Part shown: positions 1 to 64,000 of the stretch, in pieces
How positions within the stretch are numbered: position 1 is the stretch's first letter
Layout of the letters: each line of letters begins with the position of its first letter
From: Streptantibioticus silvisoli
GTDB taxonomy: Bacteria; Actinomycetota; Actinomycetes; Streptomycetales; Streptomycetaceae
Assembly (NCBI RefSeq): GCF_027947535.2
Contig: NZ_JAAGKO020000012.1
Span: forward strand, 1 to 64,000
Direction: 5' to 3'
DNA length: 64,000 bases
Position numbers and translations under genes: made by a program
The notes under the pieces: model-generated
The model's database searches: none
Seen by the model: only the letters and a program-made list of their open reading frames with translations
Told to the model about the DNA's origin: nothing

Positions 1-420
1 CCGTCCCACCCCGGCCGGCGCCGGGCCCCGCCCCCGTTCGTCCCGGGCCGGAACCCCCGTCGTCCCGAACCGGACCCGCCCCCGCCCCGAACCGATCCCG
101 GCCAACCCCTGGCCCCCTGTATCGTTGGAACGGTACCGTTACGCCGTACCGCTACCGTACCGCCCGGTGACCCGGCGGCTCAGGGCGGCATGCCATGATG
201 ATCGAGGCCCGAGAACGCGGTGAACCCGCGATGGAAGCCTCCTGACCGGCATCCGATAACCTCTGCCGTCGAGCCCGTCCGGGACACCGCGGGGACGCGG
301 TCGCCGCGCCGTGCCCGCAGCGGGCGCGCGACGCATCCGGAGGGCACGCGGGCCCGTCACACCGGACCACCGAGCACGGTGGCCGAGCCGCCGCCATGCC
401 TCATCAGGGAGTGAGTTCAC
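1..420. other. Upstream region of the first operon, no gene seen
   Basis: I see no convincing coding region here. Long reading frames on the minus strand are shadows of the gene that starts at 421. The stretch contains a 12-bp perfect palindrome (129-140) amid repeated ACCGTACCG-like words, so it probably holds the operon promoter and an operator. Confidence 0.5.
129..140. promoter_or_regulatory. Perfect palindrome, candidate operator
   Basis: AACGGTACCGTT is a perfect 12-bp palindrome about 280 bp upstream of the first start codon, followed by related half-words GTACCG. A TTGGAA word directly overlaps its left edge and could be a -35 box. No regulator gene lies beside it in the window, so its protein is unknown. 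Confidence 0.3.
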
Positions 421-2199
421 CTGTCGACCGCCATCCTCACCGGCACCCCGGCCGCGGGCTCGCCCCTGGAGGACGACCTGCGCGGCCTCGGGTTCGACGT
501 CACCGTGGCGGACGGACCCGACGACCTGGCCGTCCGGCTGGCCGCCGTGCCGCCCGCCGTCCGCGTCGCCCTGGTGCACCCCCGCTTCACCGGCCACCGC
601 CACGCGCTGCGCCTGGCGCTGACCGACCCGCGCTTCCCGGCCGGCGCGGTCCCCGGCGCGCTGGCGGTCGACGCCACCGCCCGCGCCGAACTGGCCGCCG
701 CCGTCAAGGAACTGGGCGCCACCGCGGCACCCGACGCCGTCGCGGAGGCCATCGAGACCTCCGGCACCGCGGTCCACCGCCCCGAACTCGGCGTGCTGAC
801 CGCCTCGGTGCCGTCCGACGACGCCGAACTCGCCGCCGCCCGCGCCGCGACCGCCGCCGTCGACGACGAACGGGTCCGGCTGCGATCCGCCGTCAAGTCG
901 CGCGACGGCTTCTTCACCACGTACTGCGTCAGCACCTACTCCCGCTACATCGCCCGCTGGTGCGCCCGGCGCGGCCTGACGCCCAACCAGGTCACCACCG
1001 CCTCCCTGGTCGTCGCGCTCATCGCCGCCGCCTGCGCCGCCACCGGTACCCGTACCGGATACGTCGCGGCCGGCGTGCTGCTGCTGGCGTCCTTCGTACT
1101 GGACTGCACCGACGGCCAGTTGGCCCGCTACTCCCTGCAGTACTCCACGCTCGGCGCCTGGCTGGACGCCACCTTCGACCGGGCCAAGGAGTACGCGTAC
1201 TACGCCGGACTCGCGCTCGGCGCCGCCCGCAACCACGACGACGTGTGGGCGCTGGCGCTCGGCGCGATGGTGCTCCAGAGCTGCCGTCACATCGTGGACT
1301 TCTCCTTCAACGAGTCCAACCACGACGCCACCGCCAACACCTCGCCCACCGCCGCGCTGTCGGACAAGCTCGACAGCGTCGGCTGGACGGTGTGGGTGCG
1401 CCGGATGATCGTGCTGCCCATCGGCGAGCGCTGGGCCCTGATCGCCGTACTGACCGCCGCCACCACCCCGCGCGTCGTCTTCGTGGTGCTGCTGATCGGC
1501 TGCGCGCTGGCCGCCTGCTACACCACCGCCGGCCGGGTCCTGCGCTCGCTGACCCGCCGCGCCCGGCGCACCGACCGCGCCGCGCAGGCGCTGGGCGAAC
1601 TCGCCGACACCGGTCCGCTGGCCGAGGTGGTCGCCCGGTTCGCCGGCCGCGGCGTGCCCGGCCTCGCCGCGCCGGCCCTCGCGCTGCTCGGCGGCGCCGC
1701 GGTGGTCGCCACCGCCTGGCTCACCCCGTACGGCAGCTGGTGGCCGCTGGTGGCCGCCGCCGTCTACACCCTCACCTCCGGCGTCGCGGTCGCCGGCCCG
1801 CTCAAGGGCTCACTGGACTGGCTGATCCCGCCGTTCTTCCGGGCCGCCGAATATGTCACGGTGCTGGCCCTGGCCGCGCGTTCCGGCGTGCACGGCGCGC
1901 TTCCGGCGGCGTTCGGGCTGGTGGCGGCGGTCGCCTACCATCACTACGACACGGTCTACCGCATCCGCGGCGGCACCGGGGCGCCACCGCGCGGCCTGGT
2001 CCGCGCGACCGGCGGCCACGAGGGCAGGCTGCTCGTGGTCACCGCGCTCGCCGCCCTGCTCGCGACCCGCCCGACGTATCCCACGGCGCTGGCGGTCCTC
2101 GCCGGGGTCCTGGCGCTGATGGTGCTCATCGAGTCCATCCGCTTCTGGGTCTCCGCCGGAGCCCCCGCGGTCCACGACGAAACAGGAGAACCCTCATGA
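421..2199 (+). CDS. CDP-alcohol phosphatidyltransferase family membrane protein (long form)
   Basis: Integral membrane enzyme expected to move a phospho-alcohol from a CDP-alcohol to an acceptor alcohol. The CDP-alcohol phosphotransferase signature D-x2-DG-x2-AR-x8-G-x3-D-x3-D is complete, starting at about Asp228. A soluble N-terminal domain of about 160 residues precedes it, and a second block of membrane helices forms the C-terminal half; I recall this part as the DUF5941 type. The frame stays open upstream of a GTG at 505 back to a stop at 412. The encoded N-terminus reads naturally from a CTG at 421, with AGGGAG at 406-411 at good spacing, so I place the start at this rare CTG. It is the first gene of an overlapping operon; its stop overlaps the next ATG (ATGA). 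The acceptor and alcohol are unknown. Confidence 0.8.
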   Translation: MSTAILTGTPAAGSPLEDDLRGLGFDVTVADGPDDLAVRLAAVPPAVRVALVHPRFTGHRHALRLALTDPRFPAGAVPGALAVDATARAELAAAVKELGATAAPDAVAEAIETSGTAVHRPELGVLTASVPSDDAELAAARAATAAVDDERVRLRSAVKSRDGFFTTYCVSTYSRYIARWCARRGLTPNQVTTASLVVALIAAACAATGTRTGYVAAGVLLLASFVLDCTDGQLARYSLQYSTLGAWLDATFDRAKEYAYYAGLALGAARNHDDVWALALGAMVLQSCRHIVDFSFNESNHDATANTSPTAALSDKLDSVGWTVWVRRMIVLPIGERWALIAVLTAATTPRVVFVVLLIGCALAACYTTAGRVLRSLTRRARRTDRAAQALGELADTGPLAEVVARFAGRGVPGLAAPALALLGGAAVVATAWLTPYGSWWPLVAAAVYTLTSGVAVAGPLKGSLDWLIPPFFRAAEYVTVLALAARSGVHGALPAAFGLVAAVAYHHYDTVYRIRGGTGAPPRGLVRATGGHEGRLLVVTALAALLATRPTYPTALAVLAGVLALMVLIESIRFWVSAGAPAVHDETGEPS

Positions 2200-2945
2200 T
2201 CGGCCTCGTGCTGGCGGCCGGCGCCGGACGGCGTCTTCGCCCCTACACCGACACCCTGCCGAAGGCCCTGGTCCCGGTGGACCCCGCCGGCGAGGGCACC
2301 ACGACCGTCCTCGACCTGACCCTGGGCAACTTCGCCGAGGTCGGCCTGACCGACGCGGCGATCGTGATCGGCTACCGCGGCGAGGCCGTCGTGGAGCGCA
2401 AGGCGGCGCTGGAGAAGAAGTACGGCGTCAAGCTGCACCTCGTCGAGAACGACAAGGCGGAGGAGTGGAACAACGCCTACTCCCTGTGGTGCGCGCGTGA
2501 CGTCATCAAGGAAGGCGTCATCCTCGCCAACGGCGACACCGTCCACCCGGTCTCCGTCGAGCACACCCTGCTCGCCGCCCGTGGCGACGGCAAGAAGATC
2601 GTGCTGGCCCTCGACACGGTCAAGAAGCTGGCCGACGAGGAGATGAAGGTCGTCGTCGACCCGGCCACGGGCGTGCGGCGCATCACCAAGCTGATGGAGC
2701 CCGCCGAGGCCACCGGCGAGTACATCGGCGTCACCCTCATCGAGGCCGAGGCCGCCGAGCAGCTCGCCGACGCGCTGAAGGCCACCTACGAGCGCGACCC
2801 GCAGCTGTACTACGAGGACGGCTACCAGGAGCTGGTCAACCGCGGCTTCCAGGTCGACGTCGCCCCGATCGGCGAGGTCTCCTGGGTCGAGATCGACAAC
2901 CACGACGACCTCGAGCGGGCCCGGGGGATCGCGTGCCTGTACTGA
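2196..2945 (+). CDS. Sugar/alcohol-phosphate nucleotidyltransferase
   Basis: Cytosolic nucleotidyltransferase of about 249 residues. The N-terminal loop LAAGAGRRLRPYT followed by LPKAL is the nucleotide-binding signature of the NTP-transferase family (LicC, inositol-1-phosphate cytidylyltransferase, RmlA). NGD near residue 110 is a probable metal site. Size and the short single domain fit a CTP:phospho-alcohol cytidylyltransferase. Its position between two CDP-alcohol phosphotransferase genes suggests that it makes their CDP-alcohol. ATGA overlap with the gene before and a 13-nt overlap with the gene after indicate translational coupling. Substrate is inferred from context only. Confidence 0.8.
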   Translation: MIGLVLAAGAGRRLRPYTDTLPKALVPVDPAGEGTTTVLDLTLGNFAEVGLTDAAIVIGYRGEAVVERKAALEKKYGVKLHLVENDKAEEWNNAYSLWCARDVIKEGVILANGDTVHPVSVEHTLLAARGDGKKIVLALDTVKKLADEEMKVVVDPATGVRRITKLMEPAEATGEYIGVTLIEAEAAEQLADALKATYERDPQLYYEDGYQELVNRGFQVDVAPIGEVSWVEIDNHDDLERARGIACLY

Positions 2946-3994
2946 CCCGGCTGATCCCCTCGCCGGTCGTCGTCGACATCCGCGGCGGCGCCCTGGGCGA
3001 CCTGGCCGCGCTCCTGGCCGACCAGCGGATCTCCACCTCGGGCAAGCTGGCCGTGGCCATCAGCAAGGGCTCCGGCGCCGCGCTGCGCGAGCGGCTGGCG
3101 CCGGCCCTGCCGGACGCCGACTGGTTCACCGTCGGCGGCGGCACCATCGACGCCGCGGTGAAGCTGGCCGACGCCATGCGCGGCAAGCGCTACGACGCGG
3201 TGGTGGCACTCGGCGGCGGCAAGATCATCGACGCCTCCAAGTACGCCGCCGCCCGCGTCGGCCTGCCGCTGGTCGCGGTCGCCACCAACCTGGCGCACGA
3301 CGGCATCTGCTCGCCGGTCGCCACGCTGGACAACGACAACGGCCGCGGCTCCTACGGCGTGCCCAGCCCGGTCGCCATGGTCATCGACCTCGACGTCATC
3401 CGGGCCGCTCCGGCGCGCTACGTGCGGGCCGGCATCGGCGACGCCATCTCCAACCTGTCGGCGATCGCCGACTGGGAGCTGTCGCACCGCGAGAACGGCG
3501 AGCGCATCGACGGCCTGGCCGCCGCCATGGCCCGCAGCGCCGGCGAGTCGGTGCTGCGCCACCCGGGCACCATCGCCGACGACGGGTTCGTCACCACCCT
3601 CGCCGAGGGCCTGGTCCTGACCGGCATCGCCATGTCGATCAGCGGGGACTCCCGCCCGTCGTCCGGCGCCTGCCACGAGATCAGCCACGCCTTCGACCTG
3701 CTGTACCCGCAGCGGGCCGCCTCGCACGGCGAGCAGTGCGGCATCGGCGCCGCCTTCGCCATGCACCTGCGCGGCGCGGCCGGTGAGGCCGGTCACATGG
3801 TCGAGGTCCTGCGGCGGCACGGGCTGCCGGTGCTGCCGGGCGAGATCGGCTTCTCCGACGAGGAGTTCGTGACGGCCGTGGAGTACGCGCCGCAGACCCG
3901 CCCGGGGCGGTACACGATCCTCGAACACCTCAACCTGGACACCGACGCGATCAGGGATGCGTACGCGGACTATGCCAAAGCCATCAGTAGCTGA
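2933..3994 (+). CDS. sn-glycerol-1-phosphate dehydrogenase-like (iron-containing alcohol dehydrogenase superfamily)
   Basis: About 353 residues, the size of the EgsA/AraM family, which reduces dihydroxyacetone phosphate to glycerol-1-phosphate with NAD(P)H. The dinucleotide-binding GGGKIID is at 94-100. The three expected metal ligands are visible: Asp123 in LAHDG, a His in GACHEISH and a His in ASHGEQ. It starts at a GTG inside the end of the previous gene. Together with the neighbouring cytidylyltransferase and CDP-alcohol phosphotransferases it suggests synthesis of an activated glycerol-type phosphate. The stereochemistry (G1P) is a family inference; another polyol phosphate is possible. 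Confidence 0.75.
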   Translation: MPVLTRLIPSPVVVDIRGGALGDLAALLADQRISTSGKLAVAISKGSGAALRERLAPALPDADWFTVGGGTIDAAVKLADAMRGKRYDAVVALGGGKIIDASKYAAARVGLPLVAVATNLAHDGICSPVATLDNDNGRGSYGVPSPVAMVIDLDVIRAAPARYVRAGIGDAISNLSAIADWELSHRENGERIDGLAAAMARSAGESVLRHPGTIADDGFVTTLAEGLVLTGIAMSISGDSRPSSGACHEISHAFDLLYPQRAASHGEQCGIGAAFAMHLRGAAGEAGHMVEVLRRHGLPVLPGEIGFSDEEFVTAVEYAPQTRPGRYTILEHLNLDTDAIRDAYADYAKAISS

Positions 3995-4751
3995 ACTGCG
4001 CCCGGTCGTCCATCCGGCCGGCGTCAAGGACCGGCGCAGTGGTGAGCACTGGGGCGGGCGCCTGTACATGCGGGAGATCTCGCTGCGGATCGACCGGCAC
4101 CTGGTCGGCACCCGGGTCACGCCCAACCAGCTGACCTACCTGATGACCTTCTTCGCCGTGCTGGCCGCGCCGGCCCTGCTGGTGCCCGGCATCGCCGGCG
4201 CCGTGCTCGGCGTGCTGATGGTCCAGCTCTACCTGCTGCTCGACTGCGTCGACGGTGAGGTCGCCCGCTGGAAGAAGCAGTTCTCGCTCGCCGGGGTGTA
4301 CATGGACCGGGTCGCCGCCTACGTGTGCGACGCCGCGGTCCTGGTCGGCTTCGGCCTGCGCGCCGCCGACCTGTGGGGCTCGGGGCGGATCGACTGGCTG
4401 TGGGCCTTCCTGGGCACCCTCGCCGCCCTCGGCGCCATCCTGATCAAGGCCGAGACCGACCTGGTCGGCGTCGCCCGCCACCAGGGCGGTCTGCCGCCGG
4501 TGAAGGAGGCGGCGTCCGAGCCGCGTTCGTCCGGCATGGCGCTGGCCCGCCGCGCGGCCGGGGCGCTGAAGTTCCACCGGCTGGTGCTGGGGATCGAGGC
4601 GTCGCTGCTGATCCTGCTGCTGGCCGTCGTGGACACCGTCCGCGGCGGGCTGTTCTTCGAGCGGCTGGGCGTCGCCGTGCTGGCCGCCGTCGCGGTGCTC
4701 CAGTCGCTGCTGCACCTGGTGTCCGTCCTCGCCTCCAGCAGGCTGCGATGA
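3972..4751 (+). CDS. CDP-alcohol phosphatidyltransferase, second copy with altered motif
   Basis: Membrane protein of about 259 residues with a single CDP-alcohol phosphotransferase domain. The core DCVDGEVAR is present, then eight residues and G-V-Y-M-D, but the last aspartate of the D-x3-D pair is replaced by alanine (MDRVAA). That position is the proposed catalytic base in characterised family members, so either another residue substitutes or the reaction differs. I chose the ATG at 3972 (MPKPSV); an in-frame ATG at 3957 is possible. It overlaps the dehydrogenase gene by 23 nt and shares an ATGA with the glycosyltransferase gene. Confidence 0.78.
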   Translation: MPKPSVAELRPVVHPAGVKDRRSGEHWGGRLYMREISLRIDRHLVGTRVTPNQLTYLMTFFAVLAAPALLVPGIAGAVLGVLMVQLYLLLDCVDGEVARWKKQFSLAGVYMDRVAAYVCDAAVLVGFGLRAADLWGSGRIDWLWAFLGTLAALGAILIKAETDLVGVARHQGGLPPVKEAASEPRSSGMALARRAAGALKFHRLVLGIEASLLILLLAVVDTVRGGLFFERLGVAVLAAVAVLQSLLHLVSVLASSRLR

Positions 4752-5632
4752 CGGCCGCGATGAAGCTCGGCGCGGTCGTGCTCACCATGGGCAACCGCCC
4801 CGTGGAACTGCTCGCGCTGCTGGACTCCGTGGCCCGGCAGAAGGGCGACCCGGTCGAGGTCGTCGTGGTCGGCAACGGCGCCCCGCTGCCGTCCCTGCCC
4901 CCCGGGGTGCGCACCGTCGAGCTGCCGGAGAACGTCGGCATCCCCGCCGGGCGCAACGTCGGCATCGAGGCGTTCGGAGCGAACGGCACCGAGGTGGACG
5001 CCCTGCTGTTCCTGGACGACGACGGCCTGCTGCCCCGTGAGGACACTGCGGAACTGGTCCGTGAGGCGTTCGCGGCCGACCGGGAGCTGGGCATCATCAG
5101 CTTCCGGATCGCCGACCCGGAGACCGGCGGGACCCAGCGCCGGCACGTGCCGCGGCTGCGGGCCGCCGACCCGATGCGCTCCTCGCGCGTCACCACCTTC
5201 CTCGGTGGCGCCAACGCGGCGCGCACCGCGGTCTTCGCGCAGGTGGGCGGCCTGCCGGACGTCTTTTTCTACGCCCACGAGGAGACCGATCTCGCCTGGC
5301 GGGCGCTGAACGCCGGGTGGATGATCGACTACCGTGCCGACATGGTGCTGGAGCACCCGAAGACGGCGCCCAGCCGGCACGCGGTCTACCACCGGATGGT
5401 GGCCCGCAACCGGGTGTGGCTGGCCCGGCGCAACCTCCCCGCACTCCTGGTCCCGCTCTACCTGGGGACCTGGATTCTGCTCACCCTGGCCAGACGCCCG
5501 TCCGGACCGGCGCTGCGCGCCTGGCTCGGCGGCTTCCGGGAAGGCTGGTCCACTCCCTGCGGACCACGCCGGCCCATGAAGTGGCGTACGGTATGGCGGC
5601 TGACCCGACTGGGACGACCGCCCGTCATCTGA
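4748..5632 (+). CDS. Family 2 glycosyltransferase
   Basis: Cytosolic, membrane-associated GT-A glycosyltransferase of 294 residues. The nucleotide-sugar region contains FLDDDG (metal-binding DxD, residues 90-92), followed by FLGGANAA and the acceptor/catalytic HEETDLAWR segment, as in rhamnosyl- and galactofuranosyl-transferase-like GT2 enzymes. The C-terminus has a hydrophobic stretch. It starts on an ATGA overlap with the preceding CDP-alcohol phosphotransferase gene. It probably adds a sugar to the lipid- or polyol-linked product before export by the two downstream genes. Confidence 0.85.
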   Translation: MTAAMKLGAVVLTMGNRPVELLALLDSVARQKGDPVEVVVVGNGAPLPSLPPGVRTVELPENVGIPAGRNVGIEAFGANGTEVDALLFLDDDGLLPREDTAELVREAFAADRELGIISFRIADPETGGTQRRHVPRLRAADPMRSSRVTTFLGGANAARTAVFAQVGGLPDVFFYAHEETDLAWRALNAGWMIDYRADMVLEHPKTAPSRHAVYHRMVARNRVWLARRNLPALLVPLYLGTWILLTLARRPSGPALRAWLGGFREGWSTPCGPRRPMKWRTVWRLTRLGRPPVI

Positions 5633-5722
5633 CAGTCTCGGATGACAAGCTCGGTTCGAAAGGCATCGGACGCGACCCGGGACCCCGCCCCGGCGCGCAC
5701 CACCAGGACGAAAGTGTCAATT

Positions 5723-6664
5723 GTGAGCGATACCACGCACAACGGCGCGGTCGCCGTGAGCGCTCCGGAGAACGCCCCCCGGGTGCCGTCGGTGGACGGC
5801 GGTCTGTCCCTGCCCGAGCTGGCGACCAAGTACGGTCTGACGGTCAGCGGCGCCCGGCCGGGTCTGCTGGACTACGTCCGGCAGCTGTGGGGCCGCAGGC
5901 ATTTCATCGCGGCCTACTCCATCGCCCGGCTCAGCGCCCAGTACACCAAGGCGCGGCTGGGCCAGCTGTGGAACGTCATGACCCCGCTGCTGAACGCGGC
6001 GGTCTACTACCTGATCTTCGGCGTGCTGCTCCAGACCAACCGGGGCATCGACAACTTCATCGCCTACCTGGTCACCGGCGTCTTCGTGTTCAACTTCACG
6101 CAGGCGTCGATCCTGGCCGGCACCCGCGGCATCTCCGACAACCTCGGCCTGATCCGCGCCCTGCACTTCCCCCGGGCGTCGCTGCCGATCTCGGTCACGC
6201 TCATCCAGCTCCAGCAGCTGCTGTACTCGATGATCGTCCTGGTCGCGATCGTGCTGATGACCGGTGAACTCCCGGACTTCTCCTGGTTCCTGATCATCCC
6301 CACGCTGGTGCTCCAGGCGATCTTCAACATCGGGGTGGCGCTGATCGTCGCCCGGCTGGGCGCCGAGGTCACCGACCTCGCCCAGCTGATGCCGTTCCTG
6401 CTGCGCACCTGGATGTACGTCTCCGGCGTCTTCTACAGCATCGCCAACGTGGTCAAGCACCTGCCGACCTGGGTCGGCTGGATGCTGGACCTGAACCCGG
6501 CGGCGGTCTACATCGACCTCATCCGGTTCTCGCTGATCGACAGCTTCACCCCCGCTCAGCTGCCGCACCACGTGTGGCTCGCGGCGGTCGCCTGGGCCGT
6601 GATCGCGGGCGTGGGCGGTTTCGTGTTCTTCTGGAAGGCCGAGGAGAGTTACGGTCGTGGCTGA
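5723..6664 (+). CDS. ABC-2 type permease, polysaccharide/teichoic acid exporter
   Basis: Membrane subunit of a TagG/Wzm-type exporter. A soluble N-terminus is followed by six hydrophobic segments, with the amphipathic region LSAQYTKARLGQLWNVMTP typical of the ABC2 membrane family. I favour GTG 5723 (MSDTTHNG), with AGGACG upstream; GTG 5714 or ATG 5642 in the same frame are possible. The end overlaps the ATPase gene by eight bases. With that ATPase it should export the glycolipid or glycopolymer made by the upstream genes. Confidence 0.85.
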   Translation: MSDTTHNGAVAVSAPENAPRVPSVDGGLSLPELATKYGLTVSGARPGLLDYVRQLWGRRHFIAAYSIARLSAQYTKARLGQLWNVMTPLLNAAVYYLIFGVLLQTNRGIDNFIAYLVTGVFVFNFTQASILAGTRGISDNLGLIRALHFPRASLPISVTLIQLQQLLYSMIVLVAIVLMTGELPDFSWFLIIPTLVLQAIFNIGVALIVARLGAEVTDLAQLMPFLLRTWMYVSGVFYSIANVVKHLPTWVGWMLDLNPAAVYIDLIRFSLIDSFTPAQLPHHVWLAAVAWAVIAGVGGFVFFWKAEESYGRG

Positions 6665-7478
6665 CATCCAACGCGGCGAAGACCGCAACAAGGAACTGGA
6701 CGACCCGCGCGGCGACGGCCGCGTGCCCACCGTCATCTGCGACAACGTGCACATCGTCTACCGGGTGCACGGCGCGGGCAGCGGCAAGGGCAGCGCCACC
6801 GCGGCACTCAGCCGCATCGTCACCCGCAAGGCGTCGCCGAACGTCCGCGAGGTGCACGCGGTGCGCGGCGTCAGCTTCGTCGCCTACAAGGGCGAGGCCG
6901 TCGGCCTGATCGGCTCCAACGGCTCCGGCAAGTCGACCATCCTGCGCTCCATCGCCGGCCTGCTGCCGCCGGAGTCCGGCCGGGTCTACACCGACGGACA
7001 GCCCTCCCTGCTCGGCGTGAACGCCGCCCTCATGAACGACCTCACCGGCGAGCGGAATGTCATCCTCGGCGGCCTGGCGATGGGCATGGGCAAGGACGAG
7101 GTGCGCGAGAAGTACGAGTCCATCGTGGACTTCTCCGGTATTCAGGAGAAGGGCGACTTCATTTCGCTCCCGATGCGCACCTATTCGTCGGGTATGGCGG
7201 CCCGTCTGAAGTTCTCCATCGCCGCCGCCAAGAAGCACGACGTCCTCATGATCGACGAGGCGCTGGCCACCGGTGACCGCCGATTCCAGCGCCGGTCCGA
7301 GGAGCGAATCCGGGAACTGCGCAAGGAGGCCGGCACGGTCTTCCTGGTCAGCCACAACAACAATTCGATCCGGGACACCTGCGACCGGGTGCTGTGGCTG
7401 GAGAAGGGCGTCCTGCTGATGGACGGCCCGACCGAAGAGGTCCTGGAAGCCTACGAGGAGTTCACCGGCGGAAAGTGA
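6657..7478 (+). CDS. ABC transporter ATP-binding protein, polysaccharide exporter (TagH/Wzt type)
   Basis: Cytosolic ATPase of 273 residues. Walker A GSNGSGKST is near 86-94, the signature is SSGMAARL, Walker B ends in MIDEAL, and the switch histidine is in VSHNNNS. The degenerate signature (SSGM instead of LSGG) and the long loop before Walker A are characteristic of the TagH/Wzt group. It has no C-terminal carbohydrate-binding extension, so substrate choice probably lies in the permease. A strong terminator follows, marking the end of the operon. Confidence 0.88.
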   Translation: MADIQRGEDRNKELDDPRGDGRVPTVICDNVHIVYRVHGAGSGKGSATAALSRIVTRKASPNVREVHAVRGVSFVAYKGEAVGLIGSNGSGKSTILRSIAGLLPPESGRVYTDGQPSLLGVNAALMNDLTGERNVILGGLAMGMGKDEVREKYESIVDFSGIQEKGDFISLPMRTYSSGMAARLKFSIAAAKKHDVLMIDEALATGDRRFQRRSEERIRELRKEAGTVFLVSHNNNSIRDTCDRVLWLEKGVLLMDGPTEEVLEAYEEFTGGK

Positions 7479-7500
7479 CGAACCGACCGTAAGGTGCGCG

Positions 7501-7530
7501 ACGGCCCCCGCCGACTTCGGCGGGGGCCGT
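7501..7530 (+). terminator. Rho-independent-type terminator hairpin
   Basis: ACGGCCCCCGCC and GGCGGGGGCCGT form a perfect 12-bp stem around a 6-nt loop, 22 bp after the exporter ATPase stop. There is no T tract, as is common in Streptomyces. Confidence 0.8.
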
Positions 7531-7860
7531 ACGTGTGAAGGGAAAGCAACGGACCGGGGAACCGGGAAGTTTCATCAGCCAACGTTTGTTGACAGTTCGC
7601 AGCGGGTGCCACCCCGCCGTCGAGCAGTTCCTTGTACGGCGTACGCTAACGAAGTCCCGCCGCCGTCCCGCCGAAGACCGGGCATTACCGTCCGGGGCGC
7701 GGCACGGACAGCGCGGACCGAATGGGAGGGTGGCATTGGGTGCGGCGTGTCCGAAATGGGAAGTGCCTGAGGATCAGTGTAGAACGGGGGATGTGGCGGC
7801 CATGACGACGGGAACCAACCGGCTCCGGGGCACGTCCGCCGCTCACACCTGGGACCCCTC
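7531..7860 (+). promoter_or_regulatory. Leader/promoter region of the hopanoid operon
   Basis: No convincing gene; the 110-codon frame starting at 7535 lacks homology I recognise and has poor codon use. TTGACA at 7589-7594 is a possible -35 box, but I see no good -10 at 17 bp. A near palindrome GTACGGCGTAC sits at about 7634. The exact promoter cannot be fixed by eye. Confidence 0.35.
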
Positions 7861-8820
7861 ATGGTGACCGCGGGGGACAGTGCGCGGACCGGCTCCGCCG
7901 AGCCCAAGAACGTTGCGCCCGGCGGCGATCCGGCCGCGGCGCAGTCCCGCGCCGTGCTGGACAAGGCCGCCCGGGAGAACTTCCCCGTGGCGCCGTTCTT
8001 CCTGCCGCGCGCCTGGCGCCGCGACCTGATGGCCGTCTACGGATACGCCCGCCTGGTCGACGACATCGGCGACGGCGACCTGCCGCCCGGCCGCGACGAC
8101 GCCGCCTGGCTCGGCGTCGAACCCGCGCTGAGCGACGACCGGCTCGCCATGCTCGACGCCTTCGAGGCCGACCTGACCCGGGTCTTCGGCACCGGCGCCG
8201 AGCAGCCCGGCCACCCGATCCTGCGCGCCCTGGTGCCCACCGTGCGCCGCCACCGGCTCACCCCGGAACCGTTCCTCGGCCTGATCGGCGCCAACCGGCA
8301 GGACCAGCGGGTGCGTCGCTACGCCAGCTGGGAGGAACTGCTCGCCTACTGCGAGCTGTCGGCCAATCCCGTCGGCCGCCTGGTGCTGTCCATCACCGGC
8401 ACCAGCACCCCCGAACGCGTCCGGCACTCCGACGCGGTGTGCACCGCGCTCCAGGTCGTCGAGCACCTCCAGGACGTCGCCGAGGACCTGGCCCGCGACC
8501 GGATCTACCTCCCCCAGGACGACATGGCCCGCTTCGGCGTGTCCGAATCCGACCTGGCGGCACCCACCGGGGGCGCGTCGGTGCGGGACCTGGTGAAATA
8601 CGAGGCGGAACGCGCCCGCGATCTGTTGAATGAAGGCACCCCGCTGGTGGGTAGCGTCCACGGCAGGCTCAAACTGCTGCTCGCCGGATTCGTGGCCGGA
8701 GGACGGTCCGCGCTGACCGCGGTGGCGGCGGCACGCTACGACGTACTGGCGGGGGCGCCGAAGGCGACGAAGACGGGACTGCTGCGCGAGGTGGGGTCCA
8801 CATTGCGACGGAAGGGGTGA
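7861..8820 (+). CDS. hpnC: Squalene synthase HpnC (hydroxysqualene-forming step)
   Basis: In the HpnCDE route to squalene, HpnC converts presqualene diphosphate to hydroxysqualene. The 319-residue protein is a trans-isoprenyl diphosphate synthase fold with the first aspartate motif DDIGD at 67-71 and the second motif QDVAED before RIYLP. Start is the ATG at 7861; GTG 7864 directly follows and cannot be excluded, and the ribosome site is weak (GGGA). It opens the hopanoid operon and its stop overlaps the hpnD start (GTGA). Confidence 0.92.
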   Translation: MVTAGDSARTGSAEPKNVAPGGDPAAAQSRAVLDKAARENFPVAPFFLPRAWRRDLMAVYGYARLVDDIGDGDLPPGRDDAAWLGVEPALSDDRLAMLDAFEADLTRVFGTGAEQPGHPILRALVPTVRRHRLTPEPFLGLIGANRQDQRVRRYASWEELLAYCELSANPVGRLVLSITGTSTPERVRHSDAVCTALQVVEHLQDVAEDLARDRIYLPQDDMARFGVSESDLAAPTGGASVRDLVKYEAERARDLLNEGTPLVGSVHGRLKLLLAGFVAGGRSALTAVAAARYDVLAGAPKATKTGLLREVGSTLRRKG

Positions 8821-9755
8821 GCCGGACAGTGGACGGCATGGCGCACATGTCCGCGCCGGTGCTCGCGGCGTACCGGTACTGCGAGACCGTGACGAGCCGG
8901 CAGGCCCGCAACTTCGCCTACGGGATCCGCCTGCTGCCCGGCGAGAAGCGGCAGGCCATGTCGGCCCTGTACGCCTTCTCCCGCCGGGTGGACGACATCG
9001 GCGACGGCGAACTCGACCTGGCCACCAAGCGGGTCCGGCTGGAGGAGACCCGGGCGGTACTGGAACGGGTCAGGACCGAGGCGGTCGCCGAGGACGACGT
9101 CGACCCGGTCGCGGTCGCCCTGGCCGACGCCGCACGGCGCTTCCCGCTGCCGCTCGGCGGACTCGACGAACTCATCGACGGCGTGTGGATGGACCTCACC
9201 GGCGAGACCTACGAGACCTGGGACGACCTGAAGGTCTACTGCCGCTGCGTGGCCGGCGCCATCGGCCGGCTGTCGCTGGCGGTCTTCGGCACGGTGCCCG
9301 GCGCCCGCGACGCCGAGCGGGCCGCCGCCTACGCCGACACCCTCGGGCTGGGTCTGCAACTGACCAACATCCTGCGCGACATCGTGGAGGACGCGGACAA
9401 CGGGCGCACCTATCTGCCCGCCGACGACCTGGCCAAGTTCGGCTGCGCGGCCGGGTTCTCCGGCACCCGGCCGCCCGAGGGCTCGGACTTCGAGGGCCTG
9501 GTGCACCACGAAGTGCGCCGCGCCCGCGCCCTGTTCGACGAGGGCTACCGGCTGCTGCCGATGCTCGACCGCCGCAGCGGCGCCTGCGTCGCCGCCATGG
9601 CCGGCATCTACCGCCGCCTGCTGGAGCGCATCGCGGCCGACCCGCGGGCCGTGCTGCGCGGCCGGGTCTCGCTGCCGGGGCGTCAGAAGGCGTACGTGGC
9701 GCTGCGCGGCCTCGCCGGACTCGACGCCCGCCAGGCCGCGCGGGGGCGCAGTTGA
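8817..9755 (+). CDS. hpnD: Presqualene diphosphate synthase HpnD
   Basis: HpnD condenses two farnesyl diphosphates to presqualene diphosphate, the step before HpnC. The protein has 312 residues with motifs DDIGD at 59-63 and LRDIVEDADNGRTYLP in the second half, closer to plant/bacterial phytoene synthases than HpnC is. It starts at a GTG overlapping the hpnC stop by four bases; an internal ATG 18 bp later could serve too. Both subfamily members side by side is diagnostic of the three-enzyme squalene pathway. Confidence 0.92.
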   Translation: MSRTVDGMAHMSAPVLAAYRYCETVTSRQARNFAYGIRLLPGEKRQAMSALYAFSRRVDDIGDGELDLATKRVRLEETRAVLERVRTEAVAEDDVDPVAVALADAARRFPLPLGGLDELIDGVWMDLTGETYETWDDLKVYCRCVAGAIGRLSLAVFGTVPGARDAERAAAYADTLGLGLQLTNILRDIVEDADNGRTYLPADDLAKFGCAAGFSGTRPPEGSDFEGLVHHEVRRARALFDEGYRLLPMLDRRSGACVAAMAGIYRRLLERIAADPRAVLRGRVSLPGRQKAYVALRGLAGLDARQAARGRS

Positions 9756-9888
9756 CGCCCGTCCCGCCGGCCGGGCCGGGCGGTCGCCGGAACAACCCGC
9801 GGTGCCGCTCAACCCCGCGGGCCGCCAGCGCGTCCATGATCACGTCGTCACGTCCCGGCCCGGCCCGGGACGGCGGAAGGAGGAGTTC

Positions 9889-11328
9889 GTGAGCCAGGGC
9901 CCGACACCGCGGCCGGACGACGCGGGCCGCGCGACGGCCGTTGTGGTCGGCGGCGGCCTGGCCGGCGTCACCGCCGCGCTCACCCTCGCCGACTCCGGCG
10001 TCCGGGTCACCCTCGTCGAGGGCCGGCCCCGGCTGGGCGGCCTGGCGTTCTCCTTCCGCCGCGACAGCGAGGTCGGCGAACTGAGCGTCGACAACGGCCA
10101 GCACGTCTTCCTGCGCTGCTGCACCGCCTACCGCTGGTTCCTCGACCGGATCGGTGCGGCGGACCTGGTCACCCTCCAGGACCGGCTCGACGTTCCCGTG
10201 CTGGACGCCGACCGCCAGCGGCTGGGCCGGCTGCGCCGTACCGCGCTGCCGGTGCCGCTGCACCTGGCCGCCTCGCTGGCCACCTATCCGCACCTGTCGC
10301 TCACCGAACGGGCCACGGTCGGCCGGGCGGCCCTCGCGCTGCGCGGCCTGGACCCCGACGACCCGGCGCTGGACGCCACCGACTTCGGCAGCTGGCTGCG
10401 CGCCCGCGGCCAGTCGGCCCGTACCGTCGAGGCGCTGTGGGACCTGGTCGGCGTCGCCACCCTCAACGCCACCGCCGACCACGCCTCGCTGGGCCTGGCC
10501 GCCAAGGTGTTCAGGACCGGCCTGCTGTCCGAACCCGGCGCCGCCGACATCGGCTGGGCCGCCGCGCCGCTCGGCGACCTGCACCACGACCGCGCCCGCG
10601 CCGCCCTGGAGGCGGCCGGCGTCGAGGTGGTGCTGCGCGCCCGCGCCGCCACCCCGGTGCGCGGCGCCGACGGCCGCTGGCTGGTCCCGGTCGCCGAAGG
10701 GCCCGGCGCCGCCCGCGAACTGGCCGCCGACCACGTGGTGCTGGCGGTACCGCAGCGCGAGACGCACGCTCTGCTGCCGCCCGGCGCGCTGAGCGACCCG
10801 GACGCGCTGCTGGCCATCGGCACCGCCCCGATCCTCAACGTCCACGTCGTCTACGACCGCGTGGTCCTGCGTGAACGGTTCCTCGCCGCCATCAACAGCC
10901 CCGTGCAGTGGGTCTTCGACCGCACGCAGTCCTCCGGGCTCGCCGCGCTGCCCGGTGCGGCCGGTTCGCAGTACATCGCGCTGTCGCAGTCCGCCGCGCA
11001 GGACGAGATCGACCTGCCGGTCGCCGAACTGCGGGCCCGTTACCTCCCCGAACTCGAGCGCGTGCTGCCGGCGGCCCGCGGCGCCGGGGTCCGGGACTTC
11101 TTCGTCACCCGGGAACGCACCGCCACCTTCGCCCCGGTACCGGGCGTCGGACGGCTGCGGCCCGCGGCGGCCACCCGTGAGCCCGGCCTCCACCTGGCCG
11201 GCGCCTGGACCGCCACCGGATGGCCCGCGACCATGGAGTCCGCCGTCCGCAGCGGCGCCCTGGCCGCCGGCCACGCCTTGACGGAACTCGGCCGCCCGGC
11301 TCCGCGCGGGGCCCTGGAAGCCGTTTGA
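9889..11328 (+). CDS. hpnE: Hydroxysqualene dehydroxylase HpnE
   Basis: FAD-dependent amine-oxidase/phytoene-desaturase-like enzyme that reduces hydroxysqualene to squalene. The N-terminal Rossmann motif GGGLAG is near residue 20, the ribose-binding glutamate is in LVEGRPRLGG, and the C-terminal FAD segment reads LAGAWTATGWPATMESA. I set the start at GTG 9889 because GGAAGGAGGAG ends four bases before it; the frame extends upstream to 9802 but without a ribosome site. 479 residues is the family size. Confidence 0.92.
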   Translation: MSQGPTPRPDDAGRATAVVVGGGLAGVTAALTLADSGVRVTLVEGRPRLGGLAFSFRRDSEVGELSVDNGQHVFLRCCTAYRWFLDRIGAADLVTLQDRLDVPVLDADRQRLGRLRRTALPVPLHLAASLATYPHLSLTERATVGRAALALRGLDPDDPALDATDFGSWLRARGQSARTVEALWDLVGVATLNATADHASLGLAAKVFRTGLLSEPGAADIGWAAAPLGDLHHDRARAALEAAGVEVVLRARAATPVRGADGRWLVPVAEGPGAARELAADHVVLAVPQRETHALLPPGALSDPDALLAIGTAPILNVHVVYDRVVLRERFLAAINSPVQWVFDRTQSSGLAALPGAAGSQYIALSQSAAQDEIDLPVAELRARYLPELERVLPAARGAGVRDFFVTRERTATFAPVPGVGRLRPAAATREPGLHLAGAWTATGWPATMESAVRSGALAAGHALTELGRPAPRGALEAV

Positions 11329-11373
11329 GCACCCATGCCGTATGAGCACCCATCAGGAAGCAGAGGAGAGCCC

Positions 11374-12444
11374 GTGATCCCGGCCCACGAGCAGGTAGCA
11401 GCGCCCGATACGCGCGAGGGCGTGACCGCGCTGCTGGAGCGCGGGCGGACCCTGTCCACCCCCGTGCTGCGCGCGGCGGTCGACCGGCTCGCGTCCCCGA
11501 TGGACACCGTCGCCGCGTACCACTTCGGCTGGATCGACGCCGAGGGCAACCCGGTGGACGGCGACAGCGGGAAGGCGGTCCGCCCGGCGCTCGCGCTGCT
11601 GTCCGCCGAGGCGGCCGGCGCCGCCCCGCAGGTCGGCGTGCCCGGCGCGGTCGCCGTCGAACTGGTCCACAACTTCTCGCTGCTGCACGACGACCTGATG
11701 GACGGTGACGAGCAGCGCCGGCACCGCGACACCGTGTGGAAGGTGCACGGCCCGGCGCAGGCCATCCTGGTCGGCGACGCGCTGTTCGCGCTGGCCAACG
11801 AGATCCTGCTGGAGCACGGCACCGTCGAGGCGGGCCGGGCCACCCGGCGCCTGACGGTGGCCACCCGCAAGCTGATCGACGGTCAGGCCCAGGACATCTC
11901 CTTCGAGCACCGCGAACGGGTCACCGTGGCGGAGTGCCTGGAGATGGAGGGCAACAAGACCGGCGCCCTGCTGGCCTGCGCCAGCTCCATCGGCGCGGTG
12001 CTGGGCGGCGCGGACGACGTCACCGCCGACGCGCTGGAGTCCTACGGCTACCACCTCGGCCTGGCCTTCCAGGCGATCGACGACCTGCTCGGCATCTGGG
12101 GCGAGCCCGCGGTGACCGGCAAGCAGACCTGGAGCGACCTGCGGCAGCGCAAGAAGTCGCTGCCGGTCGTGGCGGCGCTGGCTGCCGAGGGGTCGGCTGC
12201 CGGGCGACTGGGTGAACTCCTGGCCGCTGACGCCAAAAACCCTGAGATCGGGGAGTTCAGCGAGGAAGAATTCGCCATCCGCGCCGCGTTGATCGAGGAG
12301 GCGGGCGGCCGTGAGTGGACCTCCCAGGAGGCCCGCCGTCAGCACGCCACCGCCCTCGACGCGTTGAACGGAGTGGAAATGCCGGAAGACACCCGGCGCA
12401 ACCTTCTCGCGCTCGCCGACTTCGTTGTGGTACGAGAAAGATGA
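11374..12444 (+). CDS. Polyprenyl diphosphate synthase (FPP/GGPP synthase family)
   Basis: Makes the C15 or longer prenyl diphosphate consumed by HpnD. The first aspartate-rich motif DDLMD lies at 106-110, followed by EQRRHRDT. The second motif reads DDLLGIWG, in which the last Asp is replaced by Gly, a form I recall from many actinobacterial members. Start chosen at GTG 11374 with AGAGGAG six to eight bases upstream; ATG 11335 is in frame but has no ribosome site. Product length (farnesyl versus geranylgeranyl) cannot be read from sequence alone, but the operon argues for farnesyl. Confidence 0.88.
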   Translation: MIPAHEQVAAPDTREGVTALLERGRTLSTPVLRAAVDRLASPMDTVAAYHFGWIDAEGNPVDGDSGKAVRPALALLSAEAAGAAPQVGVPGAVAVELVHNFSLLHDDLMDGDEQRRHRDTVWKVHGPAQAILVGDALFALANEILLEHGTVEAGRATRRLTVATRKLIDGQAQDISFEHRERVTVAECLEMEGNKTGALLACASSIGAVLGGADDVTADALESYGYHLGLAFQAIDDLLGIWGEPAVTGKQTWSDLRQRKKSLPVVAALAAEGSAAGRLGELLAADAKNPEIGEFSEEEFAIRAALIEEAGGREWTSQEARRQHATALDALNGVEMPEDTRRNLLALADFVVVRER

Positions 12445-12546
12445 TAACTGCAACTGCCTAATCGCGGTCGCCGACCGGACGTTGCACCGTGACGACGGCC
12501 GACGGAAGCCCCACAGGCGCAGTTCTGCACTGTAGAAGGGGAAGCC

Positions 12547-14742
12547 ATGACAGCGACGACCGATGGAAGCGCGGGACCTCGGCGGTCCCGCGCCACCTCG
12601 GCCAGTGAATCGACCGATCCGACTCCCGTCGCCTTCGACCCGAATCATCCTGCCGCAGACGCCAGCCCGCCCACTTCGACCACCGCCCCGAAGGAGCGGA
12701 CCGCGCCGCCCGGGGGACCGCTGCTCGACGGCCCCCTGCTCGACGGCGCCACGTTCGACGCCCTGCTGTCCGACGCTCCCGCGCCCGCCGGACCCGCCCC
12801 CGAGGCTCCCGCGCCCGACGGCGCGGAACCGCTGGAGCGGGTGGCCGCCCGCATCACCGAGCGCGCCACCGCCCGCCTGCTCGCCTCGCAGGACGAGGAG
12901 GGCTGGTGGAAGGGCGACCTGGAGACCAACGTCACCATGGACGCCGAGGACCTGATGCTCCGGGAGTTCCTCGGCATCTCCGACAGCGCCATTCTGGAGG
13001 CGGCCGCCCGCTGGATCCGCGCCCAGCAGCGCGAGGACGGCACCTGGGCCACCTTCCACGGCGGACCCGGAGAGCTGTCCACCACCGTCGAGGCCTACGT
13101 GGCGCTCCGGCTGGCCGGCGACACGCCCGAGGCGCCGCACATGGCGTCCGCCGCGGCCTGGGTGCGCGACCACGGGGGCATCGCCGCCACCCGGGTCTTC
13201 ACCCGCATCTGGCTGGCCCTGTTCGGCTGGTGGAGATGGGAGGACCTGCCGGAACTGCCCCCCGAGGTCATCTACCTGCCCCGCTGGTTCCCGCTGAACA
13301 TCTACTCCTTCGGCCAGTGGGCCCGGCAGACCATCGTGCCGCTCACCGTGGTCGGCGCCCACCGCCCGGTGCGCCCGGCCGCGTTCCGCCTCGACGAGCT
13401 GCACACCGACCCCGCGGTGCCCAACCCGCCCCGGCCGCCCGCCCCGCTGGCCAGCTGGGAGGGGTTCTTCCAGCGGCTGGACAAGGCCCTGCACGTCTAC
13501 CGCAGGTTCAGCATCCGCACCGTGCGCCGCACCGCGCTGGGCCTGTGCGCCCGCTGGATCATCGAGCGCCAGGAGAACGACGGCTGCTGGGGCGGCATCC
13601 AGCCGCCGGCCGTCTACTCGGTCATCGCCCTGCACCTGCTCGGCTACGACATCGACCACCCGGTGATGCGGGCGGGCCTGAAGTCGCTCGACCAGTTCGC
13701 CATCTGGCACGAGGACGGCAGCCGGATGATCGAGGCATGCCAGTCCCCGGTCTGGGACACCTGCCTGGCCGCCATCGCGCTCGCCGACGCCGGCCTGCCC
13801 GCCGACCACCCGGCCCTGGTGAAGGCGGCCGACTGGATGCTCGGCGAGCAGGTGCTGCGGCGCGGCGACTGGTCGGTGCGCCGGCCCGAACTGCCCTCCG
13901 GAGGCTGGGCGTTCGAGTTCCACAACACCAACTACCCGGACATCGACGACACCGCCGAGGTGGTGCTGGCGCTGGCCCGGGTGGACCACCCCGACCCGCA
14001 GCGGATGCGTACCGCGATCGAGCGCGGCGTGGTGTGGAACCTGGGCATGCAGTCCAAGAACGGTGCCTGGGGCGCGTTCGACGTGGACAACACCAGCCGC
14101 TTCCCCAACCTGCTGCCGTTCTGCGACTTCGGCGAGGTCATCGACCCGCCGTCGGCCGACGTGACGGCGCACGTGGTGGAGATGCTGGCCGCCGTCGGCA
14201 TGGAGCACGACCCGCGCACCCGGCGCGGCGTCAGCTGGCTGCTGGCCGAACAGGAGGCCAACGGCGCCTGGTTCGGGCGCTGGGGCGTCAACTACGTCTA
14301 CGGCACCGGCTCGGTGGTGCCCGCGCTGGTGGCGGCCGGGGTGCCGGCCTCCCATCCGGCGATCCGCCGCTCGGTGCGCTGGCTGGCCGACGTGCAGAAC
14401 GCGGACGGCGGCTGGGGCGAGGACCTGCGCTCCTACCCCGAGCAGGAACTGGCCGGGCGCGGCGAATCCACCGCCTCGCAGACCGCCTGGGCGCTGCTGG
14501 CGCTGCTGGCGGCCGGTGAGCGCGACGGCGACGCGGTGGCCCGCGGCATCCGCTGGCTGGCCGACACCCAGTTGGAGGACGGCTCCTGGGACGAGCCGTA
14601 CTTCACCGGCACCGGTTTCCCGTGGGACTTCTCCATCAACTACCACCTGTACCGGATGGTGTTCCCGCTGACCGCGCTGGGCCGCTACCTCCACGGTGAG
14701 GCACCGATGCGGGTGCCGGCACCGCTGGTCGAGGCGGCGTGA
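12547..14742 (+). CDS. shc: Squalene-hopene cyclase
   Basis: Monotopic membrane enzyme that cyclises squalene to hopene and hopanol. The catalytic acid motif DIDDTA is at about 465-470, and several QW repeats (Q-x2-G-x-W type) are visible, for example QREDGTW, QENDGCW, QEANGAW, QNADGGW. 731 residues is longer than the usual 630-680 because of an N-terminal proline/alanine-rich extension of about 95 residues. Start ATG 12547 follows AAGGGGA. A gap of about 100 bp precedes it. The stop overlaps the hpnG ATG by one base. Confidence 0.95.
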   Translation: MTATTDGSAGPRRSRATSASESTDPTPVAFDPNHPAADASPPTSTTAPKERTAPPGGPLLDGPLLDGATFDALLSDAPAPAGPAPEAPAPDGAEPLERVAARITERATARLLASQDEEGWWKGDLETNVTMDAEDLMLREFLGISDSAILEAAARWIRAQQREDGTWATFHGGPGELSTTVEAYVALRLAGDTPEAPHMASAAAWVRDHGGIAATRVFTRIWLALFGWWRWEDLPELPPEVIYLPRWFPLNIYSFGQWARQTIVPLTVVGAHRPVRPAAFRLDELHTDPAVPNPPRPPAPLASWEGFFQRLDKALHVYRRFSIRTVRRTALGLCARWIIERQENDGCWGGIQPPAVYSVIALHLLGYDIDHPVMRAGLKSLDQFAIWHEDGSRMIEACQSPVWDTCLAAIALADAGLPADHPALVKAADWMLGEQVLRRGDWSVRRPELPSGGWAFEFHNTNYPDIDDTAEVVLALARVDHPDPQRMRTAIERGVVWNLGMQSKNGAWGAFDVDNTSRFPNLLPFCDFGEVIDPPSADVTAHVVEMLAAVGMEHDPRTRRGVSWLLAEQEANGAWFGRWGVNYVYGTGSVVPALVAAGVPASHPAIRRSVRWLADVQNADGGWGEDLRSYPEQELAGRGESTASQTAWALLALLAAGERDGDAVARGIRWLADTQLEDGSWDEPYFTGTGFPWDFSINYHLYRMVFPLTALGRYLHGEAPMRVPAPLVEAA

Positions 14743-15416
14743 TGGACCCGTCACCGGGCACGGCGCCCCGGACCCGTCCGGCGGAGCACGCCGGCGCCGC
14801 GGCCGCCCCGGGGCCGCTGCTGGTGGTCTGCGCCCTCGGGGTCGAGCGGTACGCGCTGCGTGCCGCCGACCGCGCGGGCCCGGCGGTCGCGCTGCTGCGG
14901 GCCGGCATGGGACCGCGGCGCGCCGGTGACGCCGTCACCGGCGCGCTGGTGCGCGACGGCCGGCCGGCCGCCGCGGTGCTGGTCACCGGGTTCTGCGCCG
15001 GCCTCGCCCCGGGCGTGCTGCCCGGTGACGTGGTGGTCGACGACCGTTCCGACGCCGCCGCGGTCCTCGCCGCGGCGGCGCGGCACGCCGTCACCCCGGT
15101 GGCCGCCCGCCGCCCGGTGACCGTGCACACCGGCCGCGTCGCCGGCGCCGACCACGTCGTGCGCGGTGCCGAACGGGCCGCGCTGGCCGCGAGCGGCGCG
15201 CTGGCCGTCGACATGGAGTCCGAGGCCGTACGGCTCGCCGCGCTGGCGGTCGGCGACCGGCCGGTGGCCGCCGTCCGCGTGGTGGTCGACACCCCGCAGT
15301 ACGAACTCCTGCGCCCCGCCACCCTCCGCAACGGATACACCGCGTACCGGGTACTGCGCTCCCTGGTGCCGGCCTTCCTCGACTGGCACCGTTCTTCCCA
15401 GCTCCCCTGGAGGTGA
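14742..15416 (+). CDS. hpnG: Hopanoid side-chain nucleoside phosphorylase HpnG
   Basis: Phosphorylase-superfamily enzyme that removes adenine from adenosylhopane to give phosphoribosyl-hopane. Recognisable family landmarks are the N-terminal CALGVER, TGFCAGLAPG, the nucleoside-binding VDMES and a C-terminal FLDWHRS. Length 224 residues is normal. Start ATG 14742 follows directly on the shc stop (TGATG); GTG 14739 is also in frame. Its substrate is produced by HpnH, whose gene next door is badly eroded, so HpnG may be without substrate here. Confidence 0.82.
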   Translation: MDPSPGTAPRTRPAEHAGAAAAPGPLLVVCALGVERYALRAADRAGPAVALLRAGMGPRRAGDAVTGALVRDGRPAAAVLVTGFCAGLAPGVLPGDVVVDDRSDAAAVLAAAARHAVTPVAARRPVTVHTGRVAGADHVVRGAERAALAASGALAVDMESEAVRLAALAVGDRPVAAVRVVVDTPQYELLRPATLRNGYTAYRVLRSLVPAFLDWHRSSQLPWR

Positions 15417-15421
15417 GCCAG

Positions 15422-16282
15422 ATGGCCATGCCGCTTCGCCGGACCGTCCGGGCCGGCGGCTGTCTCCCCGGGCAGCGCGTGCTCGGGCGCCGGGAGAGGC
15501 TCCCGCACCCGGCAGTCGACGGGATCGTCCGCCGGCCGGCCGGGCGCGAGAAGTACGTTCCCCTCTGCACCGACGCCGTGCTGCTGCGCCGGGAACTCGA
15601 CACGTTCACGCCTTCGAGGTATTCCGCCTTGGCCGTCCCCATCGACGGCCCGCGCGAGCGTCACGATGAGTCGGTCGCCGAGGAAGGCGTGTCCGACGAG
15701 ACGGTCGCGGCGATCAAGGAGGCGAAGGCGCGCGCTTTCCGGGTGACCACCCCTTCCCTCTCCTCCACCACCGACACCCCGCCGGCCGTCCTCGACGACG
15801 TCGACGTTGCCGATCTCCTCACCGACGACCCGGCGGTGGGCGAGCCGCTGAACCCGCCCGCCCACGCCCACGAGACGGCACCCGGCCAGGAACACCTCCG
15901 CCGGGCCCGGCAGACCCGCGACCCGTCCAAGAAGGCGGTCGCGGGCGGCAACCGCAAGAAGTGGCGCCTGAACCACAGCCCGCTCCTCCCGGACTTCCCG
16001 GAGGGCAGGGCGGATCTCCCGCGCACCGCGCGGGCGGTCCCGAACCACTCGCTGCTCGGCTGGCAGCGCCCGTGCTATCTGATGAGCGACGGCCACGTGG
16101 CCACGTACCGCGAACTCCTGGAGAAGACCGACGGGGAATCCCCCGGCTGCGGCAAGGACCCGCACTGCGCCAATCGCATGGCGCACCGCGGGGACGAGCC
16201 GACCGCCGTGCCGGCGCCCACGGGGTCCGGCAAGGAGACGCTGCGCGCGGCCCGCGAGACCGTTGTCTCGAATCGAGGCTGA
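15422..16282 (+). CDS. hpnH: Degenerate HpnH-like protein lacking the radical-SAM core
   Basis: Real HpnH is a radical-SAM enzyme (about 340 residues) that attaches 5'-deoxyadenosine to hopene. This frame keeps the family start MAMPLRR, the middle segment IDGPRERHDESVA, NRKKWRLNHSPL and GWQRPCYLMSDG, so homology is clear. Compared with the family as I know it, about 55-60 residues after residue 27 are missing, removing the CxxxCxxC iron-sulfur loop and the following GGEP. The C-terminal cysteines are now arginines (CANRMAHRG where CANCMAHCG is expected). Many conserved phenylalanines have become Pro, Ser or Leu. The frame has no stop, a good ribosome site (GGAGGTGAG before ATG 15422) and normal codon use. 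Likely a pseudo-enzyme or a gene decaying by missense. Confidence 0.8.
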   Translation: MAMPLRRTVRAGGCLPGQRVLGRRERLPHPAVDGIVRRPAGREKYVPLCTDAVLLRRELDTFTPSRYSALAVPIDGPRERHDESVAEEGVSDETVAAIKEAKARAFRVTTPSLSSTTDTPPAVLDDVDVADLLTDDPAVGEPLNPPAHAHETAPGQEHLRRARQTRDPSKKAVAGGNRKKWRLNHSPLLPDFPEGRADLPRTARAVPNHSLLGWQRPCYLMSDGHVATYRELLEKTDGESPGCGKDPHCANRMAHRGDEPTAVPAPTGSGKETLRAARETVVSNRG

Positions 16283-16288
16283 GAACAC

Positions 16289-17464
16289 ATGAGTACGACG
16301 GAGCCTGTTTCACTCGGTATGCCCGCTGTTCCGCTGAAGCTGGCCGAGCGCCGGCGGTCGCGTCAGATCCAGGTGGGGTCGGTGGCGGTGGGTGGGGACG
16401 CGCCGGTGTCGGTGCAGTCGATGACGACGACGGTGACGGCGGACATCGGTGCGACGTTGCAGCAGATCGCGGAGTTGACGGCGTCGGGTTGTCAGATCGT
16501 GCGGGTGGCGTGTCCGTCGCAGGATGACGCGGATGCGTTGGCGACGATTGCGCGGAAGTCGCAGATTCCGGTGATCGCGGATATTCATTTTCAGCCGAAG
16601 TACGTGTTCGCGGCGATTGACGCGGGGTGTGCGGCGGTGCGGGTGAATCCGGGGAACATCCGGCAGTTCGACGACAAGGTGAAGGAGATCGCGCGGGCGG
16701 CGTCGGCGGCGGGGACGCCGATCCGGATCGGGGTGAACGCGGGGTCGCTGGACAGGCGGTTGCTGGAGAAGTACGGGAAGGCGACTCCTGAGGCGTTGGT
16801 GGAGTCGGCGTTGTGGGAGTGCTCGCTGTTCGAGGAGCACGGGTTCCGGGACATCAAGATCTCGGTGAAGCACAACGATCCGGTGGTGATGGTGAATGCC
16901 TATCGGTTGTTGGCGCAGAGGTGTGATTACCCGTTGCATCTGGGGGTGACGGAGGCGGGGCCGGCGTTCCAGGGGACGATCAAGTCGGCGGTGGCGTTCG
17001 GTGCGCTGCTGGCGGAGGGGATCGGGGACACGATCCGGGTGTCGTTGTCGGCGCCTCCGGCGGAGGAGGTGAAGGTGGGCATTCAGATTCTGGAGTCGTT
17101 GAATCTGCGGCAGCGGCGGTTGGAGATCGTGTCGTGTCCGTCGTGCGGTCGGGCGCAGGTGGATGTGTACAAGCTGGCGGATCAGGTGTCGGCGGGGCTG
17201 GACGGTCTGGAGGTTCCGTTGCGGGTGGCGGTGATGGGGTGTGTGGTCAACGGTCCGGGTGAGGCGCGTGAGGCGGATCTGGGGGTGGCCTCGGGCAACG
17301 GCAAGGGGCAGATCTTCGTCAAGGGCGAGGTGATCAAGACGGTGCCGGAGTCGAAGATCGTGGAGACCCTCATCGAGGAGGCGATGAAGATCGCCGAGCG
17401 GATGGAGGCAGCGGGACAGGGCACGGATGACGCGGGGGGAGGGCCGACGGTGACCGTCGCCTGA
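16289..17464 (+). CDS. ispG: 4-hydroxy-3-methylbut-2-enyl diphosphate synthase IspG (flavodoxin-dependent)
   Basis: MEP-pathway iron-sulfur enzyme that converts MEcPP to HMBPP. The N-terminal [18 protein letters not shown] and the C-terminal cluster cysteines in SCPSCGR and [10 protein letters not shown] are intact; 391 residues is standard. It starts seven bases after the hpnH-like frame. From about 16330 to 17285 the codon third positions are dominated by G and T (TTG, GTG, GCG, TCG, GGG) whereas flanking genes use C; the first dozen and last 60 codons return to C-rich use. This suggests a foreign origin or a recombined core. Streptomyces usually has a second, housekeeping ispG elsewhere. 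Confidence 0.95.
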
Positions 17465-17521
17465 CCCGCGCGCCGCACGTCGCACCACCGGACGGGGACA
17501 ACCAACGAAAGGAAGCCTCAC

Positions 17522-19759
17522 ATGTCGTTGTTGGAGAGCATCCGGGGCCCGCAGGACCTCAAGGCGCTCGCCCCGGAACGGCTGGAGGAACTCGCCGAGG
17601 AGATCCGCACGTTCCTCATCGACTCCGTGGCCAGGACCGGCGGCCACCTCGGACCCAACCTGGGCGTGGTCGAGCTGACCATCGCCCTGCACCGGGTCTT
17701 CGACTCGCCGAAGGACCGGGTGCTGTTCGACACCGGTCACCAGTCCTACGTCCACAAGATCCTGACGGGCCGTCAGGACTTCTCCAAGCTCCGGGTCAAG
17801 GGCGGCCTGTCCGGCTACCCCTCGCGCGCGGAGTCCGAGCACGACGTCATCGAGAACAGCCACGCCTCCACGGTGCTCGGCTGGGCCGACGGGCTGGCCA
17901 AGGCCAACGAGGTCCTCGGCCGGGACGACCACGTGGTCGCGGTCATCGGCGACGGCGCGCTGACCGGCGGCATGGCCTGGGAGGCGCTGAACAACATCGC
18001 CGCCGCCCGCGACCGGCCGCTGATCATCGTCGTCAACGACAACGAACGCTCCTACGCGCCCACCATCGGCGGCCTCGCCAGCCACCTGGCCACCCTGCGC
18101 ACCACCAACGAGTACGAACGCGTGCTGTCGTGGGGCAAGGAGCTCATCCAGCGCACCCCGGTCGTCGGCCAGCAGCTGTACGAGTCGCTGCACGGCGCCA
18201 AGAAGGGGTTCAAGGACGCCTTCGCCCCGCAGGGCATGTTCGAGGACCTGGGCCTGAAGTACGTGGGCCCGATCGACGGCCACGACACGGCGGCGGTGGA
18301 GGGCGCGCTGCGCGGCGCCAAGCGGTTCCGCGGCCCGGTCCTGGTGCACTGCCTGACGGTCAAGGGCCGCGGGTACGCCGCCGCCGAGCAGGACGAGGCC
18401 GACCGCTTCCACTCGGTCGGCGCCATCGACCCGCTCACCGGCGTCGCGCTGGCCCGGCCGGCGGGCAAGTCGTGGACCTCGGTCTTCGGCGACGCCATGG
18501 TGGAGATCGGCCGCGAGCGTGACGACGTCGTCGCCATCACCGCCGCCATGCTCCAGCCGGTCGGCCTCGGCCCGTTCGCCGCCGAGTTCCCCCAGCGGGT
18601 CTACGACGTGGGCATCGCCGAGCAGCACGCCGCCACCTCCGCGGCCGGCCTGGCCACCGGCGGCCTGCACCCGGTGGTCGCGGTCTACGCCACCTTCCTC
18701 AACCGCGCCTTCGACCAGGTCCTGATGGACGTCGCGCTGCACCGCTGCGGCGTCACCTTCGTGCTGGACCGGGCCGGCATCACCGGCACCGACGGCGCGT
18801 CGCACAACGGCATGTGGGACATGTCGATCCTCCAGGTCGTCCCCGGCCTGCGGATCGCCGCCCCGCGCGACGCCGACCAGCTGCGCGACCAGCTGCGCGA
18901 GGCGGTCGAGGTCGACGACGCGCCCACCGTCGTGCGGTTCCCCAAGGAGACCGTCGGCGAGCCGCTGCCCGCGATCGACCGGGTCGGCGGCATGGACGTG
19001 CTGCACCGCGGCGACCACCCCGACGTGCTGCTGGTCGCCGTCGGCGTGCTCGCGCCGACCTGCCTGACGGTGGCGGAGCTGCTGCGCGACCGCGGCATCG
19101 GCACCACCGTCGTCGACCCGCGCTGGGTCAAGCCGGTCGACCCGGCGCTGCCGGAGCTGGCCGCCGGCCACCGGGTGGTCGCCGTCGTCGAGGACAACGG
19201 CCGGGTCGGCGGGGTCGGCGCCGCCGTCGCCCAGGCGCTGCGCGACGCCGAAGTCGACGTCCCCGTGCGGGACTTCGGCATCCCGCCGCGTTTCCTGCCG
19301 CACGCCAAGCGCGCCGAGGTACTGGCCGACCTCGGCCTGACCCCCGCCGAGATCGCCGCCCGGATCGCCGCCACCGTGCACCGCACCGCCGGCGCGCACC
19401 ACACCGCCGCGGACCCCGCCGCGCCGCCCACGGTGCCGGCCCCCGCCGCCCGCCGGGGCCGCGCTCCCGCGACGGGAACGGCGACGCGGACGGTGACGAA
19501 GACAGCCGCGAAGTCAGCGGCCAGGACGGCGACGAAGACAGCGGCGAAGTCAGCGGGCAAAACGGTGCCGAAGACAGCGCCTGTGCCCACCGCGAAGCCC
19601 GCGGCGGACGCCGGGACGCCCACCGCGCCCGCCGGGCCCGCGACCGCGAAGCCCGCGCCCGCCGAGCCCGCCACCGCGAAGCCCGCGACCCCTGCCAAGC
19701 CCGCAACCACCACCAAGCCCGTGACGAAGAAGGAGACATCCGATGGCCGACGAGCCTGA
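17522..19759 (+). CDS. dxs: 1-deoxy-D-xylulose-5-phosphate synthase with basic C-terminal tail
   Basis: Thiamine-diphosphate enzyme committing pyruvate and glyceraldehyde-3-phosphate to isoprenoids. The N-terminal [11 protein letters not shown]-like segment, GDGALTGG with downstream NDN (TPP/Mg site), and [10 protein letters not shown] (activating Glu) are all present in the first 620 residues. The usual length is about 620-640, but this one has 745. The last ~125 residues are a low-complexity Lys/Ala/Pro/Thr tail with repeated KTAAKSA and AKPA words resembling histone-H1-like tails. Start ATG 17522 follows AAAGGAAG. The end overlaps the next start by 17 nt. Within a hopanoid operon it boosts precursor supply. 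Confidence 0.95.
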
Positions 19760-21155
19760 GGTCGGCAGCCCGGTCAAGGGGTTCGACCTCGCGAGACTGC
19801 TGGCCGAACGCGGCGCCGAGCGCTACGAGTTGCACGCCAAGCACCTCAACCACCAGCTGCCGCGCATGCTGCACACCATCGGCTTCGACAAGGTCTACGA
19901 GCGGGCCGAGGGCGCCTACTTCTGGGACGCCGACGGTGACGACTACCTCGACATGCTCGCCGGCTTCGGCGTCATGGGCCTGGGCCGCCACCACCCGGTG
20001 ATCCGCAAGGCGCTGCACGACGTGCTCGACGCCGGGCTGGCCGACCTCACCCGCTTCGACTGCCCGCCGCTGCCCGGCCTGCTGGCCGAGAAACTGCTGG
20101 CCCACGCCCCGCACCTGGACCGGGTCTTCTTCGGCAGCAGCGGCACCGAGGCGGTGGAGACCGCGCTGAAGTTCGCCCGGTACGCCACCGGCAAGCAGCG
20201 CATCCTGTACTGCACGCACGCCTTCCACGGCCTGACCACCGGTTCGCTGTCGGTCAACGGCGAGGCCGGATTCCGCGACGGCTTCGCACCGCTGCTGCCG
20301 GACACCGCCATCGAGATGGGCGATCTGGCAGCGCTGGCACGGGAGTTGAAGCGCGGCGACGTGGCCGGCTTTGTGGTCGAGCCGATCCAGGGCAAGGGCG
20401 TCCACCTGACGCCGCCCGGATTCCTGCTCGCCGCCCAGGAGTTGCTGCACAAGCACAAGGCGCTGCTGATCGCCGACGAGGTGCAGACCGGCGTCGGCCG
20501 CACCGGCCGGTTCTTCGCCTACGACTGGGAGCCGGGCGTCGAACCCGACCTGGTCTGCGTGGCCAAGGCGTTGTCCGGCGGCTACGTGCCGATCTCCGCG
20601 ACGCTCGGCAAGGACTGGATCTTCAAGAAGGTCTACTCCTCGATGGACCGCGTCCTGGTGCACTCCGCCAGCTTCGGCTCCAACGCCCAGGCGATGGCCG
20701 CCGGCCTGGCCACCCTCACGGTGATGGAGGACGAGCGGATCACGGAGAACGCCCGGGTCACCGGCGACCTGCTGCGCACCCGGCTCGCCGCGCTGACCGA
20801 ACGCTACGAGCTGCTGTACGACGTGCGGGGCCGCGGCCTGATGATCGGCATCGAGTTCGGCCGGCCCAAGTCCCTGAAGCTGCGCGGCAATTGGACCATG
20901 CTCCAGGCCGCCCGCAAGGGGTTGTTCGCCCAGATGGTGGTGGTCCCGCTGCTCCAGCGGCACCGCATCCTCACCCAGGTCTCCGGCGACCACCTCGAAG
21001 TCATCAAGCTCATCCCGCCGTTGACCATCGGGGAGAAGGAGGTCGACCGCTTCGTCGACGCGTTCACCGACGTGATGGACGACGCCCACCGCGGCGGCGG
21101 CCTGATGTGGGACTTCGGCCGGACCCTGATCAAGCAGGCGGTCGCCAACAAGTGA
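19743..21155 (+). CDS. hpnO: Class III aminotransferase HpnO (hopanoid aminotransferase)
   Basis: PLP enzyme expected to aminate the terminal carbon of the hopanoid side chain, giving aminobacteriohopanetriol. The class III motif around the PLP lysine reads [12 protein letters not shown] with Lys275; the cofactor-phosphate site GSSGTEAVE and IADEVQTG are present. 470 residues. It starts inside the dxs 3' end. Its natural substrate depends on HpnH and HpnG, so the erosion of hpnH bears directly on this gene. Last gene of the operon; the next gene is convergent. Confidence 0.88.
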
Positions 21156-21191
21156 CGACCGCCCGCGCGACCAGGGGTGGTTGACGGTGTG

Positions 21192-23216
21192 TCAGGTCAG
21201 GAGTCCGCGGCGGGCCAGCAACGGCTCGATCCGCGGGTCCTGGCCGACCACCGCGCGGTAGGCGTCCATCATGTCGACGCTGCCGCCGCGCGACAGCAGC
21301 CCCTCGCGGAACAGCTCACCGCTCTCGCGCACCGTGCGGCCGTTGCCCTCGAACCACTCGACCATGTCGGCGTCCAGCACCTCGCTCCAGATGTAGGAGT
21401 AGTACCCCGCGCTGTAGGCGCCGGCGAAGACGTGCGCGAAGTACGTCGTGCGGTAGCGCGGCGGGATCAGCTCCAGCGCCAGCCCGGCCGACTCCAGCGC
21501 CGCCGCCTCGAACGCCAGCGGGTCGCCCGGGTCGGTGTCCGCGCCGATGCTGTGCCACGCCCAGTCCAGCAGGGTGGCCGCCAGGTACTCCACCGTCCGG
21601 AAGCCCTCGCCGGACCGCCGCGCGCGCATCAGCCGTTCCACCACCTCGGCCGCCAGCGGCTCCCCGGTGACGTGGTGCACCGCGTACCGCGACAGGATCT
21701 CCGGCCGCGCCAGCCACATCTCGTTGACCTGGGACGGGAACTCGACCACGTCCTGCATCACCGAGGTGCCGGAGAACGACGGGTAGCGCACGTCGGACAG
21801 CAGCCCGTGCAGCGCGTGCCCGAACTCGTGGAAGAGGGTGCGCACCTCGTCGATGGTCAGCAGCGTCGGCTCACCGGCGGGCGGCTTGGCGATGTTGAGG
21901 TTGTTGACCACCACCGGACGCTCGTCGAACAGGTGGGACTGGTCGACCAGCGAGTTCATCCAGGCGCCGCCGCGCTTGCTGGCGCGCGCGTAGTAGTCGC
22001 CGAGGAACAGCCCGACCGGCGTGCCGTCCTCCTGGCGGACCTCGAAGACCCGCGCGTCCGGGTGGTACGCGGTCAGGTCCTCGCGTTCGGTGATCCGCAG
22101 CCCGTACACCTCGCCGGCCGCGTGGAAGACGCCGTCGCGCAGCACCCGTTCCAGCTCGAAGTACGGGCGCAGCGCCGCCTCGTCGATGTCGTGCTCGGCG
22201 GCCCGGACCTTCTCCGCGTAGAACTTCCAGTCCCACGGCGCCAGTTCACCGCCGTCCTCGACCGCGGCCTTCAGCTGCTCGGCCTCCGCGCGGGCGCTGG
22301 CCACCGCGAGCGGCACCAGGCGGCCGAGGAAGTCCTCGACGGCCCCGGTGGTGCCGGCGGTGCGGTTCTGCAGCACGTAGGCGGCGTGGCTGGGCAGGCC
22401 CAGCAGCGCGGCGCGCTCGGCGCGGGCGGTGGCGATCCGCACCACCAGGTCCCGGTTGACGTCCTCGCCGCGGCCCAGGGAGGCGGTCAGCAGCCGTTCG
22501 CGCACCGAGCGGTCGGTCAGCCACGCCAGTTCGCTCTGGTTGGAGAACAGCTTCAGGCTCAGCACCCAGCGCCCGTCGTACCCCAGCGTCCTGGCGTTCT
22601 CCGCGGCGGCGGCGATCGCGTCGGGCGACAGCCCGGCCAGCTCCTCGGCGGAGTCCAGCACCAGCGCCCGCGCCCGGGTGTCGGCCATCAGGTTCTGCTC
22701 GAACGAGGTCTCCAGGGTGGCGAGTTCGGCGTTGAACTCGCGCAGCCGCCGCTGCTCGTCCGGGCTCAGCCGGGCGCCGGCGCGCGTGAAGTCGGTGTGC
22801 ACCCGTTCCAGCAGCCGCAGCGATTCCGGGTCCAGCCCGAGGTCGGCGCGGTCCGCGTACAGCGCGTCGATCCGCGCGAACAGCTCGCGGTCCAGCAGGA
22901 TCGCGTCCTCGTGCGCGGCGAATCTCGGCTGGTACTCGGCGTCGAGTTCCTCGGTGCGGGGGCTGGAGTCGGCGGAGGTCTGGTTGGCGAAGACCACCCG
23001 GGCCCGCTCCAGCAGCCGCCCCGAACGCTCCAGGGCGACCACCGTGTTGTCGAACGTGGGCGCCTCGCCGCAGCCGGTGATCGCGGCGATCTCGGCGAGC
23101 TGCTCCGCCATGCCCCGGTCGAACGCCGGGGCGTAGTGCTCGGGGCGGATGGCGGCGAAGTCCGGCAGCCGGAAGGGCAGGGTGCTCGGGGCGAAGAACG
23201 GATTGGTCGAGGTCAT
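21192..23216 (-). CDS. M3 family zinc oligopeptidase (dipeptidyl carboxypeptidase / thimet type)
   Basis: Cytosolic metallopeptidase of 674 residues that clips short peptides. The zinc motif HEFGH is at about 463-467 with the following glutamate region typical of M3. The start ATG at 23216 begins MTSTNPF. In Streptomyces an M3 peptidase commonly flanks the hopanoid cluster, so the position matches a conserved neighbourhood, but no functional link to hopanoids is known to me. It converges on hpnO with a 36-bp gap and no obvious hairpin. Confidence 0.93.
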   Translation of the reverse strand: MTSTNPFFAPSTLPFRLPDFAAIRPEHYAPAFDRGMAEQLAEIAAITGCGEAPTFDNTVVALERSGRLLERARVVFANQTSADSSPRTEELDAEYQPRFAAHEDAILLDRELFARIDALYADRADLGLDPESLRLLERVHTDFTRAGARLSPDEQRRLREFNAELATLETSFEQNLMADTRARALVLDSAEELAGLSPDAIAAAAENARTLGYDGRWVLSLKLFSNQSELAWLTDRSVRERLLTASLGRGEDVNRDLVVRIATARAERAALLGLPSHAAYVLQNRTAGTTGAVEDFLGRLVPLAVASARAEAEQLKAAVEDGGELAPWDWKFYAEKVRAAEHDIDEAALRPYFELERVLRDGVFHAAGEVYGLRITEREDLTAYHPDARVFEVRQEDGTPVGLFLGDYYARASKRGGAWMNSLVDQSHLFDERPVVVNNLNIAKPPAGEPTLLTIDEVRTLFHEFGHALHGLLSDVRYPSFSGTSVMQDVVEFPSQVNEMWLARPEILSRYAVHHVTGEPLAAEVVERLMRARRSGEGFRTVEYLAATLLDWAWHSIGADTDPGDPLAFEAAALESAGLALELIPPRYRTTYFAHVFAGAYSAGYYSYIWSEVLDADMVEWFEGNGRTVRESGELFREGLLSRGGSVDMMDAYRAVVGQDPRIEPLLARRGLLT

Positions 23217-23226
23217 CCAAGCGACC

Positions 23227-24051
23227 CTAGCGGTTGTCCTCCTCCAGCAGCAGGGTCCGCAGCCGCTCGCGCCGCTCGCCGGTCAGCCCGAGTCCGTCGG
23301 CCAGGTAGCGGTCGGCCGACCCCCAGCCCTCCTCGATGGCGTCGAACGCGCCGCGCAGGTACTGCGCCCGCGCCTCGAACAGCGGGCTGAGCAGCTCGTT
23401 GACCTCGGCGTTGGTGACCGGTTCGGCGTTCTTGCCGCGCTGGATCCGGTAGCGGCGGTGCGGGTCGTTGCTCAGCAGGTAGTCGGTGGTGATCTCCTCC
23501 TGGCGCACCCCCAGGGCCAGCAGCACGATGGCGATCGAGGTGCCCGCCCGGTCCTTGCCCGCCGCGCAGTGCACCAGCGCGGGCACCTCGCCGTCGACCA
23601 GCAGGTCCAGCAGCCGGGCGTGTTCCGCCGTGCGGTCGCGGATCAAGGTGGCGTAGGAGCGGGTCATCGCGGCGGCCGCCCTGCCGTCGCCCAGCGCCTC
23701 CCGCAGCGTGTCCACGTCGCCGTTGCGCACCATGCGCCAGAAGCCGTCCCCGGCCCGCGGGTCGCTCAGCGGCATGTTGACGTTGCGCACCCCGGGCAGT
23801 TCGACGTCCTGGCCCTCCAGGGCCATGTCGGAGGCGTTGCGGAAGTCGATGACGGTCCGCAGGCCCAAGGAGGCCAGGAACGCGGTGTCCGCCGGTGTGG
23901 CGTGCGCGAGGTGCCCGCTGCGGAAGAGCCGGCCCGCGCGCACCCGGCGGCCGTCGCCGGTCCTGAGGCCGCCCACGTCACGGAAGTTGCGCACCCCGGT
24001 CAGCTCGGGCTCCGGCGGGCGGGCGGCGGTCCTCGGCGTGGGCTGGTTCAC
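23227..24051 (-). CDS. Protein tyrosine/serine phosphatase (DUF-type PTP, MptpB-like)
   Basis: Phosphatase of 274 residues with the P-loop HCAAGKDRAGTS, catalytic Cys162, preceded by the family hallmark GVRNFRDVGG near the N-terminus. This architecture matches the actinobacterial tyrosine/serine phosphatases related to MptpB. Start set at GTG 24051, which has AGAAGGAG upstream; the frame extends 45 codons further but into AT-richer promoter sequence. It ends 10 bp from the M3 peptidase start, so both are probably one transcript. Confidence 0.9.
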   Translation of the reverse strand: MNQPTPRTAARPPEPELTGVRNFRDVGGLRTGDGRRVRAGRLFRSGHLAHATPADTAFLASLGLRTVIDFRNASDMALEGQDVELPGVRNVNMPLSDPRAGDGFWRMVRNGDVDTLREALGDGRAAAAMTRSYATLIRDRTAEHARLLDLLVDGEVPALVHCAAGKDRAGTSIAIVLLALGVRQEEITTDYLLSNDPHRRYRIQRGKNAEPVTNAEVNELLSPLFEARAQYLRGAFDAIEEGWGSADRYLADGLGLTGERRERLRTLLLEEDNR

Positions 24052-24311
24052 CGGGTCTCCTTCTGGCGGGTCGGTCGTGCGCGCACGGGGTTTCGTGCAC
24101 GCGGAATCGTTCGGGGTGAAGCCGACCCGACGACAGTAGTCCGGCCGCGTACCGCACGGTATGTGGCAGGTGCAGCCGCCCGCCATACCGGGCGGTCGGA
24201 CCGTATTTCGATATTCCCGCGCGGGGGTCGGATATCACGTGGGATGAATCACGTCGCGTAAACCCGTGGTTACGGTGGCGTAGGTAGTTGTATGAGGTGA
24301 ACCATGTACAC

Positions 24312-25115
24312 GTGGCTGAAGTGAACGTTCAAGACCTGCCCGACCGGGCCGTCGTGGCCATCGGTTCGTACGCCGCGATCGGCGACAGTTTCACCGAGGG
24401 GGTGGGCGACCCCGGCCCCGACGGGAGCTGCGTCGGCTGGGCCGACCGGCTCGCCGTCCTGCTCGACCAGGGGCGCCCACCGGGCGAGTTCCGGTACGCC
24501 AACCTCGCGGTACGCGGCCGGCTGCTCGACCGGATCGTCGAGGAGCAGGTGCCGCGCGCGGTTCGACTCGCCCCCGACCTGGTCACCTTCGCGGCCGGCG
24601 GCAATGACATACTGCGCCCCGGCACCGACCCCGACGAGGTCGCCGACCGCTTCGAGAAGGCCGTCGTCGCGCTCACCGCCGCGGCCGGCACCGTGGTGGT
24701 GGCCACCGGCTTCGACACCCGCGGTGTGCCGGTGCTGCGCCACCTGCGCGGCCGGATCGCCACCTACAACGGCCACCTGCGGGCCATCGCCGACCGCCAC
24801 GGCTGCCCGGTGCTCGACCTGTGGTCCCTGCGGGCGCTGCGCGACCAGCGGGCCTGGAGCGAGGACCGGCTGCACCTGTCGAGCGAGGGCCACGCCCGGG
24901 TCGCCCGGCTGGCCGCCCGGGTGCTCGGCGCCGACGTCACCCCCGACCCCGACCAGCCCTGGCCGCTGACCATCCCGGTCGCCCCGGCCGACGTGCGCCG
25001 GGAGAACATCCGCTGGGCCAAGGAGTACTTCGTGCCCTGGATCGGCCGCCGCCTGCGCGGTGAGTCCAGCGGTGACAACGCCGAGGCCAAGCGCCCGGAA
25101 CTGCTGCCGCTGTGA
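24312..25115 (+). CDS. SGNH/GDSL-family hydrolase
   Basis: Esterase/lipase-type hydrolase of about 268 residues. Block I is GDSFTEG (nucleophile Ser), block III is GGND, block V is EDRLHLSSEGH (Asp-x-x-His), so the full catalytic set is visible. No signal peptide is apparent, so it is probably cytosolic. Starts GTG 24312, GTG 24297 and TTG 24288 are all in frame; GAGGTG at 24294-24299 fits 24312 best. It is divergent from the phosphatase gene. Immediately after its stop a 27-bp tandem repeat begins. Confidence 0.88.
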   Translation: MAEVNVQDLPDRAVVAIGSYAAIGDSFTEGVGDPGPDGSCVGWADRLAVLLDQGRPPGEFRYANLAVRGRLLDRIVEEQVPRAVRLAPDLVTFAAGGNDILRPGTDPDEVADRFEKAVVALTAAAGTVVVATGFDTRGVPVLRHLRGRIATYNGHLRAIADRHGCPVLDLWSLRALRDQRAWSEDRLHLSSEGHARVARLAARVLGADVTPDPDQPWPLTIPVAPADVRRENIRWAKEYFVPWIGRRLRGESSGDNAEAKRPELLPL

Positions 25116-25122
25116 GGCGGTC

Positions 25123-25243
25123 GGCGCGGTGAGCCGCTGGGAGGCGGGCGGCACCGCGAGTTGCTGGGAGGCAGGCCGCACCGCGAGCCGCTATGAAGCC
25201 GCCGGCGCGGTGGGTCGCTGGGAGGCGGGCGACACGGTGAGGT
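25123..25243. repeat. 27-bp tandem repeat, four and a half copies
   Basis: Starting eight bases after the SGNH hydrolase stop, four 27-bp units (25123, 25150, 25177, 25204) and a partial fifth share the core GCTGGGAGGC. The unit length is a multiple of three, so a 9-residue periodic frame is open on both strands, but codon use and lack of a ribosome site argue against coding. Confidence 0.8.
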
Positions 25244-25327
25244 GAACGACCGCAGCCGTGGGCCCGGCCCACCCCCGCGGGGTCAGGCCCACGGCGTGGT
25301 CGCGGGGCGCAACGCGGTCGGCGTGCG

Positions 25328-25798
25328 CTACGCCCCGCCGCGGTGCCGCAGCACCGCCCAGACCAGACGGCCCCTGCCGTCCGGACAGGCCTGAACGCCC
25401 CATGCGAGGGCGACGGCGTTCACCAGTTGTAGGCCCCGGCCGCACTCCTCGTCGACGCCGGGTTCTCGCGACTGGGGCTCCGTCAGGCCGCATCCCTGGT
25501 CGGCGACCTCCAGGCGCAGCAGGTTGCCGGTGACCCGGACCGCGCAGGATATGCGCTCGCTGTCGCTGTGGCGGATCGCGTTGGTGAACAGTTCCGAGAT
25601 CACCAGGCCCGCGTCGTCGCGGGCCTCGCCGTCCACGTTCTGTTCGACCAGCAGCGCCCGAAGACGCCTCCTGGCCTCGCCGACGCAGGCCCCGAGCGCG
25701 GGCAGGTGGAACACGTCCGTCCGGGACGTGCACCGCCGCCGCAGGGCGTCAGGAGCTGCCGGGCGCTCCAGGCGGAGAGCGTCATGGGAGGAAGGCAC
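25328..25798 (-). CDS. RsbW-like anti-sigma factor / histidine-kinase-type ATPase
   Basis: Single-domain GHKL ATPase of about 156 residues. The N box is ISELFTNAIRHS, the G1 box VADQGCGL and the G2 box GRGLQLV. Such proteins bind sigma factors or antagonist proteins and phosphorylate the latter. The start is uncertain: the frame opens at a TTG at 25834; GTG 25798 or a GTG near 25714 is more likely, since the recognisable domain begins about 41 codons in. It is divergent from the Xre/DUF397 pair, the arrangement known from abaA/whiJ-type developmental loci. Confidence 0.8.
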   Translation of the reverse strand: MPSSHDALRLERPAAPDALRRRCTSRTDVFHLPALGACVGEARRRLRALLVEQNVDGEARDDAGLVISELFTNAIRHSDSERISCAVRVTGNLLRLEVADQGCGLTEPQSREPGVDEECGRGLQLVNAVALAWGVQACPDGRGRLVWAVLRHRGGA

Positions 25799-25839
25799 TG
25801 AGCCACTATGCGCGCAGCGCGCGACAGATGGCAAGATGC

Positions 25840-25858
25840 GTTCTGTAATTTGCAGAAC
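25840..25858. promoter_or_regulatory. Inverted repeat, candidate operator of the Xre regulator
   Basis: GTTCTG and CAGAAC form a perfect 6-bp inverted repeat with a 7-nt AT-rich spacer, in an unusually AT-rich patch between the divergent ATPase and Xre genes. Its position about 95 bp before the Xre start fits autoregulation. The assignment to this regulator is inference. Confidence 0.45.
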
Positions 25859-25951
25859 TGGAATACCAAACCGCTGTCATATGCCTGACGGCGTGACACA
25901 CTGCTTTTCCGGATGGGTAGTTGACCGGATCGCGGGTCGAAGGGAGCCACA

Positions 25952-26818
25952 GTGCCGGAAGCGCGCCCCCCGGCCGCACCCACTGTCCTGCGGGTGGTGC
26001 TGGGCAAGCGTCTCGCCGATCTGCGGGAGAAGGCCGCCATCGGGTACGAGCAGGCGGCGCGGGCGCTGGACGTCACCCACGCCACCATCCGCCGGATGGA
26101 GAAGGCGGAGGTCGGGCTCAAGCTTCCCTACGTCGAGAAGCTGCTGACCACCTACGGGGTGACCGACCCCGACGAGGTCGAGGGCTTCCTCACCCTGGCC
26201 CGGGAGGCCAACCGCCCCGGCTGGTGGCACCGTTACCGCGACGTGCTGCCCGAGTGGTTCAGCGCCTTCGTCAGCCTGGAGGGCGAGGCGAGGGTCATCC
26301 GCGCCTACGAACCGCACTACGTACCGGGGCTGTTGCAGACCGAGGACTACGCCCGCGCGGTGCTGCGGGCCGGTTCGCCCAACGCCCCGGCGGAAGCGGT
26401 CGAACGCGGCCTGTCCCTGCGGCTGGAACGCCAGGCGTTGCTGACCCGCGAGAACCCGCCCCTGCTGTGGGTCGTCGTCGACGAGACCGTGCTGCGGCGT
26501 CCCATCGGCGGCCCGGACGTCATGCGCGCCCAGGTCGACCGGCTGATCGAGGCGTGCGCGATGCCCAACGTCCGGCTCCAGATCATGCCGTTCTCGGCCG
26601 GCCCGCACTCCGCGATGTACGGACCGTTCCACATCTTCCGGTTCGAGATCCAGGAACTGCCGGACATGGTGTGCGCGGAGAGTCTGGTGGGCGCCGTCTA
26701 CTTCGACGAGCGCGACGACGTGTCCACCTTCCTGGAGGCGTTGGACCGCATGAGCGCGCAGGCCGCGCCGGCTCACAGCACCGAGGCATTCCTCGGTCGC
26801 GTTCGCAAGGAGATCTGA
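25952..26818 (+). CDS. Xre-family regulator with DUF5753 (WhiJ/Scr1 type)
   Basis: DNA-binding regulator of 288 residues. The helix-turn-helix occupies about residues 15-70 (LRVVLGKRLADLREKA, then ALDVTHATIRRME). The remainder is the DUF5753 effector domain with the family landmarks ALVPGLLQT-like YVPGLLQTEDYAR and QIMPFSAG. Start GTG 25952 follows GGGAGCC. The DUF397 gene is five bases downstream. Xre/DUF397 pairs such as Scr1/Scr2 and WhiJ loci control antibiotic production and differentiation in Streptomyces. Confidence 0.92.
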   Translation: MPEARPPAAPTVLRVVLGKRLADLREKAAIGYEQAARALDVTHATIRRMEKAEVGLKLPYVEKLLTTYGVTDPDEVEGFLTLAREANRPGWWHRYRDVLPEWFSAFVSLEGEARVIRAYEPHYVPGLLQTEDYARAVLRAGSPNAPAEAVERGLSLRLERQALLTRENPPLLWVVVDETVLRRPIGGPDVMRAQVDRLIEACAMPNVRLQIMPFSAGPHSAMYGPFHIFRFEIQELPDMVCAESLVGAVYFDERDDVSTFLEALDRMSAQAAPAHSTEAFLGRVRKEI

Positions 26819-26822
26819 ACCG

Positions 26823-27146
26823 ATGGACCGCAGGCAGAACGGGGAAGCCCACCTCCTCCACGGGAAGCACCAGTACGGGGAACGCATCTACAACGGCATG
26901 CCGGCCAACGAGCTGGGCACCGAGGGCTGGCACAAACCGTGGAGCGGTGGCAACGGCGGCAGTTGCGTCGAGGCCATGAAGCTGTGCGACGGCCGGGTCG
27001 CCATCCGGCAGTCCACTGACCCGGACGGCCCGGCGCTGATCTACACCCTCCACGAGATCCAGAGCTTCATCCAGGGCGCGAAGGCCGGCGACGCCGACTT
27101 CCTGCTCGCCTCGCCCACGCTGCGGACCGATTGGAAGACGGCATGA
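26823..27146 (+). CDS. DUF397 small partner protein (Scr2/BldB-locus type)
   Basis: Protein of 107 residues whose C-terminal ~65 residues are DUF397: WSGGNGGSCVEA followed by VAIRQSTDPDGPALIYT and a closing IQSFIQGAKAGD. The N-terminal ~35 residues are an extra extension compared with the usual 60-75-residue proteins. It is co-transcribed with the Xre gene and overlaps the methyltransferase start (ATGA). Family members bind or modulate the cognate Xre regulator. Confidence 0.9.
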   Translation: MDRRQNGEAHLLHGKHQYGERIYNGMPANELGTEGWHKPWSGGNGGSCVEAMKLCDGRVAIRQSTDPDGPALIYTLHEIQSFIQGAKAGDADFLLASPTLRTDWKTA

Positions 27147-27961
27147 CCGATGACGGTTCCGGCGACCAGGGCTTCGCCGCCGACCGGATCGACACCAGCA
27201 GGCCGCACCCCGCCCGGATCTACGACTACCTGCTGGGCGGCTGGGACAACTACGAGGTCGACCAGCTGGCCGGCCGCCGCGTCATCGAGCTCGCCCCCGA
27301 CGCCCGGGTCTCCGTGCACGCCAACCGCGACTTCCTGCACCGCGCCGTCCGCGGGGTCGTCGGTGACGGCATCCGGCAGATCCTCGACATCGGCACCGGC
27401 ATCCCCACCTCTCCCAACACCCACGAGACGGCCCAGGCGGCCGCCCCGGACACCCGCGTCGTCTACGTGGACAACGACCCCATCGTCGCCACCCACGCCG
27501 GCGCCAAGCTCACCAGCGCCGACCGCACCGGCTTCGTCCTCGCCGACGTCCGCGACCCCGGCTCGGTCATCGACCACCCCCGGGTCAAGCAGCTGATCGA
27601 CTTCGACCGGCCGGTCGCCGTCCTGCTCGTCGCCGTCCTGCACTTCATCGAGGACAGCGAGGACCCGGCCGGCATCGTCCGCGCCCTGGCCGAACGCCTG
27701 GTCCCCGGCAGCCGGCTGGTCCTCACCCACTGCACCGTGGACTTCCACCACGGCACCGGCGACGCCACCGAGGTCTACAACGACGCCACGGCCCACCTGG
27801 CCGTGCGCACCTACGACGAGATACTCCCGTTCTTCGACGGCTTCGAACTTCTCGACCCCGGCCTGGTCCAGGTCCCCCTGTGGCACCCGGACGGCCCGCT
27901 CCCCGACGCCGACGAACTGCGCCGCATCGCGGTATACGGCGGCGTCGGCGTCAAGGAGTAA
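27143..27961 (+). CDS. SAM-dependent methyltransferase (DUF574 / Methyltransf_19 family)
   Basis: Soluble 272-residue protein of the abundant actinobacterial DUF574 family. Landmarks are HPARIYDYLLGGWDNYEVD near the N-terminus, the SAM-binding ILDIGTGIPT, VYVDNDPIV and LHFIEDSEDPAGIV. The family substrate is unknown to me. It starts by an ATGA overlap with the DUF397 gene, so it is translationally coupled to the Xre/DUF397 pair and may be an output or modifier of that circuit. Confidence 0.9.
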   Translation: MTDDGSGDQGFAADRIDTSRPHPARIYDYLLGGWDNYEVDQLAGRRVIELAPDARVSVHANRDFLHRAVRGVVGDGIRQILDIGTGIPTSPNTHETAQAAAPDTRVVYVDNDPIVATHAGAKLTSADRTGFVLADVRDPGSVIDHPRVKQLIDFDRPVAVLLVAVLHFIEDSEDPAGIVRALAERLVPGSRLVLTHCTVDFHHGTGDATEVYNDATAHLAVRTYDEILPFFDGFELLDPGLVQVPLWHPDGPLPDADELRRIAVYGGVGVKE

Positions 27962-28009
27962 CAGCGCGGGGGTGCGGGCCGGGTCGGGGGTGCGTGCCGC
28001 ATCGGGGGT

Positions 28010-28118
28010 GGGCGCTCGTGCTTCGGCGATCGGGCGGGGACGCGGGTGCGGGGGTGCGGGGGGTGCCGGACGGGTCCGGCGCGGGTGCGGGCGCTCGTGC
28101 TTCGGCGATCGGGCGGGG
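28010..28118. repeat. 30-bp direct repeat pair behind the methyltransferase gene
   Basis: A 30-bp word beginning GGGCGCTCGTGCTTCGGCGA occurs at 28010-28039 and again at 28089-28118, 79 bp apart, embedded in G-rich sequence with further GGGGGTGCG words from 27965 onward. The tract lies between the convergent methyltransferase and small membrane protein genes. Confidence 0.75.
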
Positions 28119-28126
28119 GCGCGGTC

Positions 28127-28348
28127 TCAGTGCCCCTGGCGCGCGCCGAGGGCGAAGAGCAGGTAGAGGAACCCGGCGAACAGGTGGGCCCCCGCGGTGT
28201 ACGCCAGCACCCGGATCGTCAGGCCGCGGCTGATCCACGCGGTGTTCAGCGACGGGACACGGGACTGCTCCGGCGCCTGCGGGCGCGGCGGCTGTTCGGC
28301 GGCGGGAGCGGTGGTTTCGGACAGGGTTTCGGGCATCGTTTCGGACAT
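28127..28348 (-). CDS. Small single-pass membrane protein (DUF6126-like)
   Basis: 73 residues: a proline/glutamate-rich N-terminus, then SLNTAWISRGLTIRVLAY and a hydrophobic helix AGAHLFAGFLYLLFALG near the C-terminus. I recall this as the DUF6126 family, often encoded next to a cupin-type Xre regulator as here. Function unknown. The start is ATG 28348 (MSETMPE). Confidence 0.65.
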   Translation of the reverse strand: MSETMPETLSETTAPAAEQPPRPQAPEQSRVPSLNTAWISRGLTIRVLAYTAGAHLFAGFLYLLFALGARQGH

Positions 28349-28471
28349 GGCGAGGCTACCTCCGGGACGGGAAGGGGGAACCGGGGTTTCGGGGGAACGG
28401 GGAGAGCGGGTTCGGGGGGCGGAGCTGGCGGCCGTGGGCGTCAGCGGGTGTCAGTGGGCGTCAGTGGGTCG

Positions 28472-29137
28472 TCAGTACTGGCGGCCGGGTGGTCCGACGC
28501 ACAGCTCGCCGACCGGGCTCTGCATGAGGGTGTGGACGAAGAGCAGGTCGACTCCCCGCGGCGAGTCGGCCGCCAGCCGGTGCGGTGTCAGCGAGTCGAA
28601 GTGCGCCGAGTCGCCGGCGTCCAGCAGGTGGACCGCCCGGCCCAGACCGAGCCGCAGGCGGCCGCTGAGCACGTAGAGCCACTCCTCGCCCGGGTGCACG
28701 CGGACGACCGCGTCCTGGACGGCCGGCGGGATGTGCAGCCGCAGCGGCTGCATCGCCCGGTCCGGCACACCGGCCTGCCGGTAGCTCCAGCCGCCGGCCC
28801 GGCCGGGTTCCATGGCGCCGGCCCGGATCACCGGGTCGTGCCCGCCGCTCTGCTCACCCAGCAGGTCCGCGACCGTCGTCAGGTAGGCCCGCGACAGGCC
28901 GAGCAGCACCGGCAGCGACGGCTGGCGCCGGCCGGTCTCCAGCCGGGACAGATAGGCGGGCGACAGGCTCACCCGGGCCGCGGCGGCCTCCAGGGTCAGG
29001 CCACTGCGCCGGCGGCGTTCGCGGAGTCTGGCGCCCAGGCCGGCCATCTCGGATACCGTTGGCTCGGCGGTGCCGTGCGTTTCGCCGGCCTCCGGCCCGG
29101 CCGGGGCCTCGGCGGGGGAGTGGTCCGAAGGGCTCAT
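28472..29137 (-). CDS. Xre-family regulator with C-terminal cupin domain
   Basis: About 221 residues. The helix-turn-helix spans roughly 30-85 (ERRRRSGLTLEAAAARV, then LSPAYLSRLETGRRQPS), and the second half is a small-molecule-sensing cupin (HPGEEWLYVLSGRLRLGLG). Start at ATG 29137 with GGGGACC upstream; the longer frame to 29194 lacks support. An inverted repeat just upstream is a plausible autoregulatory operator. It probably controls the small membrane protein gene downstream. Confidence 0.88.
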   Translation of the reverse strand: MSPSDHSPAEAPAGPEAGETHGTAEPTVSEMAGLGARLRERRRRSGLTLEAAAARVSLSPAYLSRLETGRRQPSLPVLLGLSRAYLTTVADLLGEQSGGHDPVIRAGAMEPGRAGGWSYRQAGVPDRAMQPLRLHIPPAVQDAVVRVHPGEEWLYVLSGRLRLGLGRAVHLLDAGDSAHFDSLTPHRLAADSPRGVDLLFVHTLMQSPVGELCVGPPGRQY

Positions 29138-29178
29138 GGTCCCCAGTGGACACCCCCACCTGCCTCGGCGGCAAACCC

Positions 29179-29195
29179 TTTGCCTCTCAGGCAAA
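29179..29195. promoter_or_regulatory. Inverted repeat, likely cupin-regulator operator
   Basis: TTTGCCT and AGGCAAA form a perfect 7-bp inverted repeat around CTC, about 42 bp upstream of the cupin regulator start. A related GGCAAA/TTTGCC word overlaps on the left. The spacing suits an operator over the promoter. TTGCCT-type palindromes are typical of this regulator class. Confidence 0.55.
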
Positions 29196-29203
29196 ATTCC
29201 AGG

Positions 29204-30022
29204 TCAGGACCGGTTGGCCGGGTCCTGGGTCACCGCGTCCTGGTACAGCGTCGCCACGGCGTCGCCGAAGACCGCGCTGTAGGACACGTCCGGCGTGTCG
29301 CCGCCCTGCTCGTAGCCGCCGATCACGCCCATCACGGTGTTCTGCCGGGTCACCCACGGACTGCCGCTGGTGCCGCCGCTGTACGCGGCGCAGACGATCC
29401 GCAGCTGGGTGGCCGAGTACGCCGTGATCCGGTTGACGCAGGTCAGCGGCGCGTCCGCGTCCGAGGGATACCCGGTGAGCCGGATCGTCGCGGACGGCGC
29501 GTGGTCCGTCTCCAGGCCGAAGCCGCCGACCACGTCCTGGAGCCGCCGCCCGCCGAGCGGCAGCACGGTGGCGAACGCGACGTCCGCGTCCGGGTCCTGG
29601 TCCCTGGTCCACCGCGGGTCCAGCGTGACGTCGCCCAGCCGCCACACCCCGTAGGGCGCCCGGCCGTCGTGGTACCCGGGGACGAACGACAGCCCCGCGG
29701 TGCTGCCGCTCAGGCAGTGCGCCGCGGTCACGATCATGTCGCCCTGCGGGCTGTCCACCACGCCGGCGCTGCAGAAATGGTCGCCCGACGAGGACACCGT
29801 GCCGTGGAAGATCGCGCCCACCGCCGAGGTCGCCCGGGTGTCGTGCACGGCGTGCGAGCCGCCCAGTGCCGTACCGCCGCCGGTCAGCCCGCTCGCGCTC
29901 GCGGTGCTGCCGATCGCCAGCACGGCCAGCCACGAGACCGTCAGCACCGTGTTGCGCCCCAGGCGTCCGGGCACGGCGCGCGTCCGGACGGCGCGCAGGT
30001 ACCGGGACGGCCTGAACGACAT
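29204..30022 (-). CDS. Secreted trypsin-like serine protease (S1)
   Basis: 272-residue precursor. The N-terminus is arginine-rich, then a hydrophobic segment at about 25-42 ending in ASASG, a signal peptide or anchor. The catalytic triad is visible: His102 in TAAHC, Asp147 in DADVAF, Ser221 in GGTSGSPW. The cysteines of the His loop are kept. Start ATG 30022 (MSFRPS) has AGGAAGG upstream; the frame runs 93 codons further without support. It acts outside the cell, target unknown. Confidence 0.88.
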   Translation of the reverse strand: MSFRPSRYLRAVRTRAVPGRLGRNTVLTVSWLAVLAIGSTASASGLTGGGTALGGSHAVHDTRATSAVGAIFHGTVSSSGDHFCSAGVVDSPQGDMIVTAAHCLSGSTAGLSFVPGYHDGRAPYGVWRLGDVTLDPRWTRDQDPDADVAFATVLPLGGRRLQDVVGGFGLETDHAPSATIRLTGYPSDADAPLTCVNRITAYSATQLRIVCAAYSGGTSGSPWVTRQNTVMGVIGGYEQGGDTPDVSYSAVFGDAVATLYQDAVTQDPANRS

Positions 30023-30506
30023 GCGGGGAGCCTTCCTGCCGAGGAGGTTCTCGCTTCGGAAGAAGATCCTTGCCAACGTCGATGAGAATCCGCTGTGAGG
30101 GACTTGAGAGCCCGGTGATTCCCGGCCCGCCATCCGGCTGACCTGGCACGCGAGGGGCGTGCGGGCCGTCGTCCGGAACGCCGCCGGGTCGTTGCGGACG
30201 GCCGCACTCCCGGACGGCGCGGGCCCGGGACCGGGGCCCGGTTGCTGTCGTTGGTTGGTGGTTACCGGCCGGCTGTTGGCAGTTCGCTGTTCGCCGGTCA
30301 CTGGTCTTCGTCGGCTGTGGGGGTGACGGCCGGGGGCTGCGCCGGCCGGTGCCGGTCGCCGCCCGGGCCGGCGTGTTCGCTGATCGCGGGTATCGGACGA
30401 GGGGATGAAGTCGTCTTCGCAGCAGTATCACCCGATTACCCGCACACGTCCCGTTCGGTGACGCTGTGTATCCGAAAACGGTACGTATTGCGCGTAGAGT
30501 GCCGCC
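30023..30506. other. Divergent intergenic region, no gene seen
   Basis: About 480 bp between the divergent protease and OsmC genes. It contains a G/T-rich stretch with repeated GTTGGC/GTTCGC-like words at 30240-30300. TAGAGT about 15 bp before the OsmC start could be a -10 box. No frame looks coding. Confidence 0.4.
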
Positions 30507-30932
30507 ATGGCTACGCAACGTATCGCGCACACGGTCTGGGAAGGCAGCCTCGGCGAAGGCCGCGGCACCATCACCTTCGGTTCCTCCGGCATCCCCGACC
30601 AGCCCGTCACCTGGGCCTCCCGCGCGGAGAAGGCCGAGGGGCGCACCAGCCCCGAGGAGCTGATCGCCGCCGCCCACTCCAGCTGCTTCTCCATGGCGCT
30701 GTCCCACGCCCTCTCCGAGGCCGGCACGCCCCCGGCCCGGCTGACCACCGCCGCCGAGGTCGCGTTCCAGCCCGGTACCGGGATCACCGGCATCCACCTC
30801 AGCGTCGAGGGCGACGTCCCCGGCCTGGACGCCGACCGCTTCCAGGCCGCCGCCGAGGACGCCAAGGCCAACTGCCCGGTCAGCCAGGCGCTCACCGGTA
30901 CGACGATCACCTTGACCGCTACGTACGTGTGA
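30507..30932 (+). CDS. OsmC/Ohr family peroxide-resistance protein
   Basis: 141-residue thiol peroxidase that reduces organic hydroperoxides. The two reactive cysteines are Cys60 in HSSCFSMAL and Cys123 in ANCPVSQAL, the standard spacing. The N-terminal VWEGSLGEGRGTI and TSPEELIAAA are OsmC landmarks. Start ATG 30507. Its last codons (ACGTACGTG) run directly into a tandem repeat tract. Confidence 0.92.
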   Translation: MATQRIAHTVWEGSLGEGRGTITFGSSGIPDQPVTWASRAEKAEGRTSPEELIAAAHSSCFSMALSHALSEAGTPPARLTTAAEVAFQPGTGITGIHLSVEGDVPGLDADRFQAAAEDAKANCPVSQALTGTTITLTATYV

Positions 30933-31100
30933 AGCTGCTGCGTATGCGTGGACGGCTGCGTACGTGTGGACCGCGGCGTACGCGTGGACGGGTACGTACG
31001 TGTGACCGCTGCATACGGGTGGACGGGTACGTACGTGTGAAACGGCTGCATACGTCTGGGCCGCTGTATACGTGGGAAACGGTTGCGTACGTGGAACCGT
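30918..31100. repeat. Degenerate 18-bp tandem repeat overlapping the osmC stop
   Basis: About nine to ten units of roughly 18 bp with the core CTGCGTACGTGTGGACGG; the palindrome CGTACG or ATAC occurs in nearly every unit. The first unit includes the last codons and stop of the OsmC gene. It encodes a periodic frame on the minus strand, but I see no sign of real coding. Confidence 0.8.
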
Positions 31101-31322
31101 CCGGGGCGACGTGGCCGCCCCGGGCGCTGACGGCGTCGTGTCCGGTGTGCGGGGCGACGTGCGACCCGCCGGCCGCACGGGCCCGGCCGTCGCCGTCGCG
31201 CCGGTCGGGCCCGCCGTTTCCGGTCGGCGTGGCGGGAACCAAGCGGAGGCCGGCCGCGTTCTCACTGGCAGCGGATGATGGACTCCGCGGTACCGCGGCT
31301 GACGCCGTGGACGGAGGACGAA

Positions 31323-31508
31323 ATGTCAAAGGGTGCATCGATCACCGTCGGTGGCGTGGCGGTCGGCATCGTGCTGCTGGTGCTCGGCCTGCCGCTGTGG
31401 GCGGTACTGCTGATCATCGTCGGGGTGCCGGTGGCCGGCTACCTCATGCTGGACAAGTCCCAGCGGTCCCGGCTGCGCGGAGTCTCCCGCAAGCGCCTCG
31501 GACGCTGA
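31323..31508 (+). CDS. Small hydrophobic membrane protein
   Basis: 61 residues with one long or two tightly spaced membrane segments (about 8-45) and a basic C-terminus (SQRSRLRGVSRKRLGR), so the C-terminus should face the cytosol. Start ATG 31323 with GGAGGACGAA upstream. I do not recognise a named family; similar small proteins are common in Streptomyces. Confidence 0.6.
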   Translation: MSKGASITVGGVAVGIVLLVLGLPLWAVLLIIVGVPVAGYLMLDKSQRSRLRGVSRKRLGR

Positions 31509-31641
31509 CCCGCCGGCGTTCCTGCCCGGCCCCGCTCGACCGGGGCCGCGGCGGCCTGACGCCGATCCCGCGTTTCCTGGGCCCCCGCGATCGCCGCGGC
31601 CCCGCTGAGGCCGACGCCGGTCCCGGGGCGGTCCGGGCCGC

Positions 31642-32562
31642 TCAGCCCAGCGTGAAGTACGCCAGGCTCCCCAGCCCCGCCAGCGTGCAGTAGATGGCGA
31701 ACGGCGTCAGCGTGCGCGTCTCGAAGTACTTCGTGAGGTACTTGACGGCCACATAACCGGCCACGAACGACGCCGCGGCGCCCGCCAGCACCTGGCCGCG
31801 TATCCCGTCGCCGGCCGGCCCCAGCAGGGACGGCACCTTCAGCAGCGCCGCCGCGCCGATCACCGGCGTCGCCAGCAGGAAGGCGAACCGTGCCGAGTCC
31901 TCGTGGTTCATGCCCTTGAAGACGCCGGCGCTGATCGTCGAACCGGAACGGCTGATCCCCGGGCACAGCGCCAGGATCTGCGCCGCGCCGATCACCATCG
32001 CCGTCCTGAACGTCAGTCCCGCGATCCGCCGGTCCGACAACTCCTGCGGGTCCAGGTGTTCCTCGCCCGGCGCCACCGACGCCCCCGCCCGCCGCCGCCC
32101 GGTCCCGCCGCGCCGCAGCCGTTCGGTCAGGTACAGCACGACGCCGTTCAGCGACAGGAACACCGCCGTCGGCACCGGCCTGCCCAGGGTGCTGCGGAAC
32201 ACGCTGTCCAGCGCCAGCCCCGCGATCCCCACCGGGATGGTCGCCGCGACCAGCAGCCACGCCAGCCGCTGCTCCACCGTCTCGATCCGCCGCTCGCGCA
32301 CCGAGCTGACCAGCCCGCGCAGTACCCGCGCCCAGTCCCGCCGGAAGAACACCACCAGCGCCAGCGCGGTCGCCAGATGCAGCCCGATCAGCACGTTCAG
32401 ATACGGCGAACTCTCGGCGGAGACGTTCAGGTCACGCTGCCAGTGGCCGCCGAGCAGCGCCGGGACCAGGATGCTGTGGCCCAGGCTGGAGACCGGAAAC
32501 AGCTCGGTGACACCTTGCAGGAGCCCGACGCCGACGGCCTCCGGGTAGGTCAGGACGGACAT
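31642..32562 (-). CDS. uppP: Undecaprenyl-diphosphatase UppP/BacA
   Basis: Multi-pass membrane phosphatase that recycles undecaprenyl diphosphate to the monophosphate for cell-wall synthesis and can confer bacitracin tolerance. The two active-site motifs are present: GVTELFPVSSLGHS near residue 18 and CPGISRSGST in the second half. 306 residues, normal. Start ATG 32562 (MSVLTYPEA). It is usually one of several uppP copies in Streptomyces. Confidence 0.93.
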   Translation of the reverse strand: MSVLTYPEAVGVGLLQGVTELFPVSSLGHSILVPALLGGHWQRDLNVSAESSPYLNVLIGLHLATALALVVFFRRDWARVLRGLVSSVRERRIETVEQRLAWLLVAATIPVGIAGLALDSVFRSTLGRPVPTAVFLSLNGVVLYLTERLRRGGTGRRRAGASVAPGEEHLDPQELSDRRIAGLTFRTAMVIGAAQILALCPGISRSGSTISAGVFKGMNHEDSARFAFLLATPVIGAAALLKVPSLLGPAGDGIRGQVLAGAAASFVAGYVAVKYLTKYFETRTLTPFAIYCTLAGLGSLAYFTLG

Positions 32563-33015
32563 CGGCAGCTTTCGACGCGGGTCGCGGAGGCCGGCCGGCT
32601 CCCGTGGCGCGCACCGTACGGCCCCAAGATGACCGGCCCGCCAACGGAGGGTGACCCGCACGGAGACGACCGGACGCCAGGCTTCGCCATGGACGGGCGC
32701 CTGCCGCGGACGGGGATGCCGTACGCGGACGCGCGTGGGACGCCTGACGTGTACGGGTCGCGGGGTGCTTGTCGTGGACGTGGGATGCCGGGGGCGCTGG
32801 GTGCTTGTCATGGACGGGTCGCACGCACCGGACCGCGAGGCGCCTGACGTGTACGGGTCGCGGGCACCGGACCGCGAGGCGCCTGACGTGTACGGGCTGC
32901 GGGCACCGGACCGCGAGGCGCCTGACGTGTACGGGCCGCGGGCACCGGACCGCTGGACGCCTGACGTATACGGGCCGCGCGAAACCGGACCGCCGCGCGT
33001 TCCTACGATGAACCG
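32563..33015. other. Intergenic region dominated by repeats
   Basis: 450 bp between the divergent uppP and alkB-like genes. From about 32728 onward it contains partial copies of the 39-bp unit, a duplicated GGGTGCTTGTCRTGGACG word and then four full units at 32825-32980. I see no coding frame of its own. Confidence 0.6.
32825..32980. repeat. 39-bp tandem repeat, four copies
   Basis: Four consecutive 39-bp units begin at 32825, 32864, 32903 and 32942, each starting GCACCGGACCGC and containing CGCCTGACGT. The first three are almost identical and the fourth has several changes. A diverged earlier copy lies near 32728-32762. The array sits 35 bp before the alkB-like start codon. Confidence 0.88.
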
Positions 33016-33666
33016 GTGAGCGACGAGCTGTTCCCCCGGGAGCGCGCCGAGATCGCCCCGGGCGCGGTCCACCTTCCCGACTGGCTCGCCCCGGACGCCC
33101 AGCGGCGCCTGGTGGCCGCCTGCCGTGCCTGGGCCGCGCCCCCGGCCGGGATGCGGACCGTCGGCATGCCGGGCGGCGGGCGGATGTCGGTGCGTACCGT
33201 CGGCCTCGGCTGGCACTGGTATCCCTACGGCTACGCGCGCACCGTGGTGGACGGCGGCGGCGAACCCGTCAAGCCCTTCCCCGACGTCCTCGGCCGGCTG
33301 GCCCACGACGCGGTCACCGCCGCGTTCGGCGCCCCCGCGGGGGAGCGTTACGACATCGCGCTGGTCAACCACTACGGGCCCGGCGCCTCGATGGGCCTGC
33401 ACCGCGACGCCGACGAACGCTCCGCCGCGCCGGTGGTCTCCCTCAGCCTCGGTGACACCTGCGTCTTCCGGTTCGGCAACACCGCCACCCGGACCCGCCC
33501 GTGGACCGACGTCGAGCTGCGCAGCGGTGACCTGTTCGTCTTCGGCGGCCCCGCCCGCCTCGCGTACCACGGCGTACCGCGGACCCGCCCCGGCACCGCC
33601 CCGCCGGACCTCGGCCTCACCGGGCGGCTCAACATCACGCTGCGGGTCAGCGGCCTGACCGGCTGA
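33016..33666 (+). CDS. alkB: AlkB-family 2-oxoglutarate/Fe(II) dioxygenase
   Basis: Oxidative DNA/RNA demethylase of 216 residues. Iron ligands are His129 and Asp131 in LHRDADE and His185 in YHGVPR. The 2-oxoglutarate-binding arginines are Arg204 and Arg210 in GRLNITLR. Cofactor-side residues NHYGPGASMG are also conserved. It starts at a GTG at 33016. Confidence 0.93.
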   Translation: MSDELFPRERAEIAPGAVHLPDWLAPDAQRRLVAACRAWAAPPAGMRTVGMPGGGRMSVRTVGLGWHWYPYGYARTVVDGGGEPVKPFPDVLGRLAHDAVTAAFGAPAGERYDIALVNHYGPGASMGLHRDADERSAAPVVSLSLGDTCVFRFGNTATRTRPWTDVELRSGDLFVFGGPARLAYHGVPRTRPGTAPPDLGLTGRLNITLRVSGLTG

Positions 33667-33729
33667 CCGGACAGGGTGAACCGCGTCTCGTGCTGGAACA
33701 CCCGGTCGAAGCCGAACGTTCACGAACAC

Positions 33730-34173
33730 ATGACGGCAAAAGACGAGAGACACGACGGGCTGCTGAAGCTGCTCACGGAAGTGGACGGCGGTGTACTGGC
33801 CACCGTGAAACGGGACGGGCGACCCCAGTTGTCCAATGTCAACCACGCCTACGACCCGGCCGCCCGGATCATCCGCGTCTCGATCACCGACGACCGCGCC
33901 AAGACCCGCAACGTGCGGCGCGACGCCCGCGTCAGCTACCACGTGACGAGCGCCGACCGGTGGGCCTACACCGTCGTCGAGGGCACCGCCCAGCTGTCCG
34001 GTGTCGCCGCCGACCCGCACGACGCCGCCGTCGAGGAACTGATCGACCTGTTCCGCGCCGTCCGGGGCGAACACCCCGACTGGGACGAGTACCGCGCGGC
34101 GATGGTCGCCGACCGCCGCCTGGTGCTGCGCATCCCGGTCGACCACGTCTACGGAGTGAGGCAGCGCCCATGA
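33730..34173 (+). CDS. PPOX-class F420-dependent oxidoreductase
   Basis: 147-residue split-barrel flavin/F420-binding protein. N-terminal GGVLATVKRDGRPQLSNV and the mid-segment KTRNVRRDARVSYHV are characteristic of the actinobacterial F420-dependent PPOX group. The start is ATG 33730 (MTAKDER); upstream in-frame codons lack a ribosome site. It overlaps the MBL gene by ATGA, so the two are co-translated. Confidence 0.88.
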   Translation: MTAKDERHDGLLKLLTEVDGGVLATVKRDGRPQLSNVNHAYDPAARIIRVSITDDRAKTRNVRRDARVSYHVTSADRWAYTVVEGTAQLSGVAADPHDAAVEELIDLFRAVRGEHPDWDEYRAAMVADRRLVLRIPVDHVYGVRQRP

Positions 34174-35303
34174 GCACCCTGCGTCCGGTCGCCTTCGGCG
34201 CCGACCCGACCGGCGAACGCATGGCGCGCATCCGCCGCTCGCCGCACTTCGCCGACGGCGTGTTCGTCAACCCCACCGGCCCCTCGCAGCCGCCGCGCGG
34301 GCCCAGCATCGCCCTGATCCGCACCCTGCTCGACAAGGCCGAACGCGTGCGCCGGCGCCCGGTGGGCTCGGTGCCGGTCCACCCGTTCACCATCGCCGAC
34401 CTGGCCAAGCCGCCGGTCACCGGACTGCGGCTGACCTGGATGGGCCACTCCAGCGTCCTCGCCGAGATCGACGGCCGCCGGGTGCTGTTCGACCCGGTCT
34501 GGTCCGACCGCTGCTCCCCGTTCGACTTCATCGGCCCCCGCCGGGTGCATCCGGTACCGGTGCCGCTCAAGGAGCTCGGCCACCTGGACGCCGTGGTCAT
34601 CTCCCACGACCACTACGACCACCTTGACCTGCCCACCATCCGTCAACTGGTGCGCGGCGGGACGAAGTTCGCGATACCCCTGGGTGTCGGCGCCCACCTG
34701 GAACGCTGGGGCGTCCCCGCCGACCGGATGGCCGAACTGGACTGGAACGAGTCCGCCGCCATCGCCGGCCTCACGTTCACCGCCACCCCGGCCCGCCACT
34801 TCTGCGGCCGCGGCCTGCGCAACACCCAGCACACCCTGTGGGCCTCCTGGGTCGTCAAGGGCCCCGAACACCGCGTTTACCACAGCGGCGACACCGGTTA
34901 CTTCTCCGGCTTCGCCGACATCGGCGCCGAACACGGCCCGTTCGACGCCACGATGATCCAGATCGGTGCGTACTCCGACTTCTGGCCGGATATCCACATG
35001 ACCCCGGAGGAGGGCCTGCGCACCCACCTCGACCTGGGCGGCGGCTCACCGGCCAGCGCCCTGCTGCCCATCCACTGGGGCACGTTCAACCTGGCCCCCC
35101 ACCCGTGGGACGAACCGGCGGAACGCACCCTGGCCGCCGCCCGCGCGGCCGGCGCCCCGGTGGCCATCCCGCCGCCCGGTAAGCCCTTCGAACCGGCCGG
35201 CGAACTGCCCACCGACCCCTGGTGGCGCCCGATAGCCCGCCCGGCCGCGCTCACCCCCGCTCTGAACCCGGCCTCGGCGCGACAGGACGGCGTCCCGGCC
35301 TGA
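34170..35303 (+). CDS. Metallo-beta-lactamase fold hydrolase (NAPE-PLD/UlaG-like)
   Basis: 377-residue soluble hydrolase. The metal-binding motif SHDHYDHLDL follows LGHLDAVVI, and HSGDTGYFSGF and PIHWGTFNLAPHPW supply later ligands, the pattern of N-acylphosphatidylethanolamine phospholipase D-like bacterial proteins. Natural substrate unknown. It is translationally coupled to the PPOX gene. Confidence 0.88.
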   Translation: MSTLRPVAFGADPTGERMARIRRSPHFADGVFVNPTGPSQPPRGPSIALIRTLLDKAERVRRRPVGSVPVHPFTIADLAKPPVTGLRLTWMGHSSVLAEIDGRRVLFDPVWSDRCSPFDFIGPRRVHPVPVPLKELGHLDAVVISHDHYDHLDLPTIRQLVRGGTKFAIPLGVGAHLERWGVPADRMAELDWNESAAIAGLTFTATPARHFCGRGLRNTQHTLWASWVVKGPEHRVYHSGDTGYFSGFADIGAEHGPFDATMIQIGAYSDFWPDIHMTPEEGLRTHLDLGGGSPASALLPIHWGTFNLAPHPWDEPAERTLAAARAAGAPVAIPPPGKPFEPAGELPTDPWWRPIARPAALTPALNPASARQDGVPA

Positions 35304-35527
35304 GGGGCTCGGGTTACGGCGGGGGCGCCGTGCGGGCGTCGTGGGGACGGGGCTTGCGAGGTGTGGTTGACGGGCGGTGGCTGACGGGGTTGCCGTGCGG
35401 GCGTCCGGTGGCTGACGCAAGCGTGATGCGGGTTGCCGTGCGGGCGGGGCTGACGGGTTGCCGGGCGCTGACGTCCCTGCGTCCCCCGGCCGCCCCGCCC
35501 TCCGCTGCCCGATCCTCCGCCCGCCTC

Positions 35528-37549
35528 CTACGCCTCGCCGTAGGAGGACGAAATCCGGTGCGGTACCACCCGGTCCGGCTCGCCGTCGACCGTGACGTGT
35601 ACCGCGTCCTTCGTCACCGCCACCCGGAAGCCGGTCCGCAGCCGCGCGACGCCCGCCGCGTCGAGCGCCTCACCGGTGAGGACGACCAGCGTCACCCACA
35701 CCCGCGCGGCCCCCGCCCCGACCGGCGCCGTCACGTACGGCACGGCGGCGTGGGGGCCGAACGCGTGGGCGTCCTCGGCCCGTTCCACCCCGGCCGAACG
35801 CCAGCCGTGCAGTCCCACGACCACCGACGTCAGCCCGTCGTCACGCTGCGACAGCGCCCAGTCCGCGCCGCCGAGCACCTCGGGCGCCCGCGACCCGGCG
35901 ACCGCGTGGCCGCCGTCCCGGACCGTCACACCCTCCGCCACGCCTTCGGGCGCGTCGACCTCGCTGACCCGCACCTCGCAGGCGCCGTACGGCAACGATG
36001 TCGTCGTGACGTGGTACGTCCGTTCGTCACCCGGCAGTCGGGCCTCGTACCACGACGACGCCCGGTCGTCCCGCACGGCCAGCGGACGCACGACGGTACG
36101 GCGCGACGCGGTGCCGTCCGGGGCCAGCAGGGCGACGTGGGCGTCCAGATGGCGGTCCCGGACGTGTACGCCGGTCAGCGGTGCGCAGCGTGAGGTATAC
36201 GTCAGCTTCGTGTAGTGCGGCTCGTCCCGCGACCAATCGGTGTGCGGCGCGTAGTGGTCGGTGCCGTGGTTCAGCAGCCGCACGATCCCGTCCGCCCGGG
36301 TGCCGTGCAGCAGCCAGCCGGGAGCGGTGATCACCCGCCTGGTGTCCGACTCCTCGATGGGGAGCGGGAGTTCGGCCGCCGTCCACACCGGGTCCCCGGG
36401 CGGTAGCAACAGCCCCAGGAACCCCTTGCTCGCCCAGTACGGCGACGCCGGCCCCGAGTAGGACTGCGTCACCGGCGCGTACGGCCCGTACCACCCCGGT
36501 CGCAGCAGTCCCGCACCGTCGGGCGCCCCGCGTTCCGCGAAATGCCTCAGCGCGCCCGACGCCAGCCGGCGCGTCAGCCCCGGCGGCAGCGGACTCGCCC
36601 CGGCCAGCGCGCCCATCCACACCGGCGCCACCGCCGCGAACCGGTACGTCAGCGACCGCCCCTGGTGCACCGGCGCGCCGTCCGCGCCGAAGAAGTGGAC
36701 GTAATCGTCGAGGAAACGGCTCAGCCGCGCCCGGTACGCCGCCACCCGGCCCCCGTCCGCGCTCCCGCCGCCCGCCCCGGCGATCCGCGCCCACAGCAGC
36801 GGGTAGAAGTGCATCGCCCAGCCGACGTAGTAGTCGAAGTTGCGCCCGTCCCCGTCGCGGTACCAGCCGTCGCCGTCGTACCAGTCCTCGATCCGGTCCA
36901 GCCCGGCGTCGATCTCCGACTGCCGGTACGTGCCGCCGACCGACGCGAGGAACTGCTCGGTGACGACCTGGAAGAGCCGCCAGTTGTTGTCCACCGGGTG
37001 CTTGCCCACGAAGCCGGCCAGCCAGTCGGCGACCTGCTGCCGGGTGCGGTCCGGCAACCGGTCCCACAGCCACGGCCGGGTCTCGTGCAGCCCGATGGCG
37101 ATCGACGCGGCCTCCACCATCGGCTGCGACCGCTCGGTGATCGGCGGCCAGGCGTCCGGCGAGTCCGGATCGGTGCCCGTTGTCAGACCCCGGGCGTAGC
37201 GTTGAGTCAGTGAGTCGATCCGTTCGGTGACCGCCGGGGGGAGCGGCCCGGTCGCGCCCGCGTGCGCGCCCGCGATACGGAAGGAGGCCAGCAGGAATGT
37301 CCGCGCGAAACCCTCAAGACCGTCGGAGTGCTCCCCCGACCAGCTCGCCCGGCCCGGCAGCCGATACTGCGCGAAGCCCGGCGAGGCGTACGGCACCAGT
37401 GCGTCCAGCAACCGGTCGGCCACCGCCTCCCAGTGCGCCCGCGTCCACCCGGTCCGCGGCGACAGCACGTGATCCGGCGGCGGGAGCACCAAGCCCGGCG
37501 CGGGCGGCTGCCACTCCTGCGGCGGAAGGGGCGAGTTCGCTGCGGGCAT
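35528..37549 (-). CDS. DUF2264 domain protein, probable carbohydrate-active enzyme
   Basis: 673 residues. The first ~370 residues form an alpha/alpha-barrel-like DUF2264 domain (GFARTFLLASFRIAG, WLAGFVGKHPVDNNWRLF, DGDGRNFDYYVGWAMHFYP). The remainder is beta-rich, resembling the C-terminal part of heparinase-II/III-like lyases. No signal peptide is seen, so it is probably cytosolic. Start ATG 37549 follows AGGGAG. The sugar substrate is unknown. Confidence 0.85.
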   Translation of the reverse strand: MPAANSPLPPQEWQPPAPGLVLPPPDHVLSPRTGWTRAHWEAVADRLLDALVPYASPGFAQYRLPGRASWSGEHSDGLEGFARTFLLASFRIAGAHAGATGPLPPAVTERIDSLTQRYARGLTTGTDPDSPDAWPPITERSQPMVEAASIAIGLHETRPWLWDRLPDRTRQQVADWLAGFVGKHPVDNNWRLFQVVTEQFLASVGGTYRQSEIDAGLDRIEDWYDGDGWYRDGDGRNFDYYVGWAMHFYPLLWARIAGAGGGSADGGRVAAYRARLSRFLDDYVHFFGADGAPVHQGRSLTYRFAAVAPVWMGALAGASPLPPGLTRRLASGALRHFAERGAPDGAGLLRPGWYGPYAPVTQSYSGPASPYWASKGFLGLLLPPGDPVWTAAELPLPIEESDTRRVITAPGWLLHGTRADGIVRLLNHGTDHYAPHTDWSRDEPHYTKLTYTSRCAPLTGVHVRDRHLDAHVALLAPDGTASRRTVVRPLAVRDDRASSWYEARLPGDERTYHVTTTSLPYGACEVRVSEVDAPEGVAEGVTVRDGGHAVAGSRAPEVLGGADWALSQRDDGLTSVVVGLHGWRSAGVERAEDAHAFGPHAAVPYVTAPVGAGAARVWVTLVVLTGEALDAAGVARLRTGFRVAVTKDAVHVTVDGEPDRVVPHRISSSYGEA

Positions 37550-37935
37550 CCGGAACTCCCTGGCGTGAGGCGACCGGCCGCCCCCATCCTCCGGCCGCCG
37601 TGCCACCCCCGGCAAGACGCCCTCCCGGCCACGGACCCGCCCCACCCGTTCGGCCGGCCGGGTGCGTCGGGGTGGCGGGTGCGTCGGGGCGGGTGGGCGC
37701 TGCGACGCGGGCCGGGGGAACGGCGACGTTCCGCCGACCTCTGGGCTGGGCGAGGTCCGGGAACGGCGTCACCGTCCGGGAACGGCTCCGCGTTCCGCGA
37801 GTTGGCGAAGGGCGCCGCTGTCCGGGAGCGGCCCGGCGATCCGTCAACAACGCACGGTCCACGATCGGCGCCGCGGTCCGCCATCCGCCGACCCCTCGGC
37901 GATCCGCCGCGGCCGTGATCGGTTCGGCGGACCGG
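37550..37935. other. Intergenic region, no gene seen
   Basis: 386 bp between the DUF2264 start and the end of the permease gene. GTCCGGGAACGGC-like words recur three times around 37750-37840. No credible coding frame or clear hairpin terminator was found. Confidence 0.4.
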
Positions 37936-38868
37936 TCAGGAGACGATGTCCTTCGTCCGGAAACGGCGGAACGCCAGCGCCAGGAAGACGATGGCGAACG
38001 ACACCGCCACCGACGTGCCCTTGAGCATGCCCGACCACTCCGCACCCGGCTGGAGCAGATCGGCCCAGGCGAACTGCCAGTGCGTCGGCAGCACTTGACG
38101 CACCGGGCCGAGTGCCGTGATGGCGTCCAGGATGTTCGACAGGATCGCCGCGCCCACCGCGCCGCCCACCGCCCCCAGCGGTGCGTCGGTCACCGTCGAC
38201 AGCCAGAACGCCAGCCCGGCCACGGCGAGTTGGCTGACGAAGACGTAGACCACGATCACCGCGAAGCGGGCCGCCGCCGATCCGGCCGGCAGCGAACCGC
38301 CCGTCGGCAGATCCAGCCCGCCCCAGCCGTACGCCGCCGTACCCACCGCGAGGGCCACCGCGGGCAGCGCCAGCACCGCCAGCGCGCTGAACACGAAGGC
38401 CACCACCGCCTTGCTCACCAGCAGCCGGGCCCGCGGTACCGGCGCCGCCAGCAGATAACGCAGCGAGGACCAGCCCGCCTCCGAGGCGACCGTGTCCCCG
38501 AAGAACAACGCCACCGGGAGGGTCAGCAGGAAACCACTGGAGACGAACACCACCGCCAGCGCGAAGTTCAGCCCCGAGGAGGTCGCCACGTCCACCAGCG
38601 TCGGGACGTCGCCGCGGTCCCGGGGCCGTCCGCCGATCGCGAACGCCGCCCACACCACGATCGGCAGCGCCACCACGACCGCGAACGCCACCAGCGTCCG
38701 GCGCCGCCGCAACTGCCGCACCGCCTCCACCCGCAACGGCAGCGTGCGCCGCGCGTGGTAACCGGCGGCGCCCGCCGCGTCGCCCGCGTGTGCCGTACCG
38801 CCGCGCACCGCGGTCGCTCCGGTGCCGGGCAGTCCCGCGCCCGGTGTTCCGTCACCCTGCTCGCTCAC
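37936..38868 (-). CDS. ABC-2 type transporter permease
   Basis: 310-residue membrane protein with about six hydrophobic segments after a ~55-residue Gly/Ala-rich cytosolic N-terminus; SEAGWSSLRYLLAAPVPRARLL is the typical coupling segment. It starts at GTG 38868, overlapping the end of the ATPase-fusion gene by four bases, so it is its membrane partner. Together they form an exporter with an attached hydrolase. Confidence 0.88.
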   Translation of the reverse strand: MSEQGDGTPGAGLPGTGATAVRGGTAHAGDAAGAAGYHARRTLPLRVEAVRQLRRRRTLVAFAVVVALPIVVWAAFAIGGRPRDRGDVPTLVDVATSSGLNFALAVVFVSSGFLLTLPVALFFGDTVASEAGWSSLRYLLAAPVPRARLLVSKAVVAFVFSALAVLALPAVALAVGTAAYGWGGLDLPTGGSLPAGSAAARFAVIVVYVFVSQLAVAGLAFWLSTVTDAPLGAVGGAVGAAILSNILDAITALGPVRQVLPTHWQFAWADLLQPGAEWSGMLKGTSVAVSFAIVFLALAFRRFRTKDIVS

Positions 38869-41800
38869 GCCTGGCCTCCGATCAGGGTCAAGAACGCGTC
38901 CTCGAGCCGCTGGTGCCGGCCGACCCGTTCCACCGGCACGTCCAGCCGCAGCAGTTCGGCCAGCAGCCCCGGCACGCCGAGCCCGTCGAGCCGCACCACC
39001 AGGCCGTCCTCGGCCGGCTCCGCGCCCGACACGCCGGGCAGCTCCGCCAGCTCGGCGGCCACCCGCTCCAACTGCGGCGCGGTCGCGCCCGGCGCGCCGA
39101 CGAACAGCGCGTCGCTCCCACCGATGATCTCGTCCACCGGCCCGGCCGCCATCAGCCGGCCCTTGTCCATGACCACCAGGTGGGTGCAGCTCTGCTCCAC
39201 CTCCGACAGCAGGTGGCTGGAGACGATGACGGTCCGGCCGCCGGCGGCGTACCGGCCGATCACCGACCGCATCTCGCGGATCTGCGGCGGGTCGAGCCCG
39301 TTGGTCGGCTCGTCGAGGATGAGCAGGTCGGGCAGGCCGAGCATGGCCTGCGCGATGGCCAGCCGCTGCCGCATGCCCTGCGAGTAGGTGCGCACCGCCC
39401 GGTCCAGCGCCTCGCCGAGGTCGGCGATCTCCAGCGCCTGTTCGACCTGCGCGTCGGCCGCCGGACGACCGGTGGCCCGCCAGTACAGGTCGAGGTTGGC
39501 CCGCCCGGTCAGGTGCGGCAGGAACCCCGCGCCCTCGACGAACGCCCCGACCCGCGACAGCACCGGGGCGCCGGCGCTGATGGGCTGCCCGAAGACCGTG
39601 ATCCCACCCGCGTCGGGGGTGATCAGCCCCATCAGCATCCGCATGGTCGTCGTCTTGCCCGCGCCGTTCGGCCCCAACAGGCCCAGGACCTGGCCGCGTT
39701 CCACCCGGAACGACAACTCCCGCACCGCGTAACGGTCCTGCGAGCCCCGGTAACGCTTCGACAGGCCGGAGATCTCCAGGGGGACGGATTCGTCCGGCGC
39801 GTTGCGGCCTGCCGGGCTGCCGCTTGCCGGGTTGTCGGCTGCCGGGCTATCGCCTGCCGGACGTTCACGGGGGGAGTGCCCGCGCCGACCTTGCGGGCCC
39901 GCGCCCGTCAAGTCCGCGCCGCCGGGATCCGTACCGTCGGAGTCCGTGCCCCCGGAGCCGGCGGCGTCGGGACCCGGGGCGGTCGTGCCACCGGCGTCAG
40001 CGGTCCGGCGGCGCCGTCCGGTGAGCAGCAGTGCGGCGGCCACCGCCAGCGCCACCAGCGGCAGGACCCACACCCACGCGGCCGTCGTGGCCCCGGCCGT
40101 CCGCAGCGTCGGAACCGTCGGCACGGTGAGTGCCGAACCGGCCGCCGCCACGCGGTAGTCGGCGGGCGCGGACGGCGAGGAGTAGCCGAGGTCGGTCGCC
40201 GAGAGCACCAGGCGCATCCGGTGCCCGGCGGCGAACTCGTGGTCGACCACCGGCAGCGTCACCGTCACGGTCCGCCCGCCGCTGCCCGCACCGGTGACCC
40301 GCAGCGGTGCCACCAGTTGGTGCGGCAGCGTCTGGCTCCCGTCCGGGCCCACGTCGTAGACCTTGGCGAACAGCACCGCGTCGCCGTCCGCGGCGTCCGA
40401 CGACACCCGCACCCGCACCCGCGGCGCGCCGGTCACCGTCAACGGTTTCGTCAACGGCGCGGAATCGAAGGCCGCGAACTGGCCCGGGAAGTCCAAGGAC
40501 AGGCTCTGCCCGAGCGACGACAACTGGCTCAGCGCGCCCAGCCCCGGCACGCCCGACACCGAGGGCGGCGAGCCGCCGGCCGGGTTGCGCACCGTCTGCG
40601 GGCCGCCGGACAGCCGTACCGTGACCTGCGAGGTGCCGTTCAGCCCCGGGTACCGGTCGGCGGTCGCGCCGCGCTGCACCGCCTCGCCGGTCGTGGTGTC
40701 CACTCCGCCCGATCGGGTGACGCGGAACGCTGGGCCGGTGTTCACCCGTTCGTGCTTGAGGTACGTGTCGAACCAGGTCTGCACCCGTCCGTCGACCCGG
40801 GCGGTCTCCTGGTCACCGCCGTCGTGCCCGCCCGACGACCAGTCGACGGAGACCGGCGCGCCGTTGGACGCGATGGTCCGCGCCATCGCGTCCGCCTGGT
40901 CCAGCGGGAACAGCGAGTCGTTCTGCCCCTGCACGATCAGCGTCGGCACCTTGATCCGCGAACCGACCGACGACGGGCTCGACCGCTCCAGCAGCGCGAT
41001 CGCCGCCGGGTCGGCCCGTCCGGTCACCGCGGCCTGCCGGTAGACGGCGCACAGCGCGGCGGTGAAACGGCACCCGCCCGGCGCCGGAGCGGCGGCCGCC
41101 TGCCCGCCCGCGGTCTTCCCACTGCCGCCCGTCCGCCCCGCGGCCCGGCCCGTACTGGCCGCCCGCGGTCCGTTCGACCCCGCTCCGGACGCCGTTCCCG
41201 AACCCGTTCCGGAAGCCGTTCCTGATGACCCCGACCCGGAGCCCGTACCGGAAGCCGGACCCGCGCCGCCGGTACCGCCGCCCGGCGCGCCGCCGGTACC
41301 GGGCAGCGCGGGGGAGGAGCCGGAGGGGGTGCCCGTCGAGCCGGTGGTGAAGAAGATCCCGGCCCACAGCTTCTTGAACACGCCGGAATCGGCCGGCTCC
41401 CCCTGCGCGTTCTGCGGGAAGAGCGCCTGCGGGAGGTTCCACCAGGTGATCTGCGGCGCGATGGCGTCGATCCGCTTGTCGTACCCGGCGGCCAGCAACG
41501 AGATCGCGCCGCCGTAGGAAGCGCCGGTCACCCCGACCCGCGGATCGTCCGGCCCGTCCTGCACCACGTCCGAACGGTGTCCCAGCCAGTCCACCAGCCG
41601 TTCCACGTCGGCCACCTCGCGGTCCGGCGCGTCCAGCCCGATCGCGCCGGTCGACCGGCCGAAGCCGCGCGCCGACCAGGTCAGCACCGCGTAACCGTCC
41701 CGGGCCAGCGTAGTGGCCTGGCCCGTCATGTCGTCCTTGCTGCCACCGAACCCGTGCGCCAGCAGGATCGCCGGATGCCGCCCACCGCCGGCCGGTGTGA

Positions 41801-42023
41801 AGAACGACGTGTCGATCCGCACGGTCTGCTTGCTGCCCGGCGTCTCCGGCATCGTCATGAACGCGTTCGTCCGGTGCACCGCCGCCGGCGCGTCGTCGAC
41901 CGCGACGGCCACCGACGCGACCCCCGCGCCCAGCAGCGCCGCCACCGCCACCGCTCCCGCGACGATCCGCCGCCGCGCGGCACGGCCGCGGGTCCGCCAG
42001 GGCCTGATGCGGGCCAGATGCAT
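38865..42023 (-). CDS. Fusion: membrane-anchored S15/CocE-type hydrolase plus ABC transporter ATPase
   Basis: 1052 residues in one frame. Residues 1-20 are basic and 21-42 hydrophobic (signal anchor). Residues ~50-640 are an alpha/beta hydrolase of the X-Pro dipeptidyl-peptidase/CocE type: nucleophile Ser169 in GASYGG, Asp369 in GQNDS, His400 in GGHDGG, then the beta-jelly-roll C-domain. A Gly/Ser/Thr linker (about 228-318) interrupts the hydrolase. A second membrane helix lies at 647-667, followed by a disordered linker. Residues ~748-1052 are an ABC ATPase (Walker A GPNGAGKT, YSQGMRQRL, LLILDEP). Predicted topology puts the hydrolase outside and the ATPase inside. The permease follows by a four-base overlap. 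Confidence 0.88.
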   Translation of the reverse strand: MHLARIRPWRTRGRAARRRIVAGAVAVAALLGAGVASVAVAVDDAPAAVHRTNAFMTMPETPGSKQTVRIDTSFFTPAGGGRHPAILLAHGFGGSKDDMTGQATTLARDGYAVLTWSARGFGRSTGAIGLDAPDREVADVERLVDWLGHRSDVVQDGPDDPRVGVTGASYGGAISLLAAGYDKRIDAIAPQITWWNLPQALFPQNAQGEPADSGVFKKLWAGIFFTTGSTGTPSGSSPALPGTGGAPGGGTGGAGPASGTGSGSGSSGTASGTGSGTASGAGSNGPRAASTGRAAGRTGGSGKTAGGQAAAAPAPGGCRFTAALCAVYRQAAVTGRADPAAIALLERSSPSSVGSRIKVPTLIVQGQNDSLFPLDQADAMARTIASNGAPVSVDWSSGGHDGGDQETARVDGRVQTWFDTYLKHERVNTGPAFRVTRSGGVDTTTGEAVQRGATADRYPGLNGTSQVTVRLSGGPQTVRNPAGGSPPSVSGVPGLGALSQLSSLGQSLSLDFPGQFAAFDSAPLTKPLTVTGAPRVRVRVSSDAADGDAVLFAKVYDVGPDGSQTLPHQLVAPLRVTGAGSGGRTVTVTLPVVDHEFAAGHRMRLVLSATDLGYSSPSAPADYRVAAAGSALTVPTVPTLRTAGATTAAWVWVLPLVALAVAAALLLTGRRRRTADAGGTTAPGPDAAGSGGTDSDGTDPGGADLTGAGPQGRRGHSPRERPAGDSPAADNPASGSPAGRNAPDESVPLEISGLSKRYRGSQDRYAVRELSFRVERGQVLGLLGPNGAGKTTTMRMLMGLITPDAGGITVFGQPISAGAPVLSRVGAFVEGAGFLPHLTGRANLDLYWRATGRPAADAQVEQALEIADLGEALDRAVRTYSQGMRQRLAIAQAMLGLPDLLILDEPTNGLDPPQIREMRSVIGRYAAGGRTVIVSSHLLSEVEQSCTHLVVMDKGRLMAAGPVDEIIGGSDALFVGAPGATAPQLERVAAELAELPGVSGAEPAEDGLVVRLDGLGVPGLLAELLRLDVPVERVGRHQRLEDAFLTLIGGQA

Positions 42024-42367
42024 ACGCCATCCTCGAAAGGTCGCGTTCCGGCCGGTATCCCGGCCGCCGGACGAAAGGCCCAGTCTGCCCTGCGGTGATC
42101 ATCGGGGACGCGGCCGGGGTCCCGCCCGGGGCGGTGGCACCGGCGGGCCGCCGAAGTCACCGCCGCTCGCCCGGCCACTCGCCGCAGCGGTCTCGCCCGG
42201 CGTCGTCGGTTCCACCGCCGGACAGCGGAAGCGCCGGTCGGCGGGCGAGCCGGCCCCTCGGGGCGAGGCCGTCCACCGTCTCCATGTCAGTGGTGCGTAT
42301 TACGGTCGTCGTGAACAGTCCGCTCAGGGACCGCACGCCCTGACCCGGAGGAACGGAGGAAGCCGCC
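42024..42367. other. Intergenic region, no gene seen
   Basis: 344 bp between the divergent fusion gene and the small frame at 42368. Apart from the ribosome site for the latter I see no gene or clear structure. Confidence 0.4.
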
Positions 42368-42658
42368 ATGCCCGAGACCGACGACGTCCGCGCCCTGGGG
42401 TTGCCCCTGCCGACCTCCGCCGAGAAGCCAACCCGGGACGAGCGCGCCTGGGCGAAGCCCGGTGGGGGCAAGTCCGGCTTCCGGGTGCGCGGCGAGGTCT
42501 TCGCCGCGCACTGCGTCAACGATGCGGTGATCAGCGTCAAGCGCCCGGTGTGCGTACGGGACGCAGTGATCCCCGCCGACTCCGGAACGTTCCGCATACG
42601 CGCCGATCACGACGTACGCGCCGGCCACGACATACGCGCCGACCCCGGTGGCGACTGA
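42368..42658 (+). pseudogene. YjbR/MmcQ-like N-terminal fragment
   Basis: 96-codon frame with a good ribosome site (GGAGGAAGCC). Residues 5-50 read DDVRALGLPLPTSAEKPT, then SGFRVRGEVFA, which matches the start of YjbR/MmcQ-family DNA-binding-like proteins (VRALALALPETSEKPTW, FRVRGKIFA). The rest of the ~120-residue domain is absent, replaced by a repetitive tail (IRADHDVRAGHDIRADPGG). Probably a truncated gene; a functional small protein is possible. Confidence 0.45.
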
Positions 42659-43095
42659 TGTCGGCTGCGGGTACGCCTCGCCGCGGTGCTCGACGACGCC
42701 GCTGGGCTCGATGACCCCGCTGAGCACGAGACCGCTGCTGCGGGAGGTTGCTGGGGGAGGGGGCGGCACCGGTGACGCAGGACCGTCGGCACCGTCGGCA
42801 CCGGTGACGTCGCTGGCCGGGCACCGGTGCGGGGGTCCCGACGGCACCGGTGCGGCAGCGCGCCCAGCACGGCCGCGGCGGGCTGCCTCGCACCGTCGCG
42901 GCAGCCCGCCCAGCACCGCCGCCGCCCGGCGCTCCGCACCGTCGAGGCCGCCGCCGCCCGGCCATGACGGCCGCCGCGGAGGGGGGGTCGCGTCGGCGTG
43001 CGTTCGCCCCGGCGCGCTCCGACCTGCGCGGCGCGATCGAACAACGGGACCGTCCGCTCTCGATTCCGTGCCCGGCCGCCCGCTACGCTCGCCCG
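42659..43095. other. Repeat-rich intergenic region
   Basis: 437 bp with many GCACCGGTG and GCACCGTCG words, and a 22-bp imperfect direct repeat around 42855 and 42902 (GGCAGCSCGCCCAGCAC). The frame that runs into the stress-protein gene from 42850 has no ribosome site. I see no real gene. Confidence 0.45.
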
Positions 43096-43578
43096 GTGAC
43101 CGATGACCCCGACCTCGAAGGCCAGGACCAGCCGGTGTTCGAACGCGGCACCGACGGACCGAAGGTGATCGTCGCCGGCATCGACGGTTCCGAGTCCTCC
43201 TGGCGTGCCGCGGCCTACGCCGCCGGACTCGCCCGGCGGCAGCGGTCCCTGCTCGCGCTGGTCTACGTCCAGCCGCTCTCGCTGGCCGGTACGGCCGGGC
43301 TCAGCGTGCCGATGGCGGAGGCCACGTCGCAGATAGCGGAGGAGATCGTCGACCAGATCCGGCTGTCGACCGAACGGCTGGGCGACGACTTCGTGCTGCG
43401 CTGGGAGTTCCACACCTTCCCCGGCGACCCGTTCAGCGGCCTGGCCCGGGCCGCCGACGACCTGCGCGCCGACGCGGTCGTCGTCGGCGCCTCCGAACAG
43501 GCCGGCCACCGCATCGTCGGCTCCCTGGCCGTCCGCCTGGTGAAGGCGGCCCGCTGGCCGGTGACGGTGGTCCCGTAG
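43096..43578 (+). CDS. Universal stress protein (UspA family)
   Basis: 160-residue single-domain protein. N-terminal VIVAGIDGSESSWRA and C-terminal ADAVVVGASEQAGHRIVGSLAVRLVKAARWPVTVVP fit the ATP-binding UspA pattern, with GS-x9-G loosely conserved (GASE..GHRIVGS). The start GTG 43096 is chosen on domain boundaries; there is no strong ribosome site. A tandem repeat starts within the last codons. Confidence 0.85.
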   Translation: MTDDPDLEGQDQPVFERGTDGPKVIVAGIDGSESSWRAAAYAAGLARRQRSLLALVYVQPLSLAGTAGLSVPMAEATSQIAEEIVDQIRLSTERLGDDFVLRWEFHTFPGDPFSGLARAADDLRADAVVVGASEQAGHRIVGSLAVRLVKAARWPVTVVP

Positions 43579-43619
43579 AACGGGGTGGTCCCGTGGAACG
43601 GGGTGGTCCCACAGAACGG
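43566..43619. repeat. 18-bp tandem repeat overlapping the stress-protein stop
   Basis: Three consecutive 18-bp units, GGTGGTCCCGTAGAACGG and two near copies, begin in the last codons of the gene (ValVal Pro stop) and extend 41 bp beyond the stop. A further set of GGGCGTCCG and CGGGCGTTGCCGG words follows to 43690. Confidence 0.85.
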
Positions 43620-43694
43620 AAGGGCGCGGGCCGGGCGTCCGGCCGGCGGGCGTTGCCGGGCGTCCGATCGGCGGGCGTTGCCGGGGCCGGCCGG

Positions 43695-44594
43695 TCAGCG
43701 CAGGAAGCCCGCGAGACGTTTGCGCAGGCCGGCCGCGTCCAGACCGTGGGCGGCGACGTGCTCCTGCCACGTCCCGTACCGCCGCAGCTCCTCGCGGCCC
43801 GTCCCCACCCCCAGCACGCGGTGCGGGACGTCGCACAGCGCCTCGGCCACGTACGGCACCGACGTCCCGGCCAGGTACGGCTCGACCAGGACCACGTCCG
43901 ACCGCGCCGCGTTCCGCACCTCGGCCCGCAGTGTGGGGGCGTCGAACGGCCGCACCGTCGAGGCGTACAGCACCGTGACGTCCAGCCCCTCGACGGCCTC
44001 CAACGTCGCGTCCAGCAGCGGGCCCACGGCCACCACGACGCCGCCGGCACCGGACCGCAGCCGCTGGAAACCCTCCGGTCGCACCGGCAGGGCCGCCCGG
44101 TTCGCCTGCTCGCTCAGCCGGATGTAGACACGGCTGTCCCCGTCGGCCACCGCGTGCCGCAGCAGCGCCTCCGCCTCGTCCGGGTGCCCGGGAACGTGCA
44201 CGGTCCAGCCGTCCAGCGTGTCCAGCAGCGCGATATCGCCCGGAGCCTGGTGCGTACGGCCGCCCGAAGCCATGTCGTACGAGCCGCCGGCGCTGACCAG
44301 CACCGCGCCGACGCCCTGGTGGTCGAGGTCGAGCTTCACCTGCTCGAAGGGGCGTTCCACCAGGAAGGACGCGAAGGTGTGCGCGATCGGCCGCAGCCCG
44401 GCCAGCGCCAGCCCGCCGCTCACCCCGATCAGCAACTGCTCGCGGATGCCGACGTCGATGACGCGGTCGGGATGGGCCTTCTTCGCCTCGGTGAACCGGT
44501 CCGACGAGATGACCGCGAGCACCACCGCCACGCGGGGGTCCTCGTCGAGCAGTTGTGACGCGGTCGCGGTGAATCGTTCACGCATGGATTCCAT
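43695..44594 (-). CDS. Transketolase C-terminal subunit (split transketolase)
   Basis: 299 residues containing the pyrimidine-binding and C-terminal domains of a transketolase. The activating glutamate lies in DVGIREQ, followed by GLALAGLRPIAHTFASFL. It needs the N-terminal subunit encoded just upstream to bind thiamine diphosphate. 114 bp separate the two genes. Start ATG 44594, with an alternative ATG nine bases later. Confidence 0.88.
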   Translation of the reverse strand: MESMRERFTATASQLLDEDPRVAVVLAVISSDRFTEAKKAHPDRVIDVGIREQLLIGVSGGLALAGLRPIAHTFASFLVERPFEQVKLDLDHQGVGAVLVSAGGSYDMASGGRTHQAPGDIALLDTLDGWTVHVPGHPDEAEALLRHAVADGDSRVYIRLSEQANRAALPVRPEGFQRLRSGAGGVVVAVGPLLDATLEAVEGLDVTVLYASTVRPFDAPTLRAEVRNAARSDVVLVEPYLAGTSVPYVAEALCDVPHRVLGVGTGREELRRYGTWQEHVAAHGLDAAGLRKRLAGFLR

Positions 44595-44708
44595 CGGGGA
44601 GTCGTCCTTCCGGGGACGGGTGGTTGACGGGGAGAGGCTCGCGAGGACGCTGTCCGGGGGCAGCGGGGGCGTTCATCACACCGGGGTGGGCTGTTCCGGA
44701 CCGGCCGG

Positions 44709-45395
44709 TCAATCGGTCTTGCGCTCGACGTGCGCGACGACGGCGTGCGGCCGGTCCGGGTGCGGCGCGGTGAACGCCGCGAAGAGCGCCTCGTGGTCGC
44801 GGCCGTCCACATGCGCCGTCGACCAGCCCTCGTTGGCGAACCCGGCCTCCAGGCGCCCGGGCCGCCCGTAACGGGCCGACCGGTTGTCCACGACGACGAC
44901 GTTCAGCCCGGCCAGCCCGACCGCTCCCGCGTAGGCGACGGCCTCGTGGTTGCTGCCCTCGTCCAGCTCGGCGTCGCCCACCAGAACCCAGGTGTTCGCC
45001 CCGCTCCCGCGCGCCTTCAGCCCGAGCGCGGTGCCGACCGCGAGGGGCAGCCCGTGGCCCAGCGACCCGGACCCGATCTCCACCCCCGGCACGAGCGTGC
45101 GGTCCGGGTGGAATCCCAGCGGCGAGTCGAACGTCCCGAAGCCGCTCAGCCACGCACGCGGCACGAAGCCCTTCCGGGCCAGCACCGCGTAGTACGCCAT
45201 CGGTCCGTGCCCCTTCGACAGCAGGAACCGGTCGCGATCCGGATCCGCCACGGTGTGCGGCGAGACCCGCAGCACCCGGTCGTAGAGCACCCACAGCACG
45301 TCCAGCGTCGACGTCGCGGCCGGCCCGTGCTTCTCGTCGCCGGTCATCAGCGACATCAGCCCGTCCAGGTCCGCGTACTCACGGTTGTCTGTCAT
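44709..45395 (-). CDS. Transketolase N-terminal subunit (split transketolase)
   Basis: 228 residues with the thiamine-diphosphate/Mg motif starting VLVGDAELDEGSNHEA and ending VVVDN, plus SKGHGPMAYYAVL and GSGSLGHGLPLAVG, the N-terminal transketolase pattern. It forms a heterodimer with the downstream subunit. Start ATG 45395 has almost no ribosome site and may be leaderless or nearly so. Its promoter region holds a perfect MerR/SoxR-type inverted repeat, so it is likely controlled by the divergent soxR. Confidence 0.88.
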   Translation of the reverse strand: MTDNREYADLDGLMSLMTGDEKHGPAATSTLDVLWVLYDRVLRVSPHTVADPDRDRFLLSKGHGPMAYYAVLARKGFVPRAWLSGFGTFDSPLGFHPDRTLVPGVEIGSGSLGHGLPLAVGTALGLKARGSGANTWVLVGDAELDEGSNHEAVAYAGAVGLAGLNVVVVDNRSARYGRPGRLEAGFANEGWSTAHVDGRDHEALFAAFTAPHPDRPHAVVAHVERKTD

Positions 45396-45410
45396 GCCAC
45401 AGAGCGTGCA

Positions 45411-45430
45411 ACTTCAAGCGCCCTTGAAGT
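45411..45430. promoter_or_regulatory. SoxR-type operator between soxR and the transketolase genes
   Basis: ACTTCAAG and CTTGAAGT form a perfect 8-bp inverted repeat around CGCC. The CAAG/CTTG core matches SoxR boxes. On the minus strand TTGACT overlaps the outer edge of one arm, in the -35 position expected for a MerR-type promoter reading into the transketolase genes. Confidence 0.7.
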
Positions 45431-45449
45431 CAAGTCGTACAGTATTCCC

Positions 45450-45923
45450 ATGACCGGGCCCGTTCTTCTGACCATCGGCGAGCTCGCCGACCGCAGCGGC
45501 CTCGCCACGTCGGCGCTGCGTTACTACGAGGAGCTGGGCCTGATCCACGCGGAACGCACCGCCGGCGGCCAGCGCCGGTTCGCACGCTCCACCCTGCGCC
45601 GGGTCGCCTTCGTGCGCGCCGCCCAGCAGGTCGGCCTCACCCTCGAAGAAGCCGGCGCGGCCCTCGCCGGACTCCCCGCCGACCGAACGCCCAACGCCGC
45701 CGAATGGGCCGACGTCGCCACCACCTGGCAGGCCCGCGTCGACGCCCGCATCGCCGAACTCCAGCAACTGCGCGCCCGCCTCACCGGCTGCATCGGCTGC
45801 GGCTGCCTCTCCCTCACCCACTGCGCGCTCTACAACCCCCAGGACACCGCGGCGTCCGCCGGCCCCGGCGCCCGCTACCTCCTCCCCGGCACGCCCCCAC
45901 CACCCCGGATTCCCCCCACCTGA
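45450..45923 (+). CDS. soxR: Redox-sensing MerR-family regulator SoxR
   Basis: 157 residues. The MerR winged helix is at the N-terminus ([25 protein letters not shown]), a dimerisation helix follows, and the [2Fe-2S] cysteines Cys114, Cys117, Cys119 and Cys125 sit in [14 protein letters not shown]. In Streptomyces SoxR responds to redox-active metabolites such as actinorhodin. Start ATG 45450. It is divergent from the split transketolase with a matching operator between. Confidence 0.94.
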
Positions 45924-46013
45924 CCCCCTCCCCACCGCGCGCACCCAGCCTCCCGCATGCGGTATGGTTCTCGTGCGAGGTCAGCCAGGGGAAACCCCAG
46001 CTGAAACCGGCAC

Positions 46014-46090
<77 letters not shown>

Positions 46091-46107
46091 GCGTTTACGC
46101 AGGTCGG

Positions 46108-46143
46108 AGGCCGTTTTCGCCGAAAGGCGGAGGCGGCCTTTTT
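46108..46143 (+). terminator. Terminator after tRNA-Pro
   Basis: AGGCCG/CGGCCT arms enclose an inner CGCC-GAAA-GGCG hairpin and are followed by five T. It serves the tRNA transcript and possibly the convergent integrase gene. Confidence 0.75.
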
Positions 46144-46243
46144 GGTGTCCATTTCATGTGTGGTCGCATTGTGGTCGCGCTCTTTTGATCTTGTCGCTGT
46201 TGGGATGGGGAAGTCGGAGCGGGCCGGACATGCTTGATCAGGG

Positions 46244-47512
46244 TCAGCTGGTTGTGGTCCTGCGGGATGTGGTCGCCCTGTGGTCGCGGCTGCTCCTGCG
46301 ATCGTGGTCAGGGTTCGGCGGCGTGCTCGCGCTGAGGGCGTGGTCGATGGTGTCGACGGCTTGGTGGGCGGCTTGGGCGGTCAGGTGGCTGTAGAGGTTC
46401 GCGGTGGTGGACAGAGTCGAATGGCGCAGGGTCTTGGAGACGACGGTGAGGGGTACGCCGGCCGTGATGGAGATCGTTGCGGTCAGGTGCCGAAGATCGT
46501 GGACCGTGGCGCGGGAGACACCGGCCTCGGCGGCGAGGTCGTGGAAGTGGTTCAGGACGTATTGGGGGTGGGGCGGTCGGCCGTCGGATCGGTGGAACAC
46601 GTAGCCCTCGGTTGGTTGCTGAATTGAGGTGCTGGCTGTGTTGTGGGAACGGTTGCGGAGTGCGGTTTCGACGCGTGGTGATAGCGCCACCCAGTCCCTG
46701 CTGCTGTGGGTCTTGGGTGTGGTGAGGATCAGCTTGTTGTTGTCGATGGCGGAGAGGGTGTGGCGGACGTAGAGGACGTGCTGGTCGAGGTGGACGTCGT
46801 TCCAGTGCAGTGCGAGTGCTTCGCCTTTGCGCAGGCCGGTGCCGATGAGGACTTCGACGAGGTCGGCGAAGAGCGGGTCGGCTGTGTGGCTGTAGCGCAG
46901 GAAGCGGGCTGCTTCGGCAGGTGTCCAGATGTGGCGTTCGGCTGCTGCGGGCCGGGGGATGATGGTAGGCCGTGCAGGGTTGGCCGAGAGTCGGTGGTGG
47001 CGGACGGCGTCGCCGAGTGCGCTGGAGAGCGTGGCCACGAGGCGGTGGACGGTGACCTTGCCCCGTCCTTCGGCGAGTTGGGTTTGGACAAAGGCCGCGA
47101 TGTGGGGGTAGCCGAGATCGTCCAAGCGGATGTCGCCGAGGGCGGGGATGAGGTCGTTGGTGACGTAGTCGCGGTAGCGGGCCATGGTGGTGGGTTTCAG
47201 CACCAGGTCCTTCGCTTCAAGCCAGGCGGTGAGGTATTCGGCGACGGTCTGGTTGGGGTCGGCGGTGAAGCCGGCGGCCTGTCCCTCAAGTATCCGCCGT
47301 AGTGCTGCGTGGGCTGATTCTCGGGTGGGGTAGCCGCCTCGGCGGACGGTGTGCCGTCCTGGCGCGGGTGAAGGAAGATCGACGGCGAAGTTCCAAGTGC
47401 CGTGGGTTGGGTCCTCGGCGAGCAGCGGGCAACGGGCTCCGAGCTGGCGGTGGTGCTGGTCGCGGCACCCGCACCTGCGGTACACCCGGCCGTGTTCTTT
47501 GGCGGTTCGCAT
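46244..47512 (-). CDS. int: Tyrosine-type site-specific integrase
   Basis: 422 residues. The N-terminus has a Cys-rich patch (CGCRD, later CPLL) common in Streptomyces element integrases; the core-binding domain is at ~85-175; the catalytic residues are Arg228 in GTGLRKGEAL, His338 and Arg341 in HDLRH, His364 in LRHST and Tyr374 in ANLYSH. The set is complete, so the enzyme is probably active. Start ATG 47512 with GGGAGGCGATC upstream. Its 3' end faces the tRNA, as usual. Confidence 0.93.
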   Translation of the reverse strand: MRTAKEHGRVYRRCGCRDQHHRQLGARCPLLAEDPTHGTWNFAVDLPSPAPGRHTVRRGGYPTRESAHAALRRILEGQAAGFTADPNQTVAEYLTAWLEAKDLVLKPTTMARYRDYVTNDLIPALGDIRLDDLGYPHIAAFVQTQLAEGRGKVTVHRLVATLSSALGDAVRHHRLSANPARPTIIPRPAAAERHIWTPAEAARFLRYSHTADPLFADLVEVLIGTGLRKGEALALHWNDVHLDQHVLYVRHTLSAIDNNKLILTTPKTHSSRDWVALSPRVETALRNRSHNTASTSIQQPTEGYVFHRSDGRPPHPQYVLNHFHDLAAEAGVSRATVHDLRHLTATISITAGVPLTVVSKTLRHSTLSTTANLYSHLTAQAAHQAVDTIDHALSASTPPNPDHDRRSSRDHRATTSRRTTTS

Positions 47513-47768
47513 CGTGATCGCCTCCCGAAGTGAGCAGGACGCGATGCACTTCCAGTGTCCACCGCGGCGACCTGCAAGCGGCGACCACAGTGCGACCACA
47601 CTAGGCGGCGCAGGGCTCCTGATCTGCGGCGATCCCTTGTCATGGCGACAAGTGCACCGGGATGGATGCTGCGGACCGGAACTCCGCCCCGGAACCGGTA
47701 GCTTCCACCCCACCGCGGCAGGCCAGGCAGCGTACGTTCAGCTCGTCGACGGCTATGTGACGGGATAG

Positions 47769-48110
47769 GTGATCATGCGGGACGAGCGTTCGCCGACGGC
47801 GGCGCAGGGTACGAAACGGACGAGCGGAGCCCTCTTCGGTCTCCTCCTGTTACAGGCCGTTTGCACCGTGACTGCGCTCGGCATCCTGGGCGTGGCCCTT
47901 GTTGCGGGGACGTGGTTCGGTCAAACGGTCACATGTGCACAGCGTCTGACGGTATGGCATGACGTCGCCGTGTTCGTGGCGTGCGTGACCGTCCTGCCAG
48001 CGGGGGCGCTCTGCCGCGACCAGCGCGCCCTGCGGATCGAGGGCACCGTGGCAGCTGTGCTGGTGCTGGTGCTGGCGGTAGCCCACGAGGTGGCTGGACG
48101 CCACACCTGA
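47769..48110 (+). CDS. Hypothetical membrane protein
   Basis: 113 residues with three hydrophobic segments (about 20-50, 65-82, 90-108) and two cysteines, no family recognised. Start could be GTG 47769 or ATG 47775; AGGTG lies just before the latter. It stands alone between the integrase promoter region and debris, and is part of element A. Confidence 0.5.
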   Translation: MIMRDERSPTAAQGTKRTSGALFGLLLLQAVCTVTALGILGVALVAGTWFGQTVTCAQRLTVWHDVAVFVACVTVLPAGALCRDQRALRIEGTVAAVLVLVLAVAHEVAGRHT

Positions 48111-48620
48111 ACGCCACGCCGTCCTCGTGGGCTGTCGCCGTCCGCCTGAGCCGTCCGGAGGAACTTCCTTCCGGACGGCTCTAACCTTGGCGTTTCGCTT
48201 CGGATGGCTGGGCCGGACTGTTCGCGTTGGACCAGTGATTCCGGTTGCTGACCTGCCAGTTGGCATGGCGGGGGCCGGCGCAGTGATCGGGTTTTCCGCG
48301 GTCCTTCGAGTCGTGGGCCGTCAGGGGTGGCTGTTGGTCAGCTGGCCGGGCGGGGATGTGCGGCGAGGCGGTGGAAGGCTGTGGCCAGCTCGTGTCTCCA
48401 TGGCCAGGTCGCCGAGGTCCGCATGCGCAGGCGTCGGCCGCCGCGGGTGAGGCGAGCGGCGACGTTGCGCCTGCCGAAAACCCCATCCATGCTGGTCAAG
48501 CGGCGTGTCGGTACTCGTGGAGTATGCCGGCGAGCCGGTCGTGCCGGTGTATGTCGAGGCGGGTGATTCGTCTGCTTTCGGTGATTGGATGGGGGAGTGC
48601 CCGAAGTGGAGTAGCCTGAC
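48111..48620. other. Debris region with probable transposase remnants
   Basis: 510 bp without an intact gene. On the minus strand a frame ending at 48338 (GRRNVAARLTRGGRRLRMRT, then WPWRHELATAFHRLA) and another ending at 48496 look like C-terminal tails of transposases. The junction with the truncated Rhs gene is at about 48620. Confidence 0.4.
48496..48620 (-). pseudogene. Transposase/integrase-core C-terminal remnant
   Basis: The last ~30 codons read ITESRRITRLDIHRHDRLAG and end ILHEYRHAA, a tail I recall from actinobacterial integrase-core transposases (RLGGLLHEYxxxA). The rest is replaced by the Rhs fragment. It is a plausible scar of the event that cut off the Rhs 5' end. Confidence 0.35.
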
Positions 48621-49710
48621 CGGCGGCTGCCGGCGGCCTGCCCGCCGAGACCGTCACCACCGGGTACGACAGCCAGGACGAACCCACCTCCCTCACGGGG
48701 AACGGCACCAGCACCTGGGGCTACGTCACCGCGCTGGGCTACGACCCCCTGGGCGACCCCCTCCAGTACACCTTCGGCCCGTCCACCAGCGCCGTCTACC
48801 TCACCGAGCAGTACGACGAGCAGACGCAGGCGCTGACCGACGCCAAGACGCAGGACACCAGCCAGGCCGTCATCGACGACACCAGCTACACCTACGGCGG
48901 CACCGGCAGCGTGTCGCAGGGCACGGGCCTTCTGACGTCCACGACCGACAAGCAGAGTGCCGGCACGGTCACCGACACCCAGTGCTTCACCTACGACTAC
49001 GCGGAGCGGGTCTCCGCCGCCTGGACCGCCACCGACAGCTGCGCGGCCACCCCGGCCACGGGCAGCAGCGCCTCCGTCGGCGGTCCGAACCCCTACTGGC
49101 AGAGCTGGACCTACGACGCCGCCGGTGACCGGCTGTCGCAGACCGACCACGACCCCAGCGGGAACACTCCTGCGGACACCACCACCGACTACGCCTACCC
49201 GACCGCCGGTTCGGCGACCGATCAGCCCCACACGCTGAGCTCGACCACCGCCACCGGACCGGGCGCCACCGCCGACACCGCGAGCTACGGCTACGACGCG
49301 GCTGGCAACACCACCTCCATAAGTGGCGGCGCCGCCGGTGCCCAGACCCTCACCTGGGACGACCAGGGAGACCTGGCCACCGACACGAGCGTCAGCGGCA
49401 GCTCCACCTATCTCTACGACGCCGACGACAACCTCGCCCTGCGCACCGACCCCGGTAAGGCGACGCTCTTCCTCGGCGACGAGCAGCTGGTCGAGGACAC
49501 CGGGTCGGGAACGGTGACCGGAACGCGGTACTACACCATCGGCGGCGCAACCGTCGCCGACCGCTCCAGCACCGGGGACATCCAGTACCTCATCCCGGAC
49601 CGCCAGGGCACCGACACCCTCGCCGTCGACGCGGCCACCGGCCACAACGCCGCCCGGCGTCAGTACACCCCGTTCGGCCAGACCCGCGGCACCGCCCCGG
49701 CCACTTGGCC
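48621..49710 (+). pseudogene. Rhs/YD-repeat shaft, 5'-truncated and frameshifted
   Basis: Translation by frames gives YD-repeat protein: TVTTGYDSQDEPTSL, then GYDPLGDPLQYTFG, YDAAGDRLSQTDHD, YGYDAAGNTTSISGG and the Rhs core YLIPDRQGTDTLAVDA. The start of the gene is missing at about 48620. Near 48718-48720 one G is missing from a G run (TGG GGC TAC expected). Near 49709-49713 another G is missing, after which the frame continues as the next feature. Normal Rhs proteins exceed 1500 residues, so most of the shell is gone. Confidence 0.8.
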
Positions 49711-51126
49711 GGCGGTGACACCGGCTACGTGGGCGGCACCCCCGACGCCACCACCAATCTGGAGAACCTCGGCGCCCGCGAATACGACCCGGCCGACGGC
49801 CGGTTCATCTCCGCGGACCCCGTCTTCGAGTCCGCCGACCCCAACCAGCTGGGCGGCTACGACTACGCCGGCAACGACCCCGTCACCGGTAGCGACCCCA
49901 GCGGTCAGATCTACCTCACCAACGGCAGCGGCGACCCCGTCGCCGAGGCGTCCGCCTACGGCGCGGTCAGCCTGAACGGCAGTTCGGGCACATCGGCGGG
50001 GCAGTACATCACCAGGTTCTCTGCCGCGGTCGTCCACCGGCAGTACCTCTTCGACACCGCGGCCCCCGTCGCCAAGCGCCCGGACCGCTCATCGGTCGCG
50101 GAGTACCTCAAGGACTCCGAGAAGTTCGGCGAGGGCCTGCTGGAGGGGCTCATCGGCCCGTCCATCACCATGATGCCCGACGGCCACGGTGGACACACCC
50201 CGAGTCTCGACGACCCCGACATCGCGTCCGGCCCGTCCGGGGCCGGTGACCTGATCGGGGAGATCCTGGACTCGCTGGACGACCCCTTCGCCGGGGTCAG
50301 CGAGTGCTACAGCTTCGCGCCCACGACTCCCGTGCTCCTGTCCGACGGCAGGACGAAGCCCATCGGCAAGGTGAAGGCGGGTGACAGCGTCAAGACCGGT
50401 GACTACCTCACCGGCAAGCCCAAGGGGTCGCAACAGGTCACCGCCGTCCACATCAACGACGACACCGACCTGCTCGACCTGACGGTCCGCACGGGCGACG
50501 GGCACTTGTCGACCGTCCACACCACCGGCAACCACCCCGTCTGGGACGTCACCCGCCACCTGTGGGTGCCCGCCGGACAGCTCAAGCCCGGCGAACGCCT
50601 GGGCACGACGACCCACACTGTCGTCCGCGTCGCAGCGGTCCACCGCGTGGCCGGCACGGCACACCGCTGGAACCTCACCGTGGCGGACCTGCACACGTAT
50701 TACGTGATGGCGGGGGTCACGCCCGTCCTCGTTCACAACTGCAACACGACAGTATATCGATTTCAGACAGATCACCCAGACAGTCAGCGCTTGTCGGTCG
50801 ATGCCCATGGGGACATCTCGATCAGTGGTGACGGAATGCTTCACCTGAACATGAGCGGGAACATTGCGCACACGGAGCAATTCCGCGGTTCAGGTGGTCA
50901 AATAATCGCTTTCGATGTTCCGAGTTCGTATGTGGCTAAGGTTCGCTCAGCTGCAATCGACCAGCGCCGTCCATCTGGTATGAGCAGGCGACAGTGGAAC
51001 ATCTTCTCGTCTGGGCGTCCACAGATTGACGACCCAGCCAAGGGGCCAGATTTGTACGGGCTTCCGTCGGAGATGTTCCCCGGGCTCCTGCGTGCGATAA
51101 TTCCAGGATCGGGTAGAGTGCTGTGA
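49705..51126 (+). CDS. Rhs core end, Hint (intein-like) domain and C-terminal toxin domain
   Basis: 473 codons, open but without a natural start (TTG at 49705 is only a frame limit). Residues 20-66 hold the Rhs core end (LGAREYDPADGRFISADPVF, DPSGQIYL). Residues 201-346 are a pretoxin Hint domain beginning with Cys201 (CYSFAPTTPVLLSDG), with TVHTTGNHPVW as the block with catalytic Thr/His and ending VHNC. Residues 347-473 are the variable toxin tip, whose DNA is clearly less GC-rich and starts exactly after VHNC. The toxin begins VYRF and has FRGSGGQIIAFDVP; an ADP-ribosyltransferase-like fold is a guess. The next gene is a candidate immunity gene. Confidence 0.75.
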   Translation: MAGGDTGYVGGTPDATTNLENLGAREYDPADGRFISADPVFESADPNQLGGYDYAGNDPVTGSDPSGQIYLTNGSGDPVAEASAYGAVSLNGSSGTSAGQYITRFSAAVVHRQYLFDTAAPVAKRPDRSSVAEYLKDSEKFGEGLLEGLIGPSITMMPDGHGGHTPSLDDPDIASGPSGAGDLIGEILDSLDDPFAGVSECYSFAPTTPVLLSDGRTKPIGKVKAGDSVKTGDYLTGKPKGSQQVTAVHINDDTDLLDLTVRTGDGHLSTVHTTGNHPVWDVTRHLWVPAGQLKPGERLGTTTHTVVRVAAVHRVAGTAHRWNLTVADLHTYYVMAGVTPVLVHNCNTTVYRFQTDHPDSQRLSVDAHGDISISGDGMLHLNMSGNIAHTEQFRGSGGQIIAFDVPSSYVAKVRSAAIDQRRPSGMSRRQWNIFSSGRPQIDDPAKGPDLYGLPSEMFPGLLRAIIPGSGRVL

Positions 51127-51160
51127 TCGACTTCTGGAACGGATCGCAGGTGATGGAGAG

Positions 51161-51715
51161 ATGACGGGAAACGTTGAAAATGAGCCTGGTCGGCTATGGG
51201 TTCGTCCCATGGCGCCGCCCTCTGGTCCGCTGGCAGTGTTTTATGTGGAAGTCGGGCGGTGGGAAGAGGTGGAATTCTTTGCCCGTCGCGTTCGAGGGCT
51301 CGTCGCTGCCGGAGTAGAGATTTCCCGGCACGGAGACTTCGACTTGGATCAACTTCCAGAAGATGTCCTTCCGACATGGGTTGGAGGCGGTGATTCCTCT
51401 GAGGAGCAAAGAGACGCCCGCCTCCGGTATTCCCTGCACCGTGGGGAAGAGGAGTGGACGGCGCAGGATCTTCTGTTTTCCTTTGAGCCGAAGCAGAGGC
51501 GTTGGAAGTGGTGGGATGTGACTCTGCTCGGCGGGAATTTGCTCCAGGTATGGGTGGATTCCCTGGGGGAGCCAGTCTTCGCCTGTGACGAGTTGAGATG
51601 GATTCTCTATCTCAGTGGTGCTCATGCCGTCGTTGGGCCGTCGCTATCGTCGCCTGATCTTTGGGGTCAGGAGCGGTCGGTTGGCGTCGACGTAGGGTCC
51701 GCGAGCTCAGGTTGA
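51161..51715 (+). CDS. Candidate immunity protein for the Rhs toxin
   Basis: 184 residues, acidic and tryptophan-rich, no signal peptide, no family recognised. It begins 34 bp after the toxin stop with GGAGAG before ATG 51161 and shares the toxin module's low GC content and codon use. Position immediately downstream of a polymorphic toxin tip is the normal place for the cognate immunity gene. A strong terminator follows. Confidence 0.6.
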   Translation: MTGNVENEPGRLWVRPMAPPSGPLAVFYVEVGRWEEVEFFARRVRGLVAAGVEISRHGDFDLDQLPEDVLPTWVGGGDSSEEQRDARLRYSLHRGEEEWTAQDLLFSFEPKQRRWKWWDVTLLGGNLLQVWVDSLGEPVFACDELRWILYLSGAHAVVGPSLSSPDLWGQERSVGVDVGSASSG

Positions 51716-51742
51716 TCTGGTTTGGCATCCCTCATGCAAGTC

Positions 51743-51775
51743 GAAGCCCCGTCAGGCGCGTCCTGGCGGGGCTTC
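51743..51775 (+). terminator. Terminator after the toxin/immunity module
   Basis: GAAGCCCCG pairs with CGGGGCTTC, extended through an inner CAGG/CCTG segment to a stem of about 14 bp with one G-T pair, 27 bp after the immunity stop. Confidence 0.8.
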
Positions 51776-52467
51776 TGCGTGGGTGACGGCAGTAGTTGAC
51801 GGCAACATCGGTGGCCGGTGGTTCCGCACAGCGGCGGGTCGTCGCTGTCGTCGCGGGTCGCCTTGTTGCTGGCGGGACCGTCAAGGGGGGTGTTGACGGT
51901 GCCGATGGTGTCGCGCTGGAGGCAGTTTCTCCACGTGTTCGTGCCAGTAAAGAGCGTTATCAGAGCGGGAGATGCTGCACGACTACTGAATTTCAACGAC
52001 GCCCGGTGCAACTGTCGACTGCGGGCGTGCCGTTCTCCATGGAGGGTTACATGGTTTCCTGGATGAGCGGCGGGGGTAGCGACGCCTCTGTTCTCAGGTG
52101 ATGAGGGGGCCTGCCCCTCGGGATCTCGCTCGACGCAGGCGGCCACTCGGGCTGGCTGGGCCGCATGGTCGAGCCGCGGGGGCGGCGAGTGCAAAGGACG
52201 TGCCCGGAGCGGGTGGGTGCGGGCCTCCGGGTGGTGACAGTACTCTGAGGGCCCCGCGCCCGGCGGCACGGCAGGGCTTTCACGTTCAGCAGGCCGCCCG
52301 TGGGGACGACGTCCCAACGGGCAGGGTGCGCCGAGGGACTTCCGCCTCTCACACGCTTCTCACGGACTGGGGTCACGAGACCACACGCGGCAGCACATCG
52401 CCAGGACGAAGCAGGCCCTGACCTGGGCACATTGGATAGAACAGCACCACCCGTCACCCCCTTCCGA
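51776..52467. other. Debris before the second attachment copy
   Basis: About 690 bp without an intact gene; the reading frames at 51796 and on the minus strand have no recognisable product. From about 52343 to 52425 it carries a coding relic shared with 63290-63363 (SHTLLTD then, after a one-base deletion, a frame matching DHMRQHNAR and QALTW). Confidence 0.5.
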
Positions 52468-52511
52468 ACTGGGGGTCAAGGGGTCGCAGGTTCAAATCCT
52501 GTCGTCCCGAC
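52468..52511 (+). repeat. Attachment-site core, copy 2 (tRNA-Pro 3' half)
   Basis: 44 bp identical to 46045-46088 of tRNA-Pro, from ACTGGGGGTC to CGTCCCGAC. The 5' half of the tRNA is absent, so this is not a tRNA gene. It is the right end of element A and the left end of element B. Confidence 0.92.
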
Positions 52512-52529
52512 GGTGTTTTCGCAGGTCAG

Positions 52530-52561
52530 AGCCTGTCTCCACGATGTGGGGGCGGGCTTTT
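52530..52561 (+). terminator. Terminator carried with attachment copy 2
   Basis: AGCCTGTCTCCAC pairs with GTGGGGGCGGGCT (13 bp, three G-T pairs) around GAT and is followed by TTTT. It lies 18 bp beyond the att core. The equivalent position at 63467-63500 has a similar hairpin, which suggests each element brought a tRNA 3' end with its own terminator. Confidence 0.75.
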
Positions 52562-52712
52562 GGCGTGCGTATTGTCCGTTTCGGATGTGAGAAGTTGTGA
52601 GAGGCACCTGAGGGGGTCGTTATATCCGCAGGTCAGCGCATCGGGTGGACGCGAGTCACGTGACCTGCTGGCCTCGGCCCGGACCCCACCACCAAGAGGA
52701 GTACCGCAGACC

Positions 52713-53570
52713 GTGTGGAGACTCCCTGACTCCATCGCCCGCAACCTCCCGCTCGTCGCCCGCCCCCGCCCCGACTGCCTCCCGCTGCCCCAGCGCGTAC
52801 AGGCCCTGACCGAACTCGCCGGCACCGCGGCAGAGCGGAACGACCCGAGCACGGCCTGCACGCTCTGCTACCAGGCCGCCCTGATCGCCTCCGACGTCGG
52901 CGTCCCGGCCACCGCCCTCGCGATGTGCCACCAACTCGCCGCCGCCTGCCTGCACGCCGCCCCCTTGAACTCCCGGGCTGCGATCCGCGCCCTCGAACCC
53001 GTCGTCAACCTCACCCGCCTGCGAATTCGCGCCGGGAAGGCCGACGACGGGTACCAGCACCTCTTGACGCTGTCCAACGCCGTCACCGCCGGCACCCCCA
53101 TCCAGGTCGAGGACATCTCTGTGCCCGCGGACCTCGTGGTGAACGCCGCGCCGACCGCCAGGTGGTCCGTACCTGGCTGTGGGGCGTCCTCCTCGCCGAC
53201 GGCACACGCGCCCCGACCACGGCCGGCCGCTGGGCCGAAGCACTCGTCCACGCCGAGACGCACCGCGGCGTCGGCCAACGGATGCTCGACGGCCGCCAAG
53301 TCGCCGTCTCGCAGCCCTCGCGAGCGGAAAGCACCTCGAAGCCAGCGGTCTCCTGGCCGGGAGGTACAGGACCACCGCACCCTCGTTCACGCCTGTTCAC
53401 TCGGAGCTGGAGCGCTACCGACTGGACTGGACGACCAACTCACGGCAGCACTCCGCACGATCGATGGCGTCATTCGACGCGGCGTCTCCCCTCCAGAGCC
53501 GGCCTTCCACACCAGAGCCTTCTCCACCAAAGGCGTTGCCGCGACCCCTTCGGCGTCAACCTCCTGCTGA
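52713..53570 (+). pseudogene. Broken Streptomyces helical-repeat-like protein gene
   Basis: Starts like an actinobacterial family I recall (MWRLPDSIARNLPLVARPRP) with a TPR-like body (LPQRVQALTELAGTAAERND). The frame is left at about 53145 (continuing in another frame as VVRTWLWGVLLADGTRAP), changes again near 53300 (ALASGKHLEASGLLAG) and returns to the first frame near 53375 (LDDQLTAALRTIDGVIRRGV). So there are at least three shifts and an internal deletion. GTG 52713 has AAGAGGAG upstream. Function of the family is unknown to me. Confidence 0.7.
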
Positions 53571-53738
53571 CCGGTACCCGGGGTCGGGGCGGGCCGAGGT
53601 GGGCCCGGTGGCGTCCGTGCGGACCGCGCAACGTGGCCGGGATGCGCCTGTCCGGTTGCCGGGGCGGCTCGTACTCTCGCGGCACGGGGGGCAGTCCGGC
53701 CGCCCGGGCCCGTCCCTGTCCCGGAATCGAGGAAACGC

Positions 53739-54461
53739 ATGCCCGTCAGAACGCGTCATCTGGCCGCCGCCGCGGGGGCCGCGGCGCTGCTCGCGGTCGC
53801 CGGCGCCGCGACGCCCGCGTCCGCCGCGGTCCAGTCGAACTCCACCTCCACCGGGTACGCCGCCGTCACCGGCACCTACACCTCCGTCTCCTCCTCCTGG
53901 ACCCAGCCGACCGTCACGTGCGGGAGTCAGACCTCCTACACCACGTACTGGGTCGGCCTCGACGGCTACAACGACTCCGCGATGGAGCAGACCGGCACGG
54001 AGGCCGACTGCATCAGCGGCCGGGCCGTCTACGGCGCCTGGTGGGAGGTGCTGCCCGCCTCGCAGAGCGCGTACTCCAGCGTCACGGTCAAGGGCGGCGA
54101 CCACCTGACCGCGACGGTGACCTACATCGGCAGCAGCAATTTCACGATGACGTTGTTCGACTCCACCCAGGACTGGACCAAGACCACCACCCACAAGGGC
54201 TCCTCCGGCTTCCAGAACACCTCCGCCGAGGTCATCACCGAAAGCACCGACGCCAGCGGCAGCATCGGCGCGACCGGAGGCGGCTCGGTCACCTTCACCG
54301 GCTCCACGGTCAACGGCGGCACGCTGGCCGCCGCCGATCCCGTACCGATCACCACCGACGACTCGACCGTCACGCCCATCACCGGCGGCGGGACGTTCAC
54401 CGCCAAGTGGGGAACCGGCGGCGGCGTCGGTCCCCTCCTGCCCGGCCGCGCCGAACACTGA
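53739..54461 (+). CDS. Secreted glutamic endopeptidase (eqolisin, peptidase family G1)
   Basis: 240-residue precursor with a clear signal peptide (RTRHLAAAAGAAALLAVAGA, cleavage after ASA near residue 30). The mature part matches bacterial eqolisins: SSSWTQPTVTC, WVGLDGYND, catalytic Gln84 in MEQTGTEADC and catalytic Glu164 in SAEVITES. These acid-active proteases are mainly fungal, with scattered actinobacterial members. Start ATG 53739 follows GAGGAAA. The last ~15 residues (GGGVGPLLPGRAEH) look like an extension past the usual end. Confidence 0.85.
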   Translation: MPVRTRHLAAAAGAAALLAVAGAATPASAAVQSNSTSTGYAAVTGTYTSVSSSWTQPTVTCGSQTSYTTYWVGLDGYNDSAMEQTGTEADCISGRAVYGAWWEVLPASQSAYSSVTVKGGDHLTATVTYIGSSNFTMTLFDSTQDWTKTTTHKGSSGFQNTSAEVITESTDASGSIGATGGGSVTFTGSTVNGGTLAAADPVPITTDDSTVTPITGGGTFTAKWGTGGGVGPLLPGRAEH

Positions 54462-54531
54462 CCGGACGGAACCGGGACAGGCGGGGCGGCTCGTCCCCCG
54501 TTTCACCGCTGCCAGGGGTACCGCCGTCCCG

Positions 54532-54960
54532 ATGGGCCGCCACACCGGCGGCCGGGTGGTCCGGCTCCTGCCCCACCACACCTGTGTCTGCCTTCGGCAT
54601 GGCACCTGGATCGGCCCGCCAGACGTCGACCACCCAGCCGCCGACCTCACCAGGTTCCCGGACGCCATCGACGCCCAGCGCCGACGTCTCCTCGTCCCGC
54701 GCCGCTACGGTTGGGCGGCCACCTACGACGCGGTACTGACCGCCCTCATGCGGGCCCTCGCCGACGCCCGGCGCCCACCCGGCCAGCCCCTGACCACCTA
54801 CCCACCCGGCCTGGTCCGCCGCACCCTTCCCGGCATCGCCGCGAACCGGCTCGCCCGACACGGGAAGAGCGCGCTCCGGTTCAGCCGAAGCCGCCGCAGC
54901 CAGGGTTTGACTCTCCTGTTCCACGGCCACCTCAAACCCGTCCTCCTCCGGGACAGAGCC
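54532..54960 (+). pseudogene. TniQ-like / transposition-associated protein fragment
   Basis: The frame reads GGRVVRLLPHHTCVCLRHGT, then DLTRFPDAIDAQRRR and YGWAATYDAVLTAL, which resembles the C-terminal region of Streptomyces proteins with a TniQ-like zinc-ribbon segment. There is no N-terminal part and downstream the frame runs meaninglessly into the aldo/keto reductase remnant. Identification is from memory and weak. Confidence 0.35.
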
Positions 54961-54964
54961 GCAC

Positions 54965-55198
54965 GACGAGCCCGTCATCAACGCCGTCCGGCAACTCGCC
55001 GAAATCCGCGACATGACCATGGCCCAAGTCGCCGTCGCATGGGTCCTGCGCGACCCGCTCGTCTCCGCCCCCCATCGTCGGCGCAACCAAGCCCACCACC
55101 TCCAACAGGCCGCCGAAGCCCGTCGTTTCCGTCTGACAGACGAGGAAGCCGCCACGCTGGAAGCGTCCTACGCCAACGCCGGCCCGTCCTGGTTCTGA
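54965..55198 (+). pseudogene. Aldo/keto reductase C-terminal fragment with compensating frameshifts
   Basis: 78 codons read DEPVINAVRQLAEIRDMTMA, QVAVAWVLRDPLVSAP, then HRRRNQA, then HHLQQAAEARRFRLTDEEAA and end GPSWF. The family has IVGATKP where HRRRNQA stands; an extra C in the C run near 55065-55070 and a missing C about 20 bases later explain this exactly. The N-terminal three quarters of the enzyme are absent. Confidence 0.7.
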
Positions 55199-56050
55199 GC
55201 CCGACGCCCGCTCACCGACAAGGCTCCACGGATACTCCCCGCGGTGGTCCGGACGTAGGCCCGCCCGCCAAAAGGGAACCGCGAGATCGAACTGCCAACA
55301 GCGTTCCCGTACCGTGCAATCCGACCGTTCGGGCTCCAGGTGGACAACGGCATGCCCCGCGGAGTTGCTCCGCGACGGACACTCAAGGCTGTTGCCGGGC
55401 GGCTCGCGCTCGGCTGTCGGCGGCTGGTGCTTTTCTTGGCAGCAGTGGCGTCGAGGAAAGCAGGCGTCAACCGACGCGAGGAGGTGGTCCGTGACACCTG
55501 AGTCCGTTTCCCCTCGGGCTGAGATCCCCTGGGGCCCTGGCGGCCAGGGGTCGGGGTGACCCGCACCGGGACCGCTGTCGTCCTCACGGTGGCGGCGCTC
55601 GGCATTACCTCGCCGACGCTGTTGCGCGGATTGGCCCGGCAGCCGACGTGTCGTGCGGGGCCGGCCGGTGGTGTGCAGGCGCCCGTCCGGCCCCACGTGA
55701 CCGGTGCCGGTGCGCGGTCCCGCGCTCACGGCGACCGCCGTGCCGTCCGCGAGGAGGAACTCCAGGAGGTCGGCCATGCGGTGCCTGCCCTTCGCTGCGG
55801 GCGCCGGTCAGGGCGCGACGGAGCACATCACGTGCGCCGGTACGGGGGAGTTGCCGGTCTTGTCCTCGACTTTGTCGAGCCCCGGGAGGAGCCTCGACAG
55901 CGTTCCGGGGTCGTGCACGTACTGCGGACCGCCCGGCACGCCCCGGCTCCCACCGTGCCGTAGCCGCCCGACACGGCTACCGTCGGAAGGGGCAGCCGCC
56001 TCCCTCGGAAGCCCACCGCCCGTGGCGTGTGCGAGGCAGGAGGTGCACTG
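55199..56050. other. Gene-free region in element B
   Basis: About 850 bp without a convincing gene. A minus-strand frame from 55777 begins MADLLEFLLADGTAVAV, similar to the start of trypsin-co-occurring small-domain proteins, but loses any resemblance after about 25 codons. The ribosome site for the amidotransferase gene (GGAGG) is at its right end. Confidence 0.4.
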
Positions 56051-56728
56051 GTGACTGTTCTGGCCATAGCGGACCGTGAAATGGACGACCTCGGCCTTCT
56101 TGCCGAGTGCTTCGAGACGCACGGTCTCGGCGAGACGGATGTGTGGCATCGCGAGCGGACCGACACATGGCCCGAGGCGCAGAACTACGACCTGGTCGTG
56201 TCGCTCGGGTCCGTATCCTCCGTGCTGGACAGCGAGACCGAGGCGGCGCGGAACAGGGAGCAGGACGTCTACCGGCGCGCGGTGGAGAACCGGGTGCCCG
56301 TGCTGGGCATCTGCTACGGCGCCCAAGTGCTCGGTCTGGCGCTCGGAGCGCCGGCGCGGCGGTCGCCGAAGCCCGAGATCGTCTGGCTCGAGGTGGACAG
56401 TACCCGCCCGGACGTCGTCCCGGCCGGCCCGTGGCTGGACTGGCACATGGACCTGCTGACCGTACCGGCGGGAGCCACTGTCCTGGCGAGGACGGATACC
56501 GCTCCACAGGCATACGTGTACGACCGCTGCCTGGCGGTGCAGTTCCATCCCGAGATGACGCCGCAGGAGCTGGCCCGGCGAGTGGACGCCTACCGCGGCA
56601 CCCTGGAGGAGGCCGGCGCCGACACCACGAAGCTCCTGACACAGGCGCATCGGCAGGCCGACGAGTCACGCCGTCTCACCCGCGCCCTGTTCACAGGCTT
56701 CTGGTCGCAGATCGCTCAGGCGGACTGA
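56051..56728 (+). CDS. Class I glutamine amidotransferase
   Basis: 225 residues, single GATase1 domain. The nucleophile elbow is GICYGAQ with Cys88; the His/Glu of the triad are in QFHPEMT (His166, Glu168). It resembles the stand-alone amidotransferases related to the GMP-synthase glutaminase domain. The start is GTG 56051 with GGAGG at proper spacing. It hydrolyses glutamine and delivers ammonia to, or removes a glutamyl group from, a partner substrate. With the MBL gene 28 bp downstream it forms the plus-strand arm of a six-gene set. Confidence 0.85.
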   Translation: MTVLAIADREMDDLGLLAECFETHGLGETDVWHRERTDTWPEAQNYDLVVSLGSVSSVLDSETEAARNREQDVYRRAVENRVPVLGICYGAQVLGLALGAPARRSPKPEIVWLEVDSTRPDVVPAGPWLDWHMDLLTVPAGATVLARTDTAPQAYVYDRCLAVQFHPEMTPQELARRVDAYRGTLEEAGADTTKLLTQAHRQADESRRLTRALFTGFWSQIAQAD

Positions 56729-56755
56729 CCGTCCGCCGCCCCGGAAGGTGGTTTC

Positions 56756-57550
56756 ATGCGTCTGGGAGAACTGCTGGTGGCCCCCCTCGTCGACGGGCAC
56801 GCGGTCATGGAACCGGAGGGGATCTTCCTCGACGCGCCGGCGGACGGGCTGCGCCAGGAGGGACTTCTGGGCTCGGGCGGCCTGCTGGAGTTCCCCTACG
56901 GCAGTTTCCTCGTGCGGGGACCGGCCGGGGAAGTCGTCCTGTTCGACCTCGGCGCCGGACCGGACCCCGGCTTCTTTCCCTTCGCCGCCCCCCGCCACGG
57001 CCTGCTGCCCTCCGCACTCGCCTCGCACGGCGTCGGGGAGGCCGACGTGACGGACGTGGTGCTGAGCCACCTGCACGCCGACCACATGGGCTGGGCCACG
57101 GTGGACGGGCAGGTCCGGTTCACCTCCGCCCGTCACCACGTGCACGCCGCCGATTGGCAGCACTTCGCGGAGAGCGACGCCTCACCGCACATCCGTGCGC
57201 GTCTCGCCCCGCTGCTCCCCCGTGTGCACCTGTGGTCGGCTCCGAGCGTGGAGCTCTTCCCCTGGCTCACCGTGACCGTGGCTCCCGGGCACACCCCCGG
57301 GTCTGCGGTGGCGGAACTGGAGTCGGGCACCGACCGGCTGGCGCTGGTCGGGGACCTCATGCACGATCCGGCCCTGATCCGTCACCCCGGCTGGGCCGGA
57401 GCCTCCGACTGGGACGCCGGTCTGGCCATTGCGGAGCGGCGGGCCTGGACGGCGCGCTGCCGGGCGCGGAACACGCCCATCGTTGGAGCCCACTTCCCCG
57501 CCATGCTCCCCGTCGCAGTCGACGGGGAGCATGGCGGGGACCGCGTCTGA
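56756..57550 (+). CDS. MBL-fold metallohydrolase (lactonase/glyoxalase-II-like)
   Basis: 264 residues. The binuclear zinc motif is VVLSHLHADHMGW (about 98-110), with GHTPGS, GDLMHD and a terminal GAHFP as later ligands, the AHL-lactonase-like arrangement. ATG 56756 follows GGAAGGTGG. The last codons are built from a 21-bp perfect hairpin, so the C-terminus is unusual. Substrate unknown; a cyclic ester or amide made by the neighbouring ligases would fit. Confidence 0.85.
   Translation: MRLGELLVAPLVDGHAVMEPEGIFLDAPADGLRQEGLLGSGGLLEFPYGSFLVRGPAGEVVLFDLGAGPDPGFFPFAAPRHGLLPSALASHGVGEADVTDVVLSHLHADHMGWATVDGQVRFTSARHHVHAADWQHFAESDASPHIRARLAPLLPRVHLWSAPSVELFPWLTVTVAPGHTPGSAVAELESGTDRLALVGDLMHDPALIRHPGWAGASDWDAGLAIAERRAWTARCRARNTPIVGAHFPAMLPVAVDGEHGGDRV
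57495..57540. terminator. 21-bp perfect inverted repeat inside the MBL gene end, bidirectional terminator candidate
   Basis: 57495-57515 and 57520-57540 are perfect reverse complements (TCCCCGCCATGCTCCCCGTC...) with only CAGT between. It ends 10 bp before the MBL stop codon, and the convergent ATP-grasp gene ends 28 bp further. It would end transcription from both sides. Confidence 0.75.
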
Positions 57551-57568
57551 CAGCGTCGCCCGCTCGGC

Positions 57569-58477
57569 TCACCTGCTCGCTGCGACCGTCCGGGCCACCG
57601 TCCGAGCGAGCAGGTCCGCAGCGGTGGGCGAGAAGTTGAGGAAGAGGAAGGGCTCGGTCAGCTCGACCTCGGCCAGCAGCGGTCTTCCAGCGGCGTCGGG
57701 TATCAGGTCGATCCGTGCATAGGTGAGGTCGGCGGCACCCCGGATCGCGGCCAGTGCGGCTTCGGCCACTTCGCGCTGGCCCTCCGACGGTTCGTGGGTG
57801 TCGACCCGCCCGGCCTCAGCCTCACCGGGGACGAGCAGGCCAGGCACCGGGACACCGGGAGCGAGGTAGGAATGGCTGCGCCGCACGGCATGGCTGTAGG
57901 CACCGCCGATGTAGACGAGGGAGGTCTCCCCCTCGCCGTCCACGGCCGCCAGGTACGGCTGGATGAGGACGTGAGCCCCCCGGCGTGCCAGCTGGGCCGC
58001 GTACGTCCAGGCGCGCTCGCGGTCGCCGGTGAGCAGACAGTGCCTGCCGCCCGCGCCGACCGACGGCTTCACCACGAGGTCCTGCCAGCCGTGCGGGACG
58101 GCGGCGGCGGCATCGGCGGCGGTCACGTCCGGACCGGCGGCCAGCCATCCGGTCGGCACCACGGGCACCCCCCGGCTCCCGAGGACGCGCAGATAACGTT
58201 TGTCGGTATTCCATTCCAGAACGGAAAGCGGATTAAGAAGGAGTGACTGCTGGTCGGCCTTGCGCATACGCTCCAGGAAATCCTCCCGGAAAGCCGGATA
58301 GTCCCACGCGCTGCGCACGAGTACGACGCGGAAACCCGCCCAGTCCGTTCCGTCGTCCGACCAGCGAACAGTACTCGCCGTCAGACCCTGACGGCCGAGG
58401 GCCGCCATGACGGCCGGCCGGTCGCCGTCCTTCCCCTCGTAGGTCACGTACGCGACGTCGTAGGTACGGGTATCCAT
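57569..58477 (-). CDS. ATP-grasp family ligase (DcsG/RimK-like)
   Basis: 302 residues. The ATP-grasp fold is shown by VVKPSVGAGGR (ATP-binding lysine and glycine-rich loop), VLIQPYLAAVDGEGETSLVYIGG and the metal-binding LLAEVELTEPFLFLNF near the C-terminus. The layout resembles cycloserine-pathway DcsG and similar stand-alone ligases, which join a carboxylate to an amine through an acyl phosphate. ATG 58477 starts MDTRTYDV. It belongs to the minus-strand arm with the PIN-like gene 31 bp upstream. Confidence 0.83.
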   Translation of the reverse strand: MDTRTYDVAYVTYEGKDGDRPAVMAALGRQGLTASTVRWSDDGTDWAGFRVVLVRSAWDYPAFREDFLERMRKADQQSLLLNPLSVLEWNTDKRYLRVLGSRGVPVVPTGWLAAGPDVTAADAAAAVPHGWQDLVVKPSVGAGGRHCLLTGDRERAWTYAAQLARRGAHVLIQPYLAAVDGEGETSLVYIGGAYSHAVRRSHSYLAPGVPVPGLLVPGEAEAGRVDTHEPSEGQREVAEAALAAIRGAADLTYARIDLIPDAAGRPLLAEVELTEPFLFLNFSPTAADLLARTVARTVAASR

Positions 58478-58508
58478 GCGCTTCCCTGCCTTCCGCGACG
58501 GCTGGGCG

Positions 58509-58982
58509 CTAGACGAAGTCCACCGGAATCGATTCGAGTCCGGGAATAGGGACGTAGCAGTATCGCGCATCCTCGACGGAGACGAGAGGAAGGTTCTCAC
58601 GTTTGGCCAGCAGCGCAGCGTGACAGGAACTCAGCACCTCGGAACCCACGACATGCTGCTCCGCGCACCGTCCGTACAGCGTGCCCGCCTGGAGCGCGAA
58701 CCCGATCGACGGCTGCACTATCTCGAACCCGTGGCGGTCGTGGAAGGCGTGCAGGCCCAGTTGCGGGTCCGCGACGTGCTCCCTCGAGCAATCGGCTTCC
58801 CAGCACATCCGCATGCCGCAGCAGTTCGAGAACGCCACCATGGGCGTGATGAGCCGGAGTGCTCCGGAAAGCGACGTGTCATTCAGTCGCGCACCCTCAG
58901 GCGTATGGGAATTGGCGACACTGTAAAGGGCGCCGGAGTCCAGTACTGCCGCGCCCTCGAAGCACATGGCTCTATTCATCAT
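58509..58982 (-). CDS. Cysteine-rich PIN-like domain protein
   Basis: 157 residues from the ATG pair at 58977-58982, with GGAG seven bases upstream; the frame continues further without support. It opens with AAVLDSGALYSVANSHTPEG, as PIN nucleases do (LDTGPLY), and closes with HAALLAKRENLPLVSVEDARYC, the PIN end pattern with a final Asp. The central part has clustered cysteines (NCCGMRMCWEADC) and is not typical. Only some of the PIN acidic residues are evident, so nuclease activity is uncertain. It could be a regulator or a repurposed fold in this pathway. Confidence 0.55.
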   Translation of the reverse strand: MMNRAMCFEGAAVLDSGALYSVANSHTPEGARLNDTSLSGALRLITPMVAFSNCCGMRMCWEADCSREHVADPQLGLHAFHDRHGFEIVQPSIGFALQAGTLYGRCAEQHVVGSEVLSSCHAALLAKRENLPLVSVEDARYCYVPIPGLESIPVDFV

Positions 58983-59166
58983 CCTTCTGCTCCAGTCGGC
59001 GTGGGGCATAGACCGCATCACGCCTTCCCCGCAAGCATCACCCTGTTCGGCCTCTCCGGCAACTCGTACGGCCTGGATCGTAGAATTGGATGTTTGCGCA
59101 TTCCTGGCGGTCGTGTTCCACTCGAAGCCGCAGGTTGATAAGGCAAATCCAATCTGGAGTCCTGGC
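58983..59166. promoter_or_regulatory. Divergent promoter region of the ligase gene set
   Basis: 184 bp between the minus-strand PIN-like/ATP-grasp genes and the plus-strand dehydrogenase gene. The part 59080-59160 is AT-richer than its surroundings (TAGAATTGGATGTTTGCGCA, GTTGATAAGGCAAATC) and likely holds promoters for both directions. No exact boxes can be assigned. Confidence 0.4.
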
Positions 59167-60279
59167 ATGCCTGTGCCGATACCTCCACACACCCCTCTCC
59201 CCACCACCGACGTCGGCGACGTACGTGTGCAGACCTACGAGACCACGGGCGGGGCCTTCGTCCTGGCGGTCGACAATTCCCACGGTTGGGCCGGCCCCGC
59301 CCACGGCGGGGTACGGGTGGAGCCGGCGCTCGACGTCGTCAGGGCGCGGGAAACCTCCCTGCGGCTGGCCATGCAGGCTGCCGCCAAACACGCAGTCCAC
59401 CGCACCGGCTTCCGGGGAGCAGCACTCGTCGTGCTCGGCGACCCGCCCCGCGAGCCTCTGTGGACAGCGGTGGCCGCCGAACTCAACCGGCAGACCGGTG
59501 ATCTTCTCGTCGCGGCGGACCTGCGCGTCGGTGAGCGCGACATGCAGTACCTGCACGGGCTCACTCCGTACCTGCTCAGCGCCCTGTCCCACTCGGGCGT
59601 CAACGCGTCGGCTGCGACTGCGGCGGGCGTGCTGGGCGCGGTGGACAGCGTCGCACGGCGGCTCGGCAGGACCACGAGCAGTCTGAGGGTCCTGGTGCAC
59701 GGGGTCGGCAAGGTGGGCCGGCCGGTCGCGCGGGCCCTGTCCGCGGCCGGCGCGACGGTGTTCACGCATGATCTGCGCCCGCACGCCGCCGAACTGCCAG
59801 GATGTGTCGCGGTCACCATGTGGATGCGTGAGGAGGTGGATGTCCTCATCCCCTGCTCCGTCGGCGACGTCATCGAACTGGGGGACGTGAGTCAGCTGCG
59901 CTGCCGTGCCATCGTGGGCTCCGCGGCCAGCCTGTTCGCCGAGGACCAGCGGGGCACCCTCGCCGCACTGCACGACCACGGCATCGTGTACGTCCCCGCC
60001 GCGGTCAGTGCCGGCGGGGCGGTGATCTGCAGCTCCGTCGAGCACTACGCTCCGAAGGTCTTCGACGCAGCCGCGCCCGACCAGCTGTACACCTTCGTCG
60101 GGGGCGAGATCCGCGATCACACCGACTCCTTGCTGGACGACGCCGTCTCACACGGGCTCACACCCGGCGGGATGGTCGCAGCCACGCGCCCCGGCGCAGT
60201 CGGGGCCGAAGGAGGGGACTGCGGTCGTCGTTTCCGCACGTTCCTCGACCGCGGGCAGACAGGGACCTCCAGAAGGTAG
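59167..60279 (+). CDS. Glu/Leu/Phe/Val dehydrogenase-like protein
   Basis: 370 residues, related to amino-acid dehydrogenases that interconvert amino acids and 2-oxo acids with NAD(P). The C-terminal Rossmann motif is VHGVGKVGRPVARALSAAGA, followed by CSVGDVI and VGSAASLF. The N-terminal catalytic half is divergent: the usual GGGK lysine loop is not found, while ADLRVGERDMQYL occupies the place of the DVG segment. So it may be an inactive or altered enzyme. Start ATG 59167 follows CTGGAG. It converges on the glutamine-synthetase-like gene. Confidence 0.75.
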   Translation: MPVPIPPHTPLPTTDVGDVRVQTYETTGGAFVLAVDNSHGWAGPAHGGVRVEPALDVVRARETSLRLAMQAAAKHAVHRTGFRGAALVVLGDPPREPLWTAVAAELNRQTGDLLVAADLRVGERDMQYLHGLTPYLLSALSHSGVNASAATAAGVLGAVDSVARRLGRTTSSLRVLVHGVGKVGRPVARALSAAGATVFTHDLRPHAAELPGCVAVTMWMREEVDVLIPCSVGDVIELGDVSQLRCRAIVGSAASLFAEDQRGTLAALHDHGIVYVPAAVSAGGAVICSSVEHYAPKVFDAAAPDQLYTFVGGEIRDHTDSLLDDAVSHGLTPGGMVAATRPGAVGAEGGDCGRRFRTFLDRGQTGTSRR

Positions 60280-60324
60280 GCCGGGGCATCCGGGCGCAGG
60301 AGCGCAGGACAGCGGCTCGCGTCC

Positions 60325-61839
60325 TCAGAAGAACTCGAAGTACTCGCGCATCTCCCAGTCCGCCGTCGCCTTCTCCACGTCTCCCGGGGACTCCTGCACG
60401 GCTTCCGCCCGGCGGGTGATCTCCGCGCGCTTCAACTTGACGAAGTAGTCGGTGAAGACGTCCCCGAACTCGGCCCTGTACAGGGCGGACCGCTCCAACC
60501 GCGCCACGGCCTCGGACAGATCGGCAGGCAGCGGGAGTCCGTCGGCCCCGTACGGGTCCGTGACCGCCGGCGGTGGCGGCCGCAGCTGCCTGGTCATGCC
60601 GTCCCGGCCCGCCGCGATGTCGGCCGCCATGTAGAGGTAGGGGTTCGCGCAGGGCTCGCCCAGACGGTTCTCCAGGTGGGATCCCGGATCACCGGCCCCG
60701 CCCACCACCCGGATCAGGGCCCCGCGGTTGTCCACGGACCAGCCGGTTCGCGCCGGCGCGAACGAGTAGGGGCGGTAGCGGCGGTAACCGTTCAGTGTCG
60801 GCGTGGCGAAGGCCGCCATGGCCCCGGCGTGTTCCAGTTGCCCGGCCAGGTAGTGCAGCGCGGTCCCGGACGGAATGCGGGTCTCGTCCGCGAACAGGTT
60901 GCGTCCTCGGCCGTCGACGAGTGAGGAGTGCAGGTGCCAGCCGGAGGGGAAAGCGTGCGGCAGGGTCGGCACACTCATGAACGAGGCGATCATTCCCCTG
61001 CGCGCACACACCTGCTTGACGGTCGAACGGAACAGGATCATGGCGTCGGCCGCGTCGAGACCTTCCATGGGGGCGAAGGTGAACTCGAACTGGCCAGGTC
61101 CCCACTCGTTCTCCATCGTGCGGGGACGGAGCCCCACCTCCCACAGCGCGTCCCGCAACGGCTCCACCACCTCATGAGCGCCGTCGAGACGGTTCTCGGA
61201 GAGGAACTGGTAACCGCACTCCACCGCCGACGCCCCGGGCACGGGGGGCGGATGCCCGAGCTCTGCGAAGGCGAGCTGCGAAGAGGCACGGCGGACGACC
61301 AGGAACTCCACCTCCAGCCCGGCGACATAGCGCATGCCGTCCTGGGCGAGCTGCGCCAACTGCTGGCGGAGCAGACCGCGCCCGCACAGGGGGTTCCGCC
61401 GGCCGGACCCGAGATAGGTGTCGCACAGCATCCACCCGGATCGATCCGTCCAGGGGAGGACCCGGAACGTCTCCGGATCGGGGACAGCCATCACGTCGGG
61501 GAACCCGGTCAGTTCCGGCAGATCGATCCCGCTGTCCTCCTCGAAACCGGCGGTGAACACGTTGTTCCCGGTATCCATCTGGTATATGGCGCTGGAGAAG
61601 TTCACGCCGTGGGAGAACGCGCTGATCGCTGCTTCGGCGGACAGGAACTTGGTGCGGGAGACCCCGTGCTGGTCGACCACGACGGCGCGGACAGTGCGCA
61701 GCCCGAGCTCTGTGATCTGCGCCGACACCTGCTGGACAGCCTCCTGGCGTTCCGCGCTGTCGAGGTCATGCCGACACACGAAGCCGCGCCGCCCCACCGC
61801 GGGCTCGCCGGGTTTCGATCCGGGAAGGCCGATCTCCAT
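60325..61839 (-). CDS. Glutamine synthetase-like gamma-glutamyl ligase
   Basis: 504 residues, longer than GlnA (about 470). The catalytic core is clear: GLEVEFLVV for the metal-binding glutamates, NEWGPGQFEFTF, the GSGWHLHSSL-like PSGWHLHSSLVDG, NGYRRYRP and ENRLGEPCANPYLYMAA. An N-terminal ~35-residue extension precedes the beta-grasp. Many divergent members of this family are gamma-glutamyl-polyamine or -amine ligases, not ammonia-assimilating enzymes. With an ATP-grasp ligase and an amidotransferase nearby, it probably activates a glutamate or similar carboxylate in a pathway. Confidence 0.88.
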   Translation of the reverse strand: MEIGLPGSKPGEPAVGRRGFVCRHDLDSAERQEAVQQVSAQITELGLRTVRAVVVDQHGVSRTKFLSAEAAISAFSHGVNFSSAIYQMDTGNNVFTAGFEEDSGIDLPELTGFPDVMAVPDPETFRVLPWTDRSGWMLCDTYLGSGRRNPLCGRGLLRQQLAQLAQDGMRYVAGLEVEFLVVRRASSQLAFAELGHPPPVPGASAVECGYQFLSENRLDGAHEVVEPLRDALWEVGLRPRTMENEWGPGQFEFTFAPMEGLDAADAMILFRSTVKQVCARRGMIASFMSVPTLPHAFPSGWHLHSSLVDGRGRNLFADETRIPSGTALHYLAGQLEHAGAMAAFATPTLNGYRRYRPYSFAPARTGWSVDNRGALIRVVGGAGDPGSHLENRLGEPCANPYLYMAADIAAGRDGMTRQLRPPPPAVTDPYGADGLPLPADLSEAVARLERSALYRAEFGDVFTDYFVKLKRAEITRRAEAVQESPGDVEKATADWEMREYFEFF

Positions 61840-62578
61840 GCGGGCTCCTGACGTGGGGCGTCTTCACCGAAAGTCTCTCCCGGAAAGGCCCGGCCCGCAC
61901 GCGCGCATCCTGCGAGAAGTGCGCACCGACCCCATTGAGACCGTGGCCGTTGCCACTCGCTCACGGGCAGGTGATAGGGGGCCTTCGACGTAGGCGGTCC
62001 CAGCGGCGCCCAGCAAAACCGCACCGACCGGAATGCCAGCCCCGATCGGTACAGCAGCCCGCCGCGCCGGCGCAGTATCCGTTTCAGGTCGGCCGTTCGA
62101 GTGGCTCGTCGGACAGGGTGTGAATGGCGCAAGGCAGGGATGGTCCGGGCGTTTGTATGGCATGAGCATACGGCCGGTGGGGGCCACCCCTGCGGGTGCG
62201 GGGACCACCAACCGGGGCGGGGGCCTGCCGGGTGGGCATGGGGCTACCCCCGCGCGCGCAGGGGCCACGTGAGGACAGCGCGGTCCCCGTCCAGTTGCAC
62301 GCTCTGCTCATGGTGCTGACATCGCCGCTCAGGGGCGTTGTCCGTCGTGCCCGGGTCTGCGAAGTCCGCGTGCAGTTGGTTCTGCTCGGCAGCCTTGCTT
62401 GAACCGGCGCCACCCCTTCCTGGCTCGTGCGTGCGCTGGCGAGGCGTGCCGCGTCGCCGCCGACCCCCCTTCGGTCGCTCAAGTTGGTTTCCGAAGCGGC
62501 AGAGAGAGCCGAGGCGTGACCTTCACTCCGTCTGCCGAGTTGATTCAGAAGTCCACGTAGCAGCAGATCGGAGCGCTC
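61840..62578. other. Intergenic region holding a CRISPR relic
   Basis: About 740 bp without an intact gene between the glutamine-synthetase-like gene and the DUF6907 gene. The left part is presumably the promoter of the ligase gene. A two-repeat CRISPR-like unit lies at 62180-62268. The remaining frames do not resemble proteins. Confidence 0.5.
62180..62268. CRISPR. Two-repeat type I-E-like CRISPR relic
   Basis: Two 29-bp repeats, 62180-62208 (GGGGCCACCC ... GGGGACCAC) and 62240-62268 (GGGGCTACCC ... AGGGGCCAC), match at 23 of 29 positions and enclose a 31-bp spacer. Each repeat contains the CCCC-GGGG stem of Streptomyces type I-E repeats, and 29 plus 31 is within one base of the type I-E period. 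No third repeat, leader or cas gene is seen in the window. Confidence 0.6.
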
Positions 62579-63046
62579 ATGACCATCAGCCCACTACTGG
62601 TGCCCCCGGCGAACCCGTCGCCCGAAGTCTCCCGTACCTGGGTGCGGCGCATTCTCAAGGGTGGCCAGATCACGGAGACCTGCCCCGACTGGTGCACTGC
62701 AAAGCACTTGAACGACGACAACAGTGTCGGGCTCGACGATTTGAGTCACTGCGCAGATGGGCCCCGCATTGAGCTGCCGTGCTTCGACCGCTACGAAGAC
62801 GGCCGGCCGGTCCACGTCTCGACCTACGTGCTCAGGGCCGACATCTTCGTCAGCCCGTATAGCGAGGACTCGGCCCAGCGGGTGCCGCACATCCAGTTCG
62901 AGCCGTTCCAGGACGAGTTTCTGCCACCGCTCAACCCCAACGAGTTCGAGGACGTCATCCGGCAGATCGAGGCCCACACCATCCGTCTGCGCGAAGTACA
63001 TCAACAGCTTGTCTCTCTCCGCACCGAGGGGCAGGAGGGAGGCTAA
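62579..63046 (+). CDS. DUF6907-like hypothetical protein
   Basis: 155 residues, soluble and acidic. TCPDWCTAKH near residue 35 followed by DLSHCADGPRIELP is the pattern of the actinobacterial DUF6907 family (CPxWC ... H), and the C-terminal helix EFEDVIRQIEAHTIRLREVH fits its end. Function unknown; such genes are frequent on Streptomyces plasmids and integrative elements, which fits its place in element B. ATG 62579 follows GGAG. Confidence 0.65.
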   Translation: MTISPLLVPPANPSPEVSRTWVRRILKGGQITETCPDWCTAKHLNDDNSVGLDDLSHCADGPRIELPCFDRYEDGRPVHVSTYVLRADIFVSPYSEDSAQRVPHIQFEPFQDEFLPPLNPNEFEDVIRQIEAHTIRLREVHQQLVSLRTEGQEGG

Positions 63047-63135
63047 GTGACCGATGCTACGAAAGCCCTGTCGTAACGCCTTCCCTTTCGGGTAGCCGTA
63101 CGTCGCCTGTCACGCCAGCGGCTATCAGGCACCAG

Positions 63136-63365
63136 GTGGTGTGCTGTTCCTCGCCGACGGGTCGCCCATCAAATGGCGAGCTTGCCCGATCGACCTGGTT
63201 GCCCAGCTCGTCTATCTATTCAGGCCCCGTTTCCATGGTGTCAGCGGCCACGGCCAACGCACTCACTACCTGTGTCGCCGCCTCGCACACGCCTCTCACG
63301 GACTACGAGTCGCAAGACCACATGCGGCAGCACAACGCTCGGATGAACCAGGCCCTGACCTGGTA
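63136..63365 (+). pseudogene. Coding relic beside attachment copy 3
   Basis: The end of this frame reads CVAASHTPLTDYESQDHMRQ, HNARMNQALTW and stops at TAA 63364-63366. The same ~85-bp stretch occurs at 52343-52425 next to attachment copy 2, there with one base deleted. Its place just inside the right att suggests the C-terminus of an ancestral element gene. Upstream sequence is not recognisable. Confidence 0.4.
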
Positions 63366-63407
63366 ACTCTGGACCGAACAGCGCCGCCAGTAACCTCTCC
63401 CCGAACG

Positions 63408-63450
63408 CTGGGGGTTAAGGGGTCGCAGGTTCAAATCCTGTCGTCCCGAC
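63408..63450 (+). repeat. Attachment-site core, copy 3 (tRNA-Pro 3' half)
   Basis: 43 bp matching tRNA-Pro from CTGGGGG to CCCGAC with a single change (TTAAGG for TCAAGG). About 150 bp beyond it (GGTGTTTTCGC...GTATTGTCCGTTTC...TCCGCAGGTCAGCG) are also similar to the sequence after copy 2. It marks the right end of element B. Confidence 0.9.
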
Positions 63451-63466
63451 GGTGTTTTCGCGGGTC

Positions 63467-63500
63467 AGGCCCGTCTCCATCTCGTGGGGGCGGGCTTTCG
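63467..63500 (+). terminator. Terminator-like hairpin carried with attachment copy 3
   Basis: GCCCGTCTCCA pairs with the GTGGGGGCGGGC stretch (with G-T pairs) and is followed by TTT. It is the counterpart of 52530-52561. Confidence 0.55.
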
Positions 63501-63733
63501 GCATGCGTATTGTCCGTTTCCAACGTGAGAGCCTGTGAGAGGCATCCGCAGGCGTCGGTATTTCCGCAGGTCAGCGGATTGGATCGGCGTGAATCGTGTG
63601 AACACGCGTCATTGAGCGATGACCGTTCTCGACCTACGGTCGGCGTCTGCTCACTGCTGGCCGGTGCCGAGCTCGTGGACGGAATCGCCTTCAAGCTGAT
63701 CCCGCATCACACGATCGGCTTTGAAGAGGATCT

Positions 63734-64000
63734 CTAGGACTGTCGTCCGTTTCCCGTGGTGGTGGAGACGAGTTGTCCTGTCGCGGTCAGGGCGAGGCGC
63801 GAGAAGAGCGTGCCGGAGAATCCGAAGAGCAGGGCGATGGCGAGAGCGATGGGCTGGGCGGGGGCGTTCCAGGAGTTGTCGAGGAAGACGTGCCCGAGGA
63901 GGTTGAGCTCGGGGTCGGCGAGCATGCGGACCAGGAGCAGGCCGCCGACGGCGGCGAGTGCTCCGCCGACCGGGGCGAGGACCAGAACGCCCCAGGAGGT
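63734..64000 (-). CDS. Membrane protein, C-terminal part (cut by the window edge)
   Basis: The frame is open to the right edge, giving 88 residues of a C-terminal part. Two hydrophobic segments are visible: GVLVLAPVGGALAAVGGLLL and PIALAIALLFGFSGTLFSRL, then a short polar tail. No family recognised. It lies beyond attachment copy 3, so it belongs either to the chromosome or to a further element. Confidence 0.6.
   Translation of the reverse strand, partial: TSWGVLVLAPVGGALAAVGGLLLVRMLADPELNLLGHVFLDNSWNAPAQPIALAIALLFGFSGTLFSRLALTATGQLVSTTTGNGRQS

What the first reader, a model, noticed from the sequence alone, without database searches (positions are those of the whole stretch)
15422..16282. 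Open but gutted hpnH inside an otherwise complete hopanoid operon
The frame is plainly homologous to HpnH over most of its length but lacks about 55-60 residues containing the CxxxCxxC cluster loop and GGEP, has Cys-to-Arg changes at the C-terminus, and has lost most conserved Phe residues, yet has no stop or frameshift and keeps its ribosome site. Radical-SAM chemistry is impossible. The strain should make hopene/diplopterol but not adenosylhopane or aminotriol unless another hpnH exists. Selection for an uninterrupted frame could come from coupling hpnG translation to ispG.
Basis: partly seen in the sequence, partly recalled or inferred. Interest (0 to 1): 0.85.

Follow-up and report, generated by a model that had tools for sequence, protein, structure and literature searches.

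The report
Dead hopanoid gene beside working spare
In this Streptomyces-family bacterium the hpnH copy inside the hopanoid operon has decayed into an unbroken but useless reading frame, yet an intact second hpnH elsewhere in the same genome probably still does the job, so this is mostly ordinary gene decay rather than a lost pathway.

Summary
Window 15422-16282(+) is an uninterrupted 286-codon relic of HpnH with a clean 58-codon deletion that removes the CxxxCxxC loop and GGEP. Three Cys are now Arg, 14 of 17 consensus Phe are gone, and the Shine-Dalgarno is intact.

The metabolic reading is not supported. The genome carries a second, intact, standalone HpnH (contig C71, 505 bits, CNLACNGC and GGEP present). 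Streptomycetaceae have two HpnH types: A, inside the shc operon, and B, standalone. Four sampled genera keep both, several keep only A, and several have an shc operon with no hpnH and only B. This strain is caught losing A while B remains.

Codon positions 1 and 2 of the relic changed 6-9 times faster than in shc, dxs, hpnO or hpnH-B. Changes are mostly A/T to G/C (83 against 13 the other way). Such drift makes few stops (0.95 expected, P(none) 0.39), so the open frame needs no selection against stops.

Incidental: the ispG next door is kept near-identical to a second ispG, as in 7 of 9 relatives tested.

The parts
15422..16282 (+). decayed operon-type (A) hpnH, 286 codons, open frame
15409..15413 (+). 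GGAGG Shine-Dalgarno of the relic, same block as in intact orthologs
15505..15506 (+). junction of the in-frame 58-codon (174-nt) deletion that removed the CxxxCxxC loop and GGEP
15790..15816 (+). net +9-nt in-frame insertion (best parsed as +10/-1 against L020)
12547..14742 (+). shc, squalene-hopene cyclase, the only one over the family cut-off in the genome
14739..15416 (+). hpnG, open, fast-evolving
16289..17464 (+). ispG, near-identical to a second copy on contig C58
17522..19759 (+). dxs (a second copy on contig C45)
19743..21155 (+). class-III aminotransferase in the position of hpnO; 79-90% identical to relatives in genera with ispG and dxs in the operon

Best explanation
This is a pseudogene of the operon-type (A) hpnH that became dispensable because the genome keeps a second, standalone type-B hpnH. 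Shown: A is decayed and B is intact; relatives hold A only, B only (with an shc operon that has no hpnH) or both; the relic changed 6-9 times faster at codon positions 1 and 2 than neighbouring genes and B on the same branch. Inferred: B supplies adenosylhopane synthase, so HpnG and HpnO still receive substrate and the strain still makes C35 hopanoids. The frame stays open mainly because neutral drift in this lineage turns A/T into G/C and so rarely makes stop codons. Weak selection against frameshifts, to keep ribosomes and transcription moving into ispG-dxs-hpnO, may also act.
For: Second HpnH at G000:C71, 505 bits, profile 1-317, with CNLACNGC, AGGEP and the Cys of LCTNA. A gene 11 kb from it on C71 has its best relatives 2.5-10 kb from hpnH-B in G005, G027 and G034, so the contig is not a contaminant. 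A and B both intact in g4, g6, g14 and g17; B only in g2, g3, g5 and g11, whose shc operons go straight from hpnG to ispG or hpnO. The species tree puts G000 next to g17 (SH-aLRT 90), whose A copies have branches of 0-0.01 against 0.6 for the relic. Change at outgroup-invariant sites by codon position: relic 20/18.5/14.2%; shc 3.5/2.1/7.0; dxs 2.2/2.5/7.7; hpnO 3.1/2.2/8.2; hpnH-B 3.0/2.8/6.7. A/T to G/C at 83 of 261 sites, G/C to A/T at 13 of 396; simulated stops 0.95, P(0) 0.39.
Against: No uncompensated frameshift among roughly 150 substitutions, which pure neutrality does not easily give. Activity of B has not been measured. Both copies have been kept in four genera, so A and B may not be fully interchangeable.
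Confidence: 0.85

Rival explanations
1. Translated spacer: the protein is useless but the frame is kept, because broken translation here would stop ribosomes or transcription reaching ispG, dxs and hpnO. Compatible with the best explanation as an added layer.
For: All indels are net in frame. S. ambofaciens wild-type lines gave 9 indels per 147 substitutions (PMC11109965), so about 5-9 would be expected here (hand-scaled), mostly frameshifting. The Shine-Dalgarno is kept.
Against: Zero stops is not significant (P 0.39). Start and end of the frame are not significantly protected (P 0.06 and 0.47). ispG and dxs both have second copies. In g3 the operon works without any hpnH.
Confidence: 0.4
2. 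New function: the shortened DUF3463 protein has been recruited for something else and is still under selection.
For: Open frame, ribosome site, DUF3463 still recognisable at 90 bits.
Against: Positions 1 and 2 changed as fast as position 3; G/C sites at the three positions changed at similar low rates in the wide comparison; 69 of 202 near-invariant residues altered, mostly hydrophobic core and Cys.
Confidence: 0.05
3. The strain really has lost C35 hopanoids, because B does something other than make adenosylhopane.
For: B is only about 72% identical to A and is never beside shc in the loci examined; four genera keep both copies.
Against: B is over the HpnH equivalog cut-off by a wide margin and has the motifs; it is the only HpnH in several shc-positive genera; all B-bearing genomes tested have shc.
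Confidence: 0.1
4. Assembly error or contamination produced the relic or the second copy.
For: Draft genome, 130 contigs, 2.88% estimated contamination.
Against: The relic lies inside a 165-kb contig with colinear operon genes; its differences are spread along the whole gene. C71 shares gene linkage with relatives and B branches with g17.
Confidence: 0.02

Closest known systems
HpnH, radical-SAM adenosylhopane synthase (TIGR03470)
   Same: Operon position between hpnG and ispG, C-terminal DUF3463, about 62-64% identity to intact copies over the retained part
   Different: 58 residues with the FeS and SAM motifs deleted; below the curated cut-off
Bacterial pseudogene of a redundant gene
   Same: Loss of catalytic residues, large deletion, relaxed constraint, intact paralog elsewhere
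   Different: No stop and no frameshift; strongly GC-ward substitution spectrum
Differential loss of duplicate genes between lineages
   Same: A and B copies retained in different combinations among Streptomycetaceae genera
   Different: Here one copy is seen part-way through decay

Membership tests
HpnH (window copy) | CxxxCxxC [4Fe-4S] loop | tested here: not met
   deleted
HpnH (window copy) | GGEP SAM-binding motif | tested here: not met
   deleted
HpnH (window copy) | score over the equivalog cut-off 225.05 | tested here: not met
   211.6 bits
HpnH (window copy) | C-terminal DUF3463 and operon context | tested here: met
HpnH (second copy, contig C71) | cut-off, CxxxCxxC, GGEP, full length | tested here: met
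   505 bits, profile 1-317
HpnH (second copy, contig C71) | 5'-deoxyadenosyl transfer to diploptene | not testable with these tools
   needs an enzyme assay or lipid analysis
Pseudogene | relaxed constraint relative to intact orthologs and neighbours | tested here: met
Pseudogene | premature stop or frameshift | tested here: not met
   stops are not expected under the observed spectrum
Translated spacer kept in frame | fewer frameshifts than neutral drift gives | tested here: inconclusive
   0 seen; about 5-9 indels expected from a published ratio, hand-scaled

The most novel reading that the evidence does not exclude
The relic is a natural assay of neutral base change in a high-GC actinomycete. 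Free of protein selection, it moves from A/T to G/C about ten times faster per site than the reverse (implied equilibrium about 91% GC), close to the GC3 of its neighbours and well above the roughly 63% computed from a Streptomyces mutation-accumulation spectrum. That would mean GC-richness comes from a position-independent bias such as biased gene conversion, not from codon choice, and that dead genes in such genomes hide as open frames, perhaps helped by weak selection for frame.
Probability: 0.45. Interest if true: 0.5.

Novelty: new member of a known kind. Interest (0 to 1): 0.3.

Why it matters
It corrects a metabolic prediction: reading hopanoid capacity from the operon alone would call this strain C35-negative. 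The two-type HpnH pattern (operon A, standalone B) matters for predicting bacteriohopanepolyols, which are used as biomarkers, from genomes. The relic also shows how a gene can be dead without any stop codon in a GC-rich genome, and gives a small test case for the debate on why some bacteria are GC-rich.

Tried and rejected
Loss of NucS mismatch repair as the cause of the A/T-to-G/C spectrum: a NucS homolog is present, and 29% of the relic's A/T-to-G/C changes are transversions, against under 1% in a nucS deletion (PMC11109965). Antisense gene: the 550-aa minus-strand frame over hpnG and the relic has no Pfam match. Protection of the frame ends was tested and is not significant. A frameshift-allowing alignment found only one +10/-1 pair against L020; that script then stopped with an error before the second reference. 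No other relic below the cut-off was noticed in 396 family genomes, but the printed match list was truncated and G000 is the only genome of its genus held, so the search for sister relics is incomplete. No solved HpnH structure was found by sequence; structure prediction was not run because a family alignment would impose the fold on the relic.

Full report
WHAT IS THERE. The frame at 15422-16282(+) is open for 286 codons and lies between hpnG (stop 15414-15416) and ispG (start 16289). It matches the HpnH equivalog model only over positions 82-316, at 211.6 bits against a cut-off of 225.05, and hits DUF3463 but not Radical_SAM at cut-off. Against 102 intact operon HpnH proteins it lacks exactly 58 residues, including the CNLKCEGC loop and GGEP, has 69 of 202 near-invariant positions changed, and has lost 14 of 17 consensus Phe. 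The Shine-Dalgarno block is the same as in intact relatives.

A SECOND, INTACT HpnH. The genome (8.7 Mb, 130 contigs) has one HpnH over the cut-off, at C71:3340-4293(-), 505 bits, profile 1-317. It carries CNLACNGC, AGGEP and the LCTNA cysteine. I take that cysteine to correspond to Cys106, reported to set stereochemistry in HpnH (work cited in PMC12583986); the correspondence is my inference. It stands alone, on a different contig from the only squalene-hopene cyclase over the cut-off (window 12547-14742). A phosphatase gene 11 kb from it has its best relatives 2.5-10 kb from hpnH-B in G005, G027 and G034, so the contig belongs to the genome.

TWO TYPES IN THE FAMILY. In Streptomycetaceae, type A (MAMPLRQ..., operon) and type B (MGLPLNL..., standalone) form separate clades. 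Genera coded g4, g6, g14 and g17 have both intact; g7, g8, g9, g10, g12 and g15 have A only in the genomes; g2, g3, g5 and g11 have B only. In B-only genera shc is present, and where the sequence runs past hpnG the next operon gene found is ispG (g3) or hpnO (g2, g5, g11), with no hpnH between. One genome, G001, has shc and hpnG but no HpnH match. G000 has both types, with A decayed. Its nearest relatives in a shc-hpnO-dxs tree are g17 (SH-aLRT 90), where A is intact with branches of 0-0.01 substitutions per site; the relic's branch is 0.6 and B's is 0.058. Among the genomes sampled, A lost its constraint in this lineage, after the split from g17, while B did not.

HOW IT DECAYED. At sites where six close relatives agree, the relic changed at 20, 18.5 and 14.2% of codon positions 1, 2 and 3. 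shc, dxs, hpnO and hpnH-B changed at 2.1-3.5% of positions 1 and 2 and 6.7-8.2% of position 3 on the same branch. The direction is strongly one-sided: 83 of 261 A/T sites went to G or C, 13 of 396 G/C sites to A or T, an implied equilibrium of about 91% GC, close to the GC3 of neighbouring genes (0.91-0.96; ispG 0.865). Constrained genes on the same branch show no such excess at positions 1 and 2 (33/1494 against 40/2002). The wild-type spectrum of S. ambofaciens (PMC11109965) implies about 63%, using a genome GC of 72.2% that I supplied from memory. The relic's bias therefore exceeds the mutational bias measured there; GC-favouring fixation is one possibility. T-to-C exceeds A-to-G (39/121 against 20/140, P = 0.0006), in line with the replication-strand asymmetry that paper reports for nucS mutants.

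WHY THE FRAME IS OPEN. Stop codons need A and T. Simulating the relic's own spectrum on an intact relative gives 0.95 stops on average, with none in 39% of runs; a flat spectrum gives 4.4 stops and a mirror-image AT-biased one 6.5. So no selection against stops is needed. Frameshifts are different. The published ratio is 9 indels to 147 substitutions, so about 5-9 indels would be expected among roughly 150 substitutions (rough, hand-scaled), and every indel seen is net in frame. Changes are spread evenly along the gene and its ends are not significantly protected. I keep a translated-spacer role open at 0.4.

VERDICT.

NEXT DOOR. The operon ispG and a second ispG on C58 are 99.4% identical over the matched 1029 bases with unrelated flanks. 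In G003, G005, G009, G025, G029, G034 and G036 the two copies are 98-99.7% identical, against 91% in G032 and 89% in G027. Between G000 and G005, G027, G034 or G009 the same gene is only 81-93% identical. This points to repeated gene conversion between the two ispG copies across the family. One literature search found no paper on it.

Noticed in passing
window 16289-17464 and G000:C58:48048-49076 (L172): The two ispG copies are 99.4% identical with unrelated flanks. The same holds (98-99.7%) in 7 of 9 relatives tested while between-genus identity is 81-93%: recurrent gene conversion of ispG.
   Followed up: partly
G001 (g2), L162: shc, hpnG and hpnO present but no HpnH match in a 97% complete genome: a candidate for real loss of C35 hopanoids.
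   Followed up: no
G003:C5, L166 3837-4954: Operon ispG of G003 aligns in two overlapping pieces and its HMM match covers only 98-354: it looks frameshifted, while its second ispG matches over the full profile.
   Followed up: no
window 14739-15416: hpnG scores only 62.5 bits against the HpnG cut-off of 187 and evolves fast on this branch (8-9% change at codon positions 1 and 2), though the gene is open and colinear with relatives.
   Followed up: partly
window 15422-16282: T-to-C changes exceed A-to-G (P = 0.0006), a strand asymmetry that may report replication direction.
   Followed up: no
window 17522-19759 and G000:C45:41176-43017: dxs is also duplicated (operon copy and a second copy).
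   Followed up: no

What the first reader, a model, noticed from the sequence alone, without database searches (positions are those of the whole stretch)
56051..61839. Uncharacterised ligase cluster on an integrative element
Amidotransferase, MBL hydrolase, ATP-grasp ligase, PIN-like cysteine-rich protein, amino-acid-dehydrogenase-like protein and a glutamine-synthetase-like ligase lie together, all apparently intact, inside an element otherwise full of wrecks. Two ATP-dependent amide-forming enzymes plus an amidotransferase suggest a small amino-acid-derived product (gamma-glutamyl-protected or amide-containing). I know no described pathway with this exact set.
Basis: inference. Interest (0 to 1): 0.75.

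Follow-up and report, generated by a model that had tools for sequence, protein, structure and literature searches.

The report
Mobile five-gene homoserine-linked biosynthetic cassette
A set of five enzyme genes carried on a small mobile DNA unit in a Streptomyces relative recurs as a unit in two other streptomycetes, there together with its own homoserine-making genes, and so probably builds an undescribed small molecule from homoserine using a removable glutamate tag.

Summary
In detail: six intact genes lie at 56051-61839 in a 10.9-kb unit between two copies of the tRNA-Pro 3' end. Five of them (amidotransferase-fold hydrolase, metallo-beta-lactamase-fold (MBL) hydrolase, ATP-grasp, PIN-fold protein, glutamine-synthetase-like ligase) recur together, 56-72% identical, in two other streptomycetes. 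Their flanks differ, all five show purifying selection, and the two trees built (ligase, ATP-grasp) agree. Both other copies also carry a dedicated aspartate kinase and homoserine dehydrogenase; the kinase has lost its lysine/threonine feedback site. An unrelated Streptomyces PKS cluster pairs the same kinase and dehydrogenase types with the same PIN-fold family. The sixth gene (Leu-dehydrogenase-like) is absent from both other copies and has lost its catalytic lysine, so it is probably not core. The ligase belongs to the gamma-glutamyl organic-amide synthetases (NpaA1/AtdA1); the amidotransferase resembles its hydrolytic partner AtdA2. The ATP-grasp resembles D-cycloserine synthetase and the MBL resembles acyl-homoserine lactonases. 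Best reading: a horizontally moving cassette for a homoserine-derived metabolite with transient gamma-glutamylation, possibly gamma-glutamyl-homoserine lactone. Substrates and product are inferred. The PIN-fold family matches no Pfam model and is itself of interest.

The parts
56051..56728 (+). class-I glutamine-amidotransferase-fold hydrolase (AtdA2-like, predicted gamma-glutamyl amide hydrolase); core gene
   Evidence: PF00117 E 4.9e-13; PDB 7d54 E 1.7e-28 with Cys (GICYG) and His-Pro-Glu (FHPE) kept; 59% identical in both sister cassettes; dN/dS 0.33
56756..57550 (+). metallo-beta-lactamase-fold hydrolase of the lactonase type; core gene
   Evidence: PF00753 E 5e-16; best NCBIfam AidB lactonase, below its cut-off; PDB 7y7u, 4zo2 acylhomoserine lactonase; HLHADH, GHTPG, GDLMH and GAHFP motifs intact and shared with both sisters
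57569..58477 (-). ATP-grasp ligase related to D-cycloserine synthetase DcsG; core gene
   Evidence: NF058666 E 2e-66, below cut-off; PDB 6jil E 7e-42; 62-64% identical in both sisters; own clade 100/100
58509..58979 (-). small PIN-fold protein with conserved Cys residues, no Pfam family; core gene
   Evidence: predicted model pLDDT 79 matches VapC PIN domains, Z 11.7; no Pfam or PDB sequence match; 57-59% identical in both sisters
59167..60279 (+). Leu/Phe-dehydrogenase-like protein; catalytic Lys80 replaced by Ala; probably accessory
   Evidence: no close relative in the sister cassettes
60325..61839 (-). glutamine-synthetase-like gamma-glutamyl organic-amide synthetase (GoaS type); core gene
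   Evidence: PF00120 E 1e-74; PDB 8wwu = NpaA1 E 8.5e-113; E-x-E-W and F86 kept; 68-72% identical in both sisters, clade 100/100
46014..46090 (+). tRNA-Pro (GGG), integration site
46244..47713 (-). integrase-like ORF of the neighbouring element
   Evidence: ORF; named from sequence motifs, no family search run
52469..52529 (.). attachment-site-like repeat: 44-nt tRNA-Pro 3' end, left end of the 10.9-kb unit
63408..63468 (.). attachment-site-like repeat: 43-nt tRNA-Pro 3' end, right end of the unit

Best explanation
A horizontally moving biosynthetic cassette of five core genes that makes a small molecule from homoserine. Proposed order, all steps inferred from family chemistry: homoserine comes from the aspartate pathway (dedicated aspartate kinase and homoserine dehydrogenase in the sister cassettes, housekeeping enzymes in the window strain). 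The GS-like enzyme uses ATP and glutamate to put a gamma-glutamyl group on the amine of homoserine or of a derivative. The DcsG-like ATP-grasp enzyme activates the carboxylate and closes a ring or makes an amide. The amidotransferase-fold hydrolase removes the glutamyl group. The MBL hydrolase opens a lactone or ester, as a maturation or self-protection step. The PIN-fold protein is more likely a small-molecule enzyme or accessory than an RNase toxin. Shown here: the gene set, its conservation, its mobility, intact catalytic motifs and the loss of feedback control in the linked kinase. Not shown: any substrate or product.
For: Five genes conserved as a unit in two other genomes with different flanks. 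GS and ATP-grasp trees give the same topology at 100/100. Purifying selection on all five. Dedicated aspartate kinase and homoserine dehydrogenase inside both sister cassettes, the kinase lacking the effector motif of the housekeeping enzyme (Ser301 change gives a feedback-insensitive kinase, PMC9715595). The kinase, dehydrogenase and PIN-like types recur together in the SAT1 PKS cluster with homoserine O-acetyltransferase and O-acetylhomoserine sulfhydrylase. The GS-like enzyme sits next to NpaA1/AtdA1 and keeps the amine-site residues. The ligase/hydrolase pair also occurs on aniline plasmids and on an S. tendae plasmid.
Against: The window copy has no dedicated kinase or dehydrogenase and no relic of them, so the homoserine link rests on the sister copies. 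GoaS enzymes studied so far act on amines in catabolism, not known for amino acids. No transporter or regulator is shared by all copies. The ligase and kinase genes of one sister (G369) show frame changes, from assembly error or decay. No conserved order between the window and the sisters.
Confidence: 0.5

Rival explanations
1. A detoxification or catabolic cassette: the GS-like ligase and the hydrolase control gamma-glutamylation of a foreign amine as in aniline degradation, and the MBL and ATP-grasp enzymes process a linked lactone or acid.
For: Ligase and hydrolase are homologous to the AtdA1/AtdA2 pair, adjacent on aniline and linuron plasmids and on an S. tendae plasmid; the genes are mobile.
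Against: No Rieske oxygenase or ring-cleavage gene in any of the three copies; a feedback-free aspartate kinase plus homoserine dehydrogenase makes no sense for detoxification; the tunnel residue F75 of NpaA1 is Met in the window ligase.
Confidence: 0.2
2. The linked aspartate kinase and homoserine dehydrogenase are resistant duplicates of the targets of the product, which would be an inhibitor of the aspartate pathway, and homoserine is not the precursor.
For: Duplicated target enzymes are a common self-resistance device (general knowledge); the kinase differs from the housekeeping enzyme at its effector site.
Against: The SAT1 cluster adds homoserine O-acetyltransferase and O-acetylhomoserine sulfhydrylase, which fits precursor supply; the window copy works without duplicates; the change is at the allosteric, not the catalytic, site.
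Confidence: 0.12
3. Remnant or neutral passenger genes carried by an integrative element, no longer a working pathway in this strain; the dehydrogenase-like gene is a decaying leftover.
For: The kinase and dehydrogenase genes are missing here, gene order is rearranged, and the dehydrogenase-like protein lost Lys80.
Against: All five core ORFs intact with catalytic motifs kept; dN/dS of 0.24-0.37 between the window and a sister.
Confidence: 0.15

Closest known systems
NpaA1 / AtdA1 / TdnQ gamma-glutamyl organic-amide synthetases with AtdA2 / NpaA2 hydrolase (PMC11335346)
   Same: GS-like ligase clusters next to this clade, E-x-E-W and F86 kept, paired with a GATase-fold hydrolase
   Different: No oxygenase; tunnel residues F75 to Met and V201 to Phe; set in a homoserine-linked biosynthetic cassette
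D-cycloserine synthetase DcsG (PDB 6jil)
   Same: Full-length ATP-grasp similarity; ring closure on a substrate isosteric with homoserine is conceivable
   Different: Below the NCBIfam D-cycloserine synthetase cut-off (224 vs 360 bits); no other D-cycloserine pathway genes
AidB/AidC-type N-acyl-homoserine lactonases
   Same: MBL fold, complete metal-ligand motifs, best library and PDB matches
   Different: 69.6 bits against a cut-off of 360; cluster context biosynthetic
Fusaric-acid type pathways (PKS, aspartate kinase, homoserine O-acetyltransferase, O-acetylhomoserine sulfhydrylase)
   Same: Dedicated aspartate-kinase supply; the SAT1 relative shares kinase, homoserine dehydrogenase and the PIN-like family
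   Different: The cassette has no PKS, acetyltransferase or sulfhydrylase; comparison with fungal FUB genes is from memory
RohQ cyclodehydratase (azomycin pathway, PDB 9c5w)
   Same: A PIN-like fold with a small-molecule activity; model matches at Z 8.3
   Different: No sequence relation found; VapC toxins match the fold better (Z 11.7)

Membership tests
gamma-glutamyl organic-amide synthetase (GoaS) | clusters with NpaA1/AtdA1 rather than with ammonia-using glutamine synthetases | tested here: inconclusive
   E 8.5e-113 to NpaA1, next best PDB 1e-46; tree places it next to the NpaA1 and S. tendae lines, but no GSI was included
gamma-glutamyl organic-amide synthetase (GoaS) | amine-site residues E232, E234, W235, F86 of NpaA1 | tested here: met
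   all four conserved
gamma-glutamyl organic-amide synthetase (GoaS) | glutamylates organic amines, not ammonium | not testable with these tools
   needs enzyme assay
AtdA2-type gamma-glutamyl amide hydrolase | class-I GATase fold with Cys-His-Glu, partner of a GoaS gene | tested here: met
   motifs kept; paired with GoaS in all three copies
D-cycloserine synthetase DcsG | NCBIfam NF058666 curated cut-off | tested here: not met
   223.9 bits against 360
AidB N-acyl-homoserine lactonase | NCBIfam NF047979 curated cut-off | tested here: not met
   69.6 bits against 360
AidB N-acyl-homoserine lactonase | complete HxHxDH-H-D-H metal site | tested here: met
Leu/Phe amino-acid dehydrogenase | catalytic Lys80 (GGGK) | tested here: not met
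   Ala in the window copy, Lys in several relatives
VapC PIN-domain toxin | PIN fold | tested here: met
   Z 11.7, 130 residues, rmsd 3.0 on a predicted model
VapC PIN-domain toxin | VapB antitoxin partner next door | tested here: not met
   neighbours are biosynthetic genes in the window, both sisters and SAT1
aniline dioxygenase operon | Rieske dioxygenase genes | tested here: not met
   none among the ORFs examined around the three copies
integrative element in tRNA-Pro | tRNA 3'-end direct repeats at both ends | tested here: met
   excision not tested

The most novel reading that the evidence does not exclude
The cassette is a LuxI-independent route to an N-acyl-homoserine lactone in streptomycetes: the GoaS ligase makes gamma-glutamyl-homoserine, the DcsG-like enzyme closes the lactone (homoserine is isosteric with O-aminoserine, the D-cycloserine precursor), and the hydrolase and the lactonase-like MBL undo the two bonds; the PIN-fold protein is a new kind of small-molecule enzyme tied to homoserine pathways.
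Probability: 0.15. Interest if true: 0.85.

Novelty: new variant of a known kind. Interest (0 to 1): 0.6.

Why it matters
If right, it adds a compact mobile pathway in which gamma-glutamylation, known mainly from amine breakdown, serves biosynthesis. It also defines a PIN-fold protein family without a Pfam entry that recurs in natural-product clusters with feedback-free homoserine supply, which suggests that PIN folds serve small-molecule chemistry more widely than is recognised. The five-gene core is small enough to express and test directly.

Tried and rejected
The dehydrogenase-like gene as the defining marker: searched in 297 family genomes and in genome contigs; its relatives lie in unrelated contexts, so it was dropped as core. 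Housekeeping-orthologue reading: own genome holds one copy of the ATP-grasp, and the sister GS and ATP-grasp form clades apart from the common streptomycete paralogues. PIN-like outside streptomycetes: no hit in 394 genomes of the class. Plasmid DNA matches of the element: only tRNA and IS fragments. Relics of kinase or dehydrogenase in the window: none. Literature searches for the gene set, cyclocanaline, and PIN domain with homoserine gave nothing relevant. RohQ kinship by sequence: not found.

Full report
Observation. The six ORFs are present as described. Family scans name a class-I GATase, an MBL hydrolase, a DcsG-like ATP-grasp, an ELFV dehydrogenase and a GS-like ligase; the small cysteine-rich protein matches no Pfam or PHROG family. 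Its predicted structure is a PIN fold (pLDDT 79; VapC proteins at Z 11.7).

Setting. A tRNA-Pro gene lies at 46014-46090, followed by an integrase-like ORF. The tRNA 3' end recurs at 52469-52529 and 63408-63468, with about 290 bp of similarity between these two places. The cluster thus sits in a 10.9-kb unit of its own, without an integrase, next to a unit that has one. Third-position GC of the cluster genes is 0.77-0.88.

Co-occurrence. In 297 genomes of the family, the GS-like protein has one close relative (69%, G257), the ATP-grasp one (63%, same contig) and the PIN-like protein one close relative at 56% (same contig). Fetching that region showed GATase (59%) and MBL (63%) there too. A second search of 392 genomes of that genus gave one more full set, in G369. 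The two sister sets share gene order and are 78-82% identical in DNA over 8.7 kb, but not beyond it. The window shares only the coding regions of the five genes. GS and ATP-grasp trees both give window plus (G257, G369) at 100/100; dN/dS is 0.21-0.37. The ligase and kinase genes of G369 each show a change of frame, from assembly error or decay.

Homoserine link. Between the ATP-grasp and GATase genes both sisters carry a homoserine dehydrogenase and an aspartate kinase. They are about 50% identical to the single housekeeping copies of the window strain. The kinases lack the residues of the lysine/threonine site that the housekeeping enzyme has; a Ser301 change at this site makes the S. tsukubaensis enzyme feedback-insensitive (PMC9715595). 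On a plasmid of Streptomyces sp. SAT1, a PIN-like gene of the same family follows an aspartate kinase (63%) and homoserine dehydrogenase (66%) in a PKS cluster with homoserine O-acetyltransferase and O-acetylhomoserine sulfhydrylase. Further PIN-like relatives lie beside NRPS genes. The window copy itself has no such kinase or dehydrogenase and no relic of them.

Enzyme roles. The best PDB match of the ligase is NpaA1, a gamma-glutamyl organic-amide synthetase. E232, E234, W235 and F86 of NpaA1 are kept; F75 is Met and V201 is Phe. The pair of ligase and GATase-fold hydrolase also occurs on aniline/linuron plasmids and on an S. tendae plasmid. AtdA2-type enzymes hydrolyse gamma-glutamylanilide (PMC11335346), so the GATase is read as a hydrolase. 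The ATP-grasp is 224 bits against the D-cycloserine synthetase model, below its cut-off of 360, with full-length similarity to DcsG. The MBL has a complete metal site and its best relatives are acyl-homoserine lactonases, again below the family cut-off.

Dehydrogenase-like gene. It has the Leu/PheDH fold but Ala in place of catalytic Lys80, several relatives keep the Lys, and it is absent from both sister sets. It is treated as accessory.

Mechanism. The main reading and its rivals are in their own sections. What is shown is a conserved, mobile, intact gene set with a homoserine supply module in its sisters. What is inferred is every substrate, the order of steps and the product.

Limits. The genome searches sampled the family and one genus, and the second search overlapped the first, so frequency is only roughly known (rare, about one in several hundred). 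Loci of G handles carry no species names.

Noticed in passing
window 48900-51715: YD/RHS-repeat remnant with a Hint-like domain and a toxin-like C-terminal tail (ORF 49705-51126), followed by a possible immunity ORF 51161-51715; judged by eye from the translation.
   Followed up: no
window 53739-54461: Bacterial peptidase A4 family protein (PF01828, E 2e-22) inside the same 10.9-kb unit as the cluster.
   Followed up: no
window 62579-63046: DUF6907 protein (PF21848, E 1e-17) at the right end of the unit.
   Followed up: no
L141 (NZ_CP016083.1 655000-704900): Streptomyces sp. SAT1 PKS cluster with aspartate kinase, homoserine dehydrogenase, homoserine O-acetyltransferase and O-acetylhomoserine sulfhydrylase, reminiscent of fusaric-acid gene sets.
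   Followed up: partly
L032 9694-15068 and L035 9788-11587: Relatives of the dehydrogenase-like protein: one in S. griseocarneus near a gamma-glutamyltranspeptidase, an AMP-ligase, a second GS-like gene and an aminotransferase; one paralogue in the window's own genome.
   Followed up: partly
L134 9242-19894: In G369 the cassette lies beside ketosynthase, ACP, KASIII-like and AMP-ligase-like ORFs, resembling an OleA-D or beta-lactone set by eye.
   Followed up: no
L036 9989-13183: S. tendae plasmid: GoaS-like ligase, nitrilase and GATase in a row, a second streptomycete use of the ligase/hydrolase pair.
   Followed up: no
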